This document shows, one piece after another, positions 1 through 64,000 of a DNA stretch of 64,000 nt. The position numbers and the translations under genes were made by a program. The first letter of the stretch is position 1; each line of letters starts with the position of its first letter. The notes beneath the pieces were generated by a model. It saw only the letters and a list, made by a program, of their open reading frames with translations, searched no databases and was not told the origin of the DNA. Origin of the DNA: Kiritimatiellales bacterium (GTDB taxonomy: Bacteria; Verrucomicrobiota; Kiritimatiellia; Kiritimatiellales; Pontiellaceae); the NCBI GenBank assembly GCA_003246265.1, contig QKAU01000006.1, positions 62,001-126,000 on the forward strand, written 5' to 3'.

Positions 1-1429
1 TGGCAATAGCCCGCCCCATGGCGGTCGACATCTCGTTTTCGCGGGTTGCGACCGACTGGTAGAGTTCTTCGAGGCTTAGATGCTCGACCCTGTGCGTCCG
101 CATCAGGAAGGCGACGAGCTGCCGGATCGCATCCCATTTGTCGACCGCCTTGAGGTCGACCATGATGAACTCCTCGGCCAGAAACTCCACGAGCCGCTGG
201 CGGTCGCGGTTGGCCTCGCCCGACCGGACAAGGGCGGCCTTGGTGCAGAAGGGGCCCACGATCTCGGCAATCGTAACCCCGGCGAGGATGATGGCGCTGA
301 CCGCCTGCTTGATCCCGTCGGGAATATGGGCATCGCCCGCAAGCAGGATCACGAGACCGATGGCGATGCCCGATTGGGGATAGAGGGCAAAGGCCATGTT
401 CTGCCAGATGCGCGGGGAGCATCTGCCCACCAGCCCGCCGAGTGCCGCCCCGATGGTCTTGCCGAGGACGCGGCTGAAGAAATAGACCAATGCCACGAAG
501 CCCACCGCCATCATCGCCTCGAGATGCAGCGACACCCCCGCCAGCGTGAAGAAGCAGACATAGAGGATCGGTTCCAGTGGAAGCAGCGTGGTGAGCTGCC
601 GCTCCGCCAGCTCGGAGCTGTTGCCGAGGAAGACGCCGAAGAAGAGGTTGACCAGCAGCGGACTCAACTGCAGGTAGGCGGCCAGGCCGTCGAGCAGCAT
701 GATGGCCAGCAGGATAGTGGTGAAGTCGTGAAACCGCGGGCGGCTGACCAGCATCTTGCTGAGCCATCCGGCGGCAAAGCCCAACCCAAGGGATCCAAGC
801 AGGTGATAGGCAGCAAGGATGAGCGCGTCGTCGATCTTGCCGACCGTCTCCCCACTTTCAAAATAGGCCCCCACGAAGGTACGCATCATGACGAAGAGCA
901 GGATGCAGAGAATGTCGTTCAGGGCCACGGCGGAGATGAGGGTCTTGACGAACGGGCCCTTGGCCCGCATCTCCCGGATAAGGGCAATGGTCGTGGCGGG
1001 CGCCGTCGAGACGCAGATGCCTCCGAGCAGCAAGGTCGTGGGCCAGTCCATGCCGAAGAGGCGCGAAGCGGCAAGGACGGTTGCAACCGAAAACGAGACC
1101 TCCAGCAGGGAGATCGAGATGATGCGGCGCAGCGAGTTATGGATGCGGCGGTAGGAGAGATGCCCTCCGATGCTCACCGCTACGAGGCTCATCGCGAAGG
1201 TGGAGAGCGGCTGCAAATCCTGCATCTGCTCGTGGGTACCGATCAGTCCGAGGCAGGCCGGTCCCACCACCACGCCGCCGAGGATATTTCCCGTGACGTG
1301 CGGCAGGCGTAGCAGTTTTGCCACCCATCCGCCGGAAAAGCCGGCCAGCACCAGGATGCCCACCACCAGGAAGGGGCCCGGCTGGCCCCCGTGCAGGATG
1401 GAGTCGAGGATCTGGTGCAAGGCCTCCAC
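1..1429 (-). CDS. Cation:proton antiporter (CPA2/Kef type) with C-terminal PTS EIIA-like domain, partial
   Basis: This is an inner-membrane monovalent cation/H+ exchanger, cut by the left window edge after about 476 residues. The start is a GTG with a strong GGAGGA site just upstream, 10 bp after the preceding gene's stop. Roughly the first 390 residues form a run of about a dozen hydrophobic segments typical of the CPA2 fold, including glycine-rich stretches such as GGVVVGPACLG. The tail (about residue 400 on) is a PtsN/EIIA-type domain with the pattern DKWDAIRQLV...RENEMSTAMG. The window ends just before the expected IPH phospho-acceptor histidine. EIIA tails on antiporters are usually taken as regulatory, so phosphoryl control of ion flux is inferred. 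Substrate (Na+ or K+) cannot be told from sequence. Confidence 0.85.
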   Translation of the reverse strand, partial: MEALHQILDSILHGGQPGPFLVVGILVLAGFSGGWVAKLLRLPHVTGNILGGVVVGPACLGLIGTHEQMQDLQPLSTFAMSLVAVSIGGHLSYRRIHNSLRRIISISLLEVSFSVATVLAASRLFGMDWPTTLLLGGICVSTAPATTIALIREMRAKGPFVKTLISAVALNDILCILLFVMMRTFVGAYFESGETVGKIDDALILAAYHLLGSLGLGFAAGWLSKMLVSRPRFHDFTTILLAIMLLDGLAAYLQLSPLLVNLFFGVFLGNSSELAERQLTTLLPLEPILYVCFFTLAGVSLHLEAMMAVGFVALVYFFSRVLGKTIGAALGGLVGRCSPRIWQNMAFALYPQSGIAIGLVILLAGDAHIPDGIKQAVSAIILAGVTIAEIVGPFCTKAALVRSGEANRDRQRLVEFLAEEFIMVDLKAVDKWDAIRQLVAFLMRTHRVEHLSLEELYQSVATRENEMSTAMGRAIA

Positions 1430-1439
1430 GTTCTTCCTC

Positions 1440-1973
1440 CTATTCGGGCGTTTCCGGCGATACGTCATAGGGGCCGCCCAGGAAGGCCTTGGCCGCGAAG
1501 ACCCAGACCGAAACCAGTCCCCATCCCAGTCCGAACAGCACCCCGGCATCGATGATGCCGTGCCAAGGCTGGGGCGTGTGGTGTACCATGACGATCAGGG
1601 CCACGATCATGGCGGTAAGGCTGTAGGCCACGATCTTCCGCTTCCGCGTGGCGTGGAAATAACCCATGCAAAAAAGCGGGGCAAAAAGGACGCGCGCCGG
1701 TGTCGGATTCCGTTTCAGGTAGAGCGCCCGCGCCGCAGCACGCGGCGAGAACCGCAGTTGGAATCCCTTGTAGCCCTCGGCATAGCCCATGAACAGAAGG
1801 CTGGCGGCCAGGGCAACCCAGTGGAACCACGCAAGCCGAACGCCTTGCAGCTTGAGGACGTAGGGATAGAGGGCAAACAGGGCCCGGCCAAACAATAGGG
1901 AGAGGCCGACCAGGCCCCAGAGCGCCCCTATGCTCCCGGCCTTCGAATTCTTTTCATCGTTGAGGTCATCCAT
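1440..1973 (-). CDS. Hypothetical integral membrane protein (177 aa)
   Basis: I do not recognise the family. I chose the internal ATG at 1973 because an AAGGAG lies 11 bases upstream and the residues before it are arginine-rich and not protein-like. After a charged N-terminus (MDDLNDEK) there are four or five hydrophobic segments, around residues 15-40, 45-65, 100-115, 120-140 and 145-170, so it should be a polytopic inner-membrane protein. A basic loop (ALYLKRNPTPAR) lies between the second and third. It precedes the antiporter by 10 bp on the same strand and is probably co-transcribed, which hints at a role near ion transport, but nothing shows this directly. Confidence 0.6.
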   Translation of the reverse strand: MDDLNDEKNSKAGSIGALWGLVGLSLLFGRALFALYPYVLKLQGVRLAWFHWVALAASLLFMGYAEGYKGFQLRFSPRAAARALYLKRNPTPARVLFAPLFCMGYFHATRKRKIVAYSLTAMIVALIVMVHHTPQPWHGIIDAGVLFGLGWGLVSVWVFAAKAFLGGPYDVSPETPE

Positions 1974-2126
1974 GCTGTTGCAAACTCCTTGAGGCCTCCT
2001 CCAAACCGACTTCCCGGCCTCCGCGTCGAAATCGCCCGGAATATACCTGCCCGGCCGGTGAAACGAAGCCTTTTTACCGCCCAGGAACAATGGCACGGGT
2101 ATTGCTAAATTACAGTTGTCTCCTCC

Positions 2127-3155
2127 TCACCAGGCAGCGAGTTGATCGCGGATCAGCTCGCTGCCTGTTTCTTTCCCGACCCGCACGAGCAGTTGCTGCG
2201 CTGCCGCAGAATCCAGCACCTTGAGAAGGGCCACGGCATTCTTGCGCAATTGCGTGACCCCGGCATAGGCTGTGGCGTTGAGGGCGATCAGCCGTCGGAT
2301 CGCCGCGGACGGGGTCGTCAGCAACCACTCGAGATCCACGGGAATGCGCGTATCCATCTTGTCGCGCGGTGGACAGACGACCGTGCAATGATCGCAACCG
2401 AAGATCCAGTCGCCGATCATTTCCGCCTCCTTGCGGTCCAGGACACCACGCTTCTCAATGGTGAGATAACTGATGCAGACGCGGGCATCGATGGGAAGTC
2501 CAAACCGGATCGCCCCGGTCGGGCACTGCCTGATGCAGGCCAGACAATCGTCACACCGGAAGGGCATCGCAGGCTCCAGGATGACCTCGGGCAGCTCGAT
2601 TCCGAGGAAGAGGCACCCAATGAACACCCGCGTATTGGTCCGGTCGGGCACGCGCAACAAATCGTTTCCCCCGACCGTGCCCAGCCCACCGACCGTGGCG
2701 AAGAGACGCTCGTAGACCGCCTTGGTATCCACCGCCGCCGCGGCCTTGAACCCTCCGCCCAACCGCTCCGTCAAAGCCGACAGCAGCGCCTGCCCCCGTG
2801 CGTGGTAGTCGATCTCCCGGGCATAGGCCGACACAAATCCGAGCAGTGCCCCGTCCTGCGGTTCGGGAAAGGGATGCGTTGCCGCCGGATCGCCCCAGCG
2901 GTTCGTGAAGGCGAGTACAATCACCGATCGTGCGAACGGGAAGGTCTTCCACGGATCGGCCTTTTGCGGGAACATCCTTCCCAGATAGGCCATCTCGCCG
3001 TGCATGCCCGACGACAACCAGTCCGACACAAGGGCGTTGTTTTCCGCGATGCGCTGCCTGAGCAAGGGATTGTCCATGCGGATGCAGGCCGCCGAGTGCG
3101 CGCCGAGCTGCCGGGCGGTTTCAGGGAGCCATTCGCTAAAGTTGCTAAATTTCAT
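2127..3155 (-). CDS. queG: Epoxyqueuosine reductase QueG
   Basis: QueG reduces epoxyqueuosine to queuosine in the anticodon of GUN tRNAs, using cobalamin and two [4Fe-4S] clusters in the cytoplasm. The 342-residue protein carries the ferredoxin-like motif CDDCLACIRQCP (about residues 201-212) and a second cysteine set CDHCTVVCP near 254, the usual eight-cysteine arrangement. The catalytic aspartate motif VDTKAVYER is present. A small oddity is that the usual GKN motif after it reads GGN. The start at 3155 (MKFSNF) is preferred over an ATG 30 bases upstream because the extra residues do not belong to the family. It is divergent from the metalloenzyme gene at 3197 with only 41 bp between. Confidence 0.93.
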   Translation of the reverse strand: MKFSNFSEWLPETARQLGAHSAACIRMDNPLLRQRIAENNALVSDWLSSGMHGEMAYLGRMFPQKADPWKTFPFARSVIVLAFTNRWGDPAATHPFPEPQDGALLGFVSAYAREIDYHARGQALLSALTERLGGGFKAAAAVDTKAVYERLFATVGGLGTVGGNDLLRVPDRTNTRVFIGCLFLGIELPEVILEPAMPFRCDDCLACIRQCPTGAIRFGLPIDARVCISYLTIEKRGVLDRKEAEMIGDWIFGCDHCTVVCPPRDKMDTRIPVDLEWLLTTPSAAIRRLIALNATAYAGVTQLRKNAVALLKVLDSAAAQQLLVRVGKETGSELIRDQLAAW

Positions 3156-3156
3156 T

Positions 3157-3185
3157 TTGCACCTGCAGCCCAAAAGGGATAGCAA
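3157..3185 (+). promoter_or_regulatory. Sigma70-like promoter for the 3197 operon
   Basis: TTGCAC at 3157-3162 and TAGCAA at 3180-3185 are separated by 17 bp. The ATG at 3197 is only 11 bases past the -10, so the leader would be very short and there is no Shine-Dalgarno sequence. Confidence 0.55.
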
Positions 3186-3196
3186 ATGTAGCCAAG

Positions 3197-4084
3197 ATGG
3201 ACGGGCGGTTGAAGACCATTTTCATTTTCGTGGACGGCCTGGGACTCGGTGCCGCCGACCCCGCAACCAATCCATTGTGCAGTCCGCGTTTACCCAACCT
3301 CGTGGAGTTGCTGAAGCAAGCGGTACCGCTGGATGCCTGCCTTGGCTTCGACGGCCTGCCACAAAGCGCCACCGGCCAAGCAACCCTGCTGACGGGCATC
3401 AACGCGGCGGCGGCGATGGGACGCCATATCGAAGGTTTCCCTCCCCCCGCCCTGAAGGAGCTGGTGGAACGCGAGAACCTCTTCACCAAGCTGGCCGGTC
3501 TGGGTCATAGCTGCACCTTCGCCAACTGCTACTGGGGCATCGATCCACAAGAAATCCCGGCACGCCGCCAATCCGTTACGACCGTCATGACCCTGGCCGC
3601 GCTCGGCCGCGTCCAAGGCGACGCCGCGCTCCGGCATGGACTGGCGGTCACCCACGACATCACCCGCTGGACCATGCACACGCGCGGCTACGACGGGCCG
3701 CTGGTCCAGCCCGAGGAGGCCGCCCGCCATCTGCTTGCCCTCGCGGAGCGGAACGACTTCACCCTCTTCGAGTATTTCCTGACCGACCGCGCCGGCCATT
3801 CCGGCCATCCGGAACTGGTGGAGCAGTGCCTCGGCACGCTGGAACGATTCCTCCCCGAAGCGGCCCGCTTTGCCGAGGGGAAGAACCGCCTCCTGCTGAT
3901 TTGCAGCGACCACGGAAACATCGAGGACTCCACCACGCGCTCCCATACCCTGAATCCGGTACCGCTGATCGCCCTCGGAACGCACGCCGAAACGTTCCGG
4001 ACGCTGCGCTCCCTCGAGGATGTCGCCCCCGCCATCCTTCGCCTTTACGCCGCGCAGCCGACCGGCTATAGTGCGCCGCCATGA
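3197..4084 (+). CDS. Alkaline-phosphatase-superfamily metalloenzyme (phosphomutase-like)
   Basis: This 295-residue protein belongs to the metalloenzyme fold shared by cofactor-independent phosphoglycerate mutase, phosphopentomutase and alkaline phosphatase. It begins with the metal-binding FVDGLGLG, has a Ser/Thr nucleophile region QSATGQATLLTG, and ends with the paired metal motifs CSDHGN and SHTLNPVP that are near-identical to those of iPGM. At 295 residues it is far shorter than iPGM (about 510), so it is not the glycolytic enzyme. It opens a tight five-gene operon with dCMP deaminase, a DUF3108 protein and kdsB-kdsA, which hints at a phosphatase or phosphomutase role near the envelope or nucleotides. 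Substrate unknown. Confidence 0.75.
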   Translation: MDGRLKTIFIFVDGLGLGAADPATNPLCSPRLPNLVELLKQAVPLDACLGFDGLPQSATGQATLLTGINAAAAMGRHIEGFPPPALKELVERENLFTKLAGLGHSCTFANCYWGIDPQEIPARRQSVTTVMTLAALGRVQGDAALRHGLAVTHDITRWTMHTRGYDGPLVQPEEAARHLLALAERNDFTLFEYFLTDRAGHSGHPELVEQCLGTLERFLPEAARFAEGKNRLLLICSDHGNIEDSTTRSHTLNPVPLIALGTHAETFRTLRSLEDVAPAILRLYAAQPTGYSAPP

Positions 4085-4548
4085 CCCAGGAACCAACCAA
4101 CCGTCCCGGCTGGGACGAGTATTTCATGGATATCGCCCATGTCGTCGCCAGGCGTGGCAACTGTTCCCGCCGCAAGGTGGCTGCCGTGATCGTCAAGGAC
4201 AGGCGCATCATCTCAACCGGCTACAACGGCACGCCGCGCGGCATCGCCAACTGTTGCGAAGGGGGTTGCCCGCGCTGCGCCTCCGACGCGCCATCGGGCG
4301 GAAACCTGGGCGAATGCATCTGCGCCCATGCCGAGGAGAACGCGATCGTCCAGGCAGCCTACCATGGGATCGCGGTACGGGGCAGCACGCTCTATTGCAA
4401 CCTCAGCCCTTGCCTGATGTGCACCAAGATGGTCATCAACGCCGGTATACGGGAAGTGGTCTACGAAACCGAATACCACTTCACCGGCCAGGCACGCGCG
4501 CTCTTTGCCGAGGCGGGCGTCGATTGCCGGCAGTTCAGACGGGATTGA
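4081..4548 (+). CDS. dCMP deaminase (ComEB family)
   Basis: This zinc-dependent cytoplasmic deaminase converts dCMP to dUMP, feeding dTMP synthesis. In 155 residues it shows the catalytic HAEEN (histidine ligand and proton-shuttle glutamate) and the zinc ligand pair PCLMC, with the extra cysteine-rich insert CCEGGCPRC before the HAE motif that is typical of dCMP deaminases (it binds a structural zinc). The start ATG overlaps the upstream stop as ATGA, so translation is probably coupled. It is distinct from the cytidine deaminase at 13768. Confidence 0.88.
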   Translation: MTQEPTNRPGWDEYFMDIAHVVARRGNCSRRKVAAVIVKDRRIISTGYNGTPRGIANCCEGGCPRCASDAPSGGNLGECICAHAEENAIVQAAYHGIAVRGSTLYCNLSPCLMCTKMVINAGIREVVYETEYHFTGQARALFAEAGVDCRQFRRD

Positions 4549-4559
4549 GGCCGATTGCC

Positions 4560-5321
4560 ATGAAACAACTGTGCGCCATCCTGCTGGCCGGATGCTCCGC
4601 CGCGTTCGGCGGCGACTTCGAGGCCTGCTTCATTCCGGGCGAAGCCCTGGAGTACAAGGTGTCGTGGATGGGCCTCCCGCTTGCCTGGTCCCGGTCGACC
4701 ACGGAAACCTTCGAGGAGGAGGGTCGCCGGCTGGTGCGGATACGCATGGTCTCCCAGACCTACAAGGCCTATGCGCACATCTACAAGGTCGACGACGTGA
4801 CCGAGGTGGTCGTCGACCCGGCGACCGGGCTGCCGCTGAGGCTGGACGTCGTTGTGAACGAGGGCGGCATCAGCAGGAGCCACTTCACCACCTTCCACCA
4901 CGAGAAGAAGGTCGCCATTTTCCAGGACCGCATCAGCAAGGACATCAGGGAGGTTCCGATCGAGGCCGGGACGCGCGACCTGATCAGCTTCATCTACTGC
5001 TCCCGCTTCCAGGAGCTGGACCGCCTGGCCGGGATGGAGCACAGGGTCTACGTCGACGGGCGCGTCAAGAAGCTCGGCATGGCGATCCGCGAACACGACG
5101 AGATCAAGCTGCCGCAGTACGGCAAGGTGCCGAGCATCGAAATTGAACCGATCGCCGATTTCGACGGCCTCTTCCTGAGACAGGGGAACATCTTTTTTTG
5201 GATTTCAAACCGGGGCAGGCGCGTGGTTACATGCATTCGCGCCAAGGTCCCCGTCGGCAACATCACCGCAAGGCTCGAAGCGGTGGGTGGGCCCGGCGAC
5301 GATTTCTGGGTGCAGCAATAG
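4560..5321 (+). CDS. DUF3108 domain protein with signal peptide
   Basis: This 253-residue exported protein belongs to the DUF3108 family, whose function is not settled. The start at 4560 gives a short Sec-type leader (MKQLCAILLAGCSAAFGG), and a lipobox-like LAGC suggests it could instead be lipidated. The body has the family pattern: GEALEYKVSWMG near the start, a KVDD...VDPATGLPLRLD strand pair, a central DLISFIYCSR and a C-terminal FWISNRGRRVV. It lies 11 bp after dCMP deaminase and 10 bp before kdsB, inside an operon for KDO synthesis, so an envelope or LPS-related role is plausible but not shown. Confidence 0.75.
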   Translation: MKQLCAILLAGCSAAFGGDFEACFIPGEALEYKVSWMGLPLAWSRSTTETFEEEGRRLVRIRMVSQTYKAYAHIYKVDDVTEVVVDPATGLPLRLDVVVNEGGISRSHFTTFHHEKKVAIFQDRISKDIREVPIEAGTRDLISFIYCSRFQELDRLAGMEHRVYVDGRVKKLGMAIREHDEIKLPQYGKVPSIEIEPIADFDGLFLRQGNIFFWISNRGRRVVTCIRAKVPVGNITARLEAVGGPGDDFWVQQ

Positions 5322-5331
5322 GAAGGATGTT

Positions 5332-6087
5332 ATGGCAAAGATTGTTGGGGTGATCCCCTCGCGCTGGGGCTCCACCCGCTTCCCCGGCAAAAGCCTGGCG
5401 ATGATCGCCGGAAAACCGATGGTCCAGTGGGTCGTCGAACGGGTAAGGCAGGCCGAGAGGCTGGACGGCGTCATCGTGGCCACCGACGACCGCCGCATCG
5501 CCGACTGCGTCGAAGGCCTTGCCATTCCCGGAGTGGAGGTTGCGATGACCCGCCCCGACCACCCCTCCGGCACGGACCGCATCGCCGAAGCAGTCGCGGG
5601 ACGCGACATCGTCGCAGTCATCAACGTGCAGGGCGACGAACCGCTCATCGATCCTGCGCTCATCGACGAACTTGCCGGTGTGATTGCCACCGGGGAATGG
5701 GACATGGCCACCGCCGCCACACCCATCGAAGATGAACGGCTCATCGCCGAACCCTCGGTCGTCAAGGCCGTCTTCAACCGCGCCGGGCAGGCCCTCTACT
5801 TCTCCCGCGCCCCCATCCCGCATATCCGCGAGGCGGGAACCGATTGGCGCGGCGTCTACTGGCGGCACATCGGCATCTACGCCTATCGCAGCGACTACCT
5901 TGCCAAGCTCGTTGCCGAGCCGCCGTGCGCATTCGAAAACCTGGAAAAACTTGAACAGCTGCGTGCCCTCGACCTGGGCTGCCGCATGAAGGTGGTCAAG
6001 ACCCGCGACTTCGGCATCGGCGTCGATACGCCAGCGGATGTTGCCAAGGCCGAAGCCCTGCTTAGAAACCTGGAGACCCATCCATGA
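5332..6087 (+). CDS. kdsB: 3-deoxy-manno-octulosonate cytidylyltransferase KdsB
   Basis: KdsB activates KDO with CTP to CMP-KDO for the inner core of lipopolysaccharide. The 251-residue protein starts with the family signature MAKIVGVIPSRWGSTRFPGK and contains NVQGDEP (metal-binding aspartate) and the RPDHPSGTDRI motif. An ATG 45 bases upstream exists, but this start has a GGAAGG ribosome site and gives the conserved N-terminus. It overlaps kdsA by ATGA. Presence of this gene together with kdsA and lpxK shows a Gram-negative outer membrane with KDO-lipid A. Confidence 0.96.
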   Translation: MAKIVGVIPSRWGSTRFPGKSLAMIAGKPMVQWVVERVRQAERLDGVIVATDDRRIADCVEGLAIPGVEVAMTRPDHPSGTDRIAEAVAGRDIVAVINVQGDEPLIDPALIDELAGVIATGEWDMATAATPIEDERLIAEPSVVKAVFNRAGQALYFSRAPIPHIREAGTDWRGVYWRHIGIYAYRSDYLAKLVAEPPCAFENLEKLEQLRALDLGCRMKVVKTRDFGIGVDTPADVAKAEALLRNLETHP

Positions 6088-6902
6088 CGACCAAAACCAT
6101 CAACGTCAAAGGCGTGAAGTTCGGCGGGAAGAACCCGCTGGCGCTGATCGCAGGACCGTGCGTGATCGAAAGCCGCGAAGGATGCATGGCCATCGCCGAC
6201 AAGCTCGTCAAGTTGTCCAATAAACAACAGATTCCCTTTGTCTTCAAGGCCTCCTACGACAAGGCCAACCGGACCTCGATCAGCGCCTACCGCGGCCCCG
6301 GCATCTCCAAGGGGCTTGAAATCCTCGCCGAAATCAAGGCCAAGTACAACGTTCCCGTGCTGACCGATGTCCACAGCGTCGAGGAGATCCACATCGCCTC
6401 CAAGGTGGTCGACATCATCCAATTGCCCGCCTTCCTCGTCCGGCAGACCGACTTCGTGGTGGCCGCCGGCGAAAGCGGTGCGGTGGTCAACGTCAAGAAG
6501 GCGCAGTTCCTCGCCCCATGGGACATGAAGAACGTCGTGAGGAAGCTGGAGGAGACCGGCAACACCAGGATCCTGCTCACCGAGCGCGGGGCGTCGTTCG
6601 GCTACAACACCCTGGTGGCCGACATGCGCAGCCTGGTCATCATGCGCGAGTTGGGCTATCCGGTCGTCTTCGACGCCACCCATTCCGTCCAGTCGCCCGG
6701 CGGCAAGGGCGATTCCTCCGGCGGCGACGGGCGGTTTGCGCCCTACCTTGCCCGGGCCGCCGCCGCAGTAGGCGTCGACGGCATGTTCATCGAAACCCAT
6801 CCCGACCCCGCCTGCGCCCTGTCCGACGGCCCGAACATGATCCCGCTGCAGGCGATGGGTCCGCTATGGAAGAAGCTCGATGCCATCGACCGGATCCCGT
6901 AA
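6084..6902 (+). CDS. kdsA: KDO-8-phosphate synthase KdsA, metal-dependent class
   Basis: KdsA condenses phosphoenolpyruvate with arabinose 5-phosphate to KDO-8-phosphate. The 272-residue protein has the substrate motifs KASYDKANR, RQTDF and the C-terminal ETHPDP. The motif IAGPCVIES carries a cysteine where the metal-independent E. coli enzyme has asparagine; with the histidine of FDATHS, the glutamate of FIETHPDP and the aspartate of LSDGP this matches the four-ligand set of the metal-dependent class. The start overlaps the kdsB stop as ATGA. It is the last gene of the operon starting at 3197. Confidence 0.95.
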   Translation: MTTKTINVKGVKFGGKNPLALIAGPCVIESREGCMAIADKLVKLSNKQQIPFVFKASYDKANRTSISAYRGPGISKGLEILAEIKAKYNVPVLTDVHSVEEIHIASKVVDIIQLPAFLVRQTDFVVAAGESGAVVNVKKAQFLAPWDMKNVVRKLEETGNTRILLTERGASFGYNTLVADMRSLVIMRELGYPVVFDATHSVQSPGGKGDSSGGDGRFAPYLARAAAAVGVDGMFIETHPDPACALSDGPNMIPLQAMGPLWKKLDAIDRIP

Positions 6903-7031
6903 CGGCGCCGAGCTGGAGTATGTGAAATATTCGCTAAATTCGCTGGCGAATCCATGGTCCGCGTGGTTGCGTAGATCGCATTGAACGACGTTCGCACAAG
7001 CTATCCGCAAACCCCAAGGAAGGAGCATTGC

Positions 7032-7472
7032 ATGAAGACAGCATCCAAGATCCTCGCGGCCCTCGTCCTGGCCGCCGCAGCCGGCGCACCGACCGCGCGC
7101 GCCCACTGCCAGGTGCCTTGCGGCATCTACGACGATGAGATGCGCATCCACATGATGGAGGAACACGTGGCCACCATCGAGAAAGCGATGAAGCAGATCG
7201 GGGCCAAGGAGAACGACAACCAGACCGTGCGCTGGATCGTGAACAAGGAGAAGCACGCCGACGAGCTCTCCGAGATCGTGACCTACTACTTCATGGCGCA
7301 ACGCATCAAGCCGGACATGGAGAAGTACGAGGAAAACCTCAAGACCCTGCACGCCATCCTGGTCGAGTCCATGAAGTGCAAGCAGACAACCGATCTGGCC
7401 CATGTCGAAAAGCTCAAGGAGCTGATCCACGGCTTCGAGCACACCTACTTCGGGGAGGCGCACCAGCACTAG
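7032..7472 (+). CDS. sodN: Nickel superoxide dismutase with Sec signal peptide
   Basis: NiSOD dismutes superoxide using nickel held by the first residues of the mature protein. The 146-residue product begins with a Sec-type leader (residues 1-24, ending TARA) followed directly by HCQVPCGIYDD, the nickel hook (His1, Cys2, Cys6). Signal peptidase cleavage after A-R-A would therefore expose His1, replacing the short propeptide and SodX protease of Streptomyces. The rest (about 120 residues, helical, with KEKHADELSEIV) fits the four-helix bundle. The ATG at 7032 has AGGAAGGAG upstream; the ATG at 6981 would bury the leader. No sodX lies nearby. The enzyme is probably periplasmic. Confidence 0.92.
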   Translation: MKTASKILAALVLAAAAGAPTARAHCQVPCGIYDDEMRIHMMEEHVATIEKAMKQIGAKENDNQTVRWIVNKEKHADELSEIVTYYFMAQRIKPDMEKYEENLKTLHAILVESMKCKQTTDLAHVEKLKELIHGFEHTYFGEAHQH

Positions 7473-7482
7473 CCCCCGCCAT

Positions 7483-7920
7483 CTACCACCACAGGCGGTA
7501 GGCGGAATCGAGGGGGAAGGCGTTCTCGATGTGGCGGATCACCGGCGGTTCGCCGCCCGGCGACCCCACCACCTCGACGACATCGAACCGGATATGTTCC
7601 GGTTCGATTTTTTCTTTCCGGAGATAGGCCACCGCCGCACGCGACAGCCGCCTGCGCTTTTCCCGGTCCACGGCGGAAAAGGGGCGGCCGAACGTTTCGT
7701 TCCGGCGCGTCTTCACCTCGACGAATACGAGGGTTTGTCCCTCGCGACCAACAATATCGATCTCGTCATGTCTCCCGGCGCGGACCCGTTTGCCAACGAT
7801 CTTCACGCCGTTGGCCTTGAGAAAACGTGCGGCCTGCCGCTCCCCCCATCGGCCGCTGGCCAGATGCGGGGCTTCGCGGCGCATCCGGAACAGCTGTTCA
7901 ATCCACCGTCCCGCGCCCAT
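7483..7920 (-). CDS. YraN family protein (UPF0102), endonuclease-like
   Basis: This 145-residue protein has the UPF0102 hallmarks: GRWGERQAARFLKANG, then RHDEIDIV and LVFVEVKTR, which together form the PD-(D/E)xK nuclease core seen in Holliday-junction-resolvase-like folds. Biochemical function is not firmly established for the family. It overlaps the 3' end of glgA by 23 bp on the same strand and converges with sodN, whose stop lies 10 bp away, so there is no room for a separate terminator. Confidence 0.88.
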   Translation of the reverse strand: MGAGRWIEQLFRMRREAPHLASGRWGERQAARFLKANGVKIVGKRVRAGRHDEIDIVGREGQTLVFVEVKTRRNETFGRPFSAVDREKRRRLSRAAVAYLRKEKIEPEHIRFDVVEVVGSPGGEPPVIRHIENAFPLDSAYRLWW

Positions 7921-9352
7921 CGACGATCTTCCGGTAGAGTTCGATGTAGTTCCTGGCCATGTGCACGACCGAAAAGTCCTGGGCCATGGCGCGCTTCGCC
8001 AGTTCGTTCCATTTGGCCGGCGTCTTGTAGACCTTGAATGCCCGCTTCAGCCCGTGGAGGAAGGAATCGACGGTGTAGCCATGGAACTTGAAGCCAGTGG
8101 CCCCCTCCTCGTCGTAGTCGACCACCGAGTCCGCGAGCCCGCCCACGCCATGGACCACCGGGATGGTGCCGTAGCGCATGCTGTAGAGCTGGTTCTGCCC
8201 GCACGGCTCGAACTCCGAGGGCATCAGGAACATGTCCGCCCCGGCCTCGATCCGGTGCGCCTTCTCGTTGGAGAACTCGATCCACGCGCATACCTGTCCC
8301 GGCCAGCGGGAAGCCCATTCGCGGCAGCACGCCTCATAGTGCGCGTCGCCGGTGCCGAGGAGGACGAGCTGGGCGCCCGACGCCACGATCCGGTCCATCG
8401 CCCCCACCAGCAGGTCGATCCCCTTCTGCGGCACGAGGCGGGTGATGATGCCGAGCAGCGGCACCTTGGGATCGGGTTTGAAGCCAGCCGCTTCCTGGAG
8501 GTCGCGTTTGCACTCGGCCTTGCCGGAAAGGTCGTCGATCGAATAGTGCGCGGACAGGTACTGGTCGGTCGCCGGATTCCAGCGGGTGTAGTCGATGCCG
8601 TTGAGGATGCCGTGCAGCACGCTGCGGCGATGGTAGAGCGCACCGTTCAGCTTGCAGCCGAACTGCGGGGTCTTGATCTCCTCGGCATAGGTGGGACTGA
8701 CGGCGTTGATGGCGGAGGCACCGACGATGCCCCCCTTGAGCATGTTGATCTCGCCATAGAATTCCAGCGTGTGCATGGTGTAGCAGCTGGGCGGAAGCGA
8801 AGTCATGTAGAACTTCTCGGCCGGGGCCCAGCCCTGGTGGGCCAGGTTGTGGATGGTCATCAGCGTCTTTTCTCGACCGTTGCGGAATGTTCCGTCGATC
8901 CCGTGGTAGAGCAGCATCGGGACCAGTCCCGTCTGCCAGTCGTTGCAGTGGACGACATCGGGCCGAAGGCCCAGGAGGTCCACGAGCTTCACGACAGCCT
9001 TCTGGAAGAAGAGGAACCGCTCGAAGTTGTCGCCATAGCCGTGGCCGTCGGAGCCGTAGATGCCGGCGCGGTCGAAGAATTCGACGCTGTGGATGAAATA
9101 GGTTGCGACCCCGTCGAACTCCTGCTTCCAGACCGTCCCGTAGTACCAGGCGTGGCCCAGCGGGATATGCAGGTCGATGTCGCACTTCTCGAGTCCATAC
9201 TTCGCGCGGTCGATCTGCTGGTAGAGGGGCATCATGCGGACGACCTCGACGCCTTCGAGGGCCAGCGCCTTGGGCAACGCCGCGCAAACATCTCCTAGAC
9301 CGCCCGTCGATGCGAATGGTACGATCTCGCTACTTGCAAACAGTACTCTCAT
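7898..9352 (-). CDS. glgA: Glycogen synthase (ADP-glucose, GT5 family)
   Basis: GlgA extends alpha-1,4-glucan chains from ADP-glucose in the cytoplasm. The 484-residue protein shows the N-terminal donor-binding loop STGGLGDV, the conserved DVVHCNDWQTGL and HNLAHQG motifs of the first Rossmann domain, and the C-terminal PSEFEPCGQNQLYSMRYGT region with the catalytic glutamates of GT-B retaining enzymes. Length matches the family. It is divergent from rnr (29 bp between) and overlaps yraN downstream. glgP at 30056 supplies the degradative half of glycogen metabolism. Confidence 0.96.
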   Translation of the reverse strand: MRVLFASSEIVPFASTGGLGDVCAALPKALALEGVEVVRMMPLYQQIDRAKYGLEKCDIDLHIPLGHAWYYGTVWKQEFDGVATYFIHSVEFFDRAGIYGSDGHGYGDNFERFLFFQKAVVKLVDLLGLRPDVVHCNDWQTGLVPMLLYHGIDGTFRNGREKTLMTIHNLAHQGWAPAEKFYMTSLPPSCYTMHTLEFYGEINMLKGGIVGASAINAVSPTYAEEIKTPQFGCKLNGALYHRRSVLHGILNGIDYTRWNPATDQYLSAHYSIDDLSGKAECKRDLQEAAGFKPDPKVPLLGIITRLVPQKGIDLLVGAMDRIVASGAQLVLLGTGDAHYEACCREWASRWPGQVCAWIEFSNEKAHRIEAGADMFLMPSEFEPCGQNQLYSMRYGTIPVVHGVGGLADSVVDYDEEGATGFKFHGYTVDSFLHGLKRAFKVYKTPAKWNELAKRAMAQDFSVVHMARNYIELYRKIVDGRGTVD

Positions 9353-9381
9353 AAGCCACCAACATCATTATCCATGCAAAC

Positions 9382-11634
9382 ATGGTAAAGGATACCCGAA
9401 TGCGCTTCGACTCCCAAATCCTGCAATTTATGGCCGCCCCTGGCTACCGTCCCATGAAGCAGCACGAGCTGGCCAAGGCGCTGGATGTGGGCAGCAAGGG
9501 GGCCCGCGCCGACTTCCGCCACGACCTCTACGCCCTCGAGGATGCCGGGCGGATCGTCCGCCTGCGCAAAAACCGCTGGGCGCTGCCGGACCAGACCGCG
9601 CAGGTGGTCGGCACCCTCAAGATCATGCCCAAGGGAGGCGCCATTTTCATTCCCGACCGCGAGGGCGAACCGGAAATCTACGTTGCCGACCGCAACACCG
9701 GGGTGGCCCTGCCCAACGACAAGGTTGCCATCGAAATCTTCCATTCCGAATATGCCGCCCTCCAGCGCGAACGACGGGGCCAGTCCGACCTGCGCGCCGA
9801 GGGGCGCGTCGTCCAGGTGCTGGAACGCGCCGCCGACCGCACCGTCGGCCTGCTCAAGCACACCCCCTACTACTCCTATGTCATCCCCGACGCCCCCGGC
9901 TTCAAGCACGATGTGCGTATCGCCGACACCCTCGGCATCCCGGAAAACCACAAGGTGCTCGTGCAACTCGACGCTTGGATCGATCCCTACAAGCCGCTCA
10001 CCGGCGCGATCGTCGAGGACCTGGGCGAAATGTCCGCGCCGGGCGTAGACATCGACTCCCTGCTCGCCGACGCCGGTGTCCGGGAAGCGTTTCCGGCCGA
10101 TGTGATCGCCGAGGCGGAGCGGATCTCCGGCGAGGTCACCCCCGCGCGGATGGAGGGGCGTCGCGACCTCCGACCCGACATCATCTTCACCATCGATCCA
10201 GAAACCGCCAAGGACTACGACGATGCCGTCTCGCTCGATCCGCATCCCGACGGGGGCTGGCTGCTGGGGGTGCACATCGCCGATGTCTCCGAATATGTGC
10301 GGCCCGGCTCGAAGATCGACCGGGAGGCGTACCGGCGGGGCAACAGCATCTATCTCGTCGATCGCGCCGTCATGATGCTGCCGCGCGAATTGACCACCAA
10401 GGTCTGCAGCCTCAACCCGGAAAACGACCACCTCACCCATACCGTCGAACTGCACCTCGACGACGGGGGCGCGGTGCTTGGATACGACACCTTTCCTTCC
10501 GTCATCCATTCCAAGGCGCGGTTGACCTATACGCAGGTCCAGAGATTCATCGATGGCAAGCACGACCACGGTGTTCCGGAAACAGTGGTGCACCGGCTGG
10601 AAAACCTCTGGCCGCTGGCCCAGAAGATCCGGACCCTGCGCGTCGCCAATGGATCGGTCGAAATCAACACCCCGGAAATCGAGATCAAGCTCAACGACCG
10701 GGGCAAGGTGGAGAAGATGATGCCGCGCTCGGAATCGAAGGAGGCCTACCAGCTGATCGAGGAGTGCATGCTGCTGGCCAACCGTGCCGTGGCCGAAATC
10801 CTCATCGCCGCCGAAAAGCCCGCCATCTACCGCGTCCACGACGAACCGGACGACGAACAGTGGACCGCCATGGGCATGGAGCTGCAGGCGCTCGGCATCC
10901 CCGCCCTGCCCCGGACCCGGCAGGAGATCAATGCCGCGATCGAAATGGCGGCGGGCACCGCCGTCGAATACACCGCCAACCTCGCCATCCTGCGCAACTT
11001 CAAGCGGGCCGAATATTCCGCCGTGCAGATCGGCCACTTCGGGTTGGCCTTCGACGACTACACCCACTTCACTTCACCTATCCGCCGCTACCCCGATCTG
11101 CTGGTCCACCGCATGCTGAAGGCGCTGGAGCAAGGCGAGGAGTTCCCTCTTGCCGGCGAGCGGATCGAGGAAATGGCGAAGCACTGCTCGGAAACCGAGC
11201 AGAAGGCCGACGAGCTCGAGAAGCAGAGCATCGAGAAGAAACGGATGGAATACTATGCCGATTTGATCAATTCATCCCTTGCCGCCACCTTCAAGGGCTA
11301 CATCGTTTCCATCAAGGGCAAGGGCATGATTGTCGAACTGCCCGATTCGCTCCAGCGCGGCATGGTCACCTTCGCCTCCATCACCTCCGAATGGCTCGAA
11401 GCCAACGACGAAATGACCCAGGCGCGCACGCGCGGCGGGAAGGTGATGTTTACCATCGGCGACGAGGTCGAGGTGGTGCTCGCCAAGGTCGACACCGCCC
11501 GCGGCTTCATCGATTTCGTCCTCGCAGACCAGATCGCCCGGCCCCGCCACCGCGAACGGAAACGCCGCATCGAGCCCGATCTTAAGACGGGCAAGCCCCG
11601 CGCTCGCGGCAAGAACCGCCGTCGCAGACATTGA
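9382..11634 (+). CDS. rnr: Ribonuclease R (RNB family exoribonuclease)
   Basis: RNase R is a processive 3'-to-5' exoribonuclease that degrades structured RNA. The 750-residue protein has an N-terminal winged-helix/OB region (QHELAKALDV...LRKNRWALP), the RNB catalytic centre with the aspartate cluster IDPETAKDYDDAVS (about residues 272-285), the later HFTSPIRRYPDLLVHR motif, and a C-terminal S1 domain (GYIVSIKGKGMIVELP) followed by a basic tail (KNRRRRH). The start at 9382 has AAAGGA downstream rather than upstream; an ATG six codons later (MRFDSQ) is a possible alternative. Confidence 0.95.
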   Translation: MVKDTRMRFDSQILQFMAAPGYRPMKQHELAKALDVGSKGARADFRHDLYALEDAGRIVRLRKNRWALPDQTAQVVGTLKIMPKGGAIFIPDREGEPEIYVADRNTGVALPNDKVAIEIFHSEYAALQRERRGQSDLRAEGRVVQVLERAADRTVGLLKHTPYYSYVIPDAPGFKHDVRIADTLGIPENHKVLVQLDAWIDPYKPLTGAIVEDLGEMSAPGVDIDSLLADAGVREAFPADVIAEAERISGEVTPARMEGRRDLRPDIIFTIDPETAKDYDDAVSLDPHPDGGWLLGVHIADVSEYVRPGSKIDREAYRRGNSIYLVDRAVMMLPRELTTKVCSLNPENDHLTHTVELHLDDGGAVLGYDTFPSVIHSKARLTYTQVQRFIDGKHDHGVPETVVHRLENLWPLAQKIRTLRVANGSVEINTPEIEIKLNDRGKVEKMMPRSESKEAYQLIEECMLLANRAVAEILIAAEKPAIYRVHDEPDDEQWTAMGMELQALGIPALPRTRQEINAAIEMAAGTAVEYTANLAILRNFKRAEYSAVQIGHFGLAFDDYTHFTSPIRRYPDLLVHRMLKALEQGEEFPLAGERIEEMAKHCSETEQKADELEKQSIEKKRMEYYADLINSSLAATFKGYIVSIKGKGMIVELPDSLQRGMVTFASITSEWLEANDEMTQARTRGGKVMFTIGDEVEVVLAKVDTARGFIDFVLADQIARPRHRERKRRIEPDLKTGKPRARGKNRRRRH

Positions 11635-11697
11635 TATGCACTGTACTTTGAACAAACCTCTTCTCCTCCAACTCGCTAAAAATGCAGGAGCATTAAT

Positions 11698-12879
11698 ATG
11701 ATCAACGACAACGACGCCATGAAGCACCTGCTCGATCTCCTGTCGGTCGAAGGTCCTTCAGGAAAGGAGTCCCAGGTTGCCGAAACCATTACCCGGAAAC
11801 TGCTGGCTGCCGGCTGCAGGAAGGCATGGATAAAACAGGACGACGCCCACCGGCAACTGGGGCCGGGGTACGAAACAGGCAACCTGATCGTCCAACTGCC
11901 GGGCACGGTCAAGCATGCGCCACGCATCCTGTTTTCGGCCCACATGGATACGGTGCCGCTCTGCAAGGGTGCCGAGCCGGTGGTCAAGGACAAGCGGGTC
12001 GTCGCCAGGGGCCATACGGGGCTTGGCGGCGACGACCGCTCCGGATGCGCCGCCATGGTAGTCATGGGCGAAACACTGCTGCGCCATCGGATCCCCCACC
12101 CGCCGATCACCCTGCTTTTTCCGATTGCCGAGGAAAACGGCCTGCACGGTTCCCGGATGGTACGGCTCGAAGACCTGGGCAACCCGGCCATGGGCTTCAA
12201 CCTCGACGGCCAGTTTCCGAACGAACTGGTCATCGGGGCGATGAGCGCCGTGCGCTGGGAGGCGGAGATTCGCGGACGCTCGGTCCACGCGGGACTCGAA
12301 CCGGAAAAAGGGATTTCGGCGGGATTGGCCGGTGCGAAGGCGATGGCCGATGTCGCGGCGCAGGGCTACTTCGGACGCATCGTCAAGGGCGACCGGCGCG
12401 GCACCGCAAACCTCGGACATATCGAAGGTGGCGAGGCGAGCAACCAGGTGATGGACCGGGCCCTCTTCACCGGCGAGTGCCGCAGCCATAGCCCGGCCTT
12501 CCTTAAGCGGATCGTGAAGGTCTACCGGGCCAGCTTCGAAAAGGCTGCCAGGGAAACACGGAACGATGCCGGCGAGAGCGCCAGCGTGAGGTTCACCACG
12601 ATCGGGGACTACCATGCCTTCCGGTTGAAAAAGACGGAACCGTGCGTACGCATCGCAGGAGAGGCTGTCCGCGCCGCCGGAATGGAGCCGCACCCACTGG
12701 TGATGGATGCGGGGCTCGACGCCAATAATTTCAACCAGAAGGGGCTGCCAACGGTCACGCTCGGCACCGGATCGCACAAGTTCCACCAAGTGGAGGAGTA
12801 CGTCGAGATTTCCGAATACCTCGCCGCCTGCGGAGTGCTGGTGGAAATCGCCCGCCGCTGCGCGGCGCCCGGCTGCTAG
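11698..12879 (+). CDS. M20 family metallopeptidase (PepT/tripeptidase-like)
   Basis: This 393-residue cytoplasmic zinc peptidase of the M20 family resembles tripeptidase T. It shows FSAHMDTVP (first metal histidine and aspartate), GLGGDDRSGCA (bridging aspartate), IAEENGLHGS (catalytic glutamate pair), NLDGQ, and a C-terminal GTGSHKFHQVEEYV with the last histidine ligand. The dimerisation lid sits around residues 175-290. The start is supported by GCAGGAG seven bases upstream. The substrate is probably a small peptide; a deacetylase role cannot be excluded from sequence. Confidence 0.85.
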   Translation: MINDNDAMKHLLDLLSVEGPSGKESQVAETITRKLLAAGCRKAWIKQDDAHRQLGPGYETGNLIVQLPGTVKHAPRILFSAHMDTVPLCKGAEPVVKDKRVVARGHTGLGGDDRSGCAAMVVMGETLLRHRIPHPPITLLFPIAEENGLHGSRMVRLEDLGNPAMGFNLDGQFPNELVIGAMSAVRWEAEIRGRSVHAGLEPEKGISAGLAGAKAMADVAAQGYFGRIVKGDRRGTANLGHIEGGEASNQVMDRALFTGECRSHSPAFLKRIVKVYRASFEKAARETRNDAGESASVRFTTIGDYHAFRLKKTEPCVRIAGEAVRAAGMEPHPLVMDAGLDANNFNQKGLPTVTLGTGSHKFHQVEEYVEISEYLAACGVLVEIARRCAAPGC

Positions 12880-12918
12880 CCGGTGGCCGGGCGCGACGTT
12901 TTCCCGCGCAGGTCGCGC

Positions 12919-12947
12919 TTTACGGTGCCCTCGCGCGCGGCTAGGCT
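12919..12947 (+). promoter_or_regulatory. Promoter of the nucleoside-salvage operon, apparently leaderless
   Basis: TTTACG at 12919-12924, 17 bp spacer, TAGGCT at 12942-12947. Only six bases separate the -10 from the ATG at 12954, so transcription should begin at or next to the start codon. No Shine-Dalgarno sequence precedes the ATG. Confidence 0.6.
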
Positions 12948-12953
12948 GTGCCC

Positions 12954-13781
12954 ATGAATCCGCAAATCGACATCGGGCTCCTCGAACAGGCCGCCGCGCA
13001 GCTGGACCGTCGGTGGCCCGGCGCACAACCGCGGTGCGGAATCGTCCTCGGCTCCGGATGGGGTGCGTCGGTCGCGGGCCTGAAGGGGGACCAGATCCCC
13101 TATTCCGAACTGCCGGGCCTGGGCACAACCGGGGTTGACGGCCATGCCGGCATGCTCCTGCTCTCCGAGATTGCGGGGATGGAGGTGCTCGTCTTCAAGG
13201 GTCGGCGCCACTGGTACGAAGGTGCCGGATGGACCCCCGTCGTACAGCCAGTCTACCTCATGCAGGCCCTCGGGGTCGGCATCCTGCTGCTGACCAATGC
13301 GGCGGGCGGCATCCGCGACGACCTGCCACCCGGCTCGCTGATGGCGATCAAGGACCATATCAACCAACTCGGCTCCAACCCGCTCATCGGCTCCCACCAT
13401 CCCGCGCTGGGCCCGCGCTTCCCCGACCAGACCGCCATCTACGACGCCGGCCTCCGCCAGGGGCTGCTGCGGTCCGGTGCGGATGCCGAAGGTGTCTATC
13501 TCGCCACGTCGGGCCCCACATTCGAAACACCGGCGGAGATCCGCCAATACCGGGCCATCGGTGCCGATGCCGTAGGCATGTCGACCGTTCCCGAAGCCAT
13601 CGTCGCCAACGCACTGGGAATGAAGGTGGCGGGTCTGTCCTGCATCTGCAACTGGGCGGCGGGGCTAGGCCACGCCAAGCTCACGCACGAGGACGTGAAC
13701 CGGACCGCCGCCGAAACCATGCCGCGGATGCGCGCCACCATCGCCACCTTCCTGGAGGAACTTGCACATGGAGCCCGCTGA
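12954..13781 (+). CDS. Purine-nucleoside phosphorylase (PNP, trimeric class)
   Basis: It cleaves purine nucleosides with phosphate to the base and ribose 1-phosphate. The 275-residue protein follows the trimeric PNP pattern: GIVLGSGWG (phosphate loop), GHAG, FKGRRHWYEG, the base-binding LLTNAAGGI, YLATSGPTFETPAEIR and GADAVGMSTVPE, then ICNWAAG. The ATG at 12954 is preferred over the GTG six bases upstream because the -10 element places the transcript start there. It overlaps cdd by 14 bp, forming a purine/pyrimidine salvage pair. Confidence 0.93.
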   Translation: MNPQIDIGLLEQAAAQLDRRWPGAQPRCGIVLGSGWGASVAGLKGDQIPYSELPGLGTTGVDGHAGMLLLSEIAGMEVLVFKGRRHWYEGAGWTPVVQPVYLMQALGVGILLLTNAAGGIRDDLPPGSLMAIKDHINQLGSNPLIGSHHPALGPRFPDQTAIYDAGLRQGLLRSGADAEGVYLATSGPTFETPAEIRQYRAIGADAVGMSTVPEAIVANALGMKVAGLSCICNWAAGLGHAKLTHEDVNRTAAETMPRMRATIATFLEELAHGAR

Positions 13782-14163
13782 ACTTGCAGCGCTCGCCCGC
13801 GCCGCGCTGGACCGCGCCCACGCCCCCTATTCCGGCTACCGCGTCGGCGCCGCCCTGCTCTGTGCCGACGGGACGGTCTTCGCCGGTTGCAACGTCGAGA
13901 ACGCCTCGTATGGCCTTTCCAACTGTGCGGAACGGACCGCGCTCTTCGCCGCCGTGGCGTCGGGCCGAACGGCGTTCGCCGCCATCGCAGTCGCCGCCTC
14001 CGGCGAAGAGCCCCCCTATCCCTGCGGTGCGTGTCGCCAGGTGCTCGCCGAATTCTGCGGACCGGAGATGCCGGTCCATGTGGAGACCTCCAGAGGGGTC
14101 GAAACCACCAGCCTGGGCGCGTTGCTTCCCTGCCGGTTTGGATGCGGGGGCGGCCATGGCTGA
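13768..14163 (+). CDS. cdd: Cytidine deaminase
   Basis: Cdd converts cytidine and deoxycytidine to uridine and deoxyuridine. The 131-residue protein has the homotetrameric-class motifs APYSGYRVGAAL, GCNVENASYG, NCAERTA (zinc cysteine and catalytic glutamate) and PCGACRQVLAEF (two zinc cysteines). The ATG at 13768 lies inside the end of the PNP gene and gives the expected N-terminus. Its stop overlaps the next start region by 8 bp. Confidence 0.94.
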   Translation: MEPAELAALARAALDRAHAPYSGYRVGAALLCADGTVFAGCNVENASYGLSNCAERTALFAAVASGRTAFAAIAVAASGEEPPYPCGACRQVLAEFCGPEMPVHVETSRGVETTSLGALLPCRFGCGGGHG

Positions 14164-14653
14164 AGGCCGAATACTCTACCTCGTGCGCCACGCCAAGTCG
14201 GGCTGGGAGGATGTCCGGCTTTCCGACTTCAACCGCCCGCTGAATCCGCGCGGCTTGCGTGACGCCCCCGAAATGGGCCGACGACTGAGACTCCGCGGCA
14301 TCCGGCCCGACCTGGTTCTCTGCAGCCCAGCCCGGCGTGCGCGCCAAACGCTCGACCTCCTCGGCCTCGAGGCGCGGCACGCCGCCTACGACGATGCCAT
14401 CTACGCTGCGTCCGTCCACGACCTCCTCTCCATCGCCCGGGCAGTGGACGATGCCTTCGCCTCCGCCATGCTGATCGGCCACAACCCCGCCATGAGCCAG
14501 CTGGCCGGCCTGCTGACCGGCGTAAACATCGACCACCTCCCCACCTGCGGGGTCGTGACCATCGACCTCGGCCCCGTCCGCTGGAAGGAGGCTGGCGCAT
14601 GCCCCGCCCGGCTGGTCGACTTCGACTATCCGAAAAAAGGCGGGGGCGCATAG
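14156..14653 (+). CDS. SixA-like histidine phosphatase
   Basis: This 165-residue protein belongs to the histidine phosphatase (RHG) superfamily. It begins LYLVRHAKSGWED with the nucleophilic histidine in the RHAKS form typical of SixA phosphohistidine phosphatases, then has LCSPARRARQT (second arginine region) and LIGHNPAMSQL with the second catalytic histidine. SixA dephosphorylates phosphohistidine in signalling or PTS proteins; the antiporter at position 1 carries an EIIA domain, but a link is speculative. It overlaps cdd by 8 bp and is the last gene of that operon. Confidence 0.85.
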   Translation: MAEGRILYLVRHAKSGWEDVRLSDFNRPLNPRGLRDAPEMGRRLRLRGIRPDLVLCSPARRARQTLDLLGLEARHAAYDDAIYAASVHDLLSIARAVDDAFASAMLIGHNPAMSQLAGLLTGVNIDHLPTCGVVTIDLGPVRWKEAGACPARLVDFDYPKKGGGA

Positions 14654-14694
14654 GCGGCCGGTAGACAACCCTTCAAAATCGGCGAAGATAAGGG

Positions 14695-14723
14695 TTGCGC
14701 GGCCAGCGGGGGGCGTGTAGTTT
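14695..14723 (+). promoter_or_regulatory. Promoter of the 60-aa basic protein gene
   Basis: TTGCGC at 14695-14700, 17 bp spacer, TAGTTT at 14718-14723. The predicted transcript start is about 33 bases before the ATG at 14764, which has an AGAGG ribosome site. Confidence 0.6.
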
Positions 14724-14763
14724 CCCCGCCTGTTTTATCCTAACGAACTCGAAGAGGTTTGCC

Positions 14764-14946
14764 ATGAGAATTAGAAGAGCAATGCGCAAGAAACCCCTGC
14801 GCCGTCCGGTCAAGCACCCCCGCCTGAAGCGCCGCCGCGTGATGGAGCAGAAGCGCCGCCTCGCCGGAGCCGGCTATACCGAGGAGCAGCTGGTGCACAT
14901 GAACACCAAGCAGATCCGCGAAGCCATCCGTGCGACCGGTGCCTAG
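14764..14946 (+). CDS. Small very basic protein (60 aa), unrecognised
   Basis: I do not recognise this protein. The N-terminal half is almost entirely Arg/Lys/Pro (RIRRAMRKKPLRRPVKHPR), and the C-terminal half is a compact helical motif (GYTEEQLVHMNTKQIREAI). It has its own promoter (14695-14723), a good ribosome site (AGAGG, seven bases before ATG) and a strong terminator (14966-14993), so it is an independently expressed small gene rather than chance. The composition suggests nucleic-acid or ribosome binding. It could be a lineage-specific ribosome-associated protein. Confidence 0.75.
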   Translation: MRIRRAMRKKPLRRPVKHPRLKRRRVMEQKRRLAGAGYTEEQLVHMNTKQIREAIRATGA

Positions 14947-14965
14947 GTATTGGATTTCGATGACC

Positions 14966-14993
14966 GAAAAACGCTCCGTCCGGGGCGTTTTTC
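14966..14993 (+). terminator. Intrinsic terminator after the 60-aa gene
   Basis: Stem GAAAAACGC / GCGTTTTTC extended inward by CC/GG pairs, with loop GTCC. The T-rich 3' arm acts as the U-tract. It lies 20 bp after the stop at 14946 and before aroK. Confidence 0.8.
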
Positions 14994-15015
14994 TGTTTTA
15001 AGACCGGGAGGTGCC

Positions 15016-15528
15016 ATGCGGAACATCGTCCTCGTAGGGTTCATGGGCAGCGGCAAGACGACCGTCGGAAAACTGCTGTCAGAAAAGACCGGCATGCCGC
15101 TGGTCGACATGGATTCGGTCATTGAAGAGCGCGCCGGAAAGAGCATCAACGACATCTTTGCCCATGAGGGCGAAGCCCATTTCCGGAAGCTGGAGCGCGA
15201 GCTCGCGATGGAGCTGTCGGCCCGGCAGGGACAGGTCATCTCCACCGGCGGGGGGATTGTGCTCAACTCCGACAATATCGCCGACTTCGAGAAGAGCGGC
15301 CTCGTGGTTTGCCTGCTCGTCGACGCGGAAACCGTGCTCGAGCGGCTGCTCCACGACACCACCCGCCCCCTGCTGGCCGGCGACAAGGCGGCCAGAATCC
15401 TGGGGATCCTAGAGTCGCGCAAGGCGCTGTACGGATCCATAAGGCACCGGATCGATACCAGCGGGCGCCCCTCGCCCGTGCCGACCGCCGAGGAAATAAT
15501 CGAACTCTACCGGTCAAACAATTCTTGA
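15016..15528 (+). CDS. aroK: Shikimate kinase
   Basis: AroK phosphorylates shikimate in aromatic amino acid synthesis. The 170-residue protein has the Walker A GFMGSGKTTVG, the shikimate-binding DMDSVIEE, the FRKLE arginine motif, STGGGIVL and the lid arginine in DTTRPLL. The ATG at 15016 follows GGGAGG and removes an unrelated N-terminal extension. No other aro genes are in the window. Confidence 0.95.
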   Translation: MRNIVLVGFMGSGKTTVGKLLSEKTGMPLVDMDSVIEERAGKSINDIFAHEGEAHFRKLERELAMELSARQGQVISTGGGIVLNSDNIADFEKSGLVVCLLVDAETVLERLLHDTTRPLLAGDKAARILGILESRKALYGSIRHRIDTSGRPSPVPTAEEIIELYRSNNS

Positions 15529-15536
15529 AATCACCG

Positions 15537-15565
15537 GCGCATTCCGCACAATGCGGGCGCTTTTT
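15537..15565 (+). terminator. Probable terminator after aroK
   Basis: GCGC plus CCGCA pair with TGCGG plus GCGC (15552-15560) around a CAA loop, with a three-base bulge on the left arm, followed by TTTTT. It sits between the aroK stop and the next ATG at 15590. Confidence 0.6.
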
Positions 15566-15589
15566 ATTCACCTTTCCGAGGAGCAGACC

Positions 15590-16246
15590 ATGAGCGGCAG
15601 CAACGAACATTCCCCGCAGCACGAAGCCCTGCTGAAAAAGCAGGCCCTGGAGCAGTCCGAAGTCAAGGAGGTTCTGGGCTTCATCAGGAAATGGGGCAAG
15701 AGCGTCCTGGTGGTCGTCGTGGCCGTCTGCGCCTTCTTCCTGGTCGACCGCTTCTTCAAATCGCACCGCATCCAGAAGGAAGCCGCCGCCGATGCCGCGC
15801 TTACCTCGGCCCGGACCGCTGCCGATTTCCAAGCCATTGTCGACGATTACGGCTCCACGCCCTCCGCCCCGATCGCCATGATCGGCCTAGCCCGCGAGAA
15901 GTTCAATGCGGGGCAGATCGACGAAGCCGACGCCCTCTTCTCCCAGTTCCTCAAGAAGTATCCGAAGCACGAGCTGGCCGAACAGGCCGAGCTCAACAGG
16001 ATCGCCTGCCGCGAAGCCAAGAGCCAGCTCGGCGATGCCCATCTGCTCTATGGCGAATTCGAACAGAAGCATAAGGAGTCGCACCTGGCTCCCGTCGCCC
16101 TGCTGGGCAAGGCCCGCTGCCTCGAAGCCCTTCAGGAATATTCCGAGGCCAAGCGCGTCTACGAGGACATCGTCACCTACTATCCCGGAACCACCTGGGC
16201 CAACATGGCCGAAGGCAACCTGCGCTCGGTATCGGGCAAGCTCTAG
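15590..16246 (+). CDS. TPR-containing membrane-anchored protein (YfgM-like)
   Basis: This 218-residue protein has one transmembrane segment (about residues 36-53, SVLVVVVAVCAFFLVDRFF) and a periplasmic tetratricopeptide region: repeats around FNAGQIDEADALFSQFLKKYP and CLEALQEYSEAKRVYEDIVTYYP. The layout (short cytoplasmic N-terminus, one helix, TPRs) resembles YfgM/BamD-type proteins that bind other envelope proteins, but I cannot assign the partner. The ATG at 15590 has GAGGAG upstream, and the earlier ATG lies inside the terminator hairpin. Confidence 0.75.
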   Translation: MSGSNEHSPQHEALLKKQALEQSEVKEVLGFIRKWGKSVLVVVVAVCAFFLVDRFFKSHRIQKEAAADAALTSARTAADFQAIVDDYGSTPSAPIAMIGLAREKFNAGQIDEADALFSQFLKKYPKHELAEQAELNRIACREAKSQLGDAHLLYGEFEQKHKESHLAPVALLGKARCLEALQEYSEAKRVYEDIVTYYPGTTWANMAEGNLRSVSGKL

Positions 16247-16341
16247 GCCCGATTCGATCGAAATCGGCGGATCCCTCCGCCACATCCCTTTGCCGAAAGT
16301 TTCCCGGTAGGCGGACGGATTGCCGAAACGGGACATGAACC

Positions 16342-16370
16342 AAAAAAAGCCCGTCCCAAGGACGGGCTTT
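16342..16370 (-). terminator. Terminator of ppdK (minus strand)
   Basis: An 11-bp perfect stem (AAAGCCCGTCC / GGACGGGCTTT) with a CAA loop lies 23 bp beyond the ppdK stop. The run of A on the plus strand at 16342-16348 gives a U-tract in the minus-strand transcript. Confidence 0.85.
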
Positions 16371-16392
16371 CAGGTTCAGGGTATCAGACCGA

Positions 16393-19146
16393 CTATCCCT
16401 TGATGGCCGCCTGGGCGGCCGCCAGCCGGGCGATCGGCACGCGGTATGGCGAGCAGCTCACATAGTTGAGCCCCGCCTTGGCGCAGAACTTCACGCTCTC
16501 GGGGTCGCCGCCGTGCTCGCCGCAGATGCCGCATTTCAGGTCGGGCCGCGTTTCGCGGCCGCGCTGCACGCCGAGCTTCACCAACTGCCCCACTCCGCCC
16601 TGGTCCAGATGCTGGAAGGGGTCGGAGGGCAGGATCTTCTCCTTGAGGTAGTCCGGAAGGAAGGTGCCGATGTCGTCGCGGCTGTAGCCGAAGGTCATCT
16701 GCGTCAGGTCGTTGGTCCCGAAGCTGAAGAATTCGGCCGTCTCGGCGATTTCGTCGGCCGTCAGCGCCGCGCGCGGGATTTCGATCATGGTACCGACGAG
16801 GTACTTGATCTTCACGTCGTTCTTCTTGATGACGGCTTCGGCCTGTTCACGGACGATCTTTTCGAGGAAGTCGAGCTCGGCCTTGGTCCCGATGAGCGGG
16901 ATCATGATTTCCGGCAGGACCTTCACCGGCTTCTTCGCCTTGGCCATCTTGCAGGCCGCGCCGATGATCGCCTGCGTCTGCATGACGCAGAGTTCCGGGT
17001 AGGTGATCGACAGGCGGCAGCCGCGGTGCCCGAGCATCGGGTTGAACTCGTGCAGCTCCTTGACGCGTTCGACCACCTTCTTCGGGGGAACGCCTAGGCG
17101 CTTGGCCATCTCCTGCTGGTCCTTCGCGGTGTGCGGGACGAACTCATGCAGCGGCGGATCGAGCAGGCGGACGGTGACGGGCAGGCCGTCCATCGCCTTG
17201 AAGATCCCCTCGAAATCCTTCTGCTGCAGCTTGAGCAGCTTGGCCAGCGCCGACTTGCGGCCCTTTTCGTCCTCGGCCAGGATGAATTCCCGGATGGCCC
17301 AGATGCGGTCGCCTTCGAAGAACATGTGCTCCGTGCGGCAGAGGCCGATGCCCTCGGCGCCGAACGACCGTGCCGCCTCGGCGTCCTTAGGCGTATCGGC
17401 GTTGGTCCGCACGTTGATCTTGCGGTAGGTGTTGGACCACTTCGAGACCTCCTCGTACATCCTGTAGATCGGGTCGTTCTTGGCCGCGGCCCGGCCTTCC
17501 ACGACGGCCGCCACAACGGGGCTGACCTGGGTCGGGATCTGCCCTTCGTAGACCATGCCGGTGGAGCCGTTGAGGCTGATCCAGTCGCCCTGCTTCAGCA
17601 CCTTGCGGCCGATGGTCACGGTCTGCTTCTTGTAGTCGATCTTCAGGTCGCCGGCCCCGCAGATGCAACACTTGCCCCAGCCGCGCGCAACGACCGCCGC
17701 ATGCGAGGTCATTCCTCCGGTAGAGGTCAGCACGCCCTGCGCGGCCCACATGCCGCCGACATCCTCGGGGCTGGTTTCATGGCGGACCAGCACCACCTTG
17801 GCCGCAGGGTTCTTCTTGATGGCGGCTTCGGCGTCGTGCGCCTCGAAGACGATCTGTCCGACCGCCGCGCCCGGCCCCGCGGGCAGCCCGGTAGTGACGA
17901 GCTTGGCCTTCTTCTCGGCCGACAGGTCGAAGATCGGGAACAGCAACTGTTCGAGGTCGTCGCCCGAGAGGGTCATGAGCGCCTCCTTGGGCGTCAGGAT
18001 CTTCGGCTGCGATTCCCCCGTGAAGACATCCTTGCCGGTGGCCATTTCGACCGCCCAGCGGACGCCGGCCAGGCCGGTACGCTTCGCGTTGCGGGTCTGC
18101 AGCATGAAGAGCTTTCCTTCCTGGACCGTGAACTCCACATCCTGAGGATACTTGTAGTGCTTTTCGAGTCTCGCCATGATCTTTTGAAGATCGGCATAGG
18201 CCTTCTTCCACACCTTCGACTCCTCATTGGGCATGTCGTCGAGGTGCTTCGGCGTGCGGATGCCGGCCACGACGTCCTCGCCCTGCGCGTTGATCAGGTA
18301 TTCGCCCATCGGCTTGCTGTGGCCGTTGCCGCCGTCGCGGGTAAAGGCCACGCCGGTGCCGGACTCCTGGCCCATGTTGCCGAACACCATGGTGCAGATG
18401 TTCACGGCGGTGCCGAGGAGGCCGTTGATCTTGTTGATCTGGCGGTACTTTTCGGCGCGCTCGGAGTTCCACGAACCGAAGACGGCGCGGATCGAAAGGT
18501 CAAGCTGTTCCAGCGGATTCTGGGGAAAGGGTTTCTTGACCTTGGACTGGTAGACCTTCTTGTAGATGTCGACCAGTTCCTTGAGCTGTTCGGCGGTGAG
18601 GTCGGTATCCTCCTTCGCCTTGTACTTCTTCTTGAGCGCCTCCAGCTCGACTTCGAAGTCGTGGTGCGTCAGGCCGGTGTAGGGACCCATGACCACATCG
18701 CCGAACATGTCGATGAAGCGGCGGTAGCAGTCCCAGCCGGTGCGCGCGTTGCCGCACTGCTCGATGAAGCCGAGGACCGACTGGTCCGTCAGGCCGAGAT
18801 TGAGCACGGTATCCATCATGCCGGGCATGGAGACGGCGGCCCCGGAACGGACGGAGACGAGTAGCGGATCCTTCGGGTCGCCGAGCTTCTTGCCCATGTT
18901 GTCTTCCAGCTTCTTGAGCTGCGCGGCGAGCTGGGTCTCCATCTCGGTCGGATATTTCCCGCCGGTCTTGGAATAGTAGGCGCAGGCTTCGGTGGAAATC
19001 GTAATCCCGGGGGGTACCGGCAGGCCGGCATTGGCCATCTCGGCCAGATTGGCACCCTTGCCGCCGAGGATTGCCTTCATGCTGCTGTCGCCTTCGGTGA
19101 GCTCCCTGGAAACCCCGTAGAAATAGACATATTTCTTCTCTGCCAT
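16393..19146 (-). CDS. ppdK: Pyruvate, phosphate dikinase
   Basis: PPDK interconverts pyruvate + ATP + Pi and phosphoenolpyruvate + AMP + PPi. The 917-residue protein has the N-terminal ATP-grasp domain (MKAILGGKGANLAEM, SVRSGAAVSMPGMMDTVLN), the swivelling phosphohistidine domain with GGMTSHAAVVARG (about residue 460), and the C-terminal TIM barrel with GLCRTEHMFF, FGTNDLTQMTFG and the catalytic cysteine motif CGICGEHGG. The ATG at 19146 follows AAGGAG and gives the family N-terminus (MAEKKYVYFYG). The same frame stays open upstream, but those residues are not family-like. Confidence 0.97.
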   Translation of the reverse strand: MAEKKYVYFYGVSRELTEGDSSMKAILGGKGANLAEMANAGLPVPPGITISTEACAYYSKTGGKYPTEMETQLAAQLKKLEDNMGKKLGDPKDPLLVSVRSGAAVSMPGMMDTVLNLGLTDQSVLGFIEQCGNARTGWDCYRRFIDMFGDVVMGPYTGLTHHDFEVELEALKKKYKAKEDTDLTAEQLKELVDIYKKVYQSKVKKPFPQNPLEQLDLSIRAVFGSWNSERAEKYRQINKINGLLGTAVNICTMVFGNMGQESGTGVAFTRDGGNGHSKPMGEYLINAQGEDVVAGIRTPKHLDDMPNEESKVWKKAYADLQKIMARLEKHYKYPQDVEFTVQEGKLFMLQTRNAKRTGLAGVRWAVEMATGKDVFTGESQPKILTPKEALMTLSGDDLEQLLFPIFDLSAEKKAKLVTTGLPAGPGAAVGQIVFEAHDAEAAIKKNPAAKVVLVRHETSPEDVGGMWAAQGVLTSTGGMTSHAAVVARGWGKCCICGAGDLKIDYKKQTVTIGRKVLKQGDWISLNGSTGMVYEGQIPTQVSPVVAAVVEGRAAAKNDPIYRMYEEVSKWSNTYRKINVRTNADTPKDAEAARSFGAEGIGLCRTEHMFFEGDRIWAIREFILAEDEKGRKSALAKLLKLQQKDFEGIFKAMDGLPVTVRLLDPPLHEFVPHTAKDQQEMAKRLGVPPKKVVERVKELHEFNPMLGHRGCRLSITYPELCVMQTQAIIGAACKMAKAKKPVKVLPEIMIPLIGTKAELDFLEKIVREQAEAVIKKNDVKIKYLVGTMIEIPRAALTADEIAETAEFFSFGTNDLTQMTFGYSRDDIGTFLPDYLKEKILPSDPFQHLDQGGVGQLVKLGVQRGRETRPDLKCGICGEHGGDPESVKFCAKAGLNYVSCSPYRVPIARLAAAQAAIKG

Positions 19147-19198
19147 CTCGTTTCTCCTTGGTTTGATAAGCGGTCCTGAGTGAACAAAAAACGGGCTA

Positions 19199-19226
19199 TT
19201 CTTAGCACGGCCCCAAACAGAGTCAA
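19199..19226 (-). promoter_or_regulatory. Promoter of ppdK
   Basis: On the minus strand TTGACT (19226-19221) and TAAGAA (19204-19199) are spaced by 16 bp. This gives a leader of roughly 45 bases before the ATG at 19146. Confidence 0.6.
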
Positions 19227-19330
19227 GGACACCCCTGTTTAAATAGCGTAAAACTCGATCGTCTCTCGGGGTGATCCCTTCGGGTCGGTTCCGGGAGGGC
19301 ATGGTCGCGGCGGGATTCGGCGTAAAATTC

Positions 19331-19362
19331 TTGTCTGCACCGCGTCCCGCATCCGCTATCTT
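19331..19362 (+). promoter_or_regulatory. Candidate promoter of the pseudopilin cassette
   Basis: TATCTT (19357-19362) ends six bases before the ATG at 19369, the same geometry as the leaderless promoters at 12919, 40238 and 44141. The best -35 match, TTGTCT at 19331, leaves a long 20-bp spacer, so the -35 is uncertain. Confidence 0.35.
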
Positions 19363-19368
19363 CGCGCC

Positions 19369-20031
19369 ATGCAATCGAAGGAAGAGAGGGCGCGGGGCTT
19401 CACCCTGCTCGAGCTCATGGCGGTCGTGGCGCTGATCGGCATCCTGCTGGCCATCGCCTTGCCGGCGTTCAACGCCATCGGCGGCAGCTCCAGGCTCGAG
19501 GCCGCCGCCAACGAGGTGCATGCCGCCGCCAACCTGGCCCGCCAATATGCCCTCTCCAGGAACCAGCCCACCTACCTGCTGTTCAACGAGGGCCAGGAAA
19601 ATCCCGACCTTGCCTACCGCGCCTACGCCCTCTTCACCATCAACACCCACACCAACCCCGTCGACCAGGCGGCCGGCGAATTCATCGCCGGATGGCAGCT
19701 CCTGCCGGAAGGCGTGGTCTTCGATCCCTATGCGGGCGGCAGCGACAACCTCTTCAGCGTCTCCGAAGGCGCGGCGTGGAACGGGGCGATCGGCAAGAAC
19801 AATCAGCTCTCCATCCAGGGGATCGACTACATCGTCCACGGCTACAAGCCCACCGGCGAAGCGGGCTCCACCACCCACTGGATCTTCCTGGCCGAAGGAT
19901 TCTTCGACGGCACACGGCTGCAGCACACTTCGGTGCAGGGTCGCCAGATCCGGTTCGGGATCACGGGCCAGAGCCGCATCCTCGATATCCGCTACGGCTC
20001 GGACGGCGAACCGGAGGTTTCGACGGAATGA
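19369..20031 (+). CDS. GspH-like minor pseudopilin
   Basis: This 220-residue protein begins with a prepilin leader and methylation site: after a short charged leader comes GFTLLELMAVVALIGILLAIALP, with Gly-1, Phe+1 and Glu+5 as required by prepilin peptidase. The remainder is a beta-rich periplasmic head (AANLARQYALSRNQPTYLLF near residue 55 fits GspH/FimT). It is the first of four genes in the order H-I-J-K, each overlapping the next by ATGA, comparable to the four-gene Verru_Chthon cassettes described in Verrucomicrobia. No secretin, ATPase or prepilin peptidase is in the window. Confidence 0.8.
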   Translation: MQSKEERARGFTLLELMAVVALIGILLAIALPAFNAIGGSSRLEAAANEVHAAANLARQYALSRNQPTYLLFNEGQENPDLAYRAYALFTINTHTNPVDQAAGEFIAGWQLLPEGVVFDPYAGGSDNLFSVSEGAAWNGAIGKNNQLSIQGIDYIVHGYKPTGEAGSTTHWIFLAEGFFDGTRLQHTSVQGRQIRFGITGQSRILDIRYGSDGEPEVSTE

Positions 20032-20510
20032 GGCGTCGCCAAACACACCATCCGATGCGAAACCACGCAGGCTTCACCCTGATCGAGATCGTGCTCGCCC
20101 TGCTGGTGGTCACCGTCGGCATCGTAGCGATGACCGGCCTGCTGGCAACGTCGCTCGACACGTCGACGGAGACCCAGGACGACCTCCGCATCGTCGGCTT
20201 CGCCGAGCTGGTGCTCAACCATCTCCATGCCCGGTCCGACTTCGGATCCATCCCCGCCTCGGGAACGCTTGCCATCTCCGACTATGCAGGGGGAACGGCA
20301 AACCTTGAGATCGGACCGGCCACCCCGTTCGAATACCGCCTGCCCGGTGCGACAGGAGCCGAAGCCGTCCGCTATCCGCTCACCTACCGGCTGGCGATCC
20401 GCGCGGCGGGGAACATCCTTGAAGTGCTGCTGGAGGTCTGGCCCGGCTACGGCACCGCCGGCAACCCGCGCATCTTCTACACCGAACTCTACGACTGGCC
20501 GAAGTTATGA
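20028..20510 (+). CDS. GspI-like minor pseudopilin
   Basis: This 160-residue protein has the prepilin motif HAGFTLIEIVLALLVVTVGI near its start (Gly-1, Phe+1, Glu+5) and a short periplasmic domain. Small size and the LLVVTVGIVAMTGLLATS helix fit GspI, the smallest of the type II secretion minor pseudopilins. Start and stop overlap both neighbours by ATGA. Confidence 0.75.
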   Translation: MRRRQTHHPMRNHAGFTLIEIVLALLVVTVGIVAMTGLLATSLDTSTETQDDLRIVGFAELVLNHLHARSDFGSIPASGTLAISDYAGGTANLEIGPATPFEYRLPGATGAEAVRYPLTYRLAIRAAGNILEVLLEVWPGYGTAGNPRIFYTELYDWPKL

Positions 20511-21349
20511 GCCCGCGGCGAACATACAAGGAGGGCTTTACGCTGCTCGAGCTGCTACTGGCCGTCGCGATCCTCGCGATGATCGCCCTGATGATGGCGC
20601 GCATCTTCGCCGCCAGCTCCGAGGCAGTCGAACGCGGCAAGCGCAACGCCATGCTCGACGAAGCCGCGCGCCTCCTGCTCGATACCATCGAGCGCGACGT
20701 GGGCCAGGCGGTTCTCCGCACCAACATCCCGCTCCGCGTCCACTCCGTGGCAGGCTTCGACGCCTTGTACTTCGTCTCGCCGGGCGTCCGGCGCGCCACC
20801 GAAACCATGCCAAGAGATACCGCCCCCATGCGCATCCGCCTCGCCAACACCGCATCGGCCCTCAACGGGCTCGTTCCCGACTGGAACTGGCACTTGGTCG
20901 TCGAATCGGCCATCGGCACGACCAACACGCTCGACAAGCTGATCCGCTCGTCCGACTACTACGCCACCAATGCCGCGCAGGCCGTCGCCGATTTCATGCC
21001 GGCCCGCGGCGGTGCGGCGATGGGGCGCAGCGAAGCCGAATATACCCTGCCGCTGGAAACCTTGCAGGGCACCGAAAACCACGTCATGCCGACTTTTGTC
21101 GATTTCAATATCAACGGCGACCCGGACAGCAACGTCTCGGCCTCCGCCATGCCCGAAGTGCGCGACCTGCCCCGCTTCGTGGATGTCGTTCTCGGGCTGG
21201 CGGCGTCCAGCGACATTGCGCAGGCCATGCGGCTGCATGCCGCCCAAGGCGCGGAGGCGGCCGAAGCCTACCTCCAGAAGCACGAGCGCATCTATGCGCG
21301 GCGCATCCCGATCCGCAACACCGGCATACTTCCCCCACCCTCCCCATGA
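20507..21349 (+). CDS. GspJ-like minor pseudopilin
   Basis: This 280-residue protein carries the prepilin segment EGFTLLELLLAVAILAMIALMM with Glu+5, then a longer beta-rich head. The conserved LDTIERDVGQAV after the helix is typical of GspJ, which forms the tip complex with GspI and GspK. It starts by ATGA overlap with the GspI-like gene and ends by ATGA overlap with the GspK-like gene. Confidence 0.75.
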   Translation: MSPRRTYKEGFTLLELLLAVAILAMIALMMARIFAASSEAVERGKRNAMLDEAARLLLDTIERDVGQAVLRTNIPLRVHSVAGFDALYFVSPGVRRATETMPRDTAPMRIRLANTASALNGLVPDWNWHLVVESAIGTTNTLDKLIRSSDYYATNAAQAVADFMPARGGAAMGRSEAEYTLPLETLQGTENHVMPTFVDFNINGDPDSNVSASAMPEVRDLPRFVDVVLGLAASSDIAQAMRLHAAQGAEAAEAYLQKHERIYARRIPIRNTGILPPPSP

Positions 21350-23691
21350 CTGCTTGCGTCCATAGGAAGTCCGGCGCCGCGCTGGTGATCGTCCTCGGCT
21401 TCCTGGCCGTATTGACGGTCATCGTGCTGGCCTTCTCCACCCAGATGCGGACCGAGCGTCTCGCCGGGCGGGCGTTTCTCGACACCGCGCAGACTCGCCA
21501 ACTGCTGGATGCCGCCCTCGCCCGCGCCATGGAGGAGATCGATCTGGAGACGGGCAGTTCCATCTTTCCCTCCTTCCTGGCGCTGGAGTCGTCCGCCCCC
21601 GGGCCGGTCTCCTTCGTTGCCGATGCCGTCGATTTCGGCATGGCCGACGACTACCTTCCCCTAGGCGACGCTACGCTCGCGGAGGCGTACCGGAGCGCTC
21701 TCGACAATGCCCGCTGGCAGACCGTGTCGGTCGGGAACGATGCGGTGGGACGCATCGGCTACGTGATTGTCAACACCTCGGGCCTGCTGGATGCCAACCA
21801 TGCCGGCGGCCTCGATGCATCCGGAACCCTGGTGGCGCGCGGGAAGGGGGAATCCCCCGCCGAACTGCAGCTCGCGCCCGAGCTTTTGCGGGAATTGACA
21901 GACCCGGGCTCCGCGACCGGCTTCCTCAAGGGAAGGATCGACCGCTGGCGGCGATTCGAAACCCTGCGCGACCTCGCCCAACTCAACCGCATCGGCACCG
22001 CCCCGCCTTTTGAAGGGGCCATCGGGAACTTCTCTGTCTTCTCCTTCTTCCCCGAACCCCCGCTGGCCACCGGCCAGCGCTACATGGGATCGACCGAAGC
22101 GGAAATCTCCGCGAACCGGCAGGCCATCGCCGATGCCCTTGACGCGATCGGCCTCGATGCCGAAAACCAGCGTCTTGTGCTTGCCCAGCTGCTCGACTAT
22201 GTCGACGCCGATTCCATCCCACGAAGCCTCGACTATGGCGTGGAACCGGTACCGCTCATCAATGAAGTCGTGCTGGAGTGCCACTTCGCCTTCACGCCCG
22301 TCGTGGAGGAGACGATCGATGCCGCGACCGGGGTGCTGCTGAGAACGGTCAAGGAGGTCGTGGTGACCAACAGTTTCCGCGTTGCCGGCGAAGCCTGGTA
22401 CCCCTTCGCCCTGGCCGAAAACCGCAATGCATACCGACTGGAGAGTAGCGCCGCAACGGATGCCCTGCCCCGCGAGCTGTTCGGCGAGGTCCAGTGGATG
22501 CGAGACGCCCCGTTGCCGCCGGCCGAATGGCGCTACGGCGACCCGCCCGCCGTCGCGATCCTTGCCTCCAACCTGGTCGACCACTCGTACACCTCGACCC
22601 AATCGCTCTTCGCCGCCTTCGAGGAGATGGCCGACGATTTCGGCCTTCCCGAAATCCGCTGCATCGAAACGTCCAGCGGCACGGCGGTGGATGCCGTGGA
22701 GGGCCTTGGCCTCCCGCTGGCCAACAGCGTAGACGAGGTGCTGCTGCCCGCGGTGCGGGATCTGGTCGCTGAAATCTACGCCGCAGCAGTCGACGGGGAG
22801 ACCCGCGAACTGCCGTTTGCGGTCGGACGGGCGGTGGTCGACCCGCGCCTCAACTGGAGTGGCGGCAATACGAACCTCTGGATCGAGGTGGGTGACAACG
22901 GCGCCGCTCCGGCTACCCTTGGGGGCGTCAACAGCGGCATCATCGACGCCCCCGGCATCGTGGAAACCCCCGACCCGATCGGCACCATCCATGTCCGGAA
23001 CGAGGGCATCATCGAGAGCCCCTACGAATTCACCTATTTCCTCTACGACCGGAACAAGCCCTGGCGCACCTTCCAGTTCTTCCGGGAAAACGACCGCGAC
23101 AATACCCGCTTCCTCGCAGACCATCTGGCCACCAGTCCCGTCCATGCACCCGGTTCCGGCTGGATCAATCCCAACTCCCTGAACAGCAATGTGCTGGCCA
23201 CCGCCTTCCTCGGGATGCCGGTCGGCGAGTTCACGCGCGACGACCTGTCGGCCGAACCGCGCGTCGCCTCCGCAGCGGCGTACCGCCTCGCGCAGCTGGT
23301 CATGGACAACCGCCTGTACGGCACGCGCAAGGAGCTGGCCGACCGCCTGGCCAATGCGGCCGACTATGCGCGCATCGACGACGCCATCGAGGGCAGTCCA
23401 TGGAAGAAGGAGAGCCTCCTGCGCAACGGCACGGGGCTCTTTGATCCCCGCGACACGCTGTTTGCTGTCCTGCTGGTGGCCCAGAACGCCCGCGATGCCG
23501 ACCACGACGGACAGGTCGGCAACGGCGAGGTCCAGTCGACCCAACGGGCCATCGCCTATGTCTGGCGCGATCCCGCAACGGGCGAGGCCGCCTGCGTCTT
23601 CTGGGGCCTGGCCGACACCCTCCAGAGTTCCATCGGCAGCGCGGGCACCACCTGGGGTACGCTGCTGGAAACGTTCCGGCCGTACCGCTGA
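21346..23691 (+). CDS. GspK-like large pseudopilin (Verru_Chthon cassette A-like)
   Basis: This 781-residue protein begins SGAALVIVLGFLAVLTVIVLAF, a GspK-type pseudopilin helix that lacks Glu+5, as GspK does, so it should cap the tip complex. A QTRQLLDAALARAMEEID segment follows. The very large head (over 700 residues against about 300 in GspK) matches the scale of cassette protein A. Near residue 725 the motif DADHDGQVGNGEV is a dockerin/EF-hand-like calcium loop. It is the last gene of the coupled cassette. Confidence 0.75.
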   Translation: MTACVHRKSGAALVIVLGFLAVLTVIVLAFSTQMRTERLAGRAFLDTAQTRQLLDAALARAMEEIDLETGSSIFPSFLALESSAPGPVSFVADAVDFGMADDYLPLGDATLAEAYRSALDNARWQTVSVGNDAVGRIGYVIVNTSGLLDANHAGGLDASGTLVARGKGESPAELQLAPELLRELTDPGSATGFLKGRIDRWRRFETLRDLAQLNRIGTAPPFEGAIGNFSVFSFFPEPPLATGQRYMGSTEAEISANRQAIADALDAIGLDAENQRLVLAQLLDYVDADSIPRSLDYGVEPVPLINEVVLECHFAFTPVVEETIDAATGVLLRTVKEVVVTNSFRVAGEAWYPFALAENRNAYRLESSAATDALPRELFGEVQWMRDAPLPPAEWRYGDPPAVAILASNLVDHSYTSTQSLFAAFEEMADDFGLPEIRCIETSSGTAVDAVEGLGLPLANSVDEVLLPAVRDLVAEIYAAAVDGETRELPFAVGRAVVDPRLNWSGGNTNLWIEVGDNGAAPATLGGVNSGIIDAPGIVETPDPIGTIHVRNEGIIESPYEFTYFLYDRNKPWRTFQFFRENDRDNTRFLADHLATSPVHAPGSGWINPNSLNSNVLATAFLGMPVGEFTRDDLSAEPRVASAAAYRLAQLVMDNRLYGTRKELADRLANAADYARIDDAIEGSPWKKESLLRNGTGLFDPRDTLFAVLLVAQNARDADHDGQVGNGEVQSTQRAIAYVWRDPATGEAACVFWGLADTLQSSIGSAGTTWGTLLETFRPYR

Positions 23692-23710
23692 CATTTCCGT
23701 GGTTTCGGGA

Positions 23711-23739
23711 TTTCCAACCCCGGAGGTTTGGCCTATACA
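23711..23739 (+). promoter_or_regulatory. Candidate promoter of the FmdB-type gene
   Basis: TTTCCA at 23711-23716, 17 bp spacer, TATACA at 23734-23739. The leader to the ATG at 23764 would be about 18 bases and includes an ACGAGGAAT ribosome site. Confidence 0.5.
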
Positions 23740-23763
23740 CGGCGGACGCAAACGAGGAATCCC

Positions 23764-24000
23764 ATGCCGATTTTTGAATACAGCTGCAAGAAGTGCGGCG
23801 CCGCCTTCGAGATGCTCGTGGCCCACGCCGACACGACCGTCTCCTGTGCCGCCTGCGGTTCCAGGCGGGTTGAAAAACTCTTCTCGACCTTCAGTGCCAG
23901 CGTGGCCAACCCTGCGCCCGTCCCCTGCGCCGCCGGAGGATGCCCCTCGACGGGCATGGCCGGCACCGGATGCTCGGGCGGCGGATGTCCGTTCAGCTAG
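23764..24000 (+). CDS. FmdB-family zinc-ribbon protein
   Basis: This 78-residue protein starts MPIFEYSCKKCGAAFE and continues with SCAACGSRRVEKLFSTFSAS, the two CxxC knuckles of the FmdB/CxxC_CxxC_SSSS zinc ribbon. A second cysteine-rich tail (CAAGGCPSTG...CSGGGCPFS) is common in this family. Function is usually annotated as putative regulatory and is unproven. The internal ATG at 23764 is chosen because the earlier residues are not part of the family. It lies 12 bp before the polyprenyl synthase gene. Confidence 0.85.
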   Translation: MPIFEYSCKKCGAAFEMLVAHADTTVSCAACGSRRVEKLFSTFSASVANPAPVPCAAGGCPSTGMAGTGCSGGGCPFS

Positions 24001-24012
24001 CGGGACAATGCC

Positions 24013-24879
24013 ATGAGCGATATCGCCAACTACCTGAAGATGAAACAGGCGCTGATCGACCGCGCACTCAAGGACTGCCTGCCGCCCGCCGCAGCCCGGC
24101 CGGCCCTGCTGCACGAGGCGATGGTCTACTGTGTCCTCAATGGGGGAAAGCGCATCCGCCCCATCCTCTGCCTTGCCGCCGCCGAGGCGTTCGGCGTCCG
24201 GAATGCCGATGCGCTCGCGCCAGCCCTCGCGGTGGAGCTTTTCCACTGCTCCACCCTGATCCACGACGACCTGCCCTGCATGGATGACGACGACCTGCGC
24301 CGCGGCCAACCCACGTGCCACATCAAGTTCGGCGAGGCGAATGCGGTCCTGGCTGGCGATGCGCTGATGATCCACGCGTTCCAGGTGCTGGCCGAGGCGG
24401 GCAGCGCGCGGCTTGCGCTCGAGCTTGCCCGCGCGGCGGGTTCGCGCGGCGTCATTGCCGGCCAGGTCGAGGACCTGGCGGCGGAGAATCTGCCGCCAAA
24501 CGCCGATCTGCTGGATTTCATCCATCTCAACAAGACGGCGGTACTGATCCGCGCCGCCGTGCGCATGGGGGCGATCGCCGGCCGGGCACGCGAGGACGAA
24601 ATCGAGAACCTGAGCCTGTTCGGGGAGAAGATCGGGCTCGCGTTCCAGATCGAGGACGACATCCTCGACGAAACCTCGACCGACGAGATCCTTGGGAAGC
24701 CCGCCCACTCGGACCAGCGGCAGCACAAGATGACCTATCCCTCCGTCCACGGCCTGGAAGCGGCCAAGGAGTGCGCCAGGCAGCTTACGCGCGAAGCCAT
24801 CGCCGCCCTCGATCCGCTCTCGTGCGACACCACGGCGTTGCAGGGCATTGCGGACTACCTCGTCACTAGGGCCTACTGA
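24013..24879 (+). CDS. Polyprenyl (farnesyl/geranylgeranyl) diphosphate synthase
   Basis: This trans-isoprenyl diphosphate synthase of 288 residues joins IPP to allylic diphosphates. It shows NGGKRIRP, the first aspartate-rich motif HDDLPCMDDDDLRRG in the bacterial farnesyl-type form with two residues between aspartates, GQVEDL, and the second motif FQIEDDILD. The best match is IspA-type farnesyl diphosphate synthase, though chain length cannot be fixed by eye. Its 3' end overlaps the convergent potassium channel gene by 7 bp. Confidence 0.9.
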   Translation: MSDIANYLKMKQALIDRALKDCLPPAAARPALLHEAMVYCVLNGGKRIRPILCLAAAEAFGVRNADALAPALAVELFHCSTLIHDDLPCMDDDDLRRGQPTCHIKFGEANAVLAGDALMIHAFQVLAEAGSARLALELARAAGSRGVIAGQVEDLAAENLPPNADLLDFIHLNKTAVLIRAAVRMGAIAGRAREDEIENLSLFGEKIGLAFQIEDDILDETSTDEILGKPAHSDQRQHKMTYPSVHGLEAAKECARQLTREAIAALDPLSCDTTALQGIADYLVTRAY

Positions 24880-25697
24880 CCCCCCGGCGATCCGAGCTGG
24901 ACACCGCATCTGCGGCAGAAGCTTGCGCCGGTTTCATGGCCGTCGATCCCGCATCCAGGACAGCGGCGCGCCGTCTCCCGGCGCGGTCCGGCCAAGCCCA
25001 GCTCCGCGGTGATGATCCCGGTCGGCACGGCGATGATGCTGTAGCCGATGATCATGATGACCGCCGCCAGGGCCTGGCCGAGGCTGGTCTGCGGCGAGAT
25101 GTCGCCGTAGCCGACGGTGGTCAGGGTGACGATGGCCCAGTAGACCGAGCGCGGAATGCTGGAGAATCCATTGGTGCCGCCTTCGATCACGTACATCAGC
25201 GAACCAAGGATCACGACGATGGTCATCACCGCCACCAGGAAGATGCCGATCTTGCGCCGGCTGGCCACGAGCGCGTTGAGAAGCAGGTCGGCCTCGCCCA
25301 CGTACTGCGCCATCTTCAGGACGCGGAAGATGCGGAGCATCCGCAGGACCTTGACGACGTCGAGGAAGCGCGTGCCCGGCACCAGCAGGCCCACATAGAA
25401 CGGGAGCACCGCCAGCAGGTCGACGATGCCGAAGAAGCTTCGCGCGTAGCGCACCGGCTGGCGGGCGCAGTAGAGGCGCAACGCGTACTCGACCGTGAAG
25501 AGGCCCGTGAACGCGGCGTTGAGCACGAACAGCAGGGTCTCGTGGCGCTGCGCCATCGAGTGGACGCTGGCGAGCATCGTCGTGCAGACGCTGGCCATGA
25601 TCGCCGCGAAGAGCAGCACGTCGAAGAGCTTCCCGCCCGGCGTGTCGGCTTCGAAGATGACGACGTAGAGTTGCTCCCTGATCCGGTTCCTATCCAT
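24873..25697 (-). CDS. Voltage-gated potassium channel with C-terminal zinc ribbon
   Basis: This 274-residue inner-membrane channel has six predicted helices. The S4 voltage sensor is visible as regularly spaced arginines (KVLRMLRIFRVLKM), and the pore carries the selectivity filter TTVGYGD between S5 and S6. After S6 (IMIIGYSIIAVPTGIITAE) a short tail contains CPGCG and CRRCG, a small zinc ribbon seen in some bacterial Kv proteins. The start at 25697 overlaps the upstream kinase stop by 8 bp, so the two are coupled. The same frame is open further upstream, but that sequence belongs to the kinase gene. Confidence 0.88.
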   Translation of the reverse strand: MDRNRIREQLYVVIFEADTPGGKLFDVLLFAAIMASVCTTMLASVHSMAQRHETLLFVLNAAFTGLFTVEYALRLYCARQPVRYARSFFGIVDLLAVLPFYVGLLVPGTRFLDVVKVLRMLRIFRVLKMAQYVGEADLLLNALVASRRKIGIFLVAVMTIVVILGSLMYVIEGGTNGFSSIPRSVYWAIVTLTTVGYGDISPQTSLGQALAAVIMIIGYSIIAVPTGIITAELGLAGPRRETARRCPGCGIDGHETGASFCRRCGVQLGSPGGQ

Positions 25698-26625
25698 GGT
25701 TGCATCCCAGCGGGGTGATTTCCAAATGGTGGACGGGATAACGCAGGCCCTGCAGTTCCGCATGGCCGATCCCGACCGCGCAGTCGCCAAGTCCCGATCC
25801 GGAGATCTTCGCCCCGAAGATCTCCGGATCCGCCGACAAGGTGCCGACGATCTCTTCCAGCTCGGGCGTGTTGACACCCATGGCATCCATGAGGCCGTGG
25901 TTGCGGTTCAGCACCTCCCCGAAGCCCGGCAGGTCGCGGCGGCGGAGACAGTCGATCGCCGCCTCCGTGCTTCGGTCGATCTCCGCATAGATCCGTTCGA
26001 ATTTCGCGGGGTCGGCGATGCGCGCCAGTTCGACCTTCATGACGACGTCGGGCGTCGGCGTCTTGTAGCCGCAATAGACGGCGGTCAGCGGAAGGGCGAC
26101 GGGAACCGGATCGAACGACGGGGCCGTCGTATAGGCCACGATGCCGCCGAAAACGCTGGCCGCAACGTCCGCGCCCGAACCGCGTCCCTGAACCGTGCGG
26201 ACCGTCTCCAGGCTGTGGGCGAACACCGTCTCGGGTTCAGGCGGCTCGCCCAGCAGCCATTCCAGCAGCGCGGCGTGGACCGCCACCGTAACGGCGGCCG
26301 ACGAGCCGAAGCCGATGGTGGAGGAAAACTCGGAATCGATGTGGAGCGCCATCCCCGAAGGCAGTTCGTCGTGGTGCGCCCGCACGGCTTCGAGCACGAA
26401 GCGGAACGAGGGGTGGTCGACCAGCGCGTTCAGGGGGGTGCGGTAGTCCCCCAGCGCGGAAACGATCCGCAGCGCGTGCCCTTCCATCGGGGCAAGGCGG
26501 ACCGTCATGCGGCGGTTGATCGCACCCACCAGTGCCCGATGCCCATGCAACACGGCATGCTCCCCCAGCAGCATGAGGCTGCCGGGGGCGGAAACCGAGA
26601 TCGTCCTGGAGGGTTCAGTGGACAT
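25690..26625 (-). CDS. GHMP kinase, probable mevalonate kinase
   Basis: This 311-residue GHMP-family kinase has the three family motifs: SAPGSLMLLGEHAVLHG near the N-terminus, STIGFGSSAAVTVA (ATP phosphate loop) and the C-terminal KISGSGLGDCAVG. The layout is closest to mevalonate kinase; the catalytic-aspartate region reads GRGSGADVAASVFGG, which also occurs in phosphomevalonate-type kinases. The usual PGK lysine is a serine here. The neighbouring polyprenyl synthase supports an isoprenoid role. Start at 26625 follows CAGGAT. A sugar kinase is the main alternative. Confidence 0.7.
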   Translation of the reverse strand: MSTEPSRTISVSAPGSLMLLGEHAVLHGHRALVGAINRRMTVRLAPMEGHALRIVSALGDYRTPLNALVDHPSFRFVLEAVRAHHDELPSGMALHIDSEFSSTIGFGSSAAVTVAVHAALLEWLLGEPPEPETVFAHSLETVRTVQGRGSGADVAASVFGGIVAYTTAPSFDPVPVALPLTAVYCGYKTPTPDVVMKVELARIADPAKFERIYAEIDRSTEAAIDCLRRRDLPGFGEVLNRNHGLMDAMGVNTPELEEIVGTLSADPEIFGAKISGSGLGDCAVGIGHAELQGLRYPVHHLEITPLGCNHG

Positions 26626-26855
26626 GGGCAATCCTGCTGGCACGGCGGGATAGTGCGGTTTCCCGCCAGACATTTAAACCCAAAATGCGATGAAGAACGC
26701 GGCTTGCGCGACCGGCAGGTTTTCGATGCGGGCACGGAAACCCGTGGAGACGGACCACGACGGGCTTGATTGCCGCGGAAGCAATCTGCTTTGCTCCCTG
26801 CGCATCGGTACCCGGAAGCATCCCGCCCCGGAAGTCCGTTCGCGAGGGAGGCACC

Positions 26856-27236
26856 ATGAAACACATCATCAATACCGACAAGGCCCCCGCCCCCGTTGGC
26901 CCCTACAACCAGGCGGTCAAGAGCGGGCATCTGCTATTCACCTCGGGCCAAATCCCGCTGGATCCAACCACCGGCGCCCTCGTCGAGGGCGGCATCCGCG
27001 AACAGGCCATCCAGGTGATGGAAAATCTCAAGGCGGTGCTGGAGGCGGCCGGCACGACGCTGGACAACGCCATCAAGACCACGGTCTTCCTGACCGACAT
27101 CAACCACTTTCCGGAACTGAACGCGGTCTATTCCGACTATTTCGTGGAGGCCACCGCCCCGGCGCGCTCCACCATCCAGGTCGCGGCCCTGCCCAAGGGG
27201 GCGCTTGTCGAAATCGAAATGGTGGCAAAGATCTAG
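26856..27236 (+). CDS. ridA: RidA family enamine/imine deaminase
   Basis: RidA hydrolyses reactive enamines and imines such as 2-aminoacrylate made by PLP enzymes. The 126-residue protein carries PVGPYNQAV, FTSGQIPLDP, NLKAVLEAAG and the active-site arginine and glutamate in PARSTIQV...VEIEMVA. The ATG at 26856 follows GGGAGG. Its stop codon is directly followed by the apbE start, so this is the first gene of a five-gene operon. Confidence 0.94.
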   Translation: MKHIINTDKAPAPVGPYNQAVKSGHLLFTSGQIPLDPTTGALVEGGIREQAIQVMENLKAVLEAAGTTLDNAIKTTVFLTDINHFPELNAVYSDYFVEATAPARSTIQVAALPKGALVEIEMVAKI

Positions 27237-28322
27237 ATGACGCGCGCAGCCACCATACGCATGGTGCTTGGCCTGGCATTGGTCGCCCTGCTCGGGGCCG
27301 GCGGCATGCTGCGGCTTCGGCACCTCCGCATCGCCAACCCGGCCACCTTCGGTGAGACGATGGGCACCGGATACAGCATCCGCATCGCCGGCCGCATCGA
27401 TAAGCGCCGGCTCGATGCCCTCGCCGCCGCCATCAACCGGAGGCTCGCCGAACTCGACGCGCAGATGTCGACATGGAATCCGCTCAGCGAGATTTCGCGC
27501 TTCAACGCCTCGGACGAACTCGGCCCCTTCCCGATTTCCGCGGACTTTGGCACCGTGGCGGTGCGCGCCCTCGAGCTGGCCCGCGACACGGGAGGCGCCT
27601 TCGACCCGACCCTGCAGCCGCTGCTCAACCTGTGGGGCTTCGGCAGCGGCGGCCATGGGCGACGCGTTCCCGACGATGCCGAAATCGCCAAGGTGAAGGC
27701 GTTCACCGGCCACGAAAAGGTGTGGATCGAACATGGCACCAATCTCTGGAAAGCCGCGCCCGGCGTACAGCTGGAACTGGCGGCCATGGCCAAGGGCTAC
27801 GGCGTCGATGCCGTCGCCGCGCTGCTGCGCGAGGCCGGCTTCGACAACTGGTTCGTCGAGATCGGGGGCGAAGTGGTCGTACAGGGCCTCAACCCCGACG
27901 GGGAACCCTGGAAGATCGGCATCCAGTATCCGACCACCAACCCCCTCGACGAGCGGCTGCAGGGGGTGCTGCATGTGAAGCAAGGCGCCATCGCCACGTC
28001 GGGCAACTACCGCAACCACATCAAGGTCGGGGAACTGGTCTACTCGCACATCCTCGATCCGCGCACCGGACGCGCCATGCTCTCCGATACGGCAGGCGTC
28101 ACGGTGGTTGCACCCGACTGCGCGACGGCCGACGGCATGGCGACGGCGCTCTCCGTCATGGAATGCGACGAAGCGCTGGCGTGGGCGGAGCGGCATCCCG
28201 GCATCGAGGCGATGTTGCTGGTACGCGGGTCCAGCGGGGAAATCCACGAGCGATTTAGTTCGGGATTCCGGGCGGCCACAGGCTATATTCCGGCACTGGC
28301 AAACAAGGAACGCGATCCATGA
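27237..28322 (+). CDS. apbE: FAD:protein FMN transferase (ApbE)
   Basis: ApbE covalently attaches FMN from FAD to threonines of flavoproteins such as Nqr/Rnf subunits. The 361-residue protein has an N-terminal hydrophobic anchor (residues 9-22), then ETMGTGYSI, FDPTLQPLLNLWGFG, LAAMAKGYGVD, the FVEIGGEVVVQG strand, ATSGNYRNH and the metal region DTAGVTVVAPDCATADGMATAL. It is probably periplasmic and membrane-anchored. It starts directly after the ridA stop and ends overlapping the FHA gene by ATGA. No flavoprotein target is in the window. Confidence 0.93.
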   Translation: MTRAATIRMVLGLALVALLGAGGMLRLRHLRIANPATFGETMGTGYSIRIAGRIDKRRLDALAAAINRRLAELDAQMSTWNPLSEISRFNASDELGPFPISADFGTVAVRALELARDTGGAFDPTLQPLLNLWGFGSGGHGRRVPDDAEIAKVKAFTGHEKVWIEHGTNLWKAAPGVQLELAAMAKGYGVDAVAALLREAGFDNWFVEIGGEVVVQGLNPDGEPWKIGIQYPTTNPLDERLQGVLHVKQGAIATSGNYRNHIKVGELVYSHILDPRTGRAMLSDTAGVTVVAPDCATADGMATALSVMECDEALAWAERHPGIEAMLLVRGSSGEIHERFSSGFRAATGYIPALANKERDP

Positions 28323-28720
28323 GACTGGCCTATCAAACCGACGACGGACTGCATGCCTTCCTGGAGATCGGCGACCGGCCCATCGTGGTGGGCCGCAGCC
28401 CGGAGGCCGACCTCGTGCTGGCCGACGAACGGGTTTCCCGCCTCCATTGCGGCATCCGGCCGGACGGCGGACAGTTCATGGTCAAGGACCTGGGTTCGCG
28501 CAACGGCACCTACGTCAACGCGATGCGCATCGAAACCCCGACGCCGCTTAAGCCGGGCGACCACATTCGCATCGGCTCGACCCTCCTGCTGGTCGAGGAG
28601 AAGCTCGCCAAGGGGGTGGAGACCATTTTGCATGAGATCGAGGAGGAGATGGACCACGGGAAAGGTTACCGCACCATCCTCCACGAGATCGTGGAACCTG
28701 AAGACCAACACAAGGAATAG
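28319..28720 (+). CDS. FHA-domain protein
   Basis: This 133-residue protein is essentially one forkhead-associated domain, which binds phosphothreonine peptides. It shows IVVGRSPEADLVLAD, VSRLHCGI and LGSRNGTYVN with the conserved arginine, serine, histidine and asparagine. After the domain a short acidic tail holds two copies of TILHEI (around residues 102 and 121), perhaps a helical docking segment. No Ser/Thr kinase is in the window. It overlaps apbE by ATGA. Confidence 0.88.
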   Translation: MRLAYQTDDGLHAFLEIGDRPIVVGRSPEADLVLADERVSRLHCGIRPDGGQFMVKDLGSRNGTYVNAMRIETPTPLKPGDHIRIGSTLLLVEEKLAKGVETILHEIEEEMDHGKGYRTILHEIVEPEDQHKE

Positions 28721-28726
28721 GAAACC

Positions 28727-29464
28727 ATGCGTAGCACATGCTGTTTGACGGCGCTCGCCGCCGCCCTCCTGCTGGCGGGCTGCAACAAGGACACCCCATC
28801 GACCGATGCACAGGAAGAACGCGATCCGCTAGTCAGCAGCGGGCAATCCCACATGGAAAAGCAGGAGTGGGACCTGGCCGAGAAGGCGTTCAAGCAGGCC
28901 ATCGAAAACAACCCCAAGATGGCCCGCCCGCACCTTGACCTGGCCATGATCTACCAGCAAAACAAGGTCAACCATATCCACGCCCTCTACCACTACGACC
29001 GCTACCTTGAACTTAGGCCCGGATCCGAAAAGACCGCCTTCATCCAGGAACAGCGGCGCAAGGTCGCCGAAGATCTGGTCCGGCTCCTGATCAGCAGTTC
29101 GCCCACGGTGAAGCAGACCACCGACGAGCTCCAGCGCCTTCGCCAGGAGAACGCTTTGCTGAAGCAGCAGCTGGCGGCCCGGGCGGCAACCCCGGCGCCG
29201 GCAGCCACACCCGCTCCGGCCAAGGCGACAACCGTGACCGAAACGGTGCCGAAGTCCACGGCGGTCAAGCCCTCGTCCTCTTCCGGCACCCACCAGATCT
29301 ACCACGTCGTGGCGGGCGACACCCTGACCAAGATCGCGACCAAGTACTATGGAAGTCCCGAGAAGTGGGATGTCATCTACGAAGCCAACAAGGGTTCCCT
29401 GCGCAGTCCCAGCGACCTGAAGGTGGGCCAGACCCTGGTCATCCCCAACCTCCAGGCCCAATAG
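28727..29464 (+). CDS. Lipoprotein with TPR and LysM domains
   Basis: This 245-residue protein starts with a lipoprotein signal (LAAALLLAGCNK, lipobox LAGC). A TPR pair follows at about residues 40-95 (EWDLAEKAFKQAIENNPKMARP and the next helix pair), then a short coiled coil (TTDELQRLRQENALLKQQL), a low-complexity Pro/Ala linker and a C-terminal LysM domain (YHVVAGDTLTKIATKYYG...VIPN) that should bind peptidoglycan. It is probably an envelope scaffold. It lies six bp after the FHA gene. Confidence 0.85.
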   Translation: MRSTCCLTALAAALLLAGCNKDTPSTDAQEERDPLVSSGQSHMEKQEWDLAEKAFKQAIENNPKMARPHLDLAMIYQQNKVNHIHALYHYDRYLELRPGSEKTAFIQEQRRKVAEDLVRLLISSSPTVKQTTDELQRLRQENALLKQQLAARAATPAPAATPAPAKATTVTETVPKSTAVKPSSSSGTHQIYHVVAGDTLTKIATKYYGSPEKWDVIYEANKGSLRSPSDLKVGQTLVIPNLQAQ

Positions 29465-29466
29465 GC

Positions 29467-29970
29467 ATGCGCAAGCACTCCGGCAACCATGCCCCGGTCC
29501 CCGTGCCCCGCTTGGACATTGCCACGAGCTGGGGCGCGATCTTGGTAGAAACCACCGGCGGGAAGGTGGCGGGATGCCATCTTCCCGCTCTGCCGGGCAG
29601 GCCGGAGCTCCCCTTCTCGATCCTGTCCGCGGGACGCGATCCGGCTTCGCGCCATGTCGTTGCCTCATTGACTGGAGGAAAGTCGCGCGTACCGGAACTC
29701 GTTCTACCTGAAGGCACCGCATTCCAGCAACAGGTGTGGCGTGCGATCGCCGCCATCCCCCGGGGTGAAACCCGCACCTATGCCGAACTCGCCAGCGCCG
29801 TAGGCCGACCCCGCGCGTACCGGGCCGTGGCAAACGCCTGCGGAAGGAATCCGCTTCCGCTGTTCATCCCCTGCCACCGGGTGGTCGGTTCGGGAGGCAA
29901 CCTGGGCGGATTCTCTTCGGGCGTCGCGTGGAAACGCCTCCTGCTGGGACTGGAAGCAGCGCGGGCCTGA
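29467..29970 (+). CDS. ogt: Methylated-DNA--protein-cysteine methyltransferase
   Basis: This DNA-repair protein transfers methyl groups from O6-methylguanine to its own cysteine. The 167-residue product has FQQQVWRAIAAIPRGETRTYAELA, the helix-turn-helix arginine region RPRAYRAVANACGRNP and the active site LFIPCHRVVGSGG. The N-terminal domain is short and weakly conserved, as in Ogt-type proteins. It begins two bases after the LysM gene stop and ends the operon started by ridA. Confidence 0.92.
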   Translation: MRKHSGNHAPVPVPRLDIATSWGAILVETTGGKVAGCHLPALPGRPELPFSILSAGRDPASRHVVASLTGGKSRVPELVLPEGTAFQQQVWRAIAAIPRGETRTYAELASAVGRPRAYRAVANACGRNPLPLFIPCHRVVGSGGNLGGFSSGVAWKRLLLGLEAARA

Positions 29971-29983
29971 AGCCATACGGTGC

Positions 29984-30012
29984 TTGCATCCCATGGGTGG
30001 CTCAGCTAAGTA
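29984..30012 (+). promoter_or_regulatory. Promoter of glgP
   Basis: TTGCAT at 29984-29989, 17 bp spacer, TAAGTA at 30007-30012. The leader would be about 37 bases and contains AAGGA before the ATG at 30056. Confidence 0.55.
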
Positions 30013-30055
30013 AAGGGCGATTTGACACGCCCTTCAACCCAAGGATTACAAGTTT

Positions 30056-32527
30056 ATGAAACATTTTAAAGACAATCTGACCGCCGAGGCCCTCGCCGAA
30101 CGGGCGCTCTTCCACCTCCGGTACGGGCGCGGCAAGGACCTGCGGGCAGCCACCGCCTTCGACAAGATGTCCTGCTTTTCCAACGCGGTGCGCGACATGG
30201 CCGTCGACGGCTTCATCGCCACCCAGAAGACCTACCTCGACGGCGACGTGCGTCGGGTCAACTACCTATCCATGGAATATCTCATCGGCAAGATGCTGGA
30301 AAACAACGTCTATGCCCTCGGGATCGAAAAGATTGCGTCGGAGGCGCTCAAGCCGCTCGAAACCACCGTCGAGGAGATCCTCGGACAGGACGTGGAGGCC
30401 GGACTGGGCAACGGCGGCCTGGGTCGCCTTGCCGCGTGCTACCTCGATTCGCTAGCCACCATGGAGCTACCGGCCTATGGCTACGGCATCCGCTACGAGC
30501 ACGGCATCTTCCGGCAGGAGTTTGAAAACGGATGGCAGCGCGAGCGGCCCGACGAATGGCTGGCGCTGGGATATCCGTGGGAGCTCGTCCGACCCGAATA
30601 CACCCTGCCGGTCTGCGTCTACGGCCGCGTGAAGAAGAACTTCAAGGCGGGCCGCGGCACGGAGGACGTATGGGAGGACTGGCAGATGTTCGAGGCCGTC
30701 CCGTACGACATCCCGATCATCGGCTACGGCGTGAATACCGTGAACATGCTCCGTCTCTGGAAGTCGCAGCCCGCCGAAGGCTTCCGCCTCGACGTCTTCA
30801 ACCAGGGCGACTATGTCCGGGCGGTGGAGGAAAAGAACTGGGCCGAGAACGTCTCCAAGGTGCTCTACCCCTCCGACTATACCTATGCCGGCAAGGAGCT
30901 CCGCCTGATCCAGGAATACTTCCTTGCGTCGTGCTCCGTGCGCGACATCATCCGGCGCTACAAGAAGACCCACCGGAGCTTCGACCGGTTCGCGGACAAG
31001 AACGTCATCCAGCTCAACGACACCCACCCCACGCTGGCCATCGTGGAATTGATGCGCGTCCTGCACGACGAAGAGCGCCTCCCTTGGGACAAGGCCTGGG
31101 AGATCACGACCCGGTCCTTCTGCTACACCAACCACACGCTGCTGGCCGAAGCGCTGGAGAAGTGGACGGTCGACCTGATGGTCCGCGTTCTGCCGCGCCA
31201 TATGCAGATCATCTACGAGATCAACCACCGCTTCCTCCAGCAGGTCGAAATCTCGCATCCCGGCATGGGCGAGATCCTGCGCAAGGTATCGCTGATCGAA
31301 GAGGACGGCCACAAGCAGGTTCGCATGGCCAACCTGTGCGTGGTCGGCAGCCGCAAGGTCAACGGGGTCTCGGCGCTGCATTCCGAACTGCTGCGCACCA
31401 AGACCATGCCGGAATTCGACGCCGTCTATCCCGGCAAGTTCATCAACGTGACCAACGGCATCACCCATCGACGCTGGCTGATCAAGGCCAATCCCCAGCT
31501 GGCTGGCCTGGTGAGCGAAAAGATCGGCGCGGAGTGGAAGCGGAATCTGGCGCTGATTGGGGAATTCGAGCAGTACGCCGGCAACAAGGCGGTGCAGAAG
31601 CGCTTCATGGAGATCAAGCGCGCCAACAAGCAGGCGCTGTGCGAAACCATCCAGCACCTGACGGGACACCGGGTCAGTCCCGATTCGCTCTTCGATGTGC
31701 AGATCAAGCGCCTGCACATGTACAAGCGCCAACTGCTCAAGGCGATGCACATCATCCACCTCTACCACCGCATCAAGGAAAACCCGAAGGCCAAGATCCA
31801 GCCCCGCACGTTCATCTTCGCCGCCAAGGCGGCGCCCGCCTACCACATCGCCAAGCTGGTCATCAAGCTGATCAACACGATGGCGGAGAAGATCAACAAC
31901 GACGTCGACGTCGCCGGCCGCCTGAAGGTGGTCTTTCTGCCCGACTACAACGTCTCGCTGGCCGAAAAGATCATCCCCGCGGCGGACATCTCCGAGCAGA
32001 TATCGACTGCGGGCCTGGAAGCCTCGGGAACGGGCAACATGAAGCTTTCGCTCAACGGGGCCCTTACGGTCGGCACCTGGGACGGCGCCAACATCGAGAT
32101 CGCCGAGAACGTGGGGCTGGAGAACATCTTCATCTTCGGCCACCGCACCGAAGAGCTGGCCGAGCTGCGGCGCAAGGGCTACAATCCCTGGTCCTACCTC
32201 GAGAAGTCGAAGACGTTGAAGCAGGTGCTTGAAACGATTCGCGACAACACCTTCGACCCCAGCCAGCCCGACCTCTTCAAGGATATCTACAACGACCTCA
32301 CCGAACACGGCGACTACTACTTCTACCTCGCCGATTTCGAACAGTATATCCAATGCAACGAGGAGGTGGATGCCCTCTACGCCAAAAGTTCCAAATGGGC
32401 GGAGATGGCGATCCTCAACGTGGCGCGCATGGGCTGGTTTTCGTCGGACCGCTCGATCCAGGACTATTGCGACCAGATCTGGCAGTTGGAACGCACGCCG
32501 GTCGACATGGCCGAGGAGATCGTCTAG
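30056..32527 (+). CDS. glgP: Glycogen/maltodextrin phosphorylase
   Basis: GlgP releases glucose 1-phosphate from alpha-1,4-glucans. The 823-residue protein has the GT35 signatures: YLSMEYLIGKML, GLGNGGLGRLAACYLDS, the NDTHPTLAIVELMR motif, and the PLP-binding region EASGTGNMKLSLNGALTVGTWDGANIEI with the Schiff-base lysine. Full length for the family. Its stop codon overlaps the convergent mnmA stop within a single CTAG palindrome (32524-32527), so the two transcripts meet with no intergenic space. Confidence 0.97.
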   Translation: MKHFKDNLTAEALAERALFHLRYGRGKDLRAATAFDKMSCFSNAVRDMAVDGFIATQKTYLDGDVRRVNYLSMEYLIGKMLENNVYALGIEKIASEALKPLETTVEEILGQDVEAGLGNGGLGRLAACYLDSLATMELPAYGYGIRYEHGIFRQEFENGWQRERPDEWLALGYPWELVRPEYTLPVCVYGRVKKNFKAGRGTEDVWEDWQMFEAVPYDIPIIGYGVNTVNMLRLWKSQPAEGFRLDVFNQGDYVRAVEEKNWAENVSKVLYPSDYTYAGKELRLIQEYFLASCSVRDIIRRYKKTHRSFDRFADKNVIQLNDTHPTLAIVELMRVLHDEERLPWDKAWEITTRSFCYTNHTLLAEALEKWTVDLMVRVLPRHMQIIYEINHRFLQQVEISHPGMGEILRKVSLIEEDGHKQVRMANLCVVGSRKVNGVSALHSELLRTKTMPEFDAVYPGKFINVTNGITHRRWLIKANPQLAGLVSEKIGAEWKRNLALIGEFEQYAGNKAVQKRFMEIKRANKQALCETIQHLTGHRVSPDSLFDVQIKRLHMYKRQLLKAMHIIHLYHRIKENPKAKIQPRTFIFAAKAAPAYHIAKLVIKLINTMAEKINNDVDVAGRLKVVFLPDYNVSLAEKIIPAADISEQISTAGLEASGTGNMKLSLNGALTVGTWDGANIEIAENVGLENIFIFGHRTEELAELRRKGYNPWSYLEKSKTLKQVLETIRDNTFDPSQPDLFKDIYNDLTEHGDYYFYLADFEQYIQCNEEVDALYAKSSKWAEMAILNVARMGWFSSDRSIQDYCDQIWQLERTPVDMAEEIV

Positions 32528-33594
32528 ATCCAGCCGCCGCCGAGCACTTCGCCGTCCTTGTAGAAGACGGCGGCCTGGCCCGGAGCCAGGGCGAACTGGG
32601 GTTCGTCGAACACGACACGGACCCTGCCGTCCTGCAGCAGACGCACCGTGGCGGCGGCGGCGGGGCTCCGGTAGCGCGGGCGGACCCTGCACCGCAGCGC
32701 GTCCGCGGGCGGCGACCCGGAAATCCAGTGTACCTCGTCCAGCTCGCATTCGGTGCGCATGACACCGGGCCGGGGGGCGACCTCGACCACGTTGTTCTCC
32801 CGGTCCAGGCGGCTCACGTACATCCGCTCGCCGAGCGCGATGCCCAGCCCCCCCCGCTGCCCAACGGTAAAGTGGTGCAGGCCTTCGTGGTGGCCCACCA
32901 CGTTGCCCTCCGGATCGCGGATCTCGCCGCGACGGGCCACTTCCGGCGCACGCTGCTCCACAAAATCCGGCAGCCGCCCCTCCTCGACGAAGCAGAGATC
33001 CTGGCTCTCCCCCCGCGGAACGACCGGAAGGCCGCGCTCGCGCGAGTACGCCTTGACCTCTTCCTTCACCAGGCCGGCAAGCGGAAAAAGCAGAAAGCCG
33101 AGCTGGCGCTGGTCGAGGCGGTGGAGGAAGTAGGACTGGTCCTTGCCCTCGTCGGCCGCGGCCAGCAGATGGTATCGACCATCCTCCCGCCGCTCCACCC
33201 GCGCATAGTGCCCCGTCGCCAGGTGGCTGCAGCCGAGCTGGACGGCGCGCTCCATGAGAAACCCGAACTTGACGAAAGCATTGCAGGCGATGCAGGGCGA
33301 AGGGGTGCGCCCCCCCGCATAGGCTTCGACGAAAGGATCGACGATCCGCTCGGTGAAGATCTCCTGGGCATTGACCACGTAGTGGCGGATCCCGAGGTGG
33401 GTGCACACCCGGCGGGCACGCTCCACATCCTCGAGCGAGCAGCAGCGCGAGCCCTCCCTCCACATGTGGGCGGTGAGCCCGATCACCTCATACCCCTGGT
33501 CGCACAGCAGGGCGGCGGCGGCCGAACTGTCGGTACCCCCGCTCATGCCGATCGCCACGCGTTCCCTCTGCCGGGCCTGTCCTTTGCTGGTCAT
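32524..33594 (-). CDS. mnmA: tRNA-specific 2-thiouridylase MnmA
   Basis: MnmA places sulfur on U34 of Lys, Glu and Gln tRNAs. The 356-residue protein has the PP-loop AIGMSGGTDSS (threonine where valine is usual), the catalytic pair of cysteines in SPCIACNAFVKFG and ESQDLCFVEEG, the tRNA-contact regions ATGHYARVE and KDQSYFL, and the C-terminal beta barrel with FTVGQRGGLGIA. The ATG at 33594 is chosen over one seven codons upstream because the protein then starts normally. Sulfur could come from the SUF or another cysteine desulfurase. Confidence 0.95.
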   Translation of the reverse strand: MTSKGQARQRERVAIGMSGGTDSSAAAALLCDQGYEVIGLTAHMWREGSRCCSLEDVERARRVCTHLGIRHYVVNAQEIFTERIVDPFVEAYAGGRTPSPCIACNAFVKFGFLMERAVQLGCSHLATGHYARVERREDGRYHLLAAADEGKDQSYFLHRLDQRQLGFLLFPLAGLVKEEVKAYSRERGLPVVPRGESQDLCFVEEGRLPDFVEQRAPEVARRGEIRDPEGNVVGHHEGLHHFTVGQRGGLGIALGERMYVSRLDRENNVVEVAPRPGVMRTECELDEVHWISGSPPADALRCRVRPRYRSPAAAATVRLLQDGRVRVVFDEPQFALAPGQAAVFYKDGEVLGGGWI

Positions 33595-33638
33595 GCGCGG
33601 GAAGATAGGCGGCAATGGCGGAACTTGGCAAGAACAGC

Positions 33639-33893
33639 CTATCCGCGGCGTGGCGGATGGCGGGGGTCAAAGGGCTTGGAATCCTTGGGGATGAAGCTCT
33701 TGTGCTGCGGGTGGCTGCAGAGGGTCACGCTGGCGTAAACGGCGGCGTGGCGGCAGTGGCGATGGTTTTCGCACATGCAGACGGAATAGTGGGGCAGGTA
33801 GTCCAGCGCCGTGCAGTCGGTAAAATCCGACTTCCATATGCTGGGGGGCTCCTCCTCCTGCCGTCTAGCCTTTTTCCTGAATAGAGACCACAT
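33639..33893 (-). CDS. Small Cys/His-rich hypothetical protein (84 aa)
   Basis: I do not recognise it. The ATG at 33893 has GGAAG eight bases upstream; an ATG 38 codons earlier is less likely. The protein begins MWSLFRKKARRQEEEPP and has a central cluster CMCENHRHCRHAAVYASVTLC, five Cys/His-rich positions that could bind a metal, followed by a Pro/Lys-rich tail. It sits 44 bp upstream of mnmA's start on the same strand and could be its operon leader gene. Existence is moderately supported by position and ribosome site. Confidence 0.5.
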   Translation of the reverse strand: MWSLFRKKARRQEEEPPSIWKSDFTDCTALDYLPHYSVCMCENHRHCRHAAVYASVTLCSHPQHKSFIPKDSKPFDPRHPPRRG

Positions 33894-34060
33894 CGTTGCG
33901 ACTTCCGACCCGTTTCCGTCGATTTCTTGAAAAGGGTATTCTGCATTGGACCGCCAGGGGGTAAAGGAAATCGGCGGCGTTTTTTTAGTATTTTTTACTA
34001 GACCCACTCCCCGGCCTGCCCTACTTTGCGATTACTTTAACAAATGGTGAGGTACATTAC

Positions 34061-34243
34061 ATGGCAACAAACCCTATCGGAAAAAACACAAAAACCATTG
34101 GCATCAACATGTCCAAGCAAATGGCGGAAGAACTTGAGAACCGGGCGAATTCCATGCACCTGTCCACAAGCAAGTACTGCAAGGTCATCCTGACCGAGTG
34201 GCTCAAGTCCGGCAAGAAGCTGACGCTTCAGGAAAAGAAGTAG
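34061..34243 (+). CDS. Small ribbon-helix-helix-like protein (60 aa)
   Basis: This 60-residue protein reads TKTIGINMSKQMAEELENRA followed by STSKYCKVILTEWLKSGK, the strand-helix-helix pattern of Arc/MetJ/CopG-type DNA-binding proteins; the strand would be KTIGINM. A GGTGAGG site lies eight bases before the ATG, and a terminator follows at 34269, so it is a free-standing gene. No toxin partner or adjacent target gene is evident, which makes an orphan regulator more likely than an antitoxin. Confidence 0.7.
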   Translation: MATNPIGKNTKTIGINMSKQMAEELENRANSMHLSTSKYCKVILTEWLKSGKKLTLQEKK

Positions 34244-34268
34244 GAACGTCGCAACGATTTCTTCTCCG

Positions 34269-34293
34269 GGGGACCCTTCGCGGGTTCCCTTTT
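34269..34293 (+). terminator. Terminator after the RHH gene
   Basis: An eight-pair stem GGGGACCC / GGGTTCCC (one G-T pair) with loop TTCGC is followed by TTTT. It lies 25 bp after the stop at 34243. Confidence 0.75.
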
Positions 34294-34355
34294 CCTTTGC
34301 CGGCCAGGGCCCCTTGGACCGTTCGGCGGAGTGCGCGAAATTAGCAAGATGACCT

Positions 34356-34384
34356 TTGACAACCTGGCCCAAAATCGCTAGGTT
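34356..34384 (+). promoter_or_regulatory. Promoter of the small basic protein gene
   Basis: A perfect TTGACA at 34356-34361, 17 bp spacer and TAGGTT at 34379-34384. It is the best -35 match in the window, in keeping with a highly expressed small gene. Confidence 0.7.
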
Positions 34385-34424
34385 GCGCCTTCATTTTTCA
34401 GGAAACAACCGACGGAGAACCACC

Positions 34425-34608
34425 ATGTCCATGCACAGCAGCCTCAAGGGTGCCGCCAAGATCCGCACCAAGCGCAATGTCCTCAAGCGTTTCGAACGCG
34501 TCGACGTGCTCAAGAAGAACGGTCGGCGTCGACGTGCTCAAGAAGAACGGTCGGTGGAAGGAAGGCGATCGCGCCTTCGGCCTGCCCAAGACCAAGTCCG
34601 AAGGATAG
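34425..34608 (+). pseudogene. PVC small basic protein gene disrupted by a 28-bp tandem duplication
   Basis: The gene starts MSMHSSLKGAAKIRTKRNVL and continues KRFERVDVLKKNGR, matching the small basic protein family found in Chlamydiae, Verrucomicrobia and Planctomycetes. The family C-terminus (WKEGDRAFGLPKTKSEG, stop at 34606-34608) is present but in another frame, because a 28-bp unit at 34499-34526 is repeated exactly at 34527-34554. Removing one copy restores an intact 51-residue protein. As written, translation would run on out of frame to a stop at 34757. Promoter, ribosome site (GGAG) and terminator are intact, so this is either a very recent mutation or an assembly error. Confidence 0.8.
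34498..34554. repeat. Perfect 28-bp tandem duplication inside the small basic protein gene
   Basis: Period-28 identity extends over 57 bases (two copies plus one base). The unit encodes the VDVLKKNGR segment. Its length is not a multiple of three, so it shifts the reading frame by one. Confidence 0.95.
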
Positions 34609-34630
34609 GCAGGGCCACCTGGCTTTACCA

Positions 34631-34664
34631 GCACTCCGGCCCCGGGTCCGGAGTGCTTTTTTTT
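34631..34664 (+). terminator. Strong intrinsic terminator after the small basic protein gene
   Basis: A perfect nine-pair stem GCACTCCGG / CCGGAGTGC with an eight-base loop is followed by eight T. It ends 12 bases before the rluB-type start at 34676. Confidence 0.92.
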
Positions 34665-34675
34665 GGATGCGATCC

Positions 34676-35419
34676 ATGGCTGAACCCCAACAGATCCGGT
34701 TGCAGAAGCATTTGGCGGACTGCGGCCTCGGCTCGCGCAGGTTCTGCGAAGAGCTGATCACGGCCGGACGTGTGCTAGTCGACGGGGAAACGGTACGCGA
34801 ACTGGGCACCCGGGTGGATCCAGAGCGGCAGAAGATTGTCTGCAACGGCAAAGTGGTGCACAGGGAACCCTCCGTCACCCTGCTGGTCAACAAGCCCCCG
34901 AAGGTGATCTGCTCTTCGAGCGATCCGCAGGGACGCACCTCGGTGCTGGACCTGATCGAAGATCTACCGGCACGCGTCTACACCGTCGGACGCCTAGACT
35001 TTATGAGCGAAGGCCTGATCATGGTGACCAACGACGGCGAACTGGCGCATGCGCTCATGCATCCGCGACACCACGTCGAAAAGGTCTACAAGGTCTGGAT
35101 CGACACGCCCCTCCAAGCACAGGAACGGGAGCGCATGAAACGGGGAGTGCCGGACCAGGGAGAGACCCTCCGCGTCATTGAAATCGACGAAGGCAGACAC
35201 ACGCGCAGCGGCGTCGAATACACGATTACCCTGGGTGAGGGTAGGAATCGCCACATTCGCCGCATGATGGCCCGTTTCGACCGGAAAGTGTACCGGTTGC
35301 TGCGGATGGCGATCGGACCCATCCGGCTGGATGGCCTCGATACAGGTCAATGGAGGTTGGCCAAGCCGTCCGAGCTCAAGTTGCTTCGGCAGGCCATTGC
35401 CGACAGGAAAACCGGGTAG
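34676..35419 (+). CDS. 23S rRNA/16S pseudouridine synthase (RluB/RsuA family)
   Basis: This 247-residue enzyme isomerises uridine in rRNA. It has an N-terminal S4 RNA-binding domain (RLQKHLADCGLGSRRFCEELI...GRVLVDG), the linker LLVNKPPKVICSSSDP, the catalytic aspartate motif GRLDFMSEGLIMVTNDGELAH and the C-terminal GRNRHIRRM. The ATG at 34676 is preferred to that at 34667 because the latter almost touches the terminator T-run. The RluB/RluE/RluF/RsuA choice cannot be settled by eye. Confidence 0.9.
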   Translation: MAEPQQIRLQKHLADCGLGSRRFCEELITAGRVLVDGETVRELGTRVDPERQKIVCNGKVVHREPSVTLLVNKPPKVICSSSDPQGRTSVLDLIEDLPARVYTVGRLDFMSEGLIMVTNDGELAHALMHPRHHVEKVYKVWIDTPLQAQERERMKRGVPDQGETLRVIEIDEGRHTRSGVEYTITLGEGRNRHIRRMMARFDRKVYRLLRMAIGPIRLDGLDTGQWRLAKPSELKLLRQAIADRKTG

Positions 35420-35504
35420 AAATCCGGTTGACTAACATGGATTTTTACGTTTCATATTGCGCAACATACTCTCTGTCAACGCCATAAAAACATCGGCAAC
35501 CACC

Positions 35505-35532
35505 TTGACTAAATCGCACAAATCACTACCTT
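35505..35532 (+). promoter_or_regulatory. Promoter of the metY-metX operon
   Basis: TTGACT at 35505-35510, 16 bp spacer, TACCTT at 35527-35532. The start point would fall about a dozen bases before the SAM-I aptamer. Confidence 0.6.
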
Positions 35533-35550
35533 ATTTCTCATATATAAGCA

Positions 35551-35640
35551 TTTAGAGCGGCGTGAGGGAACTGGCCCGTTGATCGCCCGGCAACCTGAAA
35601 CCGATTAAGGTGCCAAGGCCAGGCTTTGCAGCGCAAAGCA
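35551..35640 (+). promoter_or_regulatory. SAM-I (S-box) riboswitch aptamer
   Basis: The sequence follows the SAM-I core. GGCG (35559-35562) pairs with CGCC (35584-35587). GAGGGAACTGGCCC and CCCGGCAACC are the conserved core strings. CTGGCC (35571) pairs with GGCCAG (35617). ACCT/AGGT form P3 and CTTTGC/GCAAAG (35624-35638) form P4. The TGA and GTTGAT sides of P2 fit the kink-turn. P1 looks weak. It precedes metY and metX, the expected targets. Confidence 0.9.
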
Positions 35641-35672
35641 ACGATGTGTTCCCCGAGGGGAAAAGAATCGAT

Positions 35673-35734
35673 GTCTTTCCTGCAAGCGCCCCTTGCCCGC
35701 CCGGAACGTAGAAAATACAAGGGAAAGGAAAGAC
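35673..35734 (+). promoter_or_regulatory. Expression platform: anti-Shine-Dalgarno helix for metY
   Basis: GTCTTTCCT at 35673-35681 is a perfect nine-base complement of AGGAAAGAC at 35726-35734, which contains the metY ribosome site three bases before the ATG. The pairing would hide the site and points to control of translation rather than termination. A G-rich GGGGAAAAGA upstream (35657 on) could compete for TCTTTCC in the other state. Confidence 0.6.
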
Positions 35735-35736
35735 GA

Positions 35737-37017
35737 ATGAGCAAGCTGGAAACGCTGTGCCTGCATGCAGGCTACGAGAAGGTTGAATCCACCACCAAGG
35801 CGCACGCCGTACCACTGTACCGCACCGCGTCGTACCGGTTCGACAGCACCGAGCACGCCGCCAACCTCTTCACGCTGAAGGAGCTTGGCAACATCTACAC
35901 CCGCCTGATGAACCCCACTACGGACGTTCTTGAGAAGCGCGTTGCCGCTCTCGAAGGCGGAGCCGCCGGACTGGCACTCGCATCCGGCACAAGCGCCGTG
36001 TTCTACAGCATCATCAACCTGGCCAAGACGGGCGACGAAATCGTCTCGGCCAACAACCTCTATGGCGGCACCTACACCCAGTTCAACGACATCCTGCCCT
36101 CGTTCGGCATCAAGGTAACCTTCGTGGATCCCACCACCCCCTCGAACTTCGAGGCCGCCATTACCGACAAGACAAAGGCCCTTTACTGCGAAACCGTCGG
36201 CAACCCCCTGCTCGACGTCGTGGACATCCAGGCCATAGCCGACATCGCGCACGCCCACGGCCTGCCGCTGATCGTCGACAGCACCTTCAGCACTCCGGCC
36301 CTTTGCCGTCCGCTGGAGCATGGCGCCGACATCGTGGTCCACTCGCTGACCAAGTGGCTGGGCGGGCACGGAACGGGCATCGGCGGAATCGTCGTGGATT
36401 CGGGCAAGTTCGACTGGACCACCGGGAAGCATCCCCTGCTGTCAGAGCCGGACCCGAGCTACTGGAACGTCAGCTTCGCCAACGATCTGGGCGACCTGGC
36501 CCCCCTCGCCTATATCCTGCGCATGAGGCTGGTGCCACTGCGCAACCTTGGAGCCTGCATCGCGCCGGACAACGCCTGGATGGCCCTGCAAGGGATCGAA
36601 ACCCTCTCGCTGCGCATGGAGCGCCATTCGAAGAACGGCCTGGCGGTCGCAAAGCATCTGCAAAAACACGCCAAGGTTGCCTGGGTGCGCCACCCGGCGC
36701 TCGAAGGGGATCCCTCCTGCGCGCTGTCGAAGAAGTACCAGCCCGGCGGCGCGGGCGGCATGGTGGTCTTCGGCATCAAGGGTGGCGCGGAAGCGGGCCG
36801 GAAGTTCATCGAGAACCTCCAGCTCTTCTCCCATCTCGCCAATGTCGGCGATGCACGCAGCCTGGCGATCCATCCGGCCACCACGACGCATTCGCAGCTC
36901 TCCGTGGAGCAGCAGGCCGCCGGACGCATCACGCCGGACCTGGTTCGCCTCTCGGTCGGGCTTGAACATATCGACGACATCCTGTCTGATATCGACCAGG
37001 CGCTTGCCAACCTGTAA
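35737..37017 (+). CDS. metY: O-acetylhomoserine sulfhydrylase (aminocarboxypropyltransferase)
   Basis: MetY makes homocysteine from O-acetylhomoserine and sulfide. The 426-residue PLP enzyme of the Cys/Met-metabolism family has YTRLMNPTTDVLEKRVAALEGG, ALASGTSAVFYSI, the pocket DSTFSTPALCRP and the Schiff-base lysine in HSLTKWLGGHG. The C-terminal HPATTTHSQL is typical of O-acetylhomoserine enzymes. The start at 35737 (MSKLETLCLHAG) is set by the AAGGAAAG site, which is the regulated element of the SAM-I riboswitch. metX follows after 29 bp. Confidence 0.95.
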   Translation: MSKLETLCLHAGYEKVESTTKAHAVPLYRTASYRFDSTEHAANLFTLKELGNIYTRLMNPTTDVLEKRVAALEGGAAGLALASGTSAVFYSIINLAKTGDEIVSANNLYGGTYTQFNDILPSFGIKVTFVDPTTPSNFEAAITDKTKALYCETVGNPLLDVVDIQAIADIAHAHGLPLIVDSTFSTPALCRPLEHGADIVVHSLTKWLGGHGTGIGGIVVDSGKFDWTTGKHPLLSEPDPSYWNVSFANDLGDLAPLAYILRMRLVPLRNLGACIAPDNAWMALQGIETLSLRMERHSKNGLAVAKHLQKHAKVAWVRHPALEGDPSCALSKKYQPGGAGGMVVFGIKGGAEAGRKFIENLQLFSHLANVGDARSLAIHPATTTHSQLSVEQQAAGRITPDLVRLSVGLEHIDDILSDIDQALANL

Positions 37018-37046
37018 CCAACCAACCGGGCCATCCTCGCAAGGGG

Positions 37047-38219
37047 ATGGCCTTGAAAGATCCCATGGAAGTCGAAACCCAGTTCTTCACCTATGGCAAA
37101 ACGGCCGAAACCCGCCTGATCCTGCACGACGGGAAACGGTTCGGTCCCGTCACGCTCGCCTACGAAACCTACGGAACCCTCAGCGAAGCGAAGGACAACG
37201 CCATATTGATCTTCCATGCCCTGTCGGGCTCGCAGCATGTTGCGGGCCGCAACCCCTCCGTCCCGGGGGTGGGCGTACGCTGGACGGAATCCTGCCAGAC
37301 CGGATGGTGGGACGACTTCGTCGGGCCGGGAAAAACCATCGACACCGACCGGTTCTTCGTGGTTTGCGCAAACTATCTCGGCGGATGCTACGGCACCACG
37401 GGGCCCTCCTCGATCTGCCCCGAAACCGGCAAGGAGTACGGCGGCGACTTCCCGCCCATCAGCTTCGGCGACATCGTCGATTCGCAGTTGCCCTTGTTCG
37501 ACCACCTCGGCATCGATCGTTTCCATGCCGCCATCGGCTCGTCGCTGGGCGGAATGATGCTGATGAATTTTGCCACCCGCTATCCCGACCGAGTCGGCCG
37601 CGTCATCCCCGTGGCGTGCGGCATTGAATCAACCACGCTGACCCGGGCGCACAACCTCGAGCAGATCCTGGCGATCGAGAACGATCCCAACTTCAACAAC
37701 GGGCACTACTATGACGGGCCCGCGCCGCTGCGCGGCCTGGCGCTGGCCCGCATGATTTCGCACAAGACCTTCGTATCGCTCCACCACATGGAGGAGCGGA
37801 TGACGGACCGCTGCGAGCAGGAGCACGACGAATTCTCCTGGTACAAGATCATGACACCGCTGGAATCCTACCTGCTCCACCAGGGCCGCAAGTTCCTGCC
37901 GCGCTTCGATGCCAACACCTACCTGTATCTCATCGCCGGATGGACCGGCTTCCATCTGCTGCGCGACTCCGGATTCGCCGAATACAAGGAACTCTTTGCC
38001 CGCTGCAAGGGTCAGGAGTACCTGGTGTTCTCGATCAATCGCGACGTCTGCTTCTATCCCGACGAACAGGAGTTCATCTGCCAGCAGCTGGCCAGCGCAG
38101 GTGTGCAGTTTGAATACCTCCGGGTCGAATCGGACAAGGGGCACGACTCCTTCCTGCTGGAGCCGCACCTCTACTCCAACGCCATCCGGAACATGCTCGA
38201 GAAACCTAGGAACCCATGA
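37047..38219 (+). CDS. metX: Homoserine O-acetyltransferase MetX
   Basis: MetX acetylates homoserine with acetyl-CoA to supply MetY. The 390-residue alpha/beta hydrolase has HALSGSQHVAG, NYLGGCYGTTGPSS, the nucleophile elbow AAIGSSLGGMM and the C-terminal SDKGHDSFLLE with the catalytic histidine. The start is uncertain: at 37047 the AAGGGG touches the ATG, and an ATG six codons later (37065) is possible. It shares the riboswitch-controlled transcript with metY and overlaps the convergent bioA end by 14 bp. Confidence 0.94.
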   Translation: MALKDPMEVETQFFTYGKTAETRLILHDGKRFGPVTLAYETYGTLSEAKDNAILIFHALSGSQHVAGRNPSVPGVGVRWTESCQTGWWDDFVGPGKTIDTDRFFVVCANYLGGCYGTTGPSSICPETGKEYGGDFPPISFGDIVDSQLPLFDHLGIDRFHAAIGSSLGGMMLMNFATRYPDRVGRVIPVACGIESTTLTRAHNLEQILAIENDPNFNNGHYYDGPAPLRGLALARMISHKTFVSLHHMEERMTDRCEQEHDEFSWYKIMTPLESYLLHQGRKFLPRFDANTYLYLIAGWTGFHLLRDSGFAEYKELFARCKGQEYLVFSINRDVCFYPDEQEFICQQLASAGVQFEYLRVESDKGHDSFLLEPHLYSNAIRNMLEKPRNP

Positions 38220-39468
38220 CGGTTTCGATGGAGCGTTGCAGGACCTCCACCGCCGTGCGCAGCTCCTCTTCGCCGATCACGAGCGGCGGCATGAGATAGA
38301 CCACCGTGCCCAGGGGGCGGAACAGATACCCCTGCTGCATCAGGACGCTTCGCAGGACCGGCATTCTTGGACGGGCCTCTTCCTTGAGTTCCACGACGCC
38401 GATCATCCCAAGGAACCGGAGCTCCCTGACGCAACCGAGTTCGCCGATCGGGAGCATCCATTGCCGCATCCGCTCCGCCAGTGCCGCGGAGCGGGCCACC
38501 GTCGATTCGGCTTCGTAGACGTCGAGCGCGGCCAGCGCCGCGGCGCAACCGATCGGATGCCCCGCGAAGGTGTTGCCGTGGTAGAAGGTATGGTCCTCGG
38601 GCGCATCGCAAAAGGTGCCGTAGATGGGGTCTTTGACGATGCAGGCGCTTAGCGGCATGTAGCCGGCGGTCAATGCCTTGCCCAGCACCACCATGTCCGG
38701 GTCGATGCCGGCATGGTTGAAGGCGAAGCGCCGGCCGGTGCGGCCGAAGCCCATCGCCACCTCGTCGACGATCAGCAGCACGTCGTGTGCGGCGCAGCAC
38801 GCGGCCAGCTTTCCAAGGTAGCCGGCGGAATACATCCGCATCCCGGCGGATCCCAGGCAGAGCGGCTCCACGATAACCGCCGCCATCTTGTCCGCGTGCT
38901 GCTCCATGATGGCCCGCGCCGGAAGAAACCCGTCGGGATCCCCTGCCGACGGCCGGGGAAAGGGAAGCTTTGCCGGATGATGGACGGCGCGGCCGAACGG
39001 CTTGTGGAACCCGTCGACAAACCCGACGCCCAGCGCACCGAGCGAATCTCCATGGTAGCCCTGGTCCATGCCGACCAGCCAAAACTTTTCGGGACGGCCC
39101 ATGTTGTGCCAATATTGGATGGCTATCTTGAGCGCCGCCTCCACCGCGCTGCAGCCGTCGCTGGCAAAAAGGACGTGCCGGTCGGGTGTTGGCATCAAAT
39201 CGGCCAGCCGTCCGGCCAGCTCCAACGCCCTGGGATGCGTCAAGGAACCCAGGATCGAATGCTGGAGCTCTGCCGCCTGCCGCCGGATCGCCTCCACCAC
39301 CTTGGGGTGCCCATGCCCCAGTGCGCAGGCCCACCAGCTGGAGACGATGTCGACATAGCGCCGCCCCTGGTCGTCGACGAGATAAATCCCCTCGCCGCCC
39401 ACGATGTTCAGCAGCCCCTGCCCGATGGCCGAAAAAGGGGTGTAGGGATGGAAGATTCGGTTGCGCAT
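38206..39468 (-). CDS. bioA: Adenosylmethionine--8-amino-7-oxononanoate aminotransferase (BioA)
   Basis: BioA transfers the SAM amino group to KAPA in biotin synthesis. The 420-residue class-III aminotransferase has HPYTPFSAIG near the start, SSWWACALGHGHPKV, ASDGCSAVEAALKIA (PLP phosphate region), the aspartate motif VDEVAMGFGRTG, the Schiff-base lysine in VLGKALTAGYMPLSA and YHGNTFAGHPIGCAAAL. The ATG at 39468 is chosen because the upstream extension is arginine/serine shadow sequence. No other bio genes are in the window. Confidence 0.9.
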   Translation of the reverse strand: MRNRIFHPYTPFSAIGQGLLNIVGGEGIYLVDDQGRRYVDIVSSWWACALGHGHPKVVEAIRRQAAELQHSILGSLTHPRALELAGRLADLMPTPDRHVLFASDGCSAVEAALKIAIQYWHNMGRPEKFWLVGMDQGYHGDSLGALGVGFVDGFHKPFGRAVHHPAKLPFPRPSAGDPDGFLPARAIMEQHADKMAAVIVEPLCLGSAGMRMYSAGYLGKLAACCAAHDVLLIVDEVAMGFGRTGRRFAFNHAGIDPDMVVLGKALTAGYMPLSACIVKDPIYGTFCDAPEDHTFYHGNTFAGHPIGCAAALAALDVYEAESTVARSAALAERMRQWMLPIGELGCVRELRFLGMIGVVELKEEARPRMPVLRSVLMQQGYLFRPLGTVVYLMPPLVIGEEELRTAVEVLQRSIETVMGS

Positions 39469-39520
39469 GGTCCGTTTGATATCAGGTTGTTCCCGAAGGT
39501 TCGAGCGACTTCTCGCGTGG

Positions 39521-40135
39521 CTACAACGCAGGCCCAGCCTGCCGACGCTTGACCATCCGGCATATCCAGGCCCGCGGAGGCTGCTCCTGGTCGGAACCGA
39601 AGTGGCCGGAGACCAGCGAGAGTATCTCGAAAAAAGGTTCGATCGCGGACACCAGCTCGGAAGCCGACAGTTGCGGCGGCCCGACCTCCCGCTCCTCTTC
39701 GTCGGCATTGCCGACCAGTGTCAGCCACAACCCATCCTCCCCAAGCAGGGAGGCGACCTTGGCGGCGAAGCGCCGGCGCGGCTCCTCCGGTTCGATGCAG
39801 TGGAGGCAGCCGCGGTCGAACACAAATCCGAATGGGGCGCCGGGGATTGGATCCGCAAGGAAATCGGCCACGACGAACCGGCAGTCAATCTCCGCGGAGC
39901 GGGCCTTCGCATCGGCCTTGCCGATGGCGGTCGGAGAGAGGTCGCAGGCCGTAACCTCGAACCCCTGCCGCGCCAGCCATACGGCGTTGCCACCGGTCCC
40001 GCAACCGATGTCCAGTGCGCGGCACGGGGTGATGGGCAAAGCCGAAACCACCTCGATCAGGTTGACATCGACCATCCCGTGGTCCCACGGCGTATCGCCG
40101 GTCTGGTAGCGCGACTCGAAGCGGTTTTCTTCCAT
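39521..40135 (-). CDS. Class I SAM-dependent methyltransferase (thiopurine-methyltransferase-like)
   Basis: This 204-residue methyltransferase begins ENRFESRYQTGDTPWDHG, typical of TPMT/TehB-like small-molecule methyltransferases, then has motif I LDIGCGTGGNAVWLARQG, motif II TACDLSPTAI and FVFDRGCLHCI. The ATG at 40135 follows AAGGGG. It may methylate thiols or metalloids, but the substrate is unknown. It is 52 bp upstream of bioA on the same strand and divergent from the acylphosphatase gene. Confidence 0.8.
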   Translation of the reverse strand: MEENRFESRYQTGDTPWDHGMVDVNLIEVVSALPITPCRALDIGCGTGGNAVWLARQGFEVTACDLSPTAIGKADAKARSAEIDCRFVVADFLADPIPGAPFGFVFDRGCLHCIEPEEPRRRFAAKVASLLGEDGLWLTLVGNADEEEREVGPPQLSASELVSAIEPFFEILSLVSGHFGSDQEQPPRAWICRMVKRRQAGPAL

Positions 40136-40237
40136 CGTCCCCTTCTTCCTCGGCAGCGGCATCCTGGCCGCTGCCCAGACCTCTGTTTCACGCAACCCGG
40201 CCATGGAAGGCAACCCTTTTTTCCGCCGATTGGAACT

Positions 40238-40266
40238 TTGCGCCATGCATGACGATCCGATATAAA
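40238..40266 (+). promoter_or_regulatory. Promoter of the acylphosphatase gene, apparently leaderless
   Basis: TTGCGC at 40238-40243, 17 bp spacer and TATAAA at 40261-40266. The ATG at 40273 is six bases further on, so the transcript should start at the start codon. This rules out the ATG at 40249, which lies between -35 and -10. Confidence 0.65.
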
Positions 40267-40272
40267 GCGCCT

Positions 40273-40563
40273 ATGGTCGATCACGGTCCCAGGCGAAGGG
40301 TCCACGCCCTGTTCTCCGGACGGGTGCAGGGCGTCGGCTTTCGCTTTACGGTTTGCCAACTTGCAGGCGAATACGCGGTGACGGGCTATGTCCGGAACCT
40401 CCCCGACGGGAATGTCGAGATGGTGGCCGAAGGGAGCGAGCAGGAGTTGTCGGACCTGGTGCGCGCCGTGCAGGAATCGCGGCCAGGACGCTACATCGTG
40501 GGAACCCACCTCGGCTGGGAGCCACCGACGGGGCAATACGATCACTTTGGAGTGGCATTCTGA
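40273..40563 (+). CDS. acyP: Acylphosphatase
   Basis: This small cytoplasmic enzyme hydrolyses acyl phosphates. The 96-residue protein has the signature FSGRVQGVGFRFTV (phosphate-binding loop and catalytic arginine) and GYVRNLPDGNVEMVAEG with the catalytic asparagine. The start at 40273 is fixed by the TATAAA six bases upstream. Its stop and the next start overlap as TGATG. Confidence 0.93.
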   Translation: MVDHGPRRRVHALFSGRVQGVGFRFTVCQLAGEYAVTGYVRNLPDGNVEMVAEGSEQELSDLVRAVQESRPGRYIVGTHLGWEPPTGQYDHFGVAF

Positions 40564-41288
40564 TGAAATATGCGATTTTGGGCGACATCCACGCCAACAT
40601 CGAGGCGCTGAACGCGGCAATCGACGATGCCAGAGCCCAGGGAACGACCCACTTTGCCTGCACGGGCGACGTGGTGGGCTACAATGCCGACCCCAAGGCA
40701 TGCCTCCAGGTGGTGCGCAGCCTCGGCTGCAAGATCGTGCAGGGGAACCACGACTACTACGCCGGATGCAACGAGTCCATGGAACTATTCACCCCGCTGG
40801 CCCAGCGCAGCATCCGATGGACCCGCAGGCAGCTCTCCCCGTTCGACCGCCGGTTCCTCCGGCAGTTGCCGATGATCGCCGATATCGAGGATTTCACCGT
40901 CGTCCACAGCTCACTGAACAATCCCCACCGCTGGACCTACATCTTTCGCAGCAAGGTGGCCGAATCCAGTTTCCTCAACCAGTTCAATCCGGTCTGCTTC
41001 TTCGGCCATACCCATGTTCCGCTGGCGTTCGTCAAGGGTCCCTCCGGCATCGAACGCGGCTTCTACGAAACCCTGCACATCCGCCCGGGGTTTTCCTACC
41101 TCATCAACGTCGGCAGCGTCGGCCAACCGCGCGACCGCAACCCCGATGCCGCCTACGCCATCTATGACTCCGAGGCCCGGACGGTCGTGTTGCGCCGGGT
41201 GAAATACGACATCGAGGCGACCCAGCGCAAGGTCCGCGCCGCCGGGCTGCCGTTCCGCAACGCCTTGCGGCTGGCCCATGGAAGGTAG
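40563..41288 (+). CDS. Calcineurin-like metallophosphoesterase (YfcE/MJ0936 type)
   Basis: This 241-residue phosphoesterase has all metal-binding motifs of the family in order: ILGDIHANIEAL, CTGDVVGYN, QGNHDYYAG, VHSS and FFGHTHVPL, ending with NVGSVGQPRDRNPDAAYAIYD. The substrate is not predictable; relatives act on phosphodiesters or nucleotides. The start overlaps the acylphosphatase stop as TGATG, so the two are translationally coupled. Confidence 0.88.
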   Translation: MKYAILGDIHANIEALNAAIDDARAQGTTHFACTGDVVGYNADPKACLQVVRSLGCKIVQGNHDYYAGCNESMELFTPLAQRSIRWTRRQLSPFDRRFLRQLPMIADIEDFTVVHSSLNNPHRWTYIFRSKVAESSFLNQFNPVCFFGHTHVPLAFVKGPSGIERGFYETLHIRPGFSYLINVGSVGQPRDRNPDAAYAIYDSEARTVVLRRVKYDIEATQRKVRAAGLPFRNALRLAHGR

Positions 41289-41312
41289 GAGCGGGAATCG
41301 GCCCCGTGTGCA

Positions 41313-42005
41313 CTAGGGGCCCAGGAGATGGGCATTGAACAGGGCGGTCGCCACCGCCAGGTCCTTCGAGGTGCGGATCTTCATGTTCCCCGCCCCCGCA
41401 TCGATCAGATGGACCTCCGCCGGCTTGCTCACGAATTCCGATTCGTCATCGACAACCTTGATGTTCTTGGCCTTGGAGTCGACGATCTTCTGCAATACCT
41501 CGGTCTTGAAGGCCTGGGGGGTTTGCGCCGTCCAGACCGCGTTGCGGTCCAGTGTGGATGCCGCCTTGAGCCCCTTCGGCGCCAGCTTGGCGGCATCCGG
41601 CAGCTTGTGCGCGGCGATGGCGCAGCCGTAGCGGCGGGCGGCCTTGACGGTCTCCTCAAAGGTCTCGCGGCCCGCAAAGGGGCGCGAAGCTTCATGGAGG
41701 ACCATGATGGCGGGCTCGCCCGGAAGCTTGGCGAATACCGTCCGCAGGGTAGCCAGGCGGTTGCTGCCACCCACGACCACGCCGCACACCTTCGTGCAGC
41801 CATATCGCCTGATGGCATGCACCGTTGCATCAACCCGCTCCTTGCTGACCGCCACGATGACGGAATCGATCGCATCGGTGGCCTGGAGCGTCCGGAGCGA
41901 CAGGGCCAGCATCGGACTGTTGCCCATGGGGAGGAAGGCTGCTTCCGTTCCCGGGGCGATCTCCTCTTCCCTGCCACATGCGATGACAATTGCAACCGTG
42001 TTCAT
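41313..42005 (-). CDS. IspD-like nucleotidyltransferase with altered active site
   Basis: This 230-residue protein has the IspD/TarI fold and several IspD motifs: VLHEASRPF, TLDRNAVWTAQTPQAF, VDDESEFV and NMKIRTSKDLAVA. The nucleotide-binding loop is changed: where E. coli IspD has AAGFGRRM...PKQ, this reads ACGREEEI...EAA, so the catalytic arginine and the PKQ lysine are missing. It may be a paralogue with another substrate or no catalysis, rather than the MEP-pathway enzyme. The start at 42005 has GGAAGGGGG upstream, and a clear promoter lies at 42049-42077. Confidence 0.7.
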   Translation of the reverse strand: MNTVAIVIACGREEEIAPGTEAAFLPMGNSPMLALSLRTLQATDAIDSVIVAVSKERVDATVHAIRRYGCTKVCGVVVGGSNRLATLRTVFAKLPGEPAIMVLHEASRPFAGRETFEETVKAARRYGCAIAAHKLPDAAKLAPKGLKAASTLDRNAVWTAQTPQAFKTEVLQKIVDSKAKNIKVVDDESEFVSKPAEVHLIDAGAGNMKIRTSKDLAVATALFNAHLLGP

Positions 42006-42400
42006 ACATCCCCCTTCCGACGACAGCACCAAACGCCGAACTGGTAGGAATTTACAAGTTTGCAATGCCAGGGTCAAGAGTCCGGACCCGCAATGTCGCC
42101 TCAAAATCCCCTACGCAATCCCGGATTTTAAACCCCCATAGCCCCCGTCGTAGCAGTCGGCGGAAAAATCACCCTCTTGGGGCTTACGGCACAACATATT
42201 GTGCCTTTCAGGCTAAAGGCCCACAATTTGTCCGTTGACAGGCATCGCCCGCTATTCCACTCTGTGGCTATCTTCCGGTGGAAAGAGGGGCCGGGAGACC
42301 GGTTGGCGCAGGGGCGTTTCGGCACATCGAAAGGAGGTTTCCGCAGGATGCGGCCCGGCACCAGGCAGGCAAACGCTAAACGGAAAGGGCTTCCCCACGC
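42006..42400. other. 395-bp divergent intergenic region upstream of phoH
   Basis: It contains the IspD-like gene promoter (42049-42077), a candidate phoH promoter (TTGTCC or TTGACA near 42230-42240 with CTATTC after), a possible closed RNA structure in which GCCGGG (42290-42295) pairs with CCCGGC (42354-42359) around the hairpin CCGCA/TGCGG, and an 18-codon leader ORF at 42348-42404. I see no tRNA or other known RNA. Confidence 0.5.
42049..42077 (-). promoter_or_regulatory. Promoter of the IspD-like gene
   Basis: On the minus strand TTGACC (42077-42072), 17 bp spacer, TAAATT (42054-42049). The leader is about 37 bases. Confidence 0.65.
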
Positions 42401-42404
42401 ATGA
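42348..42404 (+). CDS. Putative 18-residue leader peptide of phoH
   Basis: A perfect AAAGGAGG at 42330-42337 is followed ten bases later by an ATG that opens an 18-codon ORF (MRPGTRQANAKRKGLPHA). Its TGA overlaps the phoH start as ATGA, so ribosomes finishing the peptide could restart on phoH. The strongest Shine-Dalgarno in this region thus serves the small ORF, while phoH itself has only a distant GAAAGGG. Six of 18 residues are Arg, Lys or His. The same frame is open upstream to 42177 without a ribosome site. Confidence 0.4.
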   Translation: MRPGTRQANAKRKGLPHA

Positions 42405-43726
42405 CACCAGTGAAAACCAAGGTATTCATCCTGGATACCAACGTAATTCTCCACGACAGCAGTTGCATACACCACTTCAACGAGCACGACATCGTCATCC
42501 CCATTACGGTTCTCGAGGAACTGGACAACTTCAAGAAGGGCAACGATTCACTCAACTACCATGCCCGCGAATTCGCCCGCACCCTCGATTCGCTCAGCGG
42601 CGACAAGCTTTTCAACGGCGGCGTGCCGATCGGCCCCGGGAAGGGCAAGATCAGCATCAAGCTCGACCGCGACTTCGACCCGGCCATCGCCGCCAACTTC
42701 TCGGCCAAGAAACCCGACCACCACATCCTGAACATCGCCCATTTCGTGGCCGGCGACAACGAGGGGCGTTCCGTCTGCCTCGTCACCAAGGATGTCAACC
42801 TGCGCATGAAGGCCAAGGCCATCGGGCTGATGGCCCAGGACTACAAGAACGACCATGTCTCCGACATCCAGCAGCTCCACACCGGCTCGCGCAGCGTGGA
42901 TAGTGTCGACCCCGAACTCATCAGCCTGATGTATTCGCCCTCCTACGAGTTTCCCGCCGACCGGCTTGCGGTGGAGAAGGCGCTGCTCCCCAACGAATAC
43001 CTGATCCTTCGCGGCGAGCGCAAATCGGCCCTTGCCGTCTATGACGACGAGGCCCGCCTGGTCCGGCACGTCGACAAGGTTCCCTCCTTCGGCATCACCC
43101 CGCGCAATGCCGAACAGACCTTCGCCCTCGATGCCATCCTCAACGACAACATCCGGCTGGTAAGCCTCAGCGGCAAGGCGGGAACGGGCAAGACGCTACT
43201 GGCCCTGGCCGGGGCGCTAAAGCGCAAGAAGAGCTACCGCCAGATCCTGATGGCCCGCCCGATCGTCGCGCTCAGCAACAAGGACATCGGCTTCCTGCCG
43301 GGCGATATCCAGTCCAAGCTGGACCCCTATATGAAACCGCTCTTCGACAACCTCGCCGTCATTGAACACGCCCAGGGGACGACCAAGAAGAGCGAAATCG
43401 CCAAGCTGATCGAGGAGAAGAAACTGGTCATCGAACCGCTCTCCTACATCCGTGGCCGCAGCCTCGTGAACACCTTCTTCATCATCGACGAGGCGCAGAA
43501 CCTCACGCCCCACGAGATCAAGACCATCATCACCCGCGCGGGCGAAGGCACGAAGATCGTCTTCACCGGCGACATCTTCCAGATCGACCACCCCTACCTA
43601 GACAGCCACTCCAATGGATTGAGCTACCTGATCGAACGGATGAAGGGGCAGCGCCTCTACGCCCACGTCAACCTCACCAAGGGCGAGCGCTCCGAGCTGG
43701 CCGACCTCGCCGGCAACCTGCTGTGA
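42401..43726 (+). CDS. PhoH family protein with N-terminal PIN domain
   Basis: This 441-residue protein joins a PIN RNase domain (FILDTNVILHDSSCI, TVLEELDNFKKG, CLVTKDVNLRMKAKAIG) to a PhoH-type P-loop ATPase domain with Walker A LSGKAGTGKTLLALA (about residue 255), RPIVALSNKDIGFLPGD and Walker B TFFIIDEAQNLTPHE. This PhoH2 layout is linked to RNA unwinding and cleavage. The start overlaps the leader peptide stop. Confidence 0.92.
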   Translation: MTPVKTKVFILDTNVILHDSSCIHHFNEHDIVIPITVLEELDNFKKGNDSLNYHAREFARTLDSLSGDKLFNGGVPIGPGKGKISIKLDRDFDPAIAANFSAKKPDHHILNIAHFVAGDNEGRSVCLVTKDVNLRMKAKAIGLMAQDYKNDHVSDIQQLHTGSRSVDSVDPELISLMYSPSYEFPADRLAVEKALLPNEYLILRGERKSALAVYDDEARLVRHVDKVPSFGITPRNAEQTFALDAILNDNIRLVSLSGKAGTGKTLLALAGALKRKKSYRQILMARPIVALSNKDIGFLPGDIQSKLDPYMKPLFDNLAVIEHAQGTTKKSEIAKLIEEKKLVIEPLSYIRGRSLVNTFFIIDEAQNLTPHEIKTIITRAGEGTKIVFTGDIFQIDHPYLDSHSNGLSYLIERMKGQRLYAHVNLTKGERSELADLAGNLL

Positions 43727-43730
43727 GGTC

Positions 43731-44114
43731 TCAGCGGTGCTTGAGCACAAAGCGCAGCCGACGGATTCCGAGCGAGCGGTAGGTGGCCTTGATCTTCTGC
43801 AACAGCGGCCGCCTGCTCCGCTCGAGCTCCGGCAGCCAGCCGGGATGGTCCACGACGACATGCAGCTCGAAATCCTTCACGAAGGAGGGCTGACTGTGTG
43901 CCGCGATCTGCGGGCCGACGAGCCCGGCCCAGGCGTCGCGCAGCACCAGCAGCCCGTCGCTTTGCGGACGCTCCAACCCTTCGACCACATCCGGGAGGAT
44001 ATCGCCGATTCCCTTGATGTCGCGCGCCGGCGCCGGCGGGAGGTCGAGGTGGTATCGCACCCGGTCCATATCCCACCGCGCGGGCGTCGGCCGATCGTTT
44101 CGCGGTTGTTCCAT
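43731..44114 (-). CDS. DUF721 (DciA-like) protein
   Basis: This 127-residue protein matches DUF721: after a short N-terminus comes RDAWAGLVGPQIAAHSQPSF and the strand pair LHVVVDHPGWLPELERSRRPLLQKI, the KH-like core of DciA, the ancestral loader of the replicative helicase in bacteria lacking DnaC. Assignment to DciA is plausible but the family is divergent. It converges with phoH with only 4 bp between stops and is divergent from manA. Confidence 0.75.
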   Translation of the reverse strand: MEQPRNDRPTPARWDMDRVRYHLDLPPAPARDIKGIGDILPDVVEGLERPQSDGLLVLRDAWAGLVGPQIAAHSQPSFVKDFELHVVVDHPGWLPELERSRRPLLQKIKATYRSLGIRRLRFVLKHR

Positions 44115-44140
44115 GGCGGGGATTGAGCCACAAACGGGGG

Positions 44141-44169
44141 TTGATTTGAACCCCAATCGCCTCTTTAAT
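44141..44169 (+). promoter_or_regulatory. Promoter of manA, apparently leaderless
   Basis: TTGATT at 44141-44146, 17 bp spacer, TTTAAT at 44164-44169, then six bases to the ATG at 44176. There is no ribosome site. Confidence 0.55.
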
Positions 44170-44175
44170 CCCCGC

Positions 44176-45147
44176 ATGCAAAAAGCCCTCTACCCCCTGC
44201 TCTTCCACCCGGTCTACAAGGACTACCCGTGGGGCGGGACGCGCATCCCCGAAACCTATCGCCGCGACGTGCCGCCGGGCATCTATGCCGAGTCGTGGGA
44301 GATCTCGGACCGCGACGACGGCATGGGCATCGTGGCCAACGGGCCGCTGGCGGGGAAAACCATCCGCAAAGTACTGGAGGCCACCCCCCGGGCGATCATG
44401 GGCACACGGGTACAGGGCTGCCGATTTCCCCTGCTGATCAAGCTGATCGACGCCAGGGAGAAGCTCAGCGTCCAGGTGCATCCGGACGACGCCTCGGCGG
44501 CGAAGTACGGCGGGGAGGCCAAAACCGAGATGTGGTACCTGCTCGGCGACAACGAAACCCGCGTCTACTGCGGCCTCAATGACGGGGTCACCCGCGAAAG
44601 CTTCCTTCGGGCGGTGGCCGACGGCACCAGCGGAACAACCATGCGCCCCGTTCCCGTCCGCAAGGATACGGCCGTGTTCGTGCGCGGAGGCAGCGTCCAC
44701 GCCATCGATGCCGGCTGCCTCATCCTCGAAATCCAGCAGAATTCCAACACTACCTACCGCATCTACGACTGGGGCCGCATGGGCAACGACGGCAAGCCGC
44801 GCCCGCTGCACATCGAGGAGGCGGTGCGGGTCATCGACTGGGAACGCCGCGCCAGCCCGCTTGTCGTACCGGAGCTGAGGGTGGACACCGACACCTTCCA
44901 ATGCTGGGAGGTGCTCGCCTGCCGCTACTTCCGCCTGGAAAAGCTCTGCTTCTCCACCCCCCTCGAGGTACCGCTGGACGGTGCGACCTTCCACGCGCTC
45001 TTCGTCGCCGAAGGGTCGATACGGCTGGAGTGGAACGGCGGAAGCCTGGAGGCCCCCGCCGGAACCTCGGTCCTGGTTCCCGCCGCCCTCCCCGCCTACA
45101 CCCTCGCCGGACACGCCACGGTCCTGCGCACCACCGTTCCGCAATAG
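44176..45147 (+). CDS. manA: Mannose-6-phosphate isomerase, class I
   Basis: This zinc cupin interconverts mannose 6-phosphate and fructose 6-phosphate. The 323-residue protein has KDYPWGGTRI, SWEISDRDDG, LSVQVHPDD (zinc ligands), TEMWYLL (glutamate ligand) and the second-cupin GGSVHAIDAG. At this length it resembles the short Bacillus-type enzymes. The start at 44176 gives the conserved N-terminus (YPLLFHPVYKDYPWGG) and lies six bases after the -10. Confidence 0.92.
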   Translation: MQKALYPLLFHPVYKDYPWGGTRIPETYRRDVPPGIYAESWEISDRDDGMGIVANGPLAGKTIRKVLEATPRAIMGTRVQGCRFPLLIKLIDAREKLSVQVHPDDASAAKYGGEAKTEMWYLLGDNETRVYCGLNDGVTRESFLRAVADGTSGTTMRPVPVRKDTAVFVRGGSVHAIDAGCLILEIQQNSNTTYRIYDWGRMGNDGKPRPLHIEEAVRVIDWERRASPLVVPELRVDTDTFQCWEVLACRYFRLEKLCFSTPLEVPLDGATFHALFVAEGSIRLEWNGGSLEAPAGTSVLVPAALPAYTLAGHATVLRTTVPQ

Positions 45148-45163
45148 CCCGCGCAACGATGCC

Positions 45164-46516
45164 CTAGCCCTTGCAGCCGCACGAGCCGGAGCCGCATCCG
45201 CCACCGGCCTTCCCGGCCAGTTCGAGGATCGTCGTGTAGGGGAAGAATCCGGTGTTGTGGCCGTCCGACCAGTCGACCGTGATGGCGTAGTTTCCGATGA
45301 TGCCGACCTTTTCCGCGTGGATATCCATCGGGATCGACTTTGGATCGAGCAGCGGCGCGCGGGTCATCTCGTCGACGCACAGGGCGCAGGAGCAGGCGCG
45401 GCGCAACGCGGCGTTGGAGACGGTCGCCTTCTTCCCCGAATCGGACCAGGTCAACGTGACGGTCTTGGCATCGAATTCCACCTGCGGACGGCTTGGCTTT
45501 TCCAATATTTTCTTGCCCAGCGTTCGGATCACGACATCGGTCGTCTCGTTGGCGATGGTCGTTCCCGACAAGGCATCGAGCGATCCGCTCAGGTTGGCCG
45601 TGATGGGCAGCTGGGCTATTGTTTCGAGGCCGAAGCGCGCCTCCAGCGATTTGCCGCCCGCTTCGCCGAAGAGATAGTGCTTCTTGTCGCAGTTGTCGCA
45701 GACGAAGTAGGCCATGTTCTCCACGACGCCTAGAACCGGCACGTTGACCTTGTCGAACATCATGATCCCCTTGCGGACATCGGTCAGCGACAGCTGGTGC
45801 GGCGTGGTGACGATGACGGCGGCGTCGATCTGGATCGACTGTGAAATCGTGAGCTGGATGTCGCCGGTGCCGGGCGGCATGTCGATGACGAGGTAGTCAA
45901 GCTCCCCCCATGCCACGTTGTGCAGCAGCTGCTGCATATACTGCGCGACCATCGGCCCACGCAGTACGGCGGGTCCGTCTCCCATCAGGAACCCGAACGA
46001 CATCAGCTTGAGTCCCTCGACCTCGTGGGGAAGGAACTGCTGTTCCGGCGTGGCGCGCACGCCGGGTTCGTGCAGGTTGAAGAGCGTCGGGATCGAAGGG
46101 CCGTATATGTCGGCATCCAGCAACCCCACCTTCGCGCCGCGTGCGCCAAGCGTCTTGGCCAGCAGGGCCGCCACGGTCGACTTGCCGACCCCTCCCTTGC
46201 AGGAACTGACGGCCAGGATGTACTTCACCTTCTTCAGGCCGCTCTGCTCCGCGGACATGTGGCGGCTTTCACGCTTGCGCGCCGTCATGTTGACCCGCAC
46301 CTTCCCGACGTCCGGCAGGTCGCCAACGAGATCGATCGCCTGCTTCTGGAAGACGGGGCTCAGCGGGCAGGCGGGCGTGGTCAGTTCGATGGTGAACGAA
46401 ACCGTTTCGCCGTCGATCGACAGGTCTTGCACGAAACCGAGCGAAACGATGTCGCGGTGGAAGTCGGGGTCGATGATCTTCGAGAGTGCTTCAAGCACCT
46501 GTTTTTCGGTGGCCAT
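45164..46516 (-). CDS. Mrp/ApbC iron-sulfur carrier ATPase fused to MIP18 and DUF971 domains
   Basis: This 450-residue protein is a three-domain fusion. Residues 1-85 are a MIP18/DUF59 domain (VLEALSKIIDPDFHRDIVSLGFV). Residues 95-345 are the Mrp ATPase with deviant Walker A SSCKGGVGKST, DADIYGPSIP, DMPPGTGD and the cluster-binding cysteine pair CDNC. From about 350 comes DUF971 (CSCALCVDE, WSDGHNTGFFPYTTI), ending in a cysteine-rich tail GGGCGSGSCGCKG. It carries Fe-S clusters to apoproteins. It is the last gene of the SUF operon, 12 bp after sufT. Confidence 0.92.
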   Translation of the reverse strand: MATEKQVLEALSKIIDPDFHRDIVSLGFVQDLSIDGETVSFTIELTTPACPLSPVFQKQAIDLVGDLPDVGKVRVNMTARKRESRHMSAEQSGLKKVKYILAVSSCKGGVGKSTVAALLAKTLGARGAKVGLLDADIYGPSIPTLFNLHEPGVRATPEQQFLPHEVEGLKLMSFGFLMGDGPAVLRGPMVAQYMQQLLHNVAWGELDYLVIDMPPGTGDIQLTISQSIQIDAAVIVTTPHQLSLTDVRKGIMMFDKVNVPVLGVVENMAYFVCDNCDKKHYLFGEAGGKSLEARFGLETIAQLPITANLSGSLDALSGTTIANETTDVVIRTLGKKILEKPSRPQVEFDAKTVTLTWSDSGKKATVSNAALRRACSCALCVDEMTRAPLLDPKSIPMDIHAEKVGIIGNYAITVDWSDGHNTGFFPYTTILELAGKAGGGCGSGSCGCKG

Positions 46517-46528
46517 GGCGGTATTCCT

Positions 46529-46882
46529 TTAAATCAGTCCAAGGGCAAGCAGGGCGGCGGTCGACATTTTTTCGCGCGTCCACGGCGGATCGAACACCAG
46601 CTCCAGATCGACGCCGGCCACGCCCCCCGTCTCCTGCACGGCGCGCTGGATCCGGCCGGGAATAAACTCCGCTTCGGGACAGTTGGGAGCGGTAAGCGTC
46701 ATGCGCACATAGACCTTCCGGTCTTCGTCGACATCCAGGTCGTAGATCAGGCCGAGGTCGTAGACGTTGACCGGAATCTCCGGATCGAACACCATGCGCA
46801 GCGAGCGCACGACTTTGAGGAAGAGTTCCTGGTCGGCGTCCTTCAGCGGCTTGCGCTCCTTCTTCTTTCCAAACAGCGGCAT
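46529..46882 (-). CDS. sufT: SufT-like MIP18/DUF59 protein
   Basis: This 117-residue MIP18-family protein takes part in Fe-S maturation. It shows FDPEIPVNVYDLGLIYDLDV, a metal or cluster region NCPEAEFIPGRIQ (one cysteine) and DPPWTREKMS at the C-terminus, the standard SufT pattern. A basic leader (LFGKKKERKPLKDAD) precedes the domain. It sits 5 bp after sufU and 12 bp before the Mrp gene, whose N-terminus repeats the same domain. Confidence 0.88.
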   Translation of the reverse strand: MPLFGKKKERKPLKDADQELFLKVVRSLRMVFDPEIPVNVYDLGLIYDLDVDEDRKVYVRMTLTAPNCPEAEFIPGRIQRAVQETGGVAGVDLELVFDPPWTREKMSTAALLALGLI

Positions 46883-46887
46883 GCTTC

Positions 46888-47336
46888 CTACTCCGTACTG
46901 ATTTCACCCTTGAACTTGCGCAATGCGGCGTCGAACGTGTGCCACGCCAGCGTCGCGCACTTGACGCGAACCGGATAGTCCTTGACGCCCTTGAGCACCG
47001 AAAGCTTGCCGAGCGGCACGTCTTCGGGATGCGGCGCATCCTCGGTCAGCGCATGGTGGAAGCTTTCAAACAGCGCGTGCGCCTCCTGCTCGCTCCTCCC
47101 CTTGAGGGCAAGGGTCATCATCGAGGCCGACGAGGTGCAGATGGCGCAGCCCTGGCCCTCGAACGAAACATCCTCCACGATGCCGTCCTTCAGCTTCAGA
47201 TAGACATCGATCTGGTCGCCGCACAGCGGATTGTTTCCATGGGCAAACCCATCGGGATGCTCCATTTTCCGGAAGTTGCGCGGGTTCTTGTTATGGTCCA
47301 GGATGACCTGCTGGTAGAGTTCGCGAAGATGGTCCA

Positions 47337-47337
<1 letters not shown>
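46888..47337 (-). CDS. sufU: SufU zinc-dependent sulfurtransferase / scaffold
   Basis: SufU accepts sulfur from SufS and passes it to SufB. The 149-residue protein has ILDHNKNPRN, NPLCGDQIDV (first cysteine and aspartate), EGQGCAICTSSASMM (second cysteine) and KCATLAWHTF (third cysteine), the set that binds zinc in SufU. Its start overlaps the sufS stop by one base (TAATG), so translation is coupled. Confidence 0.93.
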
Positions 47338-48565
<1,228 letters not shown>

Positions 48566-48569
<4 letters not shown>

Positions 48570-49765
48570 CCGGCGACCTCGTTGAGCCAAGCCTGCACCA
48601 GGTTGCCTATGTATTCCCTTGCCGGACCGCACTGGACTTCGTCGAGCACTTCGTTGGCAAAGGCGAAGGTGAGCATGGCGTGCCCCTGCACCGGATCAAT
48701 GCCTCGGGTCTGGAGATAGTAGAGCGCCTGTTCGTCGAGCTGCCCCACGGTGGCGCCATGCGTGCATTTGACGTCGTCCGCATAGATCTCGAGTTGCGGC
48801 AGCGAGTTGACCTTCGCCGAACGGCTAAGCAGCAGGTTCTTGTTGGACTGGATGGCATCGGTCCGCTGCGCATCCTGCCGCACGAGGATGCGTCCGCAAA
48901 ATACGCCGCGCGCCTTGTCGTCGAGGATGCCCTTGTAGAGTTCGTGGCTGTTGCAGTCGGAAACGGCGTGGTCCATGAACATGTGCGTATCGAAATGCTG
49001 CCGCTCCTTCAGCAGGTAGAGCCCGTTGCAGATGGCCTCGCCCCCCTGCCCCGCCAGCTTTCCGCGAATGTCGTTCCGCCCGAGGGCCCCGCCGACCGCC
49101 ACCGCATGGTTGCTGAATGCGGCGTTTGCCCCGATATGCGCTTCGAGGGTTTGGAAATGGAAGGCGTCCGGCGCTTCGCGCTGGATCTTGTAGTGGTCCG
49201 CCCTGCCGCCATCGTCCACGAACACCTCCGTGACCGCATTGGTCCAGTAGGGATGGCCAACAGGCGAGGACGGTCCTATGTATTCTTCGACGACCGTCAC
49301 CTTGGCGTTCTTTCCGCAGGAGATGAAATTCCTGACATGGCAGACCATGCCGGGAGCATCCGCCAGATAGACGATATGGACCGGGGTATCCAGCTCCACC
49401 CCGTCGGCGATCCCGATGAAGGTGCCATCGCCGAAATAGGCCGTATTGGCGGCCACGAAGGCACTCTGCGAATCCGCCAACCTGCCAATCCTCGCATCGG
49501 CGCAATCCATGACGGACCCGATGCGGACCCCGGCAGGAAGCCCCAGTACGCATGAACGCTCCATGGAAAGCCGGCCGTTTTCAAACACCAGGCAGATGGT
49601 ATCCATGCATTCAAACGCCAGGGAGGAGGGCTTCCATTCGCCAGAAAACTCCGCGGACGCCACGGGCGACACGTCGGTAAAGCGCCACAGCTCCTCTTTC
49701 GTGGTGGGAAAGCCAACCGTTATGAACCGGTCTTCGGCCTTTTTGCGAAGTTCCATATGTTCCAT
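48566..49765 (-). CDS. sufD: SufD, Fe-S scaffold complex subunit
   Basis: SufD forms the SufBC2D scaffold with SufB and SufC. The 399-residue protein has the family pattern: TKEELWRFTDVSPV near the start, DTHMFMDHAVSDCNSHELYKGIL, GRILVRQDAQRTDAIQSNKNLLLS and the C-terminal KCTHGATVGQLDEQALYYLQTRG. The upstream ATG 37 codons earlier lies inside sufC; the ATG at 49765 is one base after the sufC stop and gives MEHMELRKKAED. Confidence 0.94.
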
Positions 49766-49766
49766 G

Positions 49767-50525
49767 CTAGGGTCCCTCTTCGCCCGACCACGAGGCGTAG
49801 CCCTCGCTCTCCAGCTCCAGCGCCAACTCCTTTCCTCCCGACTTGACGATCTGCCCGTGCACCAGCACGTGGACAAAATCGGGTTCGATATAGTTGAGCA
49901 GGCGCTGGTAGTGCGTGATCACCAGGAACCCGCGTTCCGGACTGCGCAGGGCATTCACCCCGTCCGCCACGATCCTGAGCGCATCGATGTCGAGACCCGA
50001 ATCGGTTTCGTCGAGAATACCCAGCTTTGGTTCCAGCATCGCCATCTGGAAAATCTCGTTGCGCTTCTTCTCGCCGCCGGAAAAGCCGGAGTTCACCGCG
50101 CGCTCCAGCAGGTCGTCGCGAATCTTCACCACTTTCTTCCTGGTCTCCACGAAGTCGAGGAACTCCATGGCATCGAGCTGCTCCCTGCCCTGGTAGGCAC
50201 GCACCGCGTTCACGGCGGCCTTGAGGAAGTACATGTTGCTGATGCCGGGGATCTCCACCGGGTATTGGAAGGCGAGGAACATGCCCGCGCAGGCCCGCTC
50301 GTGCGCGGCGAGGTCGTCGAGGTTCTGTTCCGCAAAGAGGACTTCTCCCGCGGTTTTCTCATACGCCTCGTTGCCGGCCAGCACATTCGAGAGCGTGCTC
50401 TTCCCGGAGCCGTTGGGCCCCATGATCGCGTGTACCTCGCCGAAATTGATGGTCAGGTTGATCCCCTTGAGGATCGGCTTTCCGGCTACACTCGCGTGCA
50501 GGTCCTTGATTTCCAGTAACGCCAT
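49767..50525 (-). CDS. sufC: SufC ATPase
   Basis: SufC is the ABC-type ATPase that drives the SufBC2D scaffold. The 252-residue protein has Walker A MGPNGSGKSTL, FLAFQYPVEIPG (Q-loop), the signature FSGGEKKRNEIFQM, Walker B LGILDETDSGLDID and the H-loop ITHYQRLL, all in the form specific to SufC. 75 bp separate it from sufB, with a GC-rich palindromic stretch in between, so some operon attenuation there is possible. Confidence 0.97.
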   Translation of the reverse strand: MALLEIKDLHASVAGKPILKGINLTINFGEVHAIMGPNGSGKSTLSNVLAGNEAYEKTAGEVLFAEQNLDDLAAHERACAGMFLAFQYPVEIPGISNMYFLKAAVNAVRAYQGREQLDAMEFLDFVETRKKVVKIRDDLLERAVNSGFSGGEKKRNEIFQMAMLEPKLGILDETDSGLDIDALRIVADGVNALRSPERGFLVITHYQRLLNYIEPDFVHVLVHGQIVKSGGKELALELESEGYASWSGEEGP

Positions 50526-50600
50526 TTGCTTCTCCGAATTAAGGCTGGGTCCAAAGCCCGTTATACATGCACTTCTACCGTCCCGCGGCCCGCGGCCTTC

Positions 50601-52055
50601 CTACCCCACCGAACCTTCGAGGCTGATGCCCAGTAGCTTTTGCGCTTCGACGGCAAACTCCATGGGCAGCTCGCGGAATACCTCCTTGCAGAAGCCGTTG
50701 ACGATCAGGTTGACCGCCTCCTCGGTCTCGAGTCCGCGCTGGTTGCAGTAGAAAATCTGGTCCTCGCCGATCTTGGTGGTCGTCGCTTCGTGCTCGACCT
50801 GCGCCGTGGGGTTGCCGACCTCGATATAAGGGAAGGTGTGCGCCCCGCAGCGGTCGCCGATCAGCATCGAATCGCACTGCGAAAAATTGCGTGCGTTCTC
50901 GGCGGTCTCCTGGATGCGGACCAGCCCGCGATAGCTGTTCTGCGCCCTGCCGGCGGAGATCCCCTTGCTGACGATCGTGCTCCGGGTATTCTTGCCGATA
51001 TGGATCATCTTGGTGCCGGTATCGGCCTGCTGCAGGTTGTTGGTCACTGCGACCGAATAGAACTCGCCCACCGAATGGTCGCCCTTGAGCACGCAGCTCG
51101 GATATTTCCAGGTGATGGCCGAGCCCGTCTCCACCTGGGTCCATGAAATCTTCGAGTTGTCGCCCCGGCAATGGCCGCGCTTGGTGACGAAGTTGTAGAT
51201 GCCACCCCTGCCGTCCTTGTCGCCGGGATACCAGTTCTGGACGGTGGAGTACTTGATCTGCGCGTTCCCCAGCGCCACCAGCTCCACCACGGCGGCATGC
51301 AGCTGGTTTTCATCGCGCTGGGGCGCCGTGCAGCCTTCGAGGTAGCTGACGCAGGCCCCCTCGTCGGCCACCAGCAGCGTGCGCTCGAACTGGCCGGTGT
51401 TGGCGGCGTTGATCCGAAAGTAGGTAGAGAGCTCCATCGGGCAGCGCACGCCCGGGGGGACGTAGCAGAAGGAGCCGTCGGAGAAGACGGCCGAATTGAG
51501 CGTGGCGAAATAGTTGTCCTTGTAGGGAACAACCGTGCCTAGATACTTCCGCACCAGTTCCGGGTGCTTCTGCACCGCCTCCGAAAAGGAGCAGAAGACG
51601 ATACCCATCTCCTCCAACTTGCCGCGGAAGGTGGTCGCCACCGAAACCGAATCGAAGACCGCATCCACGGCCACCACCCCCGCCAGGACCTCCTGCTCGC
51701 GCAGCGGAATGCCAAGCTTCTCATAGGTGGCCAGCAATTCTGGATCCACCTCGTCGAGACTCTTCGGGGCGGATATCTTCTGTTTCGGCGCAGAATAGTA
51801 GCTGATCGCCTGGTAGTCGATCGGCGGGAACTCGACCTTTGCCCAGGTCGGTTGTTCCATGGTCTCCCAATGCTTGAACGCCTTGACGCGCCATTCGGTC
51901 AACCACTCCGGTTCGTTTTTACGGCGAGATATCTCGCGCACGATCTGTTCGTTCAAACCCGGCGGCAGACTGTCGGATTCGATGTCGGTAACAAAACCGT
52001 ACTTGTATTGCTTTCCGGCCAATTCGTCGAAAGATTTTTCATCCTGGATCTTCAT
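50601..52055 (-). CDS. sufB: SufB, Fe-S scaffold core
   Basis: SufB is the central subunit on which clusters assemble. The 484-residue protein has [66 protein letters not shown] and [20 protein letters not shown] with the cluster-assembly cysteine, all typical. The ATG at 52055 follows GAGGG and starts [12 protein letters not shown]. It is the first structural gene after the Rrf2 regulator, 58 bp downstream. Confidence 0.96.
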
Positions 52056-52113
52056 GGTGCCCTCGATGGTCCGCCTGCACACCGGCCGGTGCGTGGAACC
52101 GTTTTGGTGTCGT

Positions 52114-52509
52114 TCAGCCGTTGGCCATGTCGGCCAAAGTAAGCCCCTTCAGGGCCCCGACCACCGTGCCGTTGACCCGTTGCCAGCTGGGGCTGACCGA
52201 ACAGTTGCGGTTGCAACCGTCGGCGCTGGAACAGTCGGTGATGGCCACCGGTCCTTCGACGGCCTCGATGATCTCAGCAGCGGAGATCGATTCCGGCTTC
52301 CGGGCCAGGGAATAGCCACCCTTGCTGCCCTGGTGCGACTCGAGAACGCCGCCCTGGGTCAGGATCTTGAGCACCTTGCTCACGGTTGGCAGCGGTATGC
52401 CGATGGTGGCGGACAAATCCTTGGCGTTGAACAGTTCGTCGCGCCCACCGCGCGCCATGTGGGCCAGCAGGATAAAGCCGTAATCCGTAATCTTGGTGAT
52501 CCTCAGCAT
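52114..52509 (-). CDS. Rrf2-family SUF system regulator
   Basis: This 131-residue Rrf2/IscR-type repressor starts [20 protein letters not shown] and has the winged helix with [31 protein letters not shown]. Three cysteines in [11 protein letters not shown] bind a Fe-S cluster in related IscR proteins, so it should sense cluster supply. It matches the SUF-specific Rrf2 group. It opens the operon; palindromic candidate operator sites lie just upstream (52528-52542). Confidence 0.92.
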
Positions 52510-52527
52510 ACCGGTTTCCTCGATACC

Positions 52528-52542
52528 AGACCTATTTAGTCT
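52528..52542. promoter_or_regulatory. Candidate Rrf2 operator
   Basis: AGACCTATTTAGTCT is an imperfect palindrome (AGAC...GTCT with CTA...TAG inside) located 19 bp before the regulator's start. A related CTATTTA core occurs again at about 52610. The spacing and symmetry fit Rrf2 binding sites and autoregulation. Confidence 0.45.
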
Positions 52543-52689
52543 TAATTGAGGGCCACCGTAGTCGGCCGACCGGATGCGCGCAAGTCAAATAATACCGGAA
52601 TTGGGTCTATTTAAACGCGCAACCACCTGGAAAGGGTCATTCTGGCAGGCGTAAGCTTCTCCAGGGGAACCCCCTCGCCGGGCCGCGCT

Positions 52690-53478
52690 TCATTCCCCGT
52701 TTTTCGCCTCGCCCCAGAAAGCATCGAGTTCCGCGAGGGTGAACTCCTTGAACGCCTTGCCCGAAGCATGGACCCGCTCCTCGACCACTTGGAACCGCCG
52801 TACAAACTTCCGGATGTTGTGGTTCAGCAGCTCTTCGGGGTTGTGGCCGAGGTATCGGCTTACGTTGACGACGGAAAAGAGCAGATCGCCAAGCTCATCG
52901 CGGATATCGTCCTCGTGGTCGCGGACGATCGCCTCCTTGAGCTCCCCGATCTCCTCGTGGAGCTTGGCGAGCACATCGTCGATGTGGTTCCAGTCGAATC
53001 CGGCACGGGCAGCGCGCTTCTGGACCTGATGGGCCTTCTGCAACGCGGGAAGATGCTTGGGAATGCCCGATACGATCGATGTCGGCTTCCCGCTTTCGGC
53101 CTTCTCCGCCTTCTTGATGGCATCCCAGTTCTGGAGCACCTCGCCGGAGTCCGAAACCTGGACATTGCCGAAGACATGCGGATGGCGTCGCTCCAGCTTT
53201 TCGGCGATGGCCGCCGCCACGTCGGAAAATTCGAAGTGGCCGTTCTCCTCGCAGATCTGGCTCTGGAAGACCACCTGGAGCAGCAGGTCGCCCAGTTCCT
53301 CCTCCAGATGGGAACAGTTGCCGCTTTCGATCGCGTCGATGACCTCGTAGGCCTCTTCGATGAGATCGGACTTGAGCGATTCGAGCGTCTGCTCGCGGTC
53401 CCACGGGCACCCATCCGGCCCGCGGAGCTTCCGCATCACCGCCAGCAGGTGCTCCATCGCTTCGCCGGCCTTGCCCAT
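52690..53478 (-). CDS. mazG: Nucleoside triphosphate pyrophosphohydrolase MazG
   Basis: MazG hydrolyses NTPs and dNTPs to monophosphates and pyrophosphate. The 262-residue protein has two MazG modules. The first shows CPWDREQTLESLKSDLIEEAYEV and EELGDLLLQVVFQ; the second shows HEEIGELKEAI and DELGDLLFSVVNVSRYLG, each with the EExxE...ExxD metal motifs. The ATG at 53478 begins MGKAGEAMEHLLAVM. It is 20 bp downstream of the HAD-like gene on the same strand and shares its promoter. Confidence 0.93.
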   Translation of the reverse strand: MGKAGEAMEHLLAVMRKLRGPDGCPWDREQTLESLKSDLIEEAYEVIDAIESGNCSHLEEELGDLLLQVVFQSQICEENGHFEFSDVAAAIAEKLERRHPHVFGNVQVSDSGEVLQNWDAIKKAEKAESGKPTSIVSGIPKHLPALQKAHQVQKRAARAGFDWNHIDDVLAKLHEEIGELKEAIVRDHEDDIRDELGDLLFSVVNVSRYLGHNPEELLNHNIRKFVRRFQVVEERVHASGKAFKEFTLAELDAFWGEAKNGE

Positions 53479-53498
53479 GGAATTCGCCTCGTCTCCGG

Positions 53499-54224
53499 CT
53501 AGATGCGCAGGGTCAGGTCGAGGATGTCTTCCGCCTTGGCGTCGGACAGCGACTCGAGCACCATCTTCGCGCCGCTGAAGTCCTGATAGGAGGTGAACTC
53601 GTCCGGCACCACCACGCAGGCCGCGCCCGCGGTCAGGGCACCGCGGCAGGCGACCTGGGACGAGACGACCGCCACCAGGGTAACGCCCTCGCGACCGCAC
53701 TGCTTGAGCATCTTCAGCCAATCGTCGGCACGGGGAAAATAGTCCTTGAGCTCCTCGGGAATCAGCAGCTCGACGCCCAGCGCGTCGAGACCCAGCTTGG
53801 CCATCAGCTTCCTGGCCGTCGCCTCCGGCAGCGCGGAGAACGCGACCACCGGGTAGTGGCGCGCCTGGGTCGCCTTGATCAGCTTTTCGAGACCGGCATC
53901 GAGCTGCGCTTCGTTCTCGCAGTAGTCCGCGACCGTCTTGTCGACTTCGGCCACGGCCTTTTCAATCGCATCGGAGCGCTTCCCGGAGAGTTCCAGCACC
54001 TGGGTGATCGCGGCGCGGTGGATGGGCGACATCCCCGAACGGGAGAAGAGCACCGGCGTGAGCTCGACCCCCTTGGGCTCCACGGCGGCCTTGATGGCCT
54101 TGTATTCGACGGCGCGCTTCTTGGCGGCCACATATTCGAGTTCGAAGAAAAGGGCGTGCGTGGCGCGGACCTTCTTTTCGACTACAGGGGCTTTCTTCTC
54201 TTCGGCGGGGGCACTCTTGCTCAT
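53499..54224 (-). CDS. HAD-superfamily pseudoenzyme (beta-phosphoglucomutase-like fold)
   Basis: This 241-residue protein looks like a HAD hydrolase that lost its catalytic acids. The C-terminal part, GALTAGAACVVVPDEFTSYQDFSGAKMVLESL, is unmistakably the motif-IV region of beta-phosphoglucomutase-like HADs, but the EDS acidic pair is VSS (residues 187-189). At the N-terminus the expected DxDG reads FELEY (27-31), so the nucleophile is missing. The motif II serine survives in VAFSALPEA (130). A Lys/Ala/Glu-rich leader of about 20 residues precedes the fold. A binding or regulatory role is more likely than catalysis. Confidence 0.75.
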   Translation of the reverse strand: MSKSAPAEEKKAPVVEKKVRATHALFFELEYVAAKKRAVEYKAIKAAVEPKGVELTPVLFSRSGMSPIHRAAITQVLELSGKRSDAIEKAVAEVDKTVADYCENEAQLDAGLEKLIKATQARHYPVVAFSALPEATARKLMAKLGLDALGVELLIPEELKDYFPRADDWLKMLKQCGREGVTLVAVVSSQVACRGALTAGAACVVVPDEFTSYQDFSGAKMVLESLSDAKAEDILDLTLRI

Positions 54225-54538
54225 CTGGAACTCCGTTGGCGTTGTCCTTTACATGTCATCGGTTAACCGCTTCTGGCCATCGGCGCTTCGCCTCGCAACA
54301 AAAACCGGCATCGGGTAACCGGCTCCCTCGCAGGAGCCATTTCAAAAAATGAAGCGCGTAGTGTATGGAGTGCCCCCGAGTTGGTCAAGTACTCTGTTTT
54401 TAGCCCCCGAAACGGCCCTCCGGCGGCAGGAAAACAATTCGCCGAGATAAAGGATTGCATGGCCGGGGCACGCCATGGATGATATTCCGAATTTTGGCGA
54501 AAAACAGCCTTTCCAAGGGTGGATTTGGACATAAAAAG
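54225..54538. other. 314-bp intergenic region between the HAD-like gene and carA
   Basis: The minus-strand promoter at 54360-54388 leaves a leader of about 125 bases for the HAD-like gene. This leader contains the hairpin GGCTCC/GGGAGCC (54321-54338), a CCGG/CCGG stem followed by TTTTT on the minus strand (near 54304-54320), a GGCG-type hairpin and the palindrome CGGTTAACCG. It resembles no riboswitch I can name. For carA on the plus strand I find no convincing promoter; TTGCAT near 54455 with GATATT after is a weak possibility. Confidence 0.4.
54360..54388 (-). promoter_or_regulatory. Promoter of the HAD-like/mazG operon
   Basis: On the minus strand TTGACC (54388-54383), 17 bp spacer and TACACT (54365-54360), among the better matches in the window. 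Confidence 0.65.
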
Positions 54539-55639
54539 ATGAAAAAAGCATTGATTGCACTGGAAGACGGCACCTGCTTCGAAGGACGGGCGTTCGCCGG
54601 TTCGGGAGAGTTCTACGGCGAGCTGGTTTTCAACACCTCCATGACCGGCTACCAGGAAATCCTGACGGATCCCTCCTACCACGGCCAGATCGTCACCATG
54701 ACCTACCCGCTCATTGGGAACTACGGCATCAACGACGAAGACGCGGAATCGCGCGGAATCTTCGCACAGGGGCTGGTAGTCGGCGAAAACTCGCGCATCC
54801 GCAGCAGCTGGCGCGCGACGAAATCGCTGGCCGAATACCTGGAGAAAAACGGCAAGATCGGCGTCGACCAGGTCGATACCCGCGCCATCACCCTCCACAT
54901 CCGCGACAAGGGGGCCATGAAGTGCGTCGTCTCCACCGAGGACCTCGACAAGGATAGCCTCGTCGCCAAGGCAAAGGCGTCGGACGGCCTGGTCGGACGC
55001 GACCTCGCCACGGAGGTGACCGCCGCCGAACCGTATGTCTGGCCGAAGGGCGGCAAGCCCGACGCGCAGTTCAAGGTGGCGGTCGTCGACTGCGGCATCA
55101 AGACCAACCAGCTCCGCATCCTGGAGCAGCTCGGATGCGAATGTACCGTCTACCCCAATACAGCGGATGCGGTCGGTATCCTGGCCGCGGATCCCGACGG
55201 CATCTTCATCTCCAACGGGCCCGGCGACCCGGCCGGAGCGCCGAGGACCACCGAGCTGGTTGCCCGGCTGATCGAATCGAAGCGCCCCATGTTCGGCATC
55301 TGCTTCGGCCACCAGATGCTCGGCCTCGCCTTGGGCGCGAAGACCTACAAGCTCAAGTTCGGCCACCGCGGCGGCAACCAGCCCATCCAGGACCTGCGCA
55401 CCCGCAAGGTGGAGATCGCCTCGCACAACCACGGCTTCTGCATCGATGCGGACACCGTCGACGGCTCCGTGGCGGAGATCACCCACATCAACCTCAACGA
55501 CAATACCGTGGCGGGCCTCCAGCACAAGCACCAGCCGCTCTTCTGCGTGCAGTACCACCCCGAGGCGGCCCCCGGCCCCCACGACCCGTTCTACCTCTTC
55601 GAGGAGTTCATCGACTTAATGAAGGGAAACAAGCAATGA
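54539..55639 (+). CDS. carA: Carbamoyl-phosphate synthase small subunit
   Basis: CarA hydrolyses glutamine and passes ammonia to CarB. The 366-residue protein has the N-terminal domain ([28 protein letters not shown] in part) and a class I amidotransferase with SNGPGDP, the catalytic cysteine in [14 protein letters not shown] and the His/Glu of QYHPE. The ATG at 54539 begins [11 protein letters not shown]; the ribosome site is weak. Its stop overlaps the guaA start by ATGA. Confidence 0.96.
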
Positions 55640-57183
55640 ACCACCCCGAATGGATCGCCATCCTAGACTACGGCTCGCAGGTCACGCAGCTCATTGCGCG
55701 TCGCATCCGCGAACAGAAGGTCTATTGCGAAATCATCCGCTTCGACACTCCGGCCGCCGACCTCAAGGTGCGCTCCCCCAAGGGCATCATCCTCTCGGGC
55801 GGACCCTGCAGCGTACCGGATGCCGACTCGCCCAAATGCGACCCCGCCCTCTTCGACCTCGGCATTCCGATCCTCGGCATCTGCTACGGCATGCAACTCA
55901 CCGCCCAGACCCTGGGCGGGTCCGTGAAACCGGGCCTGAAGCGGGAGTACGGCAAGGCGATGATGTCGATCACCCGCAACTCCCCCCTGTTCAAGGGGCT
56001 CGCACCCGACATCCAGGTCTGGATGAGCCACGGCGACAAGGTGGAGGTGCTCCCCGAGGGTTTCGAGGTCGTGGCCGAATCCGACAACTGCCCCTACGCC
56101 GCCATGCAGGACCTGAAGCGCAACCTCTTCGGCGTCCAGTTCCACCCCGAAGTGGTGCACACCCCGCAGGGCCGGGAGATGCTCTGGAACTTCGCCTTCA
56201 AGATCTGCAAATGCTCGGGCGACTGGGAAATGTCCCGGTTCGTCGAAGATACGGTCCGCCACGTGCGCGAAACCGTCGGCGACGACCACGTCCTGCTAGG
56301 CCTCTCGGGCGGCGTCGACTCCTCCGTCGTGGCCGCGCTGCTGCACAAGGCGATCGGGCCCCGGCTCCACTGCGTCTTCGTCGACAACGGCCTGCTGCGC
56401 TACCGCGAGGTCGAGGATGTCGAGGAACTCTTCGGCAACGCCTTCGGCATCGACCTGCACGTGGCCCGCGCCGGCGACCTGTTCCTTTCCAAGCTCGCCG
56501 GGGTCAGCGATCCGGAGAAGAAGCGCAAGATCATTGGCAACACCTTCATCGACGTCTTCGCCGAGAAGGCGCGCGGCCTGGGCGACAAGATCAAGTATTT
56601 GGGCCAGGGCACCCTTTACCCCGACGTCATCGAATCGGTCTCCCCCATCGGCGGGCCTTCGGCCACCATCAAGAGCCACCACAATGTCGGGGGCCTCCCC
56701 GAGGATCTCCAGTTCAAGCTGATCGAACCGCTGCGCGAGCTCTTCAAGGACGAAGTGCGCGCCGTCGGCCGCGAACTCGGCCTGCCGAGCTACGTCGTCG
56801 ACCGCCAACCTTTCCCCGGGCCGGGCCTTGCCGTGCGCATCATCGGCGACATCACGCCGGAGCGCATCGAGGTGCTCCAGCAGGCGGACCTGCGCGTGCG
56901 CGAGGAGATCATGAAGATGCCCAACCATCTCGATGTCTGGCAGTACTTCGCCGTCCTCCTGCCGATCCAGTCCGTCGGCGTCATGGGCGATGACCGCACC
57001 TATGAAAACGTCGTCGCCGTGCGCGCGGTCGAAAGCCGCGACGGCATGACGGCCGACTGGTACAAGCTGCCCTACGACGTGCTCGACTCCATCTCGAACC
57101 GCATCATCAACGAGGTGCGGGGCGTCAACCGCGTCTGCTACGACATCAGCTCCAAGCCGCCCTCCACCATCGAATGGGAATAA
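55636..57183 (+). CDS. guaA: GMP synthase (glutamine-hydrolysing)
   Basis: GuaA converts XMP to GMP. The 515-residue protein has the amidotransferase [29 protein letters not shown] (catalytic cysteine) and FHPEVVHT, the PP-loop [11 protein letters not shown], and the C-terminal dimerisation region [15 protein letters not shown] ending KPPSTIEWE. Full length. It is inserted between carA and carB: ATGA overlap with carA, 12 bp before carB. Confidence 0.98.
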
Positions 57184-57195
57184 TTTGAGGAAACC

Positions 57196-60402
<3,207 letters not shown>

Positions 60403-60477
60403 CCTGTTGCGGTTCCCGGCGGCCCGCGCGTTGAACATACGGGCGGCGGCGGCGTCCAACCCATCGGTTCCGGCACT

Positions 60478-60512
60478 GCGCGGAGGGTTCCGTTTCTCCT
60501 TTCCCTCCGCGC
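60478..60512. other. Hairpin in the carB-lpxK intergenic region
   Basis: A perfect ten-pair inverted repeat GCGCGGAGGG / CCCTCCGCGC with a 15-base loop lies just upstream of the terminator. It has no T-run on either strand and may stabilise the 3' end of the mRNA. Confidence 0.5.
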
Positions 60513-60517
60513 CCGCG

Positions 60518-60552
60518 GGCGGTCGACCTGCCTTCTGGTCGGCCGCCTTTTT
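60518..60552 (+). terminator. Terminator of the carA-guaA-carB operon
   Basis: An eleven-pair stem GGCGGTCGACC / GGTCGGCCGCC (one T-G pair) with an eight-base loop, followed by TTTTT. Confidence 0.88.
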
Positions 60553-60575
60553 CCTTGGCGCGGCCGCATCGGCGT

Positions 60576-61751
60576 CTAGACGGTGCTCTTGAAGCAGATG
60601 CGGTTGATCCAGCCCATGAACTCCTCCTGGCCGCTAAGCATCTCGATCTCGACGCGCATGAACATGATGGGGATGTCGCGCCGCTCGACGAACGGGAAGC
60701 GGACGGCATCCTTTTCGGTCGTCAGGATGGCCTCCGCCCCGCGCTTGATCCCCCAGTTGATGGTATTGATGATCTCCTGCTGGGAGAAGCGGTGGTGGTC
60801 CGCGAAGCGGCGGACGTAGACGATCTCCGCGCCGAAATCACGCAGGGCGTTCTCGAAGCTTTCCGGCACCGCGATGGCGGAAATGGCCGTGATCTTGAGC
60901 CCCTTGAGTTTCTCCAGGGGATAGGTCTGGTCCCCGAAGACATCCTTGAGGAACTTGGCGGCATGGCGGCACTCCGAGATTTCGGCTACCGGGTTGAGGC
61001 GGCGAAGCTGCTCCTTCAGCTCCGGAGCCCCCCCCTCGCCGCATTTGGTGATGAAGATGAAACCGGCGCGCTTGATGTTGCGCATCGGCTCGCGCAGGAG
61101 TCCGCGGGGCAACAGGTGGCCGCCGCCGAACGGATTGGTGCGGTCGACCAGCGCGATATCGAGGCGGTGCCCCAGCTTGAGGTACTGGAACCCATCGTCG
61201 AGGATCAGCGTGTCGCAGCCCAGCTCCTTGATGGCATACTTGCCGGCCTTGACGCGGTCCTTGTCGACCACCACCGCCACATCGGCCAGGTTCGAGGCCA
61301 GCATGAAGGGCTCGTCGCCGGCCGTCCACGAATCGAGCAGTAGCCGCTGGCCGTCGGAGACGACGCGCGGCGGGGCTTCGATCTTCCCCGTGGTGATGCG
61401 CTGCACCATCTTCTGCCAGAAGGGCAACTCCTTGCTCTTGTAGCCGCGGCTGAGGATGGCGACCTTGCGCCCCTGCTGCTGCAGGTTGCGCGCAAACACC
61501 TCCACGACCGGGGTCTTGCCTGTCCCCCCGACCGTCAGATTGCCGACGCTGATCACCTGGCAACCCAGCGTGCTGGGACGGATGATGCGGTGCCGGTAGA
61601 GCCACAGGCGCACCTGGACGATCATGGAAAAGAGGAGCGAAAGCGCCTTGAGAAAAATCCGCAGCGTGGCGGGCCATTTCCCCTTGCGCGTGCCGTCCAG
61701 GACGGACAGCAGATAGGTTTCGATCTGTTCAATCTTCCGTTTACTGGTCAT
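60576..61751 (-). CDS. lpxK: Tetraacyldisaccharide 4'-kinase
   Basis: LpxK adds the 4'-phosphate of lipid A at the inner membrane. The 391-residue protein has an N-terminal membrane-associated segment ([23 protein letters not shown] in part, about residues 29-51), the Walker [23 protein letters not shown], the catalytic region [20 protein letters not shown] and [20 protein letters not shown]. Slightly longer than E. coli LpxK. With kdsA and kdsB it shows a standard lipid A-KDO pathway. Confidence 0.94.
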
Positions 61752-61835
61752 GGAATTGCCGATTGCAAAAAGATGGGTGCACTATACGCCCCGCCCCGTT
61801 TTCTGCAAGATTGCAGGCGCAATGCGTGCCCGCCG

Positions 61836-61865
61836 AAAAAAAGACGCGCCCGTCGGGGCGCGTCT
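61836..61865 (-). terminator. Terminator of metK (minus strand)
   Basis: A ten-pair stem AGACGCGCCC / GGGCGCGTCT with loop GTCG (61842-61865) is preceded on the plus strand by AAAAAAA, giving a U-tract after the hairpin in the minus-strand RNA. It lies 24 bp beyond the metK stop. Confidence 0.88.
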
Positions 61866-61888
61866 CGTCCGGCCGGCGCGGCCTGGAG

Positions 61889-63073
<1,185 letters not shown>

Positions 63074-63188
63074 GCAATTACCTCTATTCGTTTATTCGGA
63101 TTTAAGAATATAGACGCGGAATCTAGCGAAGCCCCCCGCCCAATTCGATCAAAATGTTTTAAAATCTGGCGGATCCGGGGGTCGATGC

Positions 63189-63218
63189 TTGACCCTGCCT
63201 TCCCCGGCAACCTACTCT
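63189..63218 (+). promoter_or_regulatory. Promoter of the HAD hydrolase gene
   Basis: TTGACC at 63189-63194, 18 bp spacer, TACTCT at 63213-63218. The leader is about 16 bases with GGAAACG before the ATG at 63241. Confidence 0.55.
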
Positions 63219-63240
63219 CGCCCACTTCGGAAACGACGCC

Positions 63241-64000
63241 ATGAAAGAATTCTCGAAAGACGACCTGCTCAACTTCCTTCCCCGGTTCCGAACCTTCGTC
63301 GGCATCGATTCCGATGGCTGCGTCTTCGATACCATGGAGATCAAGCAGAAGGATTTCTTCCACCCGAACATCATCCGCCACTGGGGGCTGGAAGCCATCG
63401 AACCGCAGGTGCGTGCCGCCGCCGAATTCACCTACCTCTACTCCACCTACCGCGGCCTCAACCGCTTCCTCGGCCTCTGCAAGACCTTCGAGTTGCTCCA
63501 CGACTGGCCCGAGGCGCGCGAAGGCGCAGCCCTGCCCGATCCGGCCGACCTGCGCGCCTACTGCGATTCCGGCCTGCCGCTGAGCAACGCCACCCTCCTG
63601 GCCGAAGCCGGTCGGACCGGAAGCCGCCTCCTGGCCGAGGCGCATGCATGGAGCCTCGCCCTCAACGACGACATCGACCGCAACATGCCCGATCCGCCCC
63701 CCTTCGATGGCGCGGAAGAGGCGCTCCAACTCGTATCCGCCTCGTCCGACGTGATCGTCATCAGCCAGACCCAGGCGGTATCGCTACTCAAGGATTGGTA
63801 CCGCGACGGACTGGACCGCTACGCCGCGGTCATCGCCGGCCCCGAACTGGGGAGCAAGATCGACCATTTCACCATGGCCGCCGTCGACCGCTATCCGCCC
63901 CGAGCCATCCTGATGGTCGGCGACGCCCCGGGCGACCTCGCCACGGCGCAGGCGATCGGCTGCAACTTCTTCCCGATCAACCCCGGCCGCGAGGTGGAGA
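63241..64000 (+). CDS. HAD family hydrolase, partial
   Basis: This HAD-superfamily hydrolase is cut by the right edge after 253 residues. It opens with the nucleophile motif GIDSDGCVFDTME, has motif II in VIVISQTQA and the metal-binding motif IV LMVGDAPGDLATAQAIGCNFFPI near the end. A cap of about 150 residues lies between motifs I and II (HWGLEAIEPQVRAAAEFTYLYS...). Substrate unknown. It is intact in its catalytic motifs, in contrast to the pseudo-HAD at 53499. It is divergent from metK. Confidence 0.85.
   Translation, partial: MKEFSKDDLLNFLPRFRTFVGIDSDGCVFDTMEIKQKDFFHPNIIRHWGLEAIEPQVRAAAEFTYLYSTYRGLNRFLGLCKTFELLHDWPEAREGAALPDPADLRAYCDSGLPLSNATLLAEAGRTGSRLLAEAHAWSLALNDDIDRNMPDPPPFDGAEEALQLVSASSDVIVISQTQAVSLLKDWYRDGLDRYAAVIAGPELGSKIDHFTMAAVDRYPPRAILMVGDAPGDLATAQAIGCNFFPINPGREVE

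Follow-up and report, generated by a model that had tools for sequence, protein, structure and literature searches.

The locus and its control elements

The window, a stretch of 64,000 nucleotides from a contig of a draft Kiritimatiellales genome, carries at 34425-34608 a gene that a profile search assigns to the NCBIfam small basic protein family TIGR04137 (Chlam_Ver_rRNA). The gene lies in its orthologous position within an order of genes common to this genome and its relatives, namely mnmA (reverse strand), a gene for a 60-residue protein, the small basic protein gene, rluB and a metY-type gene. Its neighbours are full length, in agreement with the intact surroundings that a preliminary description had noted. 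The features of the locus are as follows.

34061-34243, + strand: upstream neighbour, a conserved small protein of 60 residues, 88-93% identical in several Pontiellaceae relatives
34356-34384, + strand: promoter, TTGACA (34356-34361), 17 nucleotides, TAGGTT (34379-34384), from the sequence and the alignment of relatives
34412-34419, + strand: ribosome-binding site region, ACGGAGAA, with GGAG invariant in the aligned relatives
34425-34526, + strand: codons 1-34 of the small basic protein gene, frame 0; TIGR04137 residues 1-35; positive codon score
34498-34554, + strand: exact 28-bp tandem duplication, two units, with a matching run of 29 nucleotides; absent from the aligned relatives
34527-34757, + strand: continuation of frame 0 past the duplication, comprising 76 codons before a stop at 34755-34757; codon score -32
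34528-34608, + strand: second half of the gene in the shifted frame, with a TAG stop, encoding VDVLKKNGRWKEGDRAFGLPKTKSEG; TIGR04137 residues 26-49; positive codon score
34630-34665, + strand: intrinsic terminator, a 28-nucleotide hairpin (34630-34657) followed by eight T; position and stem kept in relatives
34667-35419, + strand: downstream neighbour, an intact RluB-type pseudouridine synthase; TIGR00093 above its cut-off, full-length orthologues in relatives

In Pfam, the matches of the upstream 60-residue protein, to CopG/NikA-like ribbon-helix-helix proteins, all fall below threshold, and it belongs to no curated family.

The control elements of the gene are conserved. Across seven aligned relatives, TTTGACA is invariant, the TA...T of the -10 box is kept and the spacing between the boxes is unchanged; the GGAG site, the start codon and the terminator are likewise maintained. 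The promoter had been called excellent, which is borne out for its presence, -35 box and spacing but overstated as a whole, given that TAGGTT matches the -10 consensus at three of six positions; a strict promoter scan does not list it. The terminator, with its hairpin and T tract, is confirmed.

A conserved small protein split between two frames

As assembled, the gene is distributed over two frames and holds no uninterrupted frame of about 50 residues. The first frame scores 52.4 bits against TIGR04137, whose curated cut-off is 50 bits, and the other frame scores 37.9 bits. When the gene is read with a single unit of the duplication, it encodes a protein of 51 residues that reaches 92 bits, among the best scores of the family, so that both the family assignment and the proposal that deleting one copy restores a 51-residue protein are upheld. 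The product resembles other family members in sequence, in its length with one unit and in its single copy, and both the N-terminal MSMHSSLK and the C-terminal W.EGDR..GLPKTK motifs are present; unlike all other members seen, its frame is broken after codon 34, in the sequence as assembled, by the 28-bp duplication. Codon usage is coding-like in each half's own frame, whereas the continuation of frame 0 beyond the duplication has the codon usage of non-coding sequence and extends past the terminator. A structure search found no solved structure matching the family.

The family probably corresponds to the CT421.2 signature protein specific to the PVC bacteria, as the descriptions of the two agree. 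The CT421.2-type PVC signature protein is treated by Gupta et al. (2012, PMC3444138), and the signature protein also by Lagkouvardos et al. (2013), here in the form in which PMC5041132 cites that work.

An exact 28-bp tandem duplication

The break in the reading frame coincides with an exact repeat of period 28 at 34498-34554, which confirms both the duplication and the frame shift proposed earlier. Specifically, the units occupy 34498-34525 and 34526-34553 and the match continues to 34554, giving a 29-nucleotide repeat on a 28-nucleotide period; the register can shift by one base, and 34499-34526 with 34527-34554 is one valid register. Because 28 leaves a remainder of 1 on division by 3, the frame changes at this point. 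The junction between the units reads CGGTCGGCGTCGACG, and a one-unit version would run from TTTCGAACGC to GTGGAAGGAAGG. The units are identical, with zero divergence between the copies. At the ends of the duplication, microhomology beyond the unit amounts to a single base, and a pair of GAACG motifs found nearby by eye is spaced at 23 rather than 28 nucleotides. Folding of the DNA at the duplication is not stronger than in shuffled sequences (z = -0.20).

A repeat of this kind is far beyond chance: five shuffles of the window produced no tandem unit of at least 12 nucleotides. Within the 1.38 Mb of the source genome that were examined, it is the exact tandem duplication with the longest period, and the four tandem units found in 0.80 Mb of four relatives assembled in few contigs all have periods of at most 21. 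A template elsewhere from which the unit might have been copied was considered and rejected, as the 16-mer CAAGAAGAACGGTCGG is confined to the two units even with one mismatch allowed.

The other tandem unit of at least 14 bp in the 1.38 Mb is a 17-bp sequence present twice (L047, 13405-13438), about 300 bases from the end of contig C12. Two further contigs of the source genome, C30 (L065) and C36 (L071), are short and consist wholly of N, their sequence having been withheld or masked.

Copy number and distribution among relatives

A search of the assembled source genome (2.997 Mb, an 81-contig draft, 96% complete) with TIGR04137 at E-values up to 10 detects the two halves at this locus and nothing else, and the suggestion of a second gene copy elsewhere is thus not supported. 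The closest proteins in a public genome collection come from Pontiellaceae and Kiritimatiellia drafts, with 80-92% identity. In a first draw, 86 of 97 relatives had a match, one each save for the source genome. In the Verrucomicrobiota genomes of at least 90% completeness, a match above the cut-off is present in 284 of 289, one per genome, and a split pair of partial matches occurs in one of these 284, the source genome alone.

Four genomes of the same genus have no match. Two of them (G003 and G014) were rejected as gene losses, as the contig boundary lies within rluB or about 100 bases ahead of it, and the other two (G008 and G022) are uninformative, since the rluB orthologue is also missing; as far as can be seen, the absence in all four reflects missing sequence.

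The 28-bp repeat is absent from this locus in all 14 relatives that were examined there, so an ancestral or lineage-wide repeat was rejected. In comparison with nine relatives, the gene differs by 14-25 synonymous and 4-8 non-synonymous codon changes. These differences are mostly synonymous and the control elements are kept; further lesions or relaxed substitution, which would indicate pseudogene decay, were not found. As judged from its sequence, the gene is free of decay apart from the duplication, and the cause of the duplication would therefore be either recent or not biological.

Origin of the duplication

The preliminary description had offered an assembly error and a recent mutation among its explanations, and both survive. 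We infer, with a probability of about 0.6, that the duplication stems from a local fault in the assembly or consensus of the draft genome. Most living cells of the species would then most likely lack it. Two overlapping contig ends that were joined without removal of the overlap would leave exactly such a scar. The run of 29 nucleotides on a period of 28 (57 = 2 x 29 - 1) would fit an untrimmed join of ends that share a 29-mer; the pattern is compatible with such a join, and the extra base could equally be due to chance. A fixed loss is unlikely, given that the phylum otherwise keeps this gene intact and that it has no back-up copy. De Bruijn assemblers normally need reads that hold the junction, which counts against an assembly error, as does the position of the site in the middle of a contig, 96 kb into 236 kb, with no N nearby. 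A systematic duplication fault of this assembly was considered and rejected, given that two exact tandem units of at least 14 bp in 1.38 Mb are no excess over the four in 0.80 Mb of the four relatives.

Spurious frameshift pseudogenes that arise from assembly are a well-documented artefact, frequent in drafts of low coverage, and have been estimated at no fewer than about one per Mb at coverage of at most 10-fold (Cooley and Wright 2024, PMC11017572). The present case resembles these in that a conserved gene is broken by one indel at an otherwise intact locus, and differs from them in that the indel is an exact 28-bp duplication, longer than a homopolymer slip. If the duplication is an assembly error, a core gene is merely missing from the annotation of this genome, and its absence is not to be scored as a gene loss.

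The main alternative, possible but less probable, is a genuine loss-of-function duplication of very recent date, carried by the sequenced strain or present as an allele of a sub-population or minority strain, that arose by a small replication error and, through the frame shift after codon 34, removed the conserved C-terminal part. The exactness of the repeat and its undiverged units are in keeping with such an event, as are its standing as the sole event of such length in the 1.38 Mb and the usual dependence of assemblers on reads across a junction. Against it stand the retention of the gene across the phylum (284 of 289 near-complete genomes), with a split in none of the others, and the lack of a second copy. 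The single base of microhomology and the GAACG spacing of 23 instead of 28 also weigh against it, making simple slippage a less favoured origin. Also in keeping with a real loss, frame 0 meets no stop before 34755 and the terminator ends at 34665, so the transcript would be non-stop; ribosomes would translate to its 3' end, and their product would presumably be rescued and degraded by tmRNA, the gene for which is present in the source genome. The C-terminal W..GDR and GLPKTK, which are among the best-conserved columns of the family, would be lost. That the duplication is not only real but also common in the population appears improbable; a Kiritimatiellia lineage would then manage without a near-universal protein of its phylum, or with one restored by occasional slippage.

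A phase-variable slipped-strand repeat, as had also been suggested, would make the gene a reversible switch in which slippage between the 28-bp units sets one unit as on and two as off. Slippage or recombination can remove exact direct repeats of this size, and a unit of 28 is not divisible by three; a repeat unit of such a length within a reading frame is also what the locus has in common with the contingency genes that vary in phase through tandem repeats. It differs from these in having two copies rather than an array, in affecting a core gene of the phylum, in not being conserved in relatives (the repeat is found at the site in 0 of 14) and in showing no sign of a second state, and the unit itself is ordinary coding sequence. 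No repeat array varying between relatives was encountered among those read at the locus, a comparison between rather than within species, and a limited literature search found no link between an on/off switch and the small basic protein family. As such, the proposed switch is very unlikely.

A programmed +1 frameshift yielding a product of 60 residues that contains an internal nine-residue repeat is scarcely credible: the coding-like halves that would speak for it are equally explained by a gene undamaged until very recently, the arrangement is found in no relative, and before 34640 there is neither a slippery heptamer (X XXY YYZ) nor a homopolymer of at least four bases, such sites occurring only in the terminator and beyond.

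Other frames in the window

Ten other oddly overlapping or adjoining frames were compared with protein families, of which nine have family matches; each pair represents two distinct families, and none consists of the halves of a split gene. Two very long frames, 20227-23691 (+ strand) and 21661-24909 (- strand), overlap on opposite strands. The antisense frame at 21661-24909 probably arises as a shadow of the G+C-rich codon usage; the true start of the + strand frame may lie later than its first start codon.
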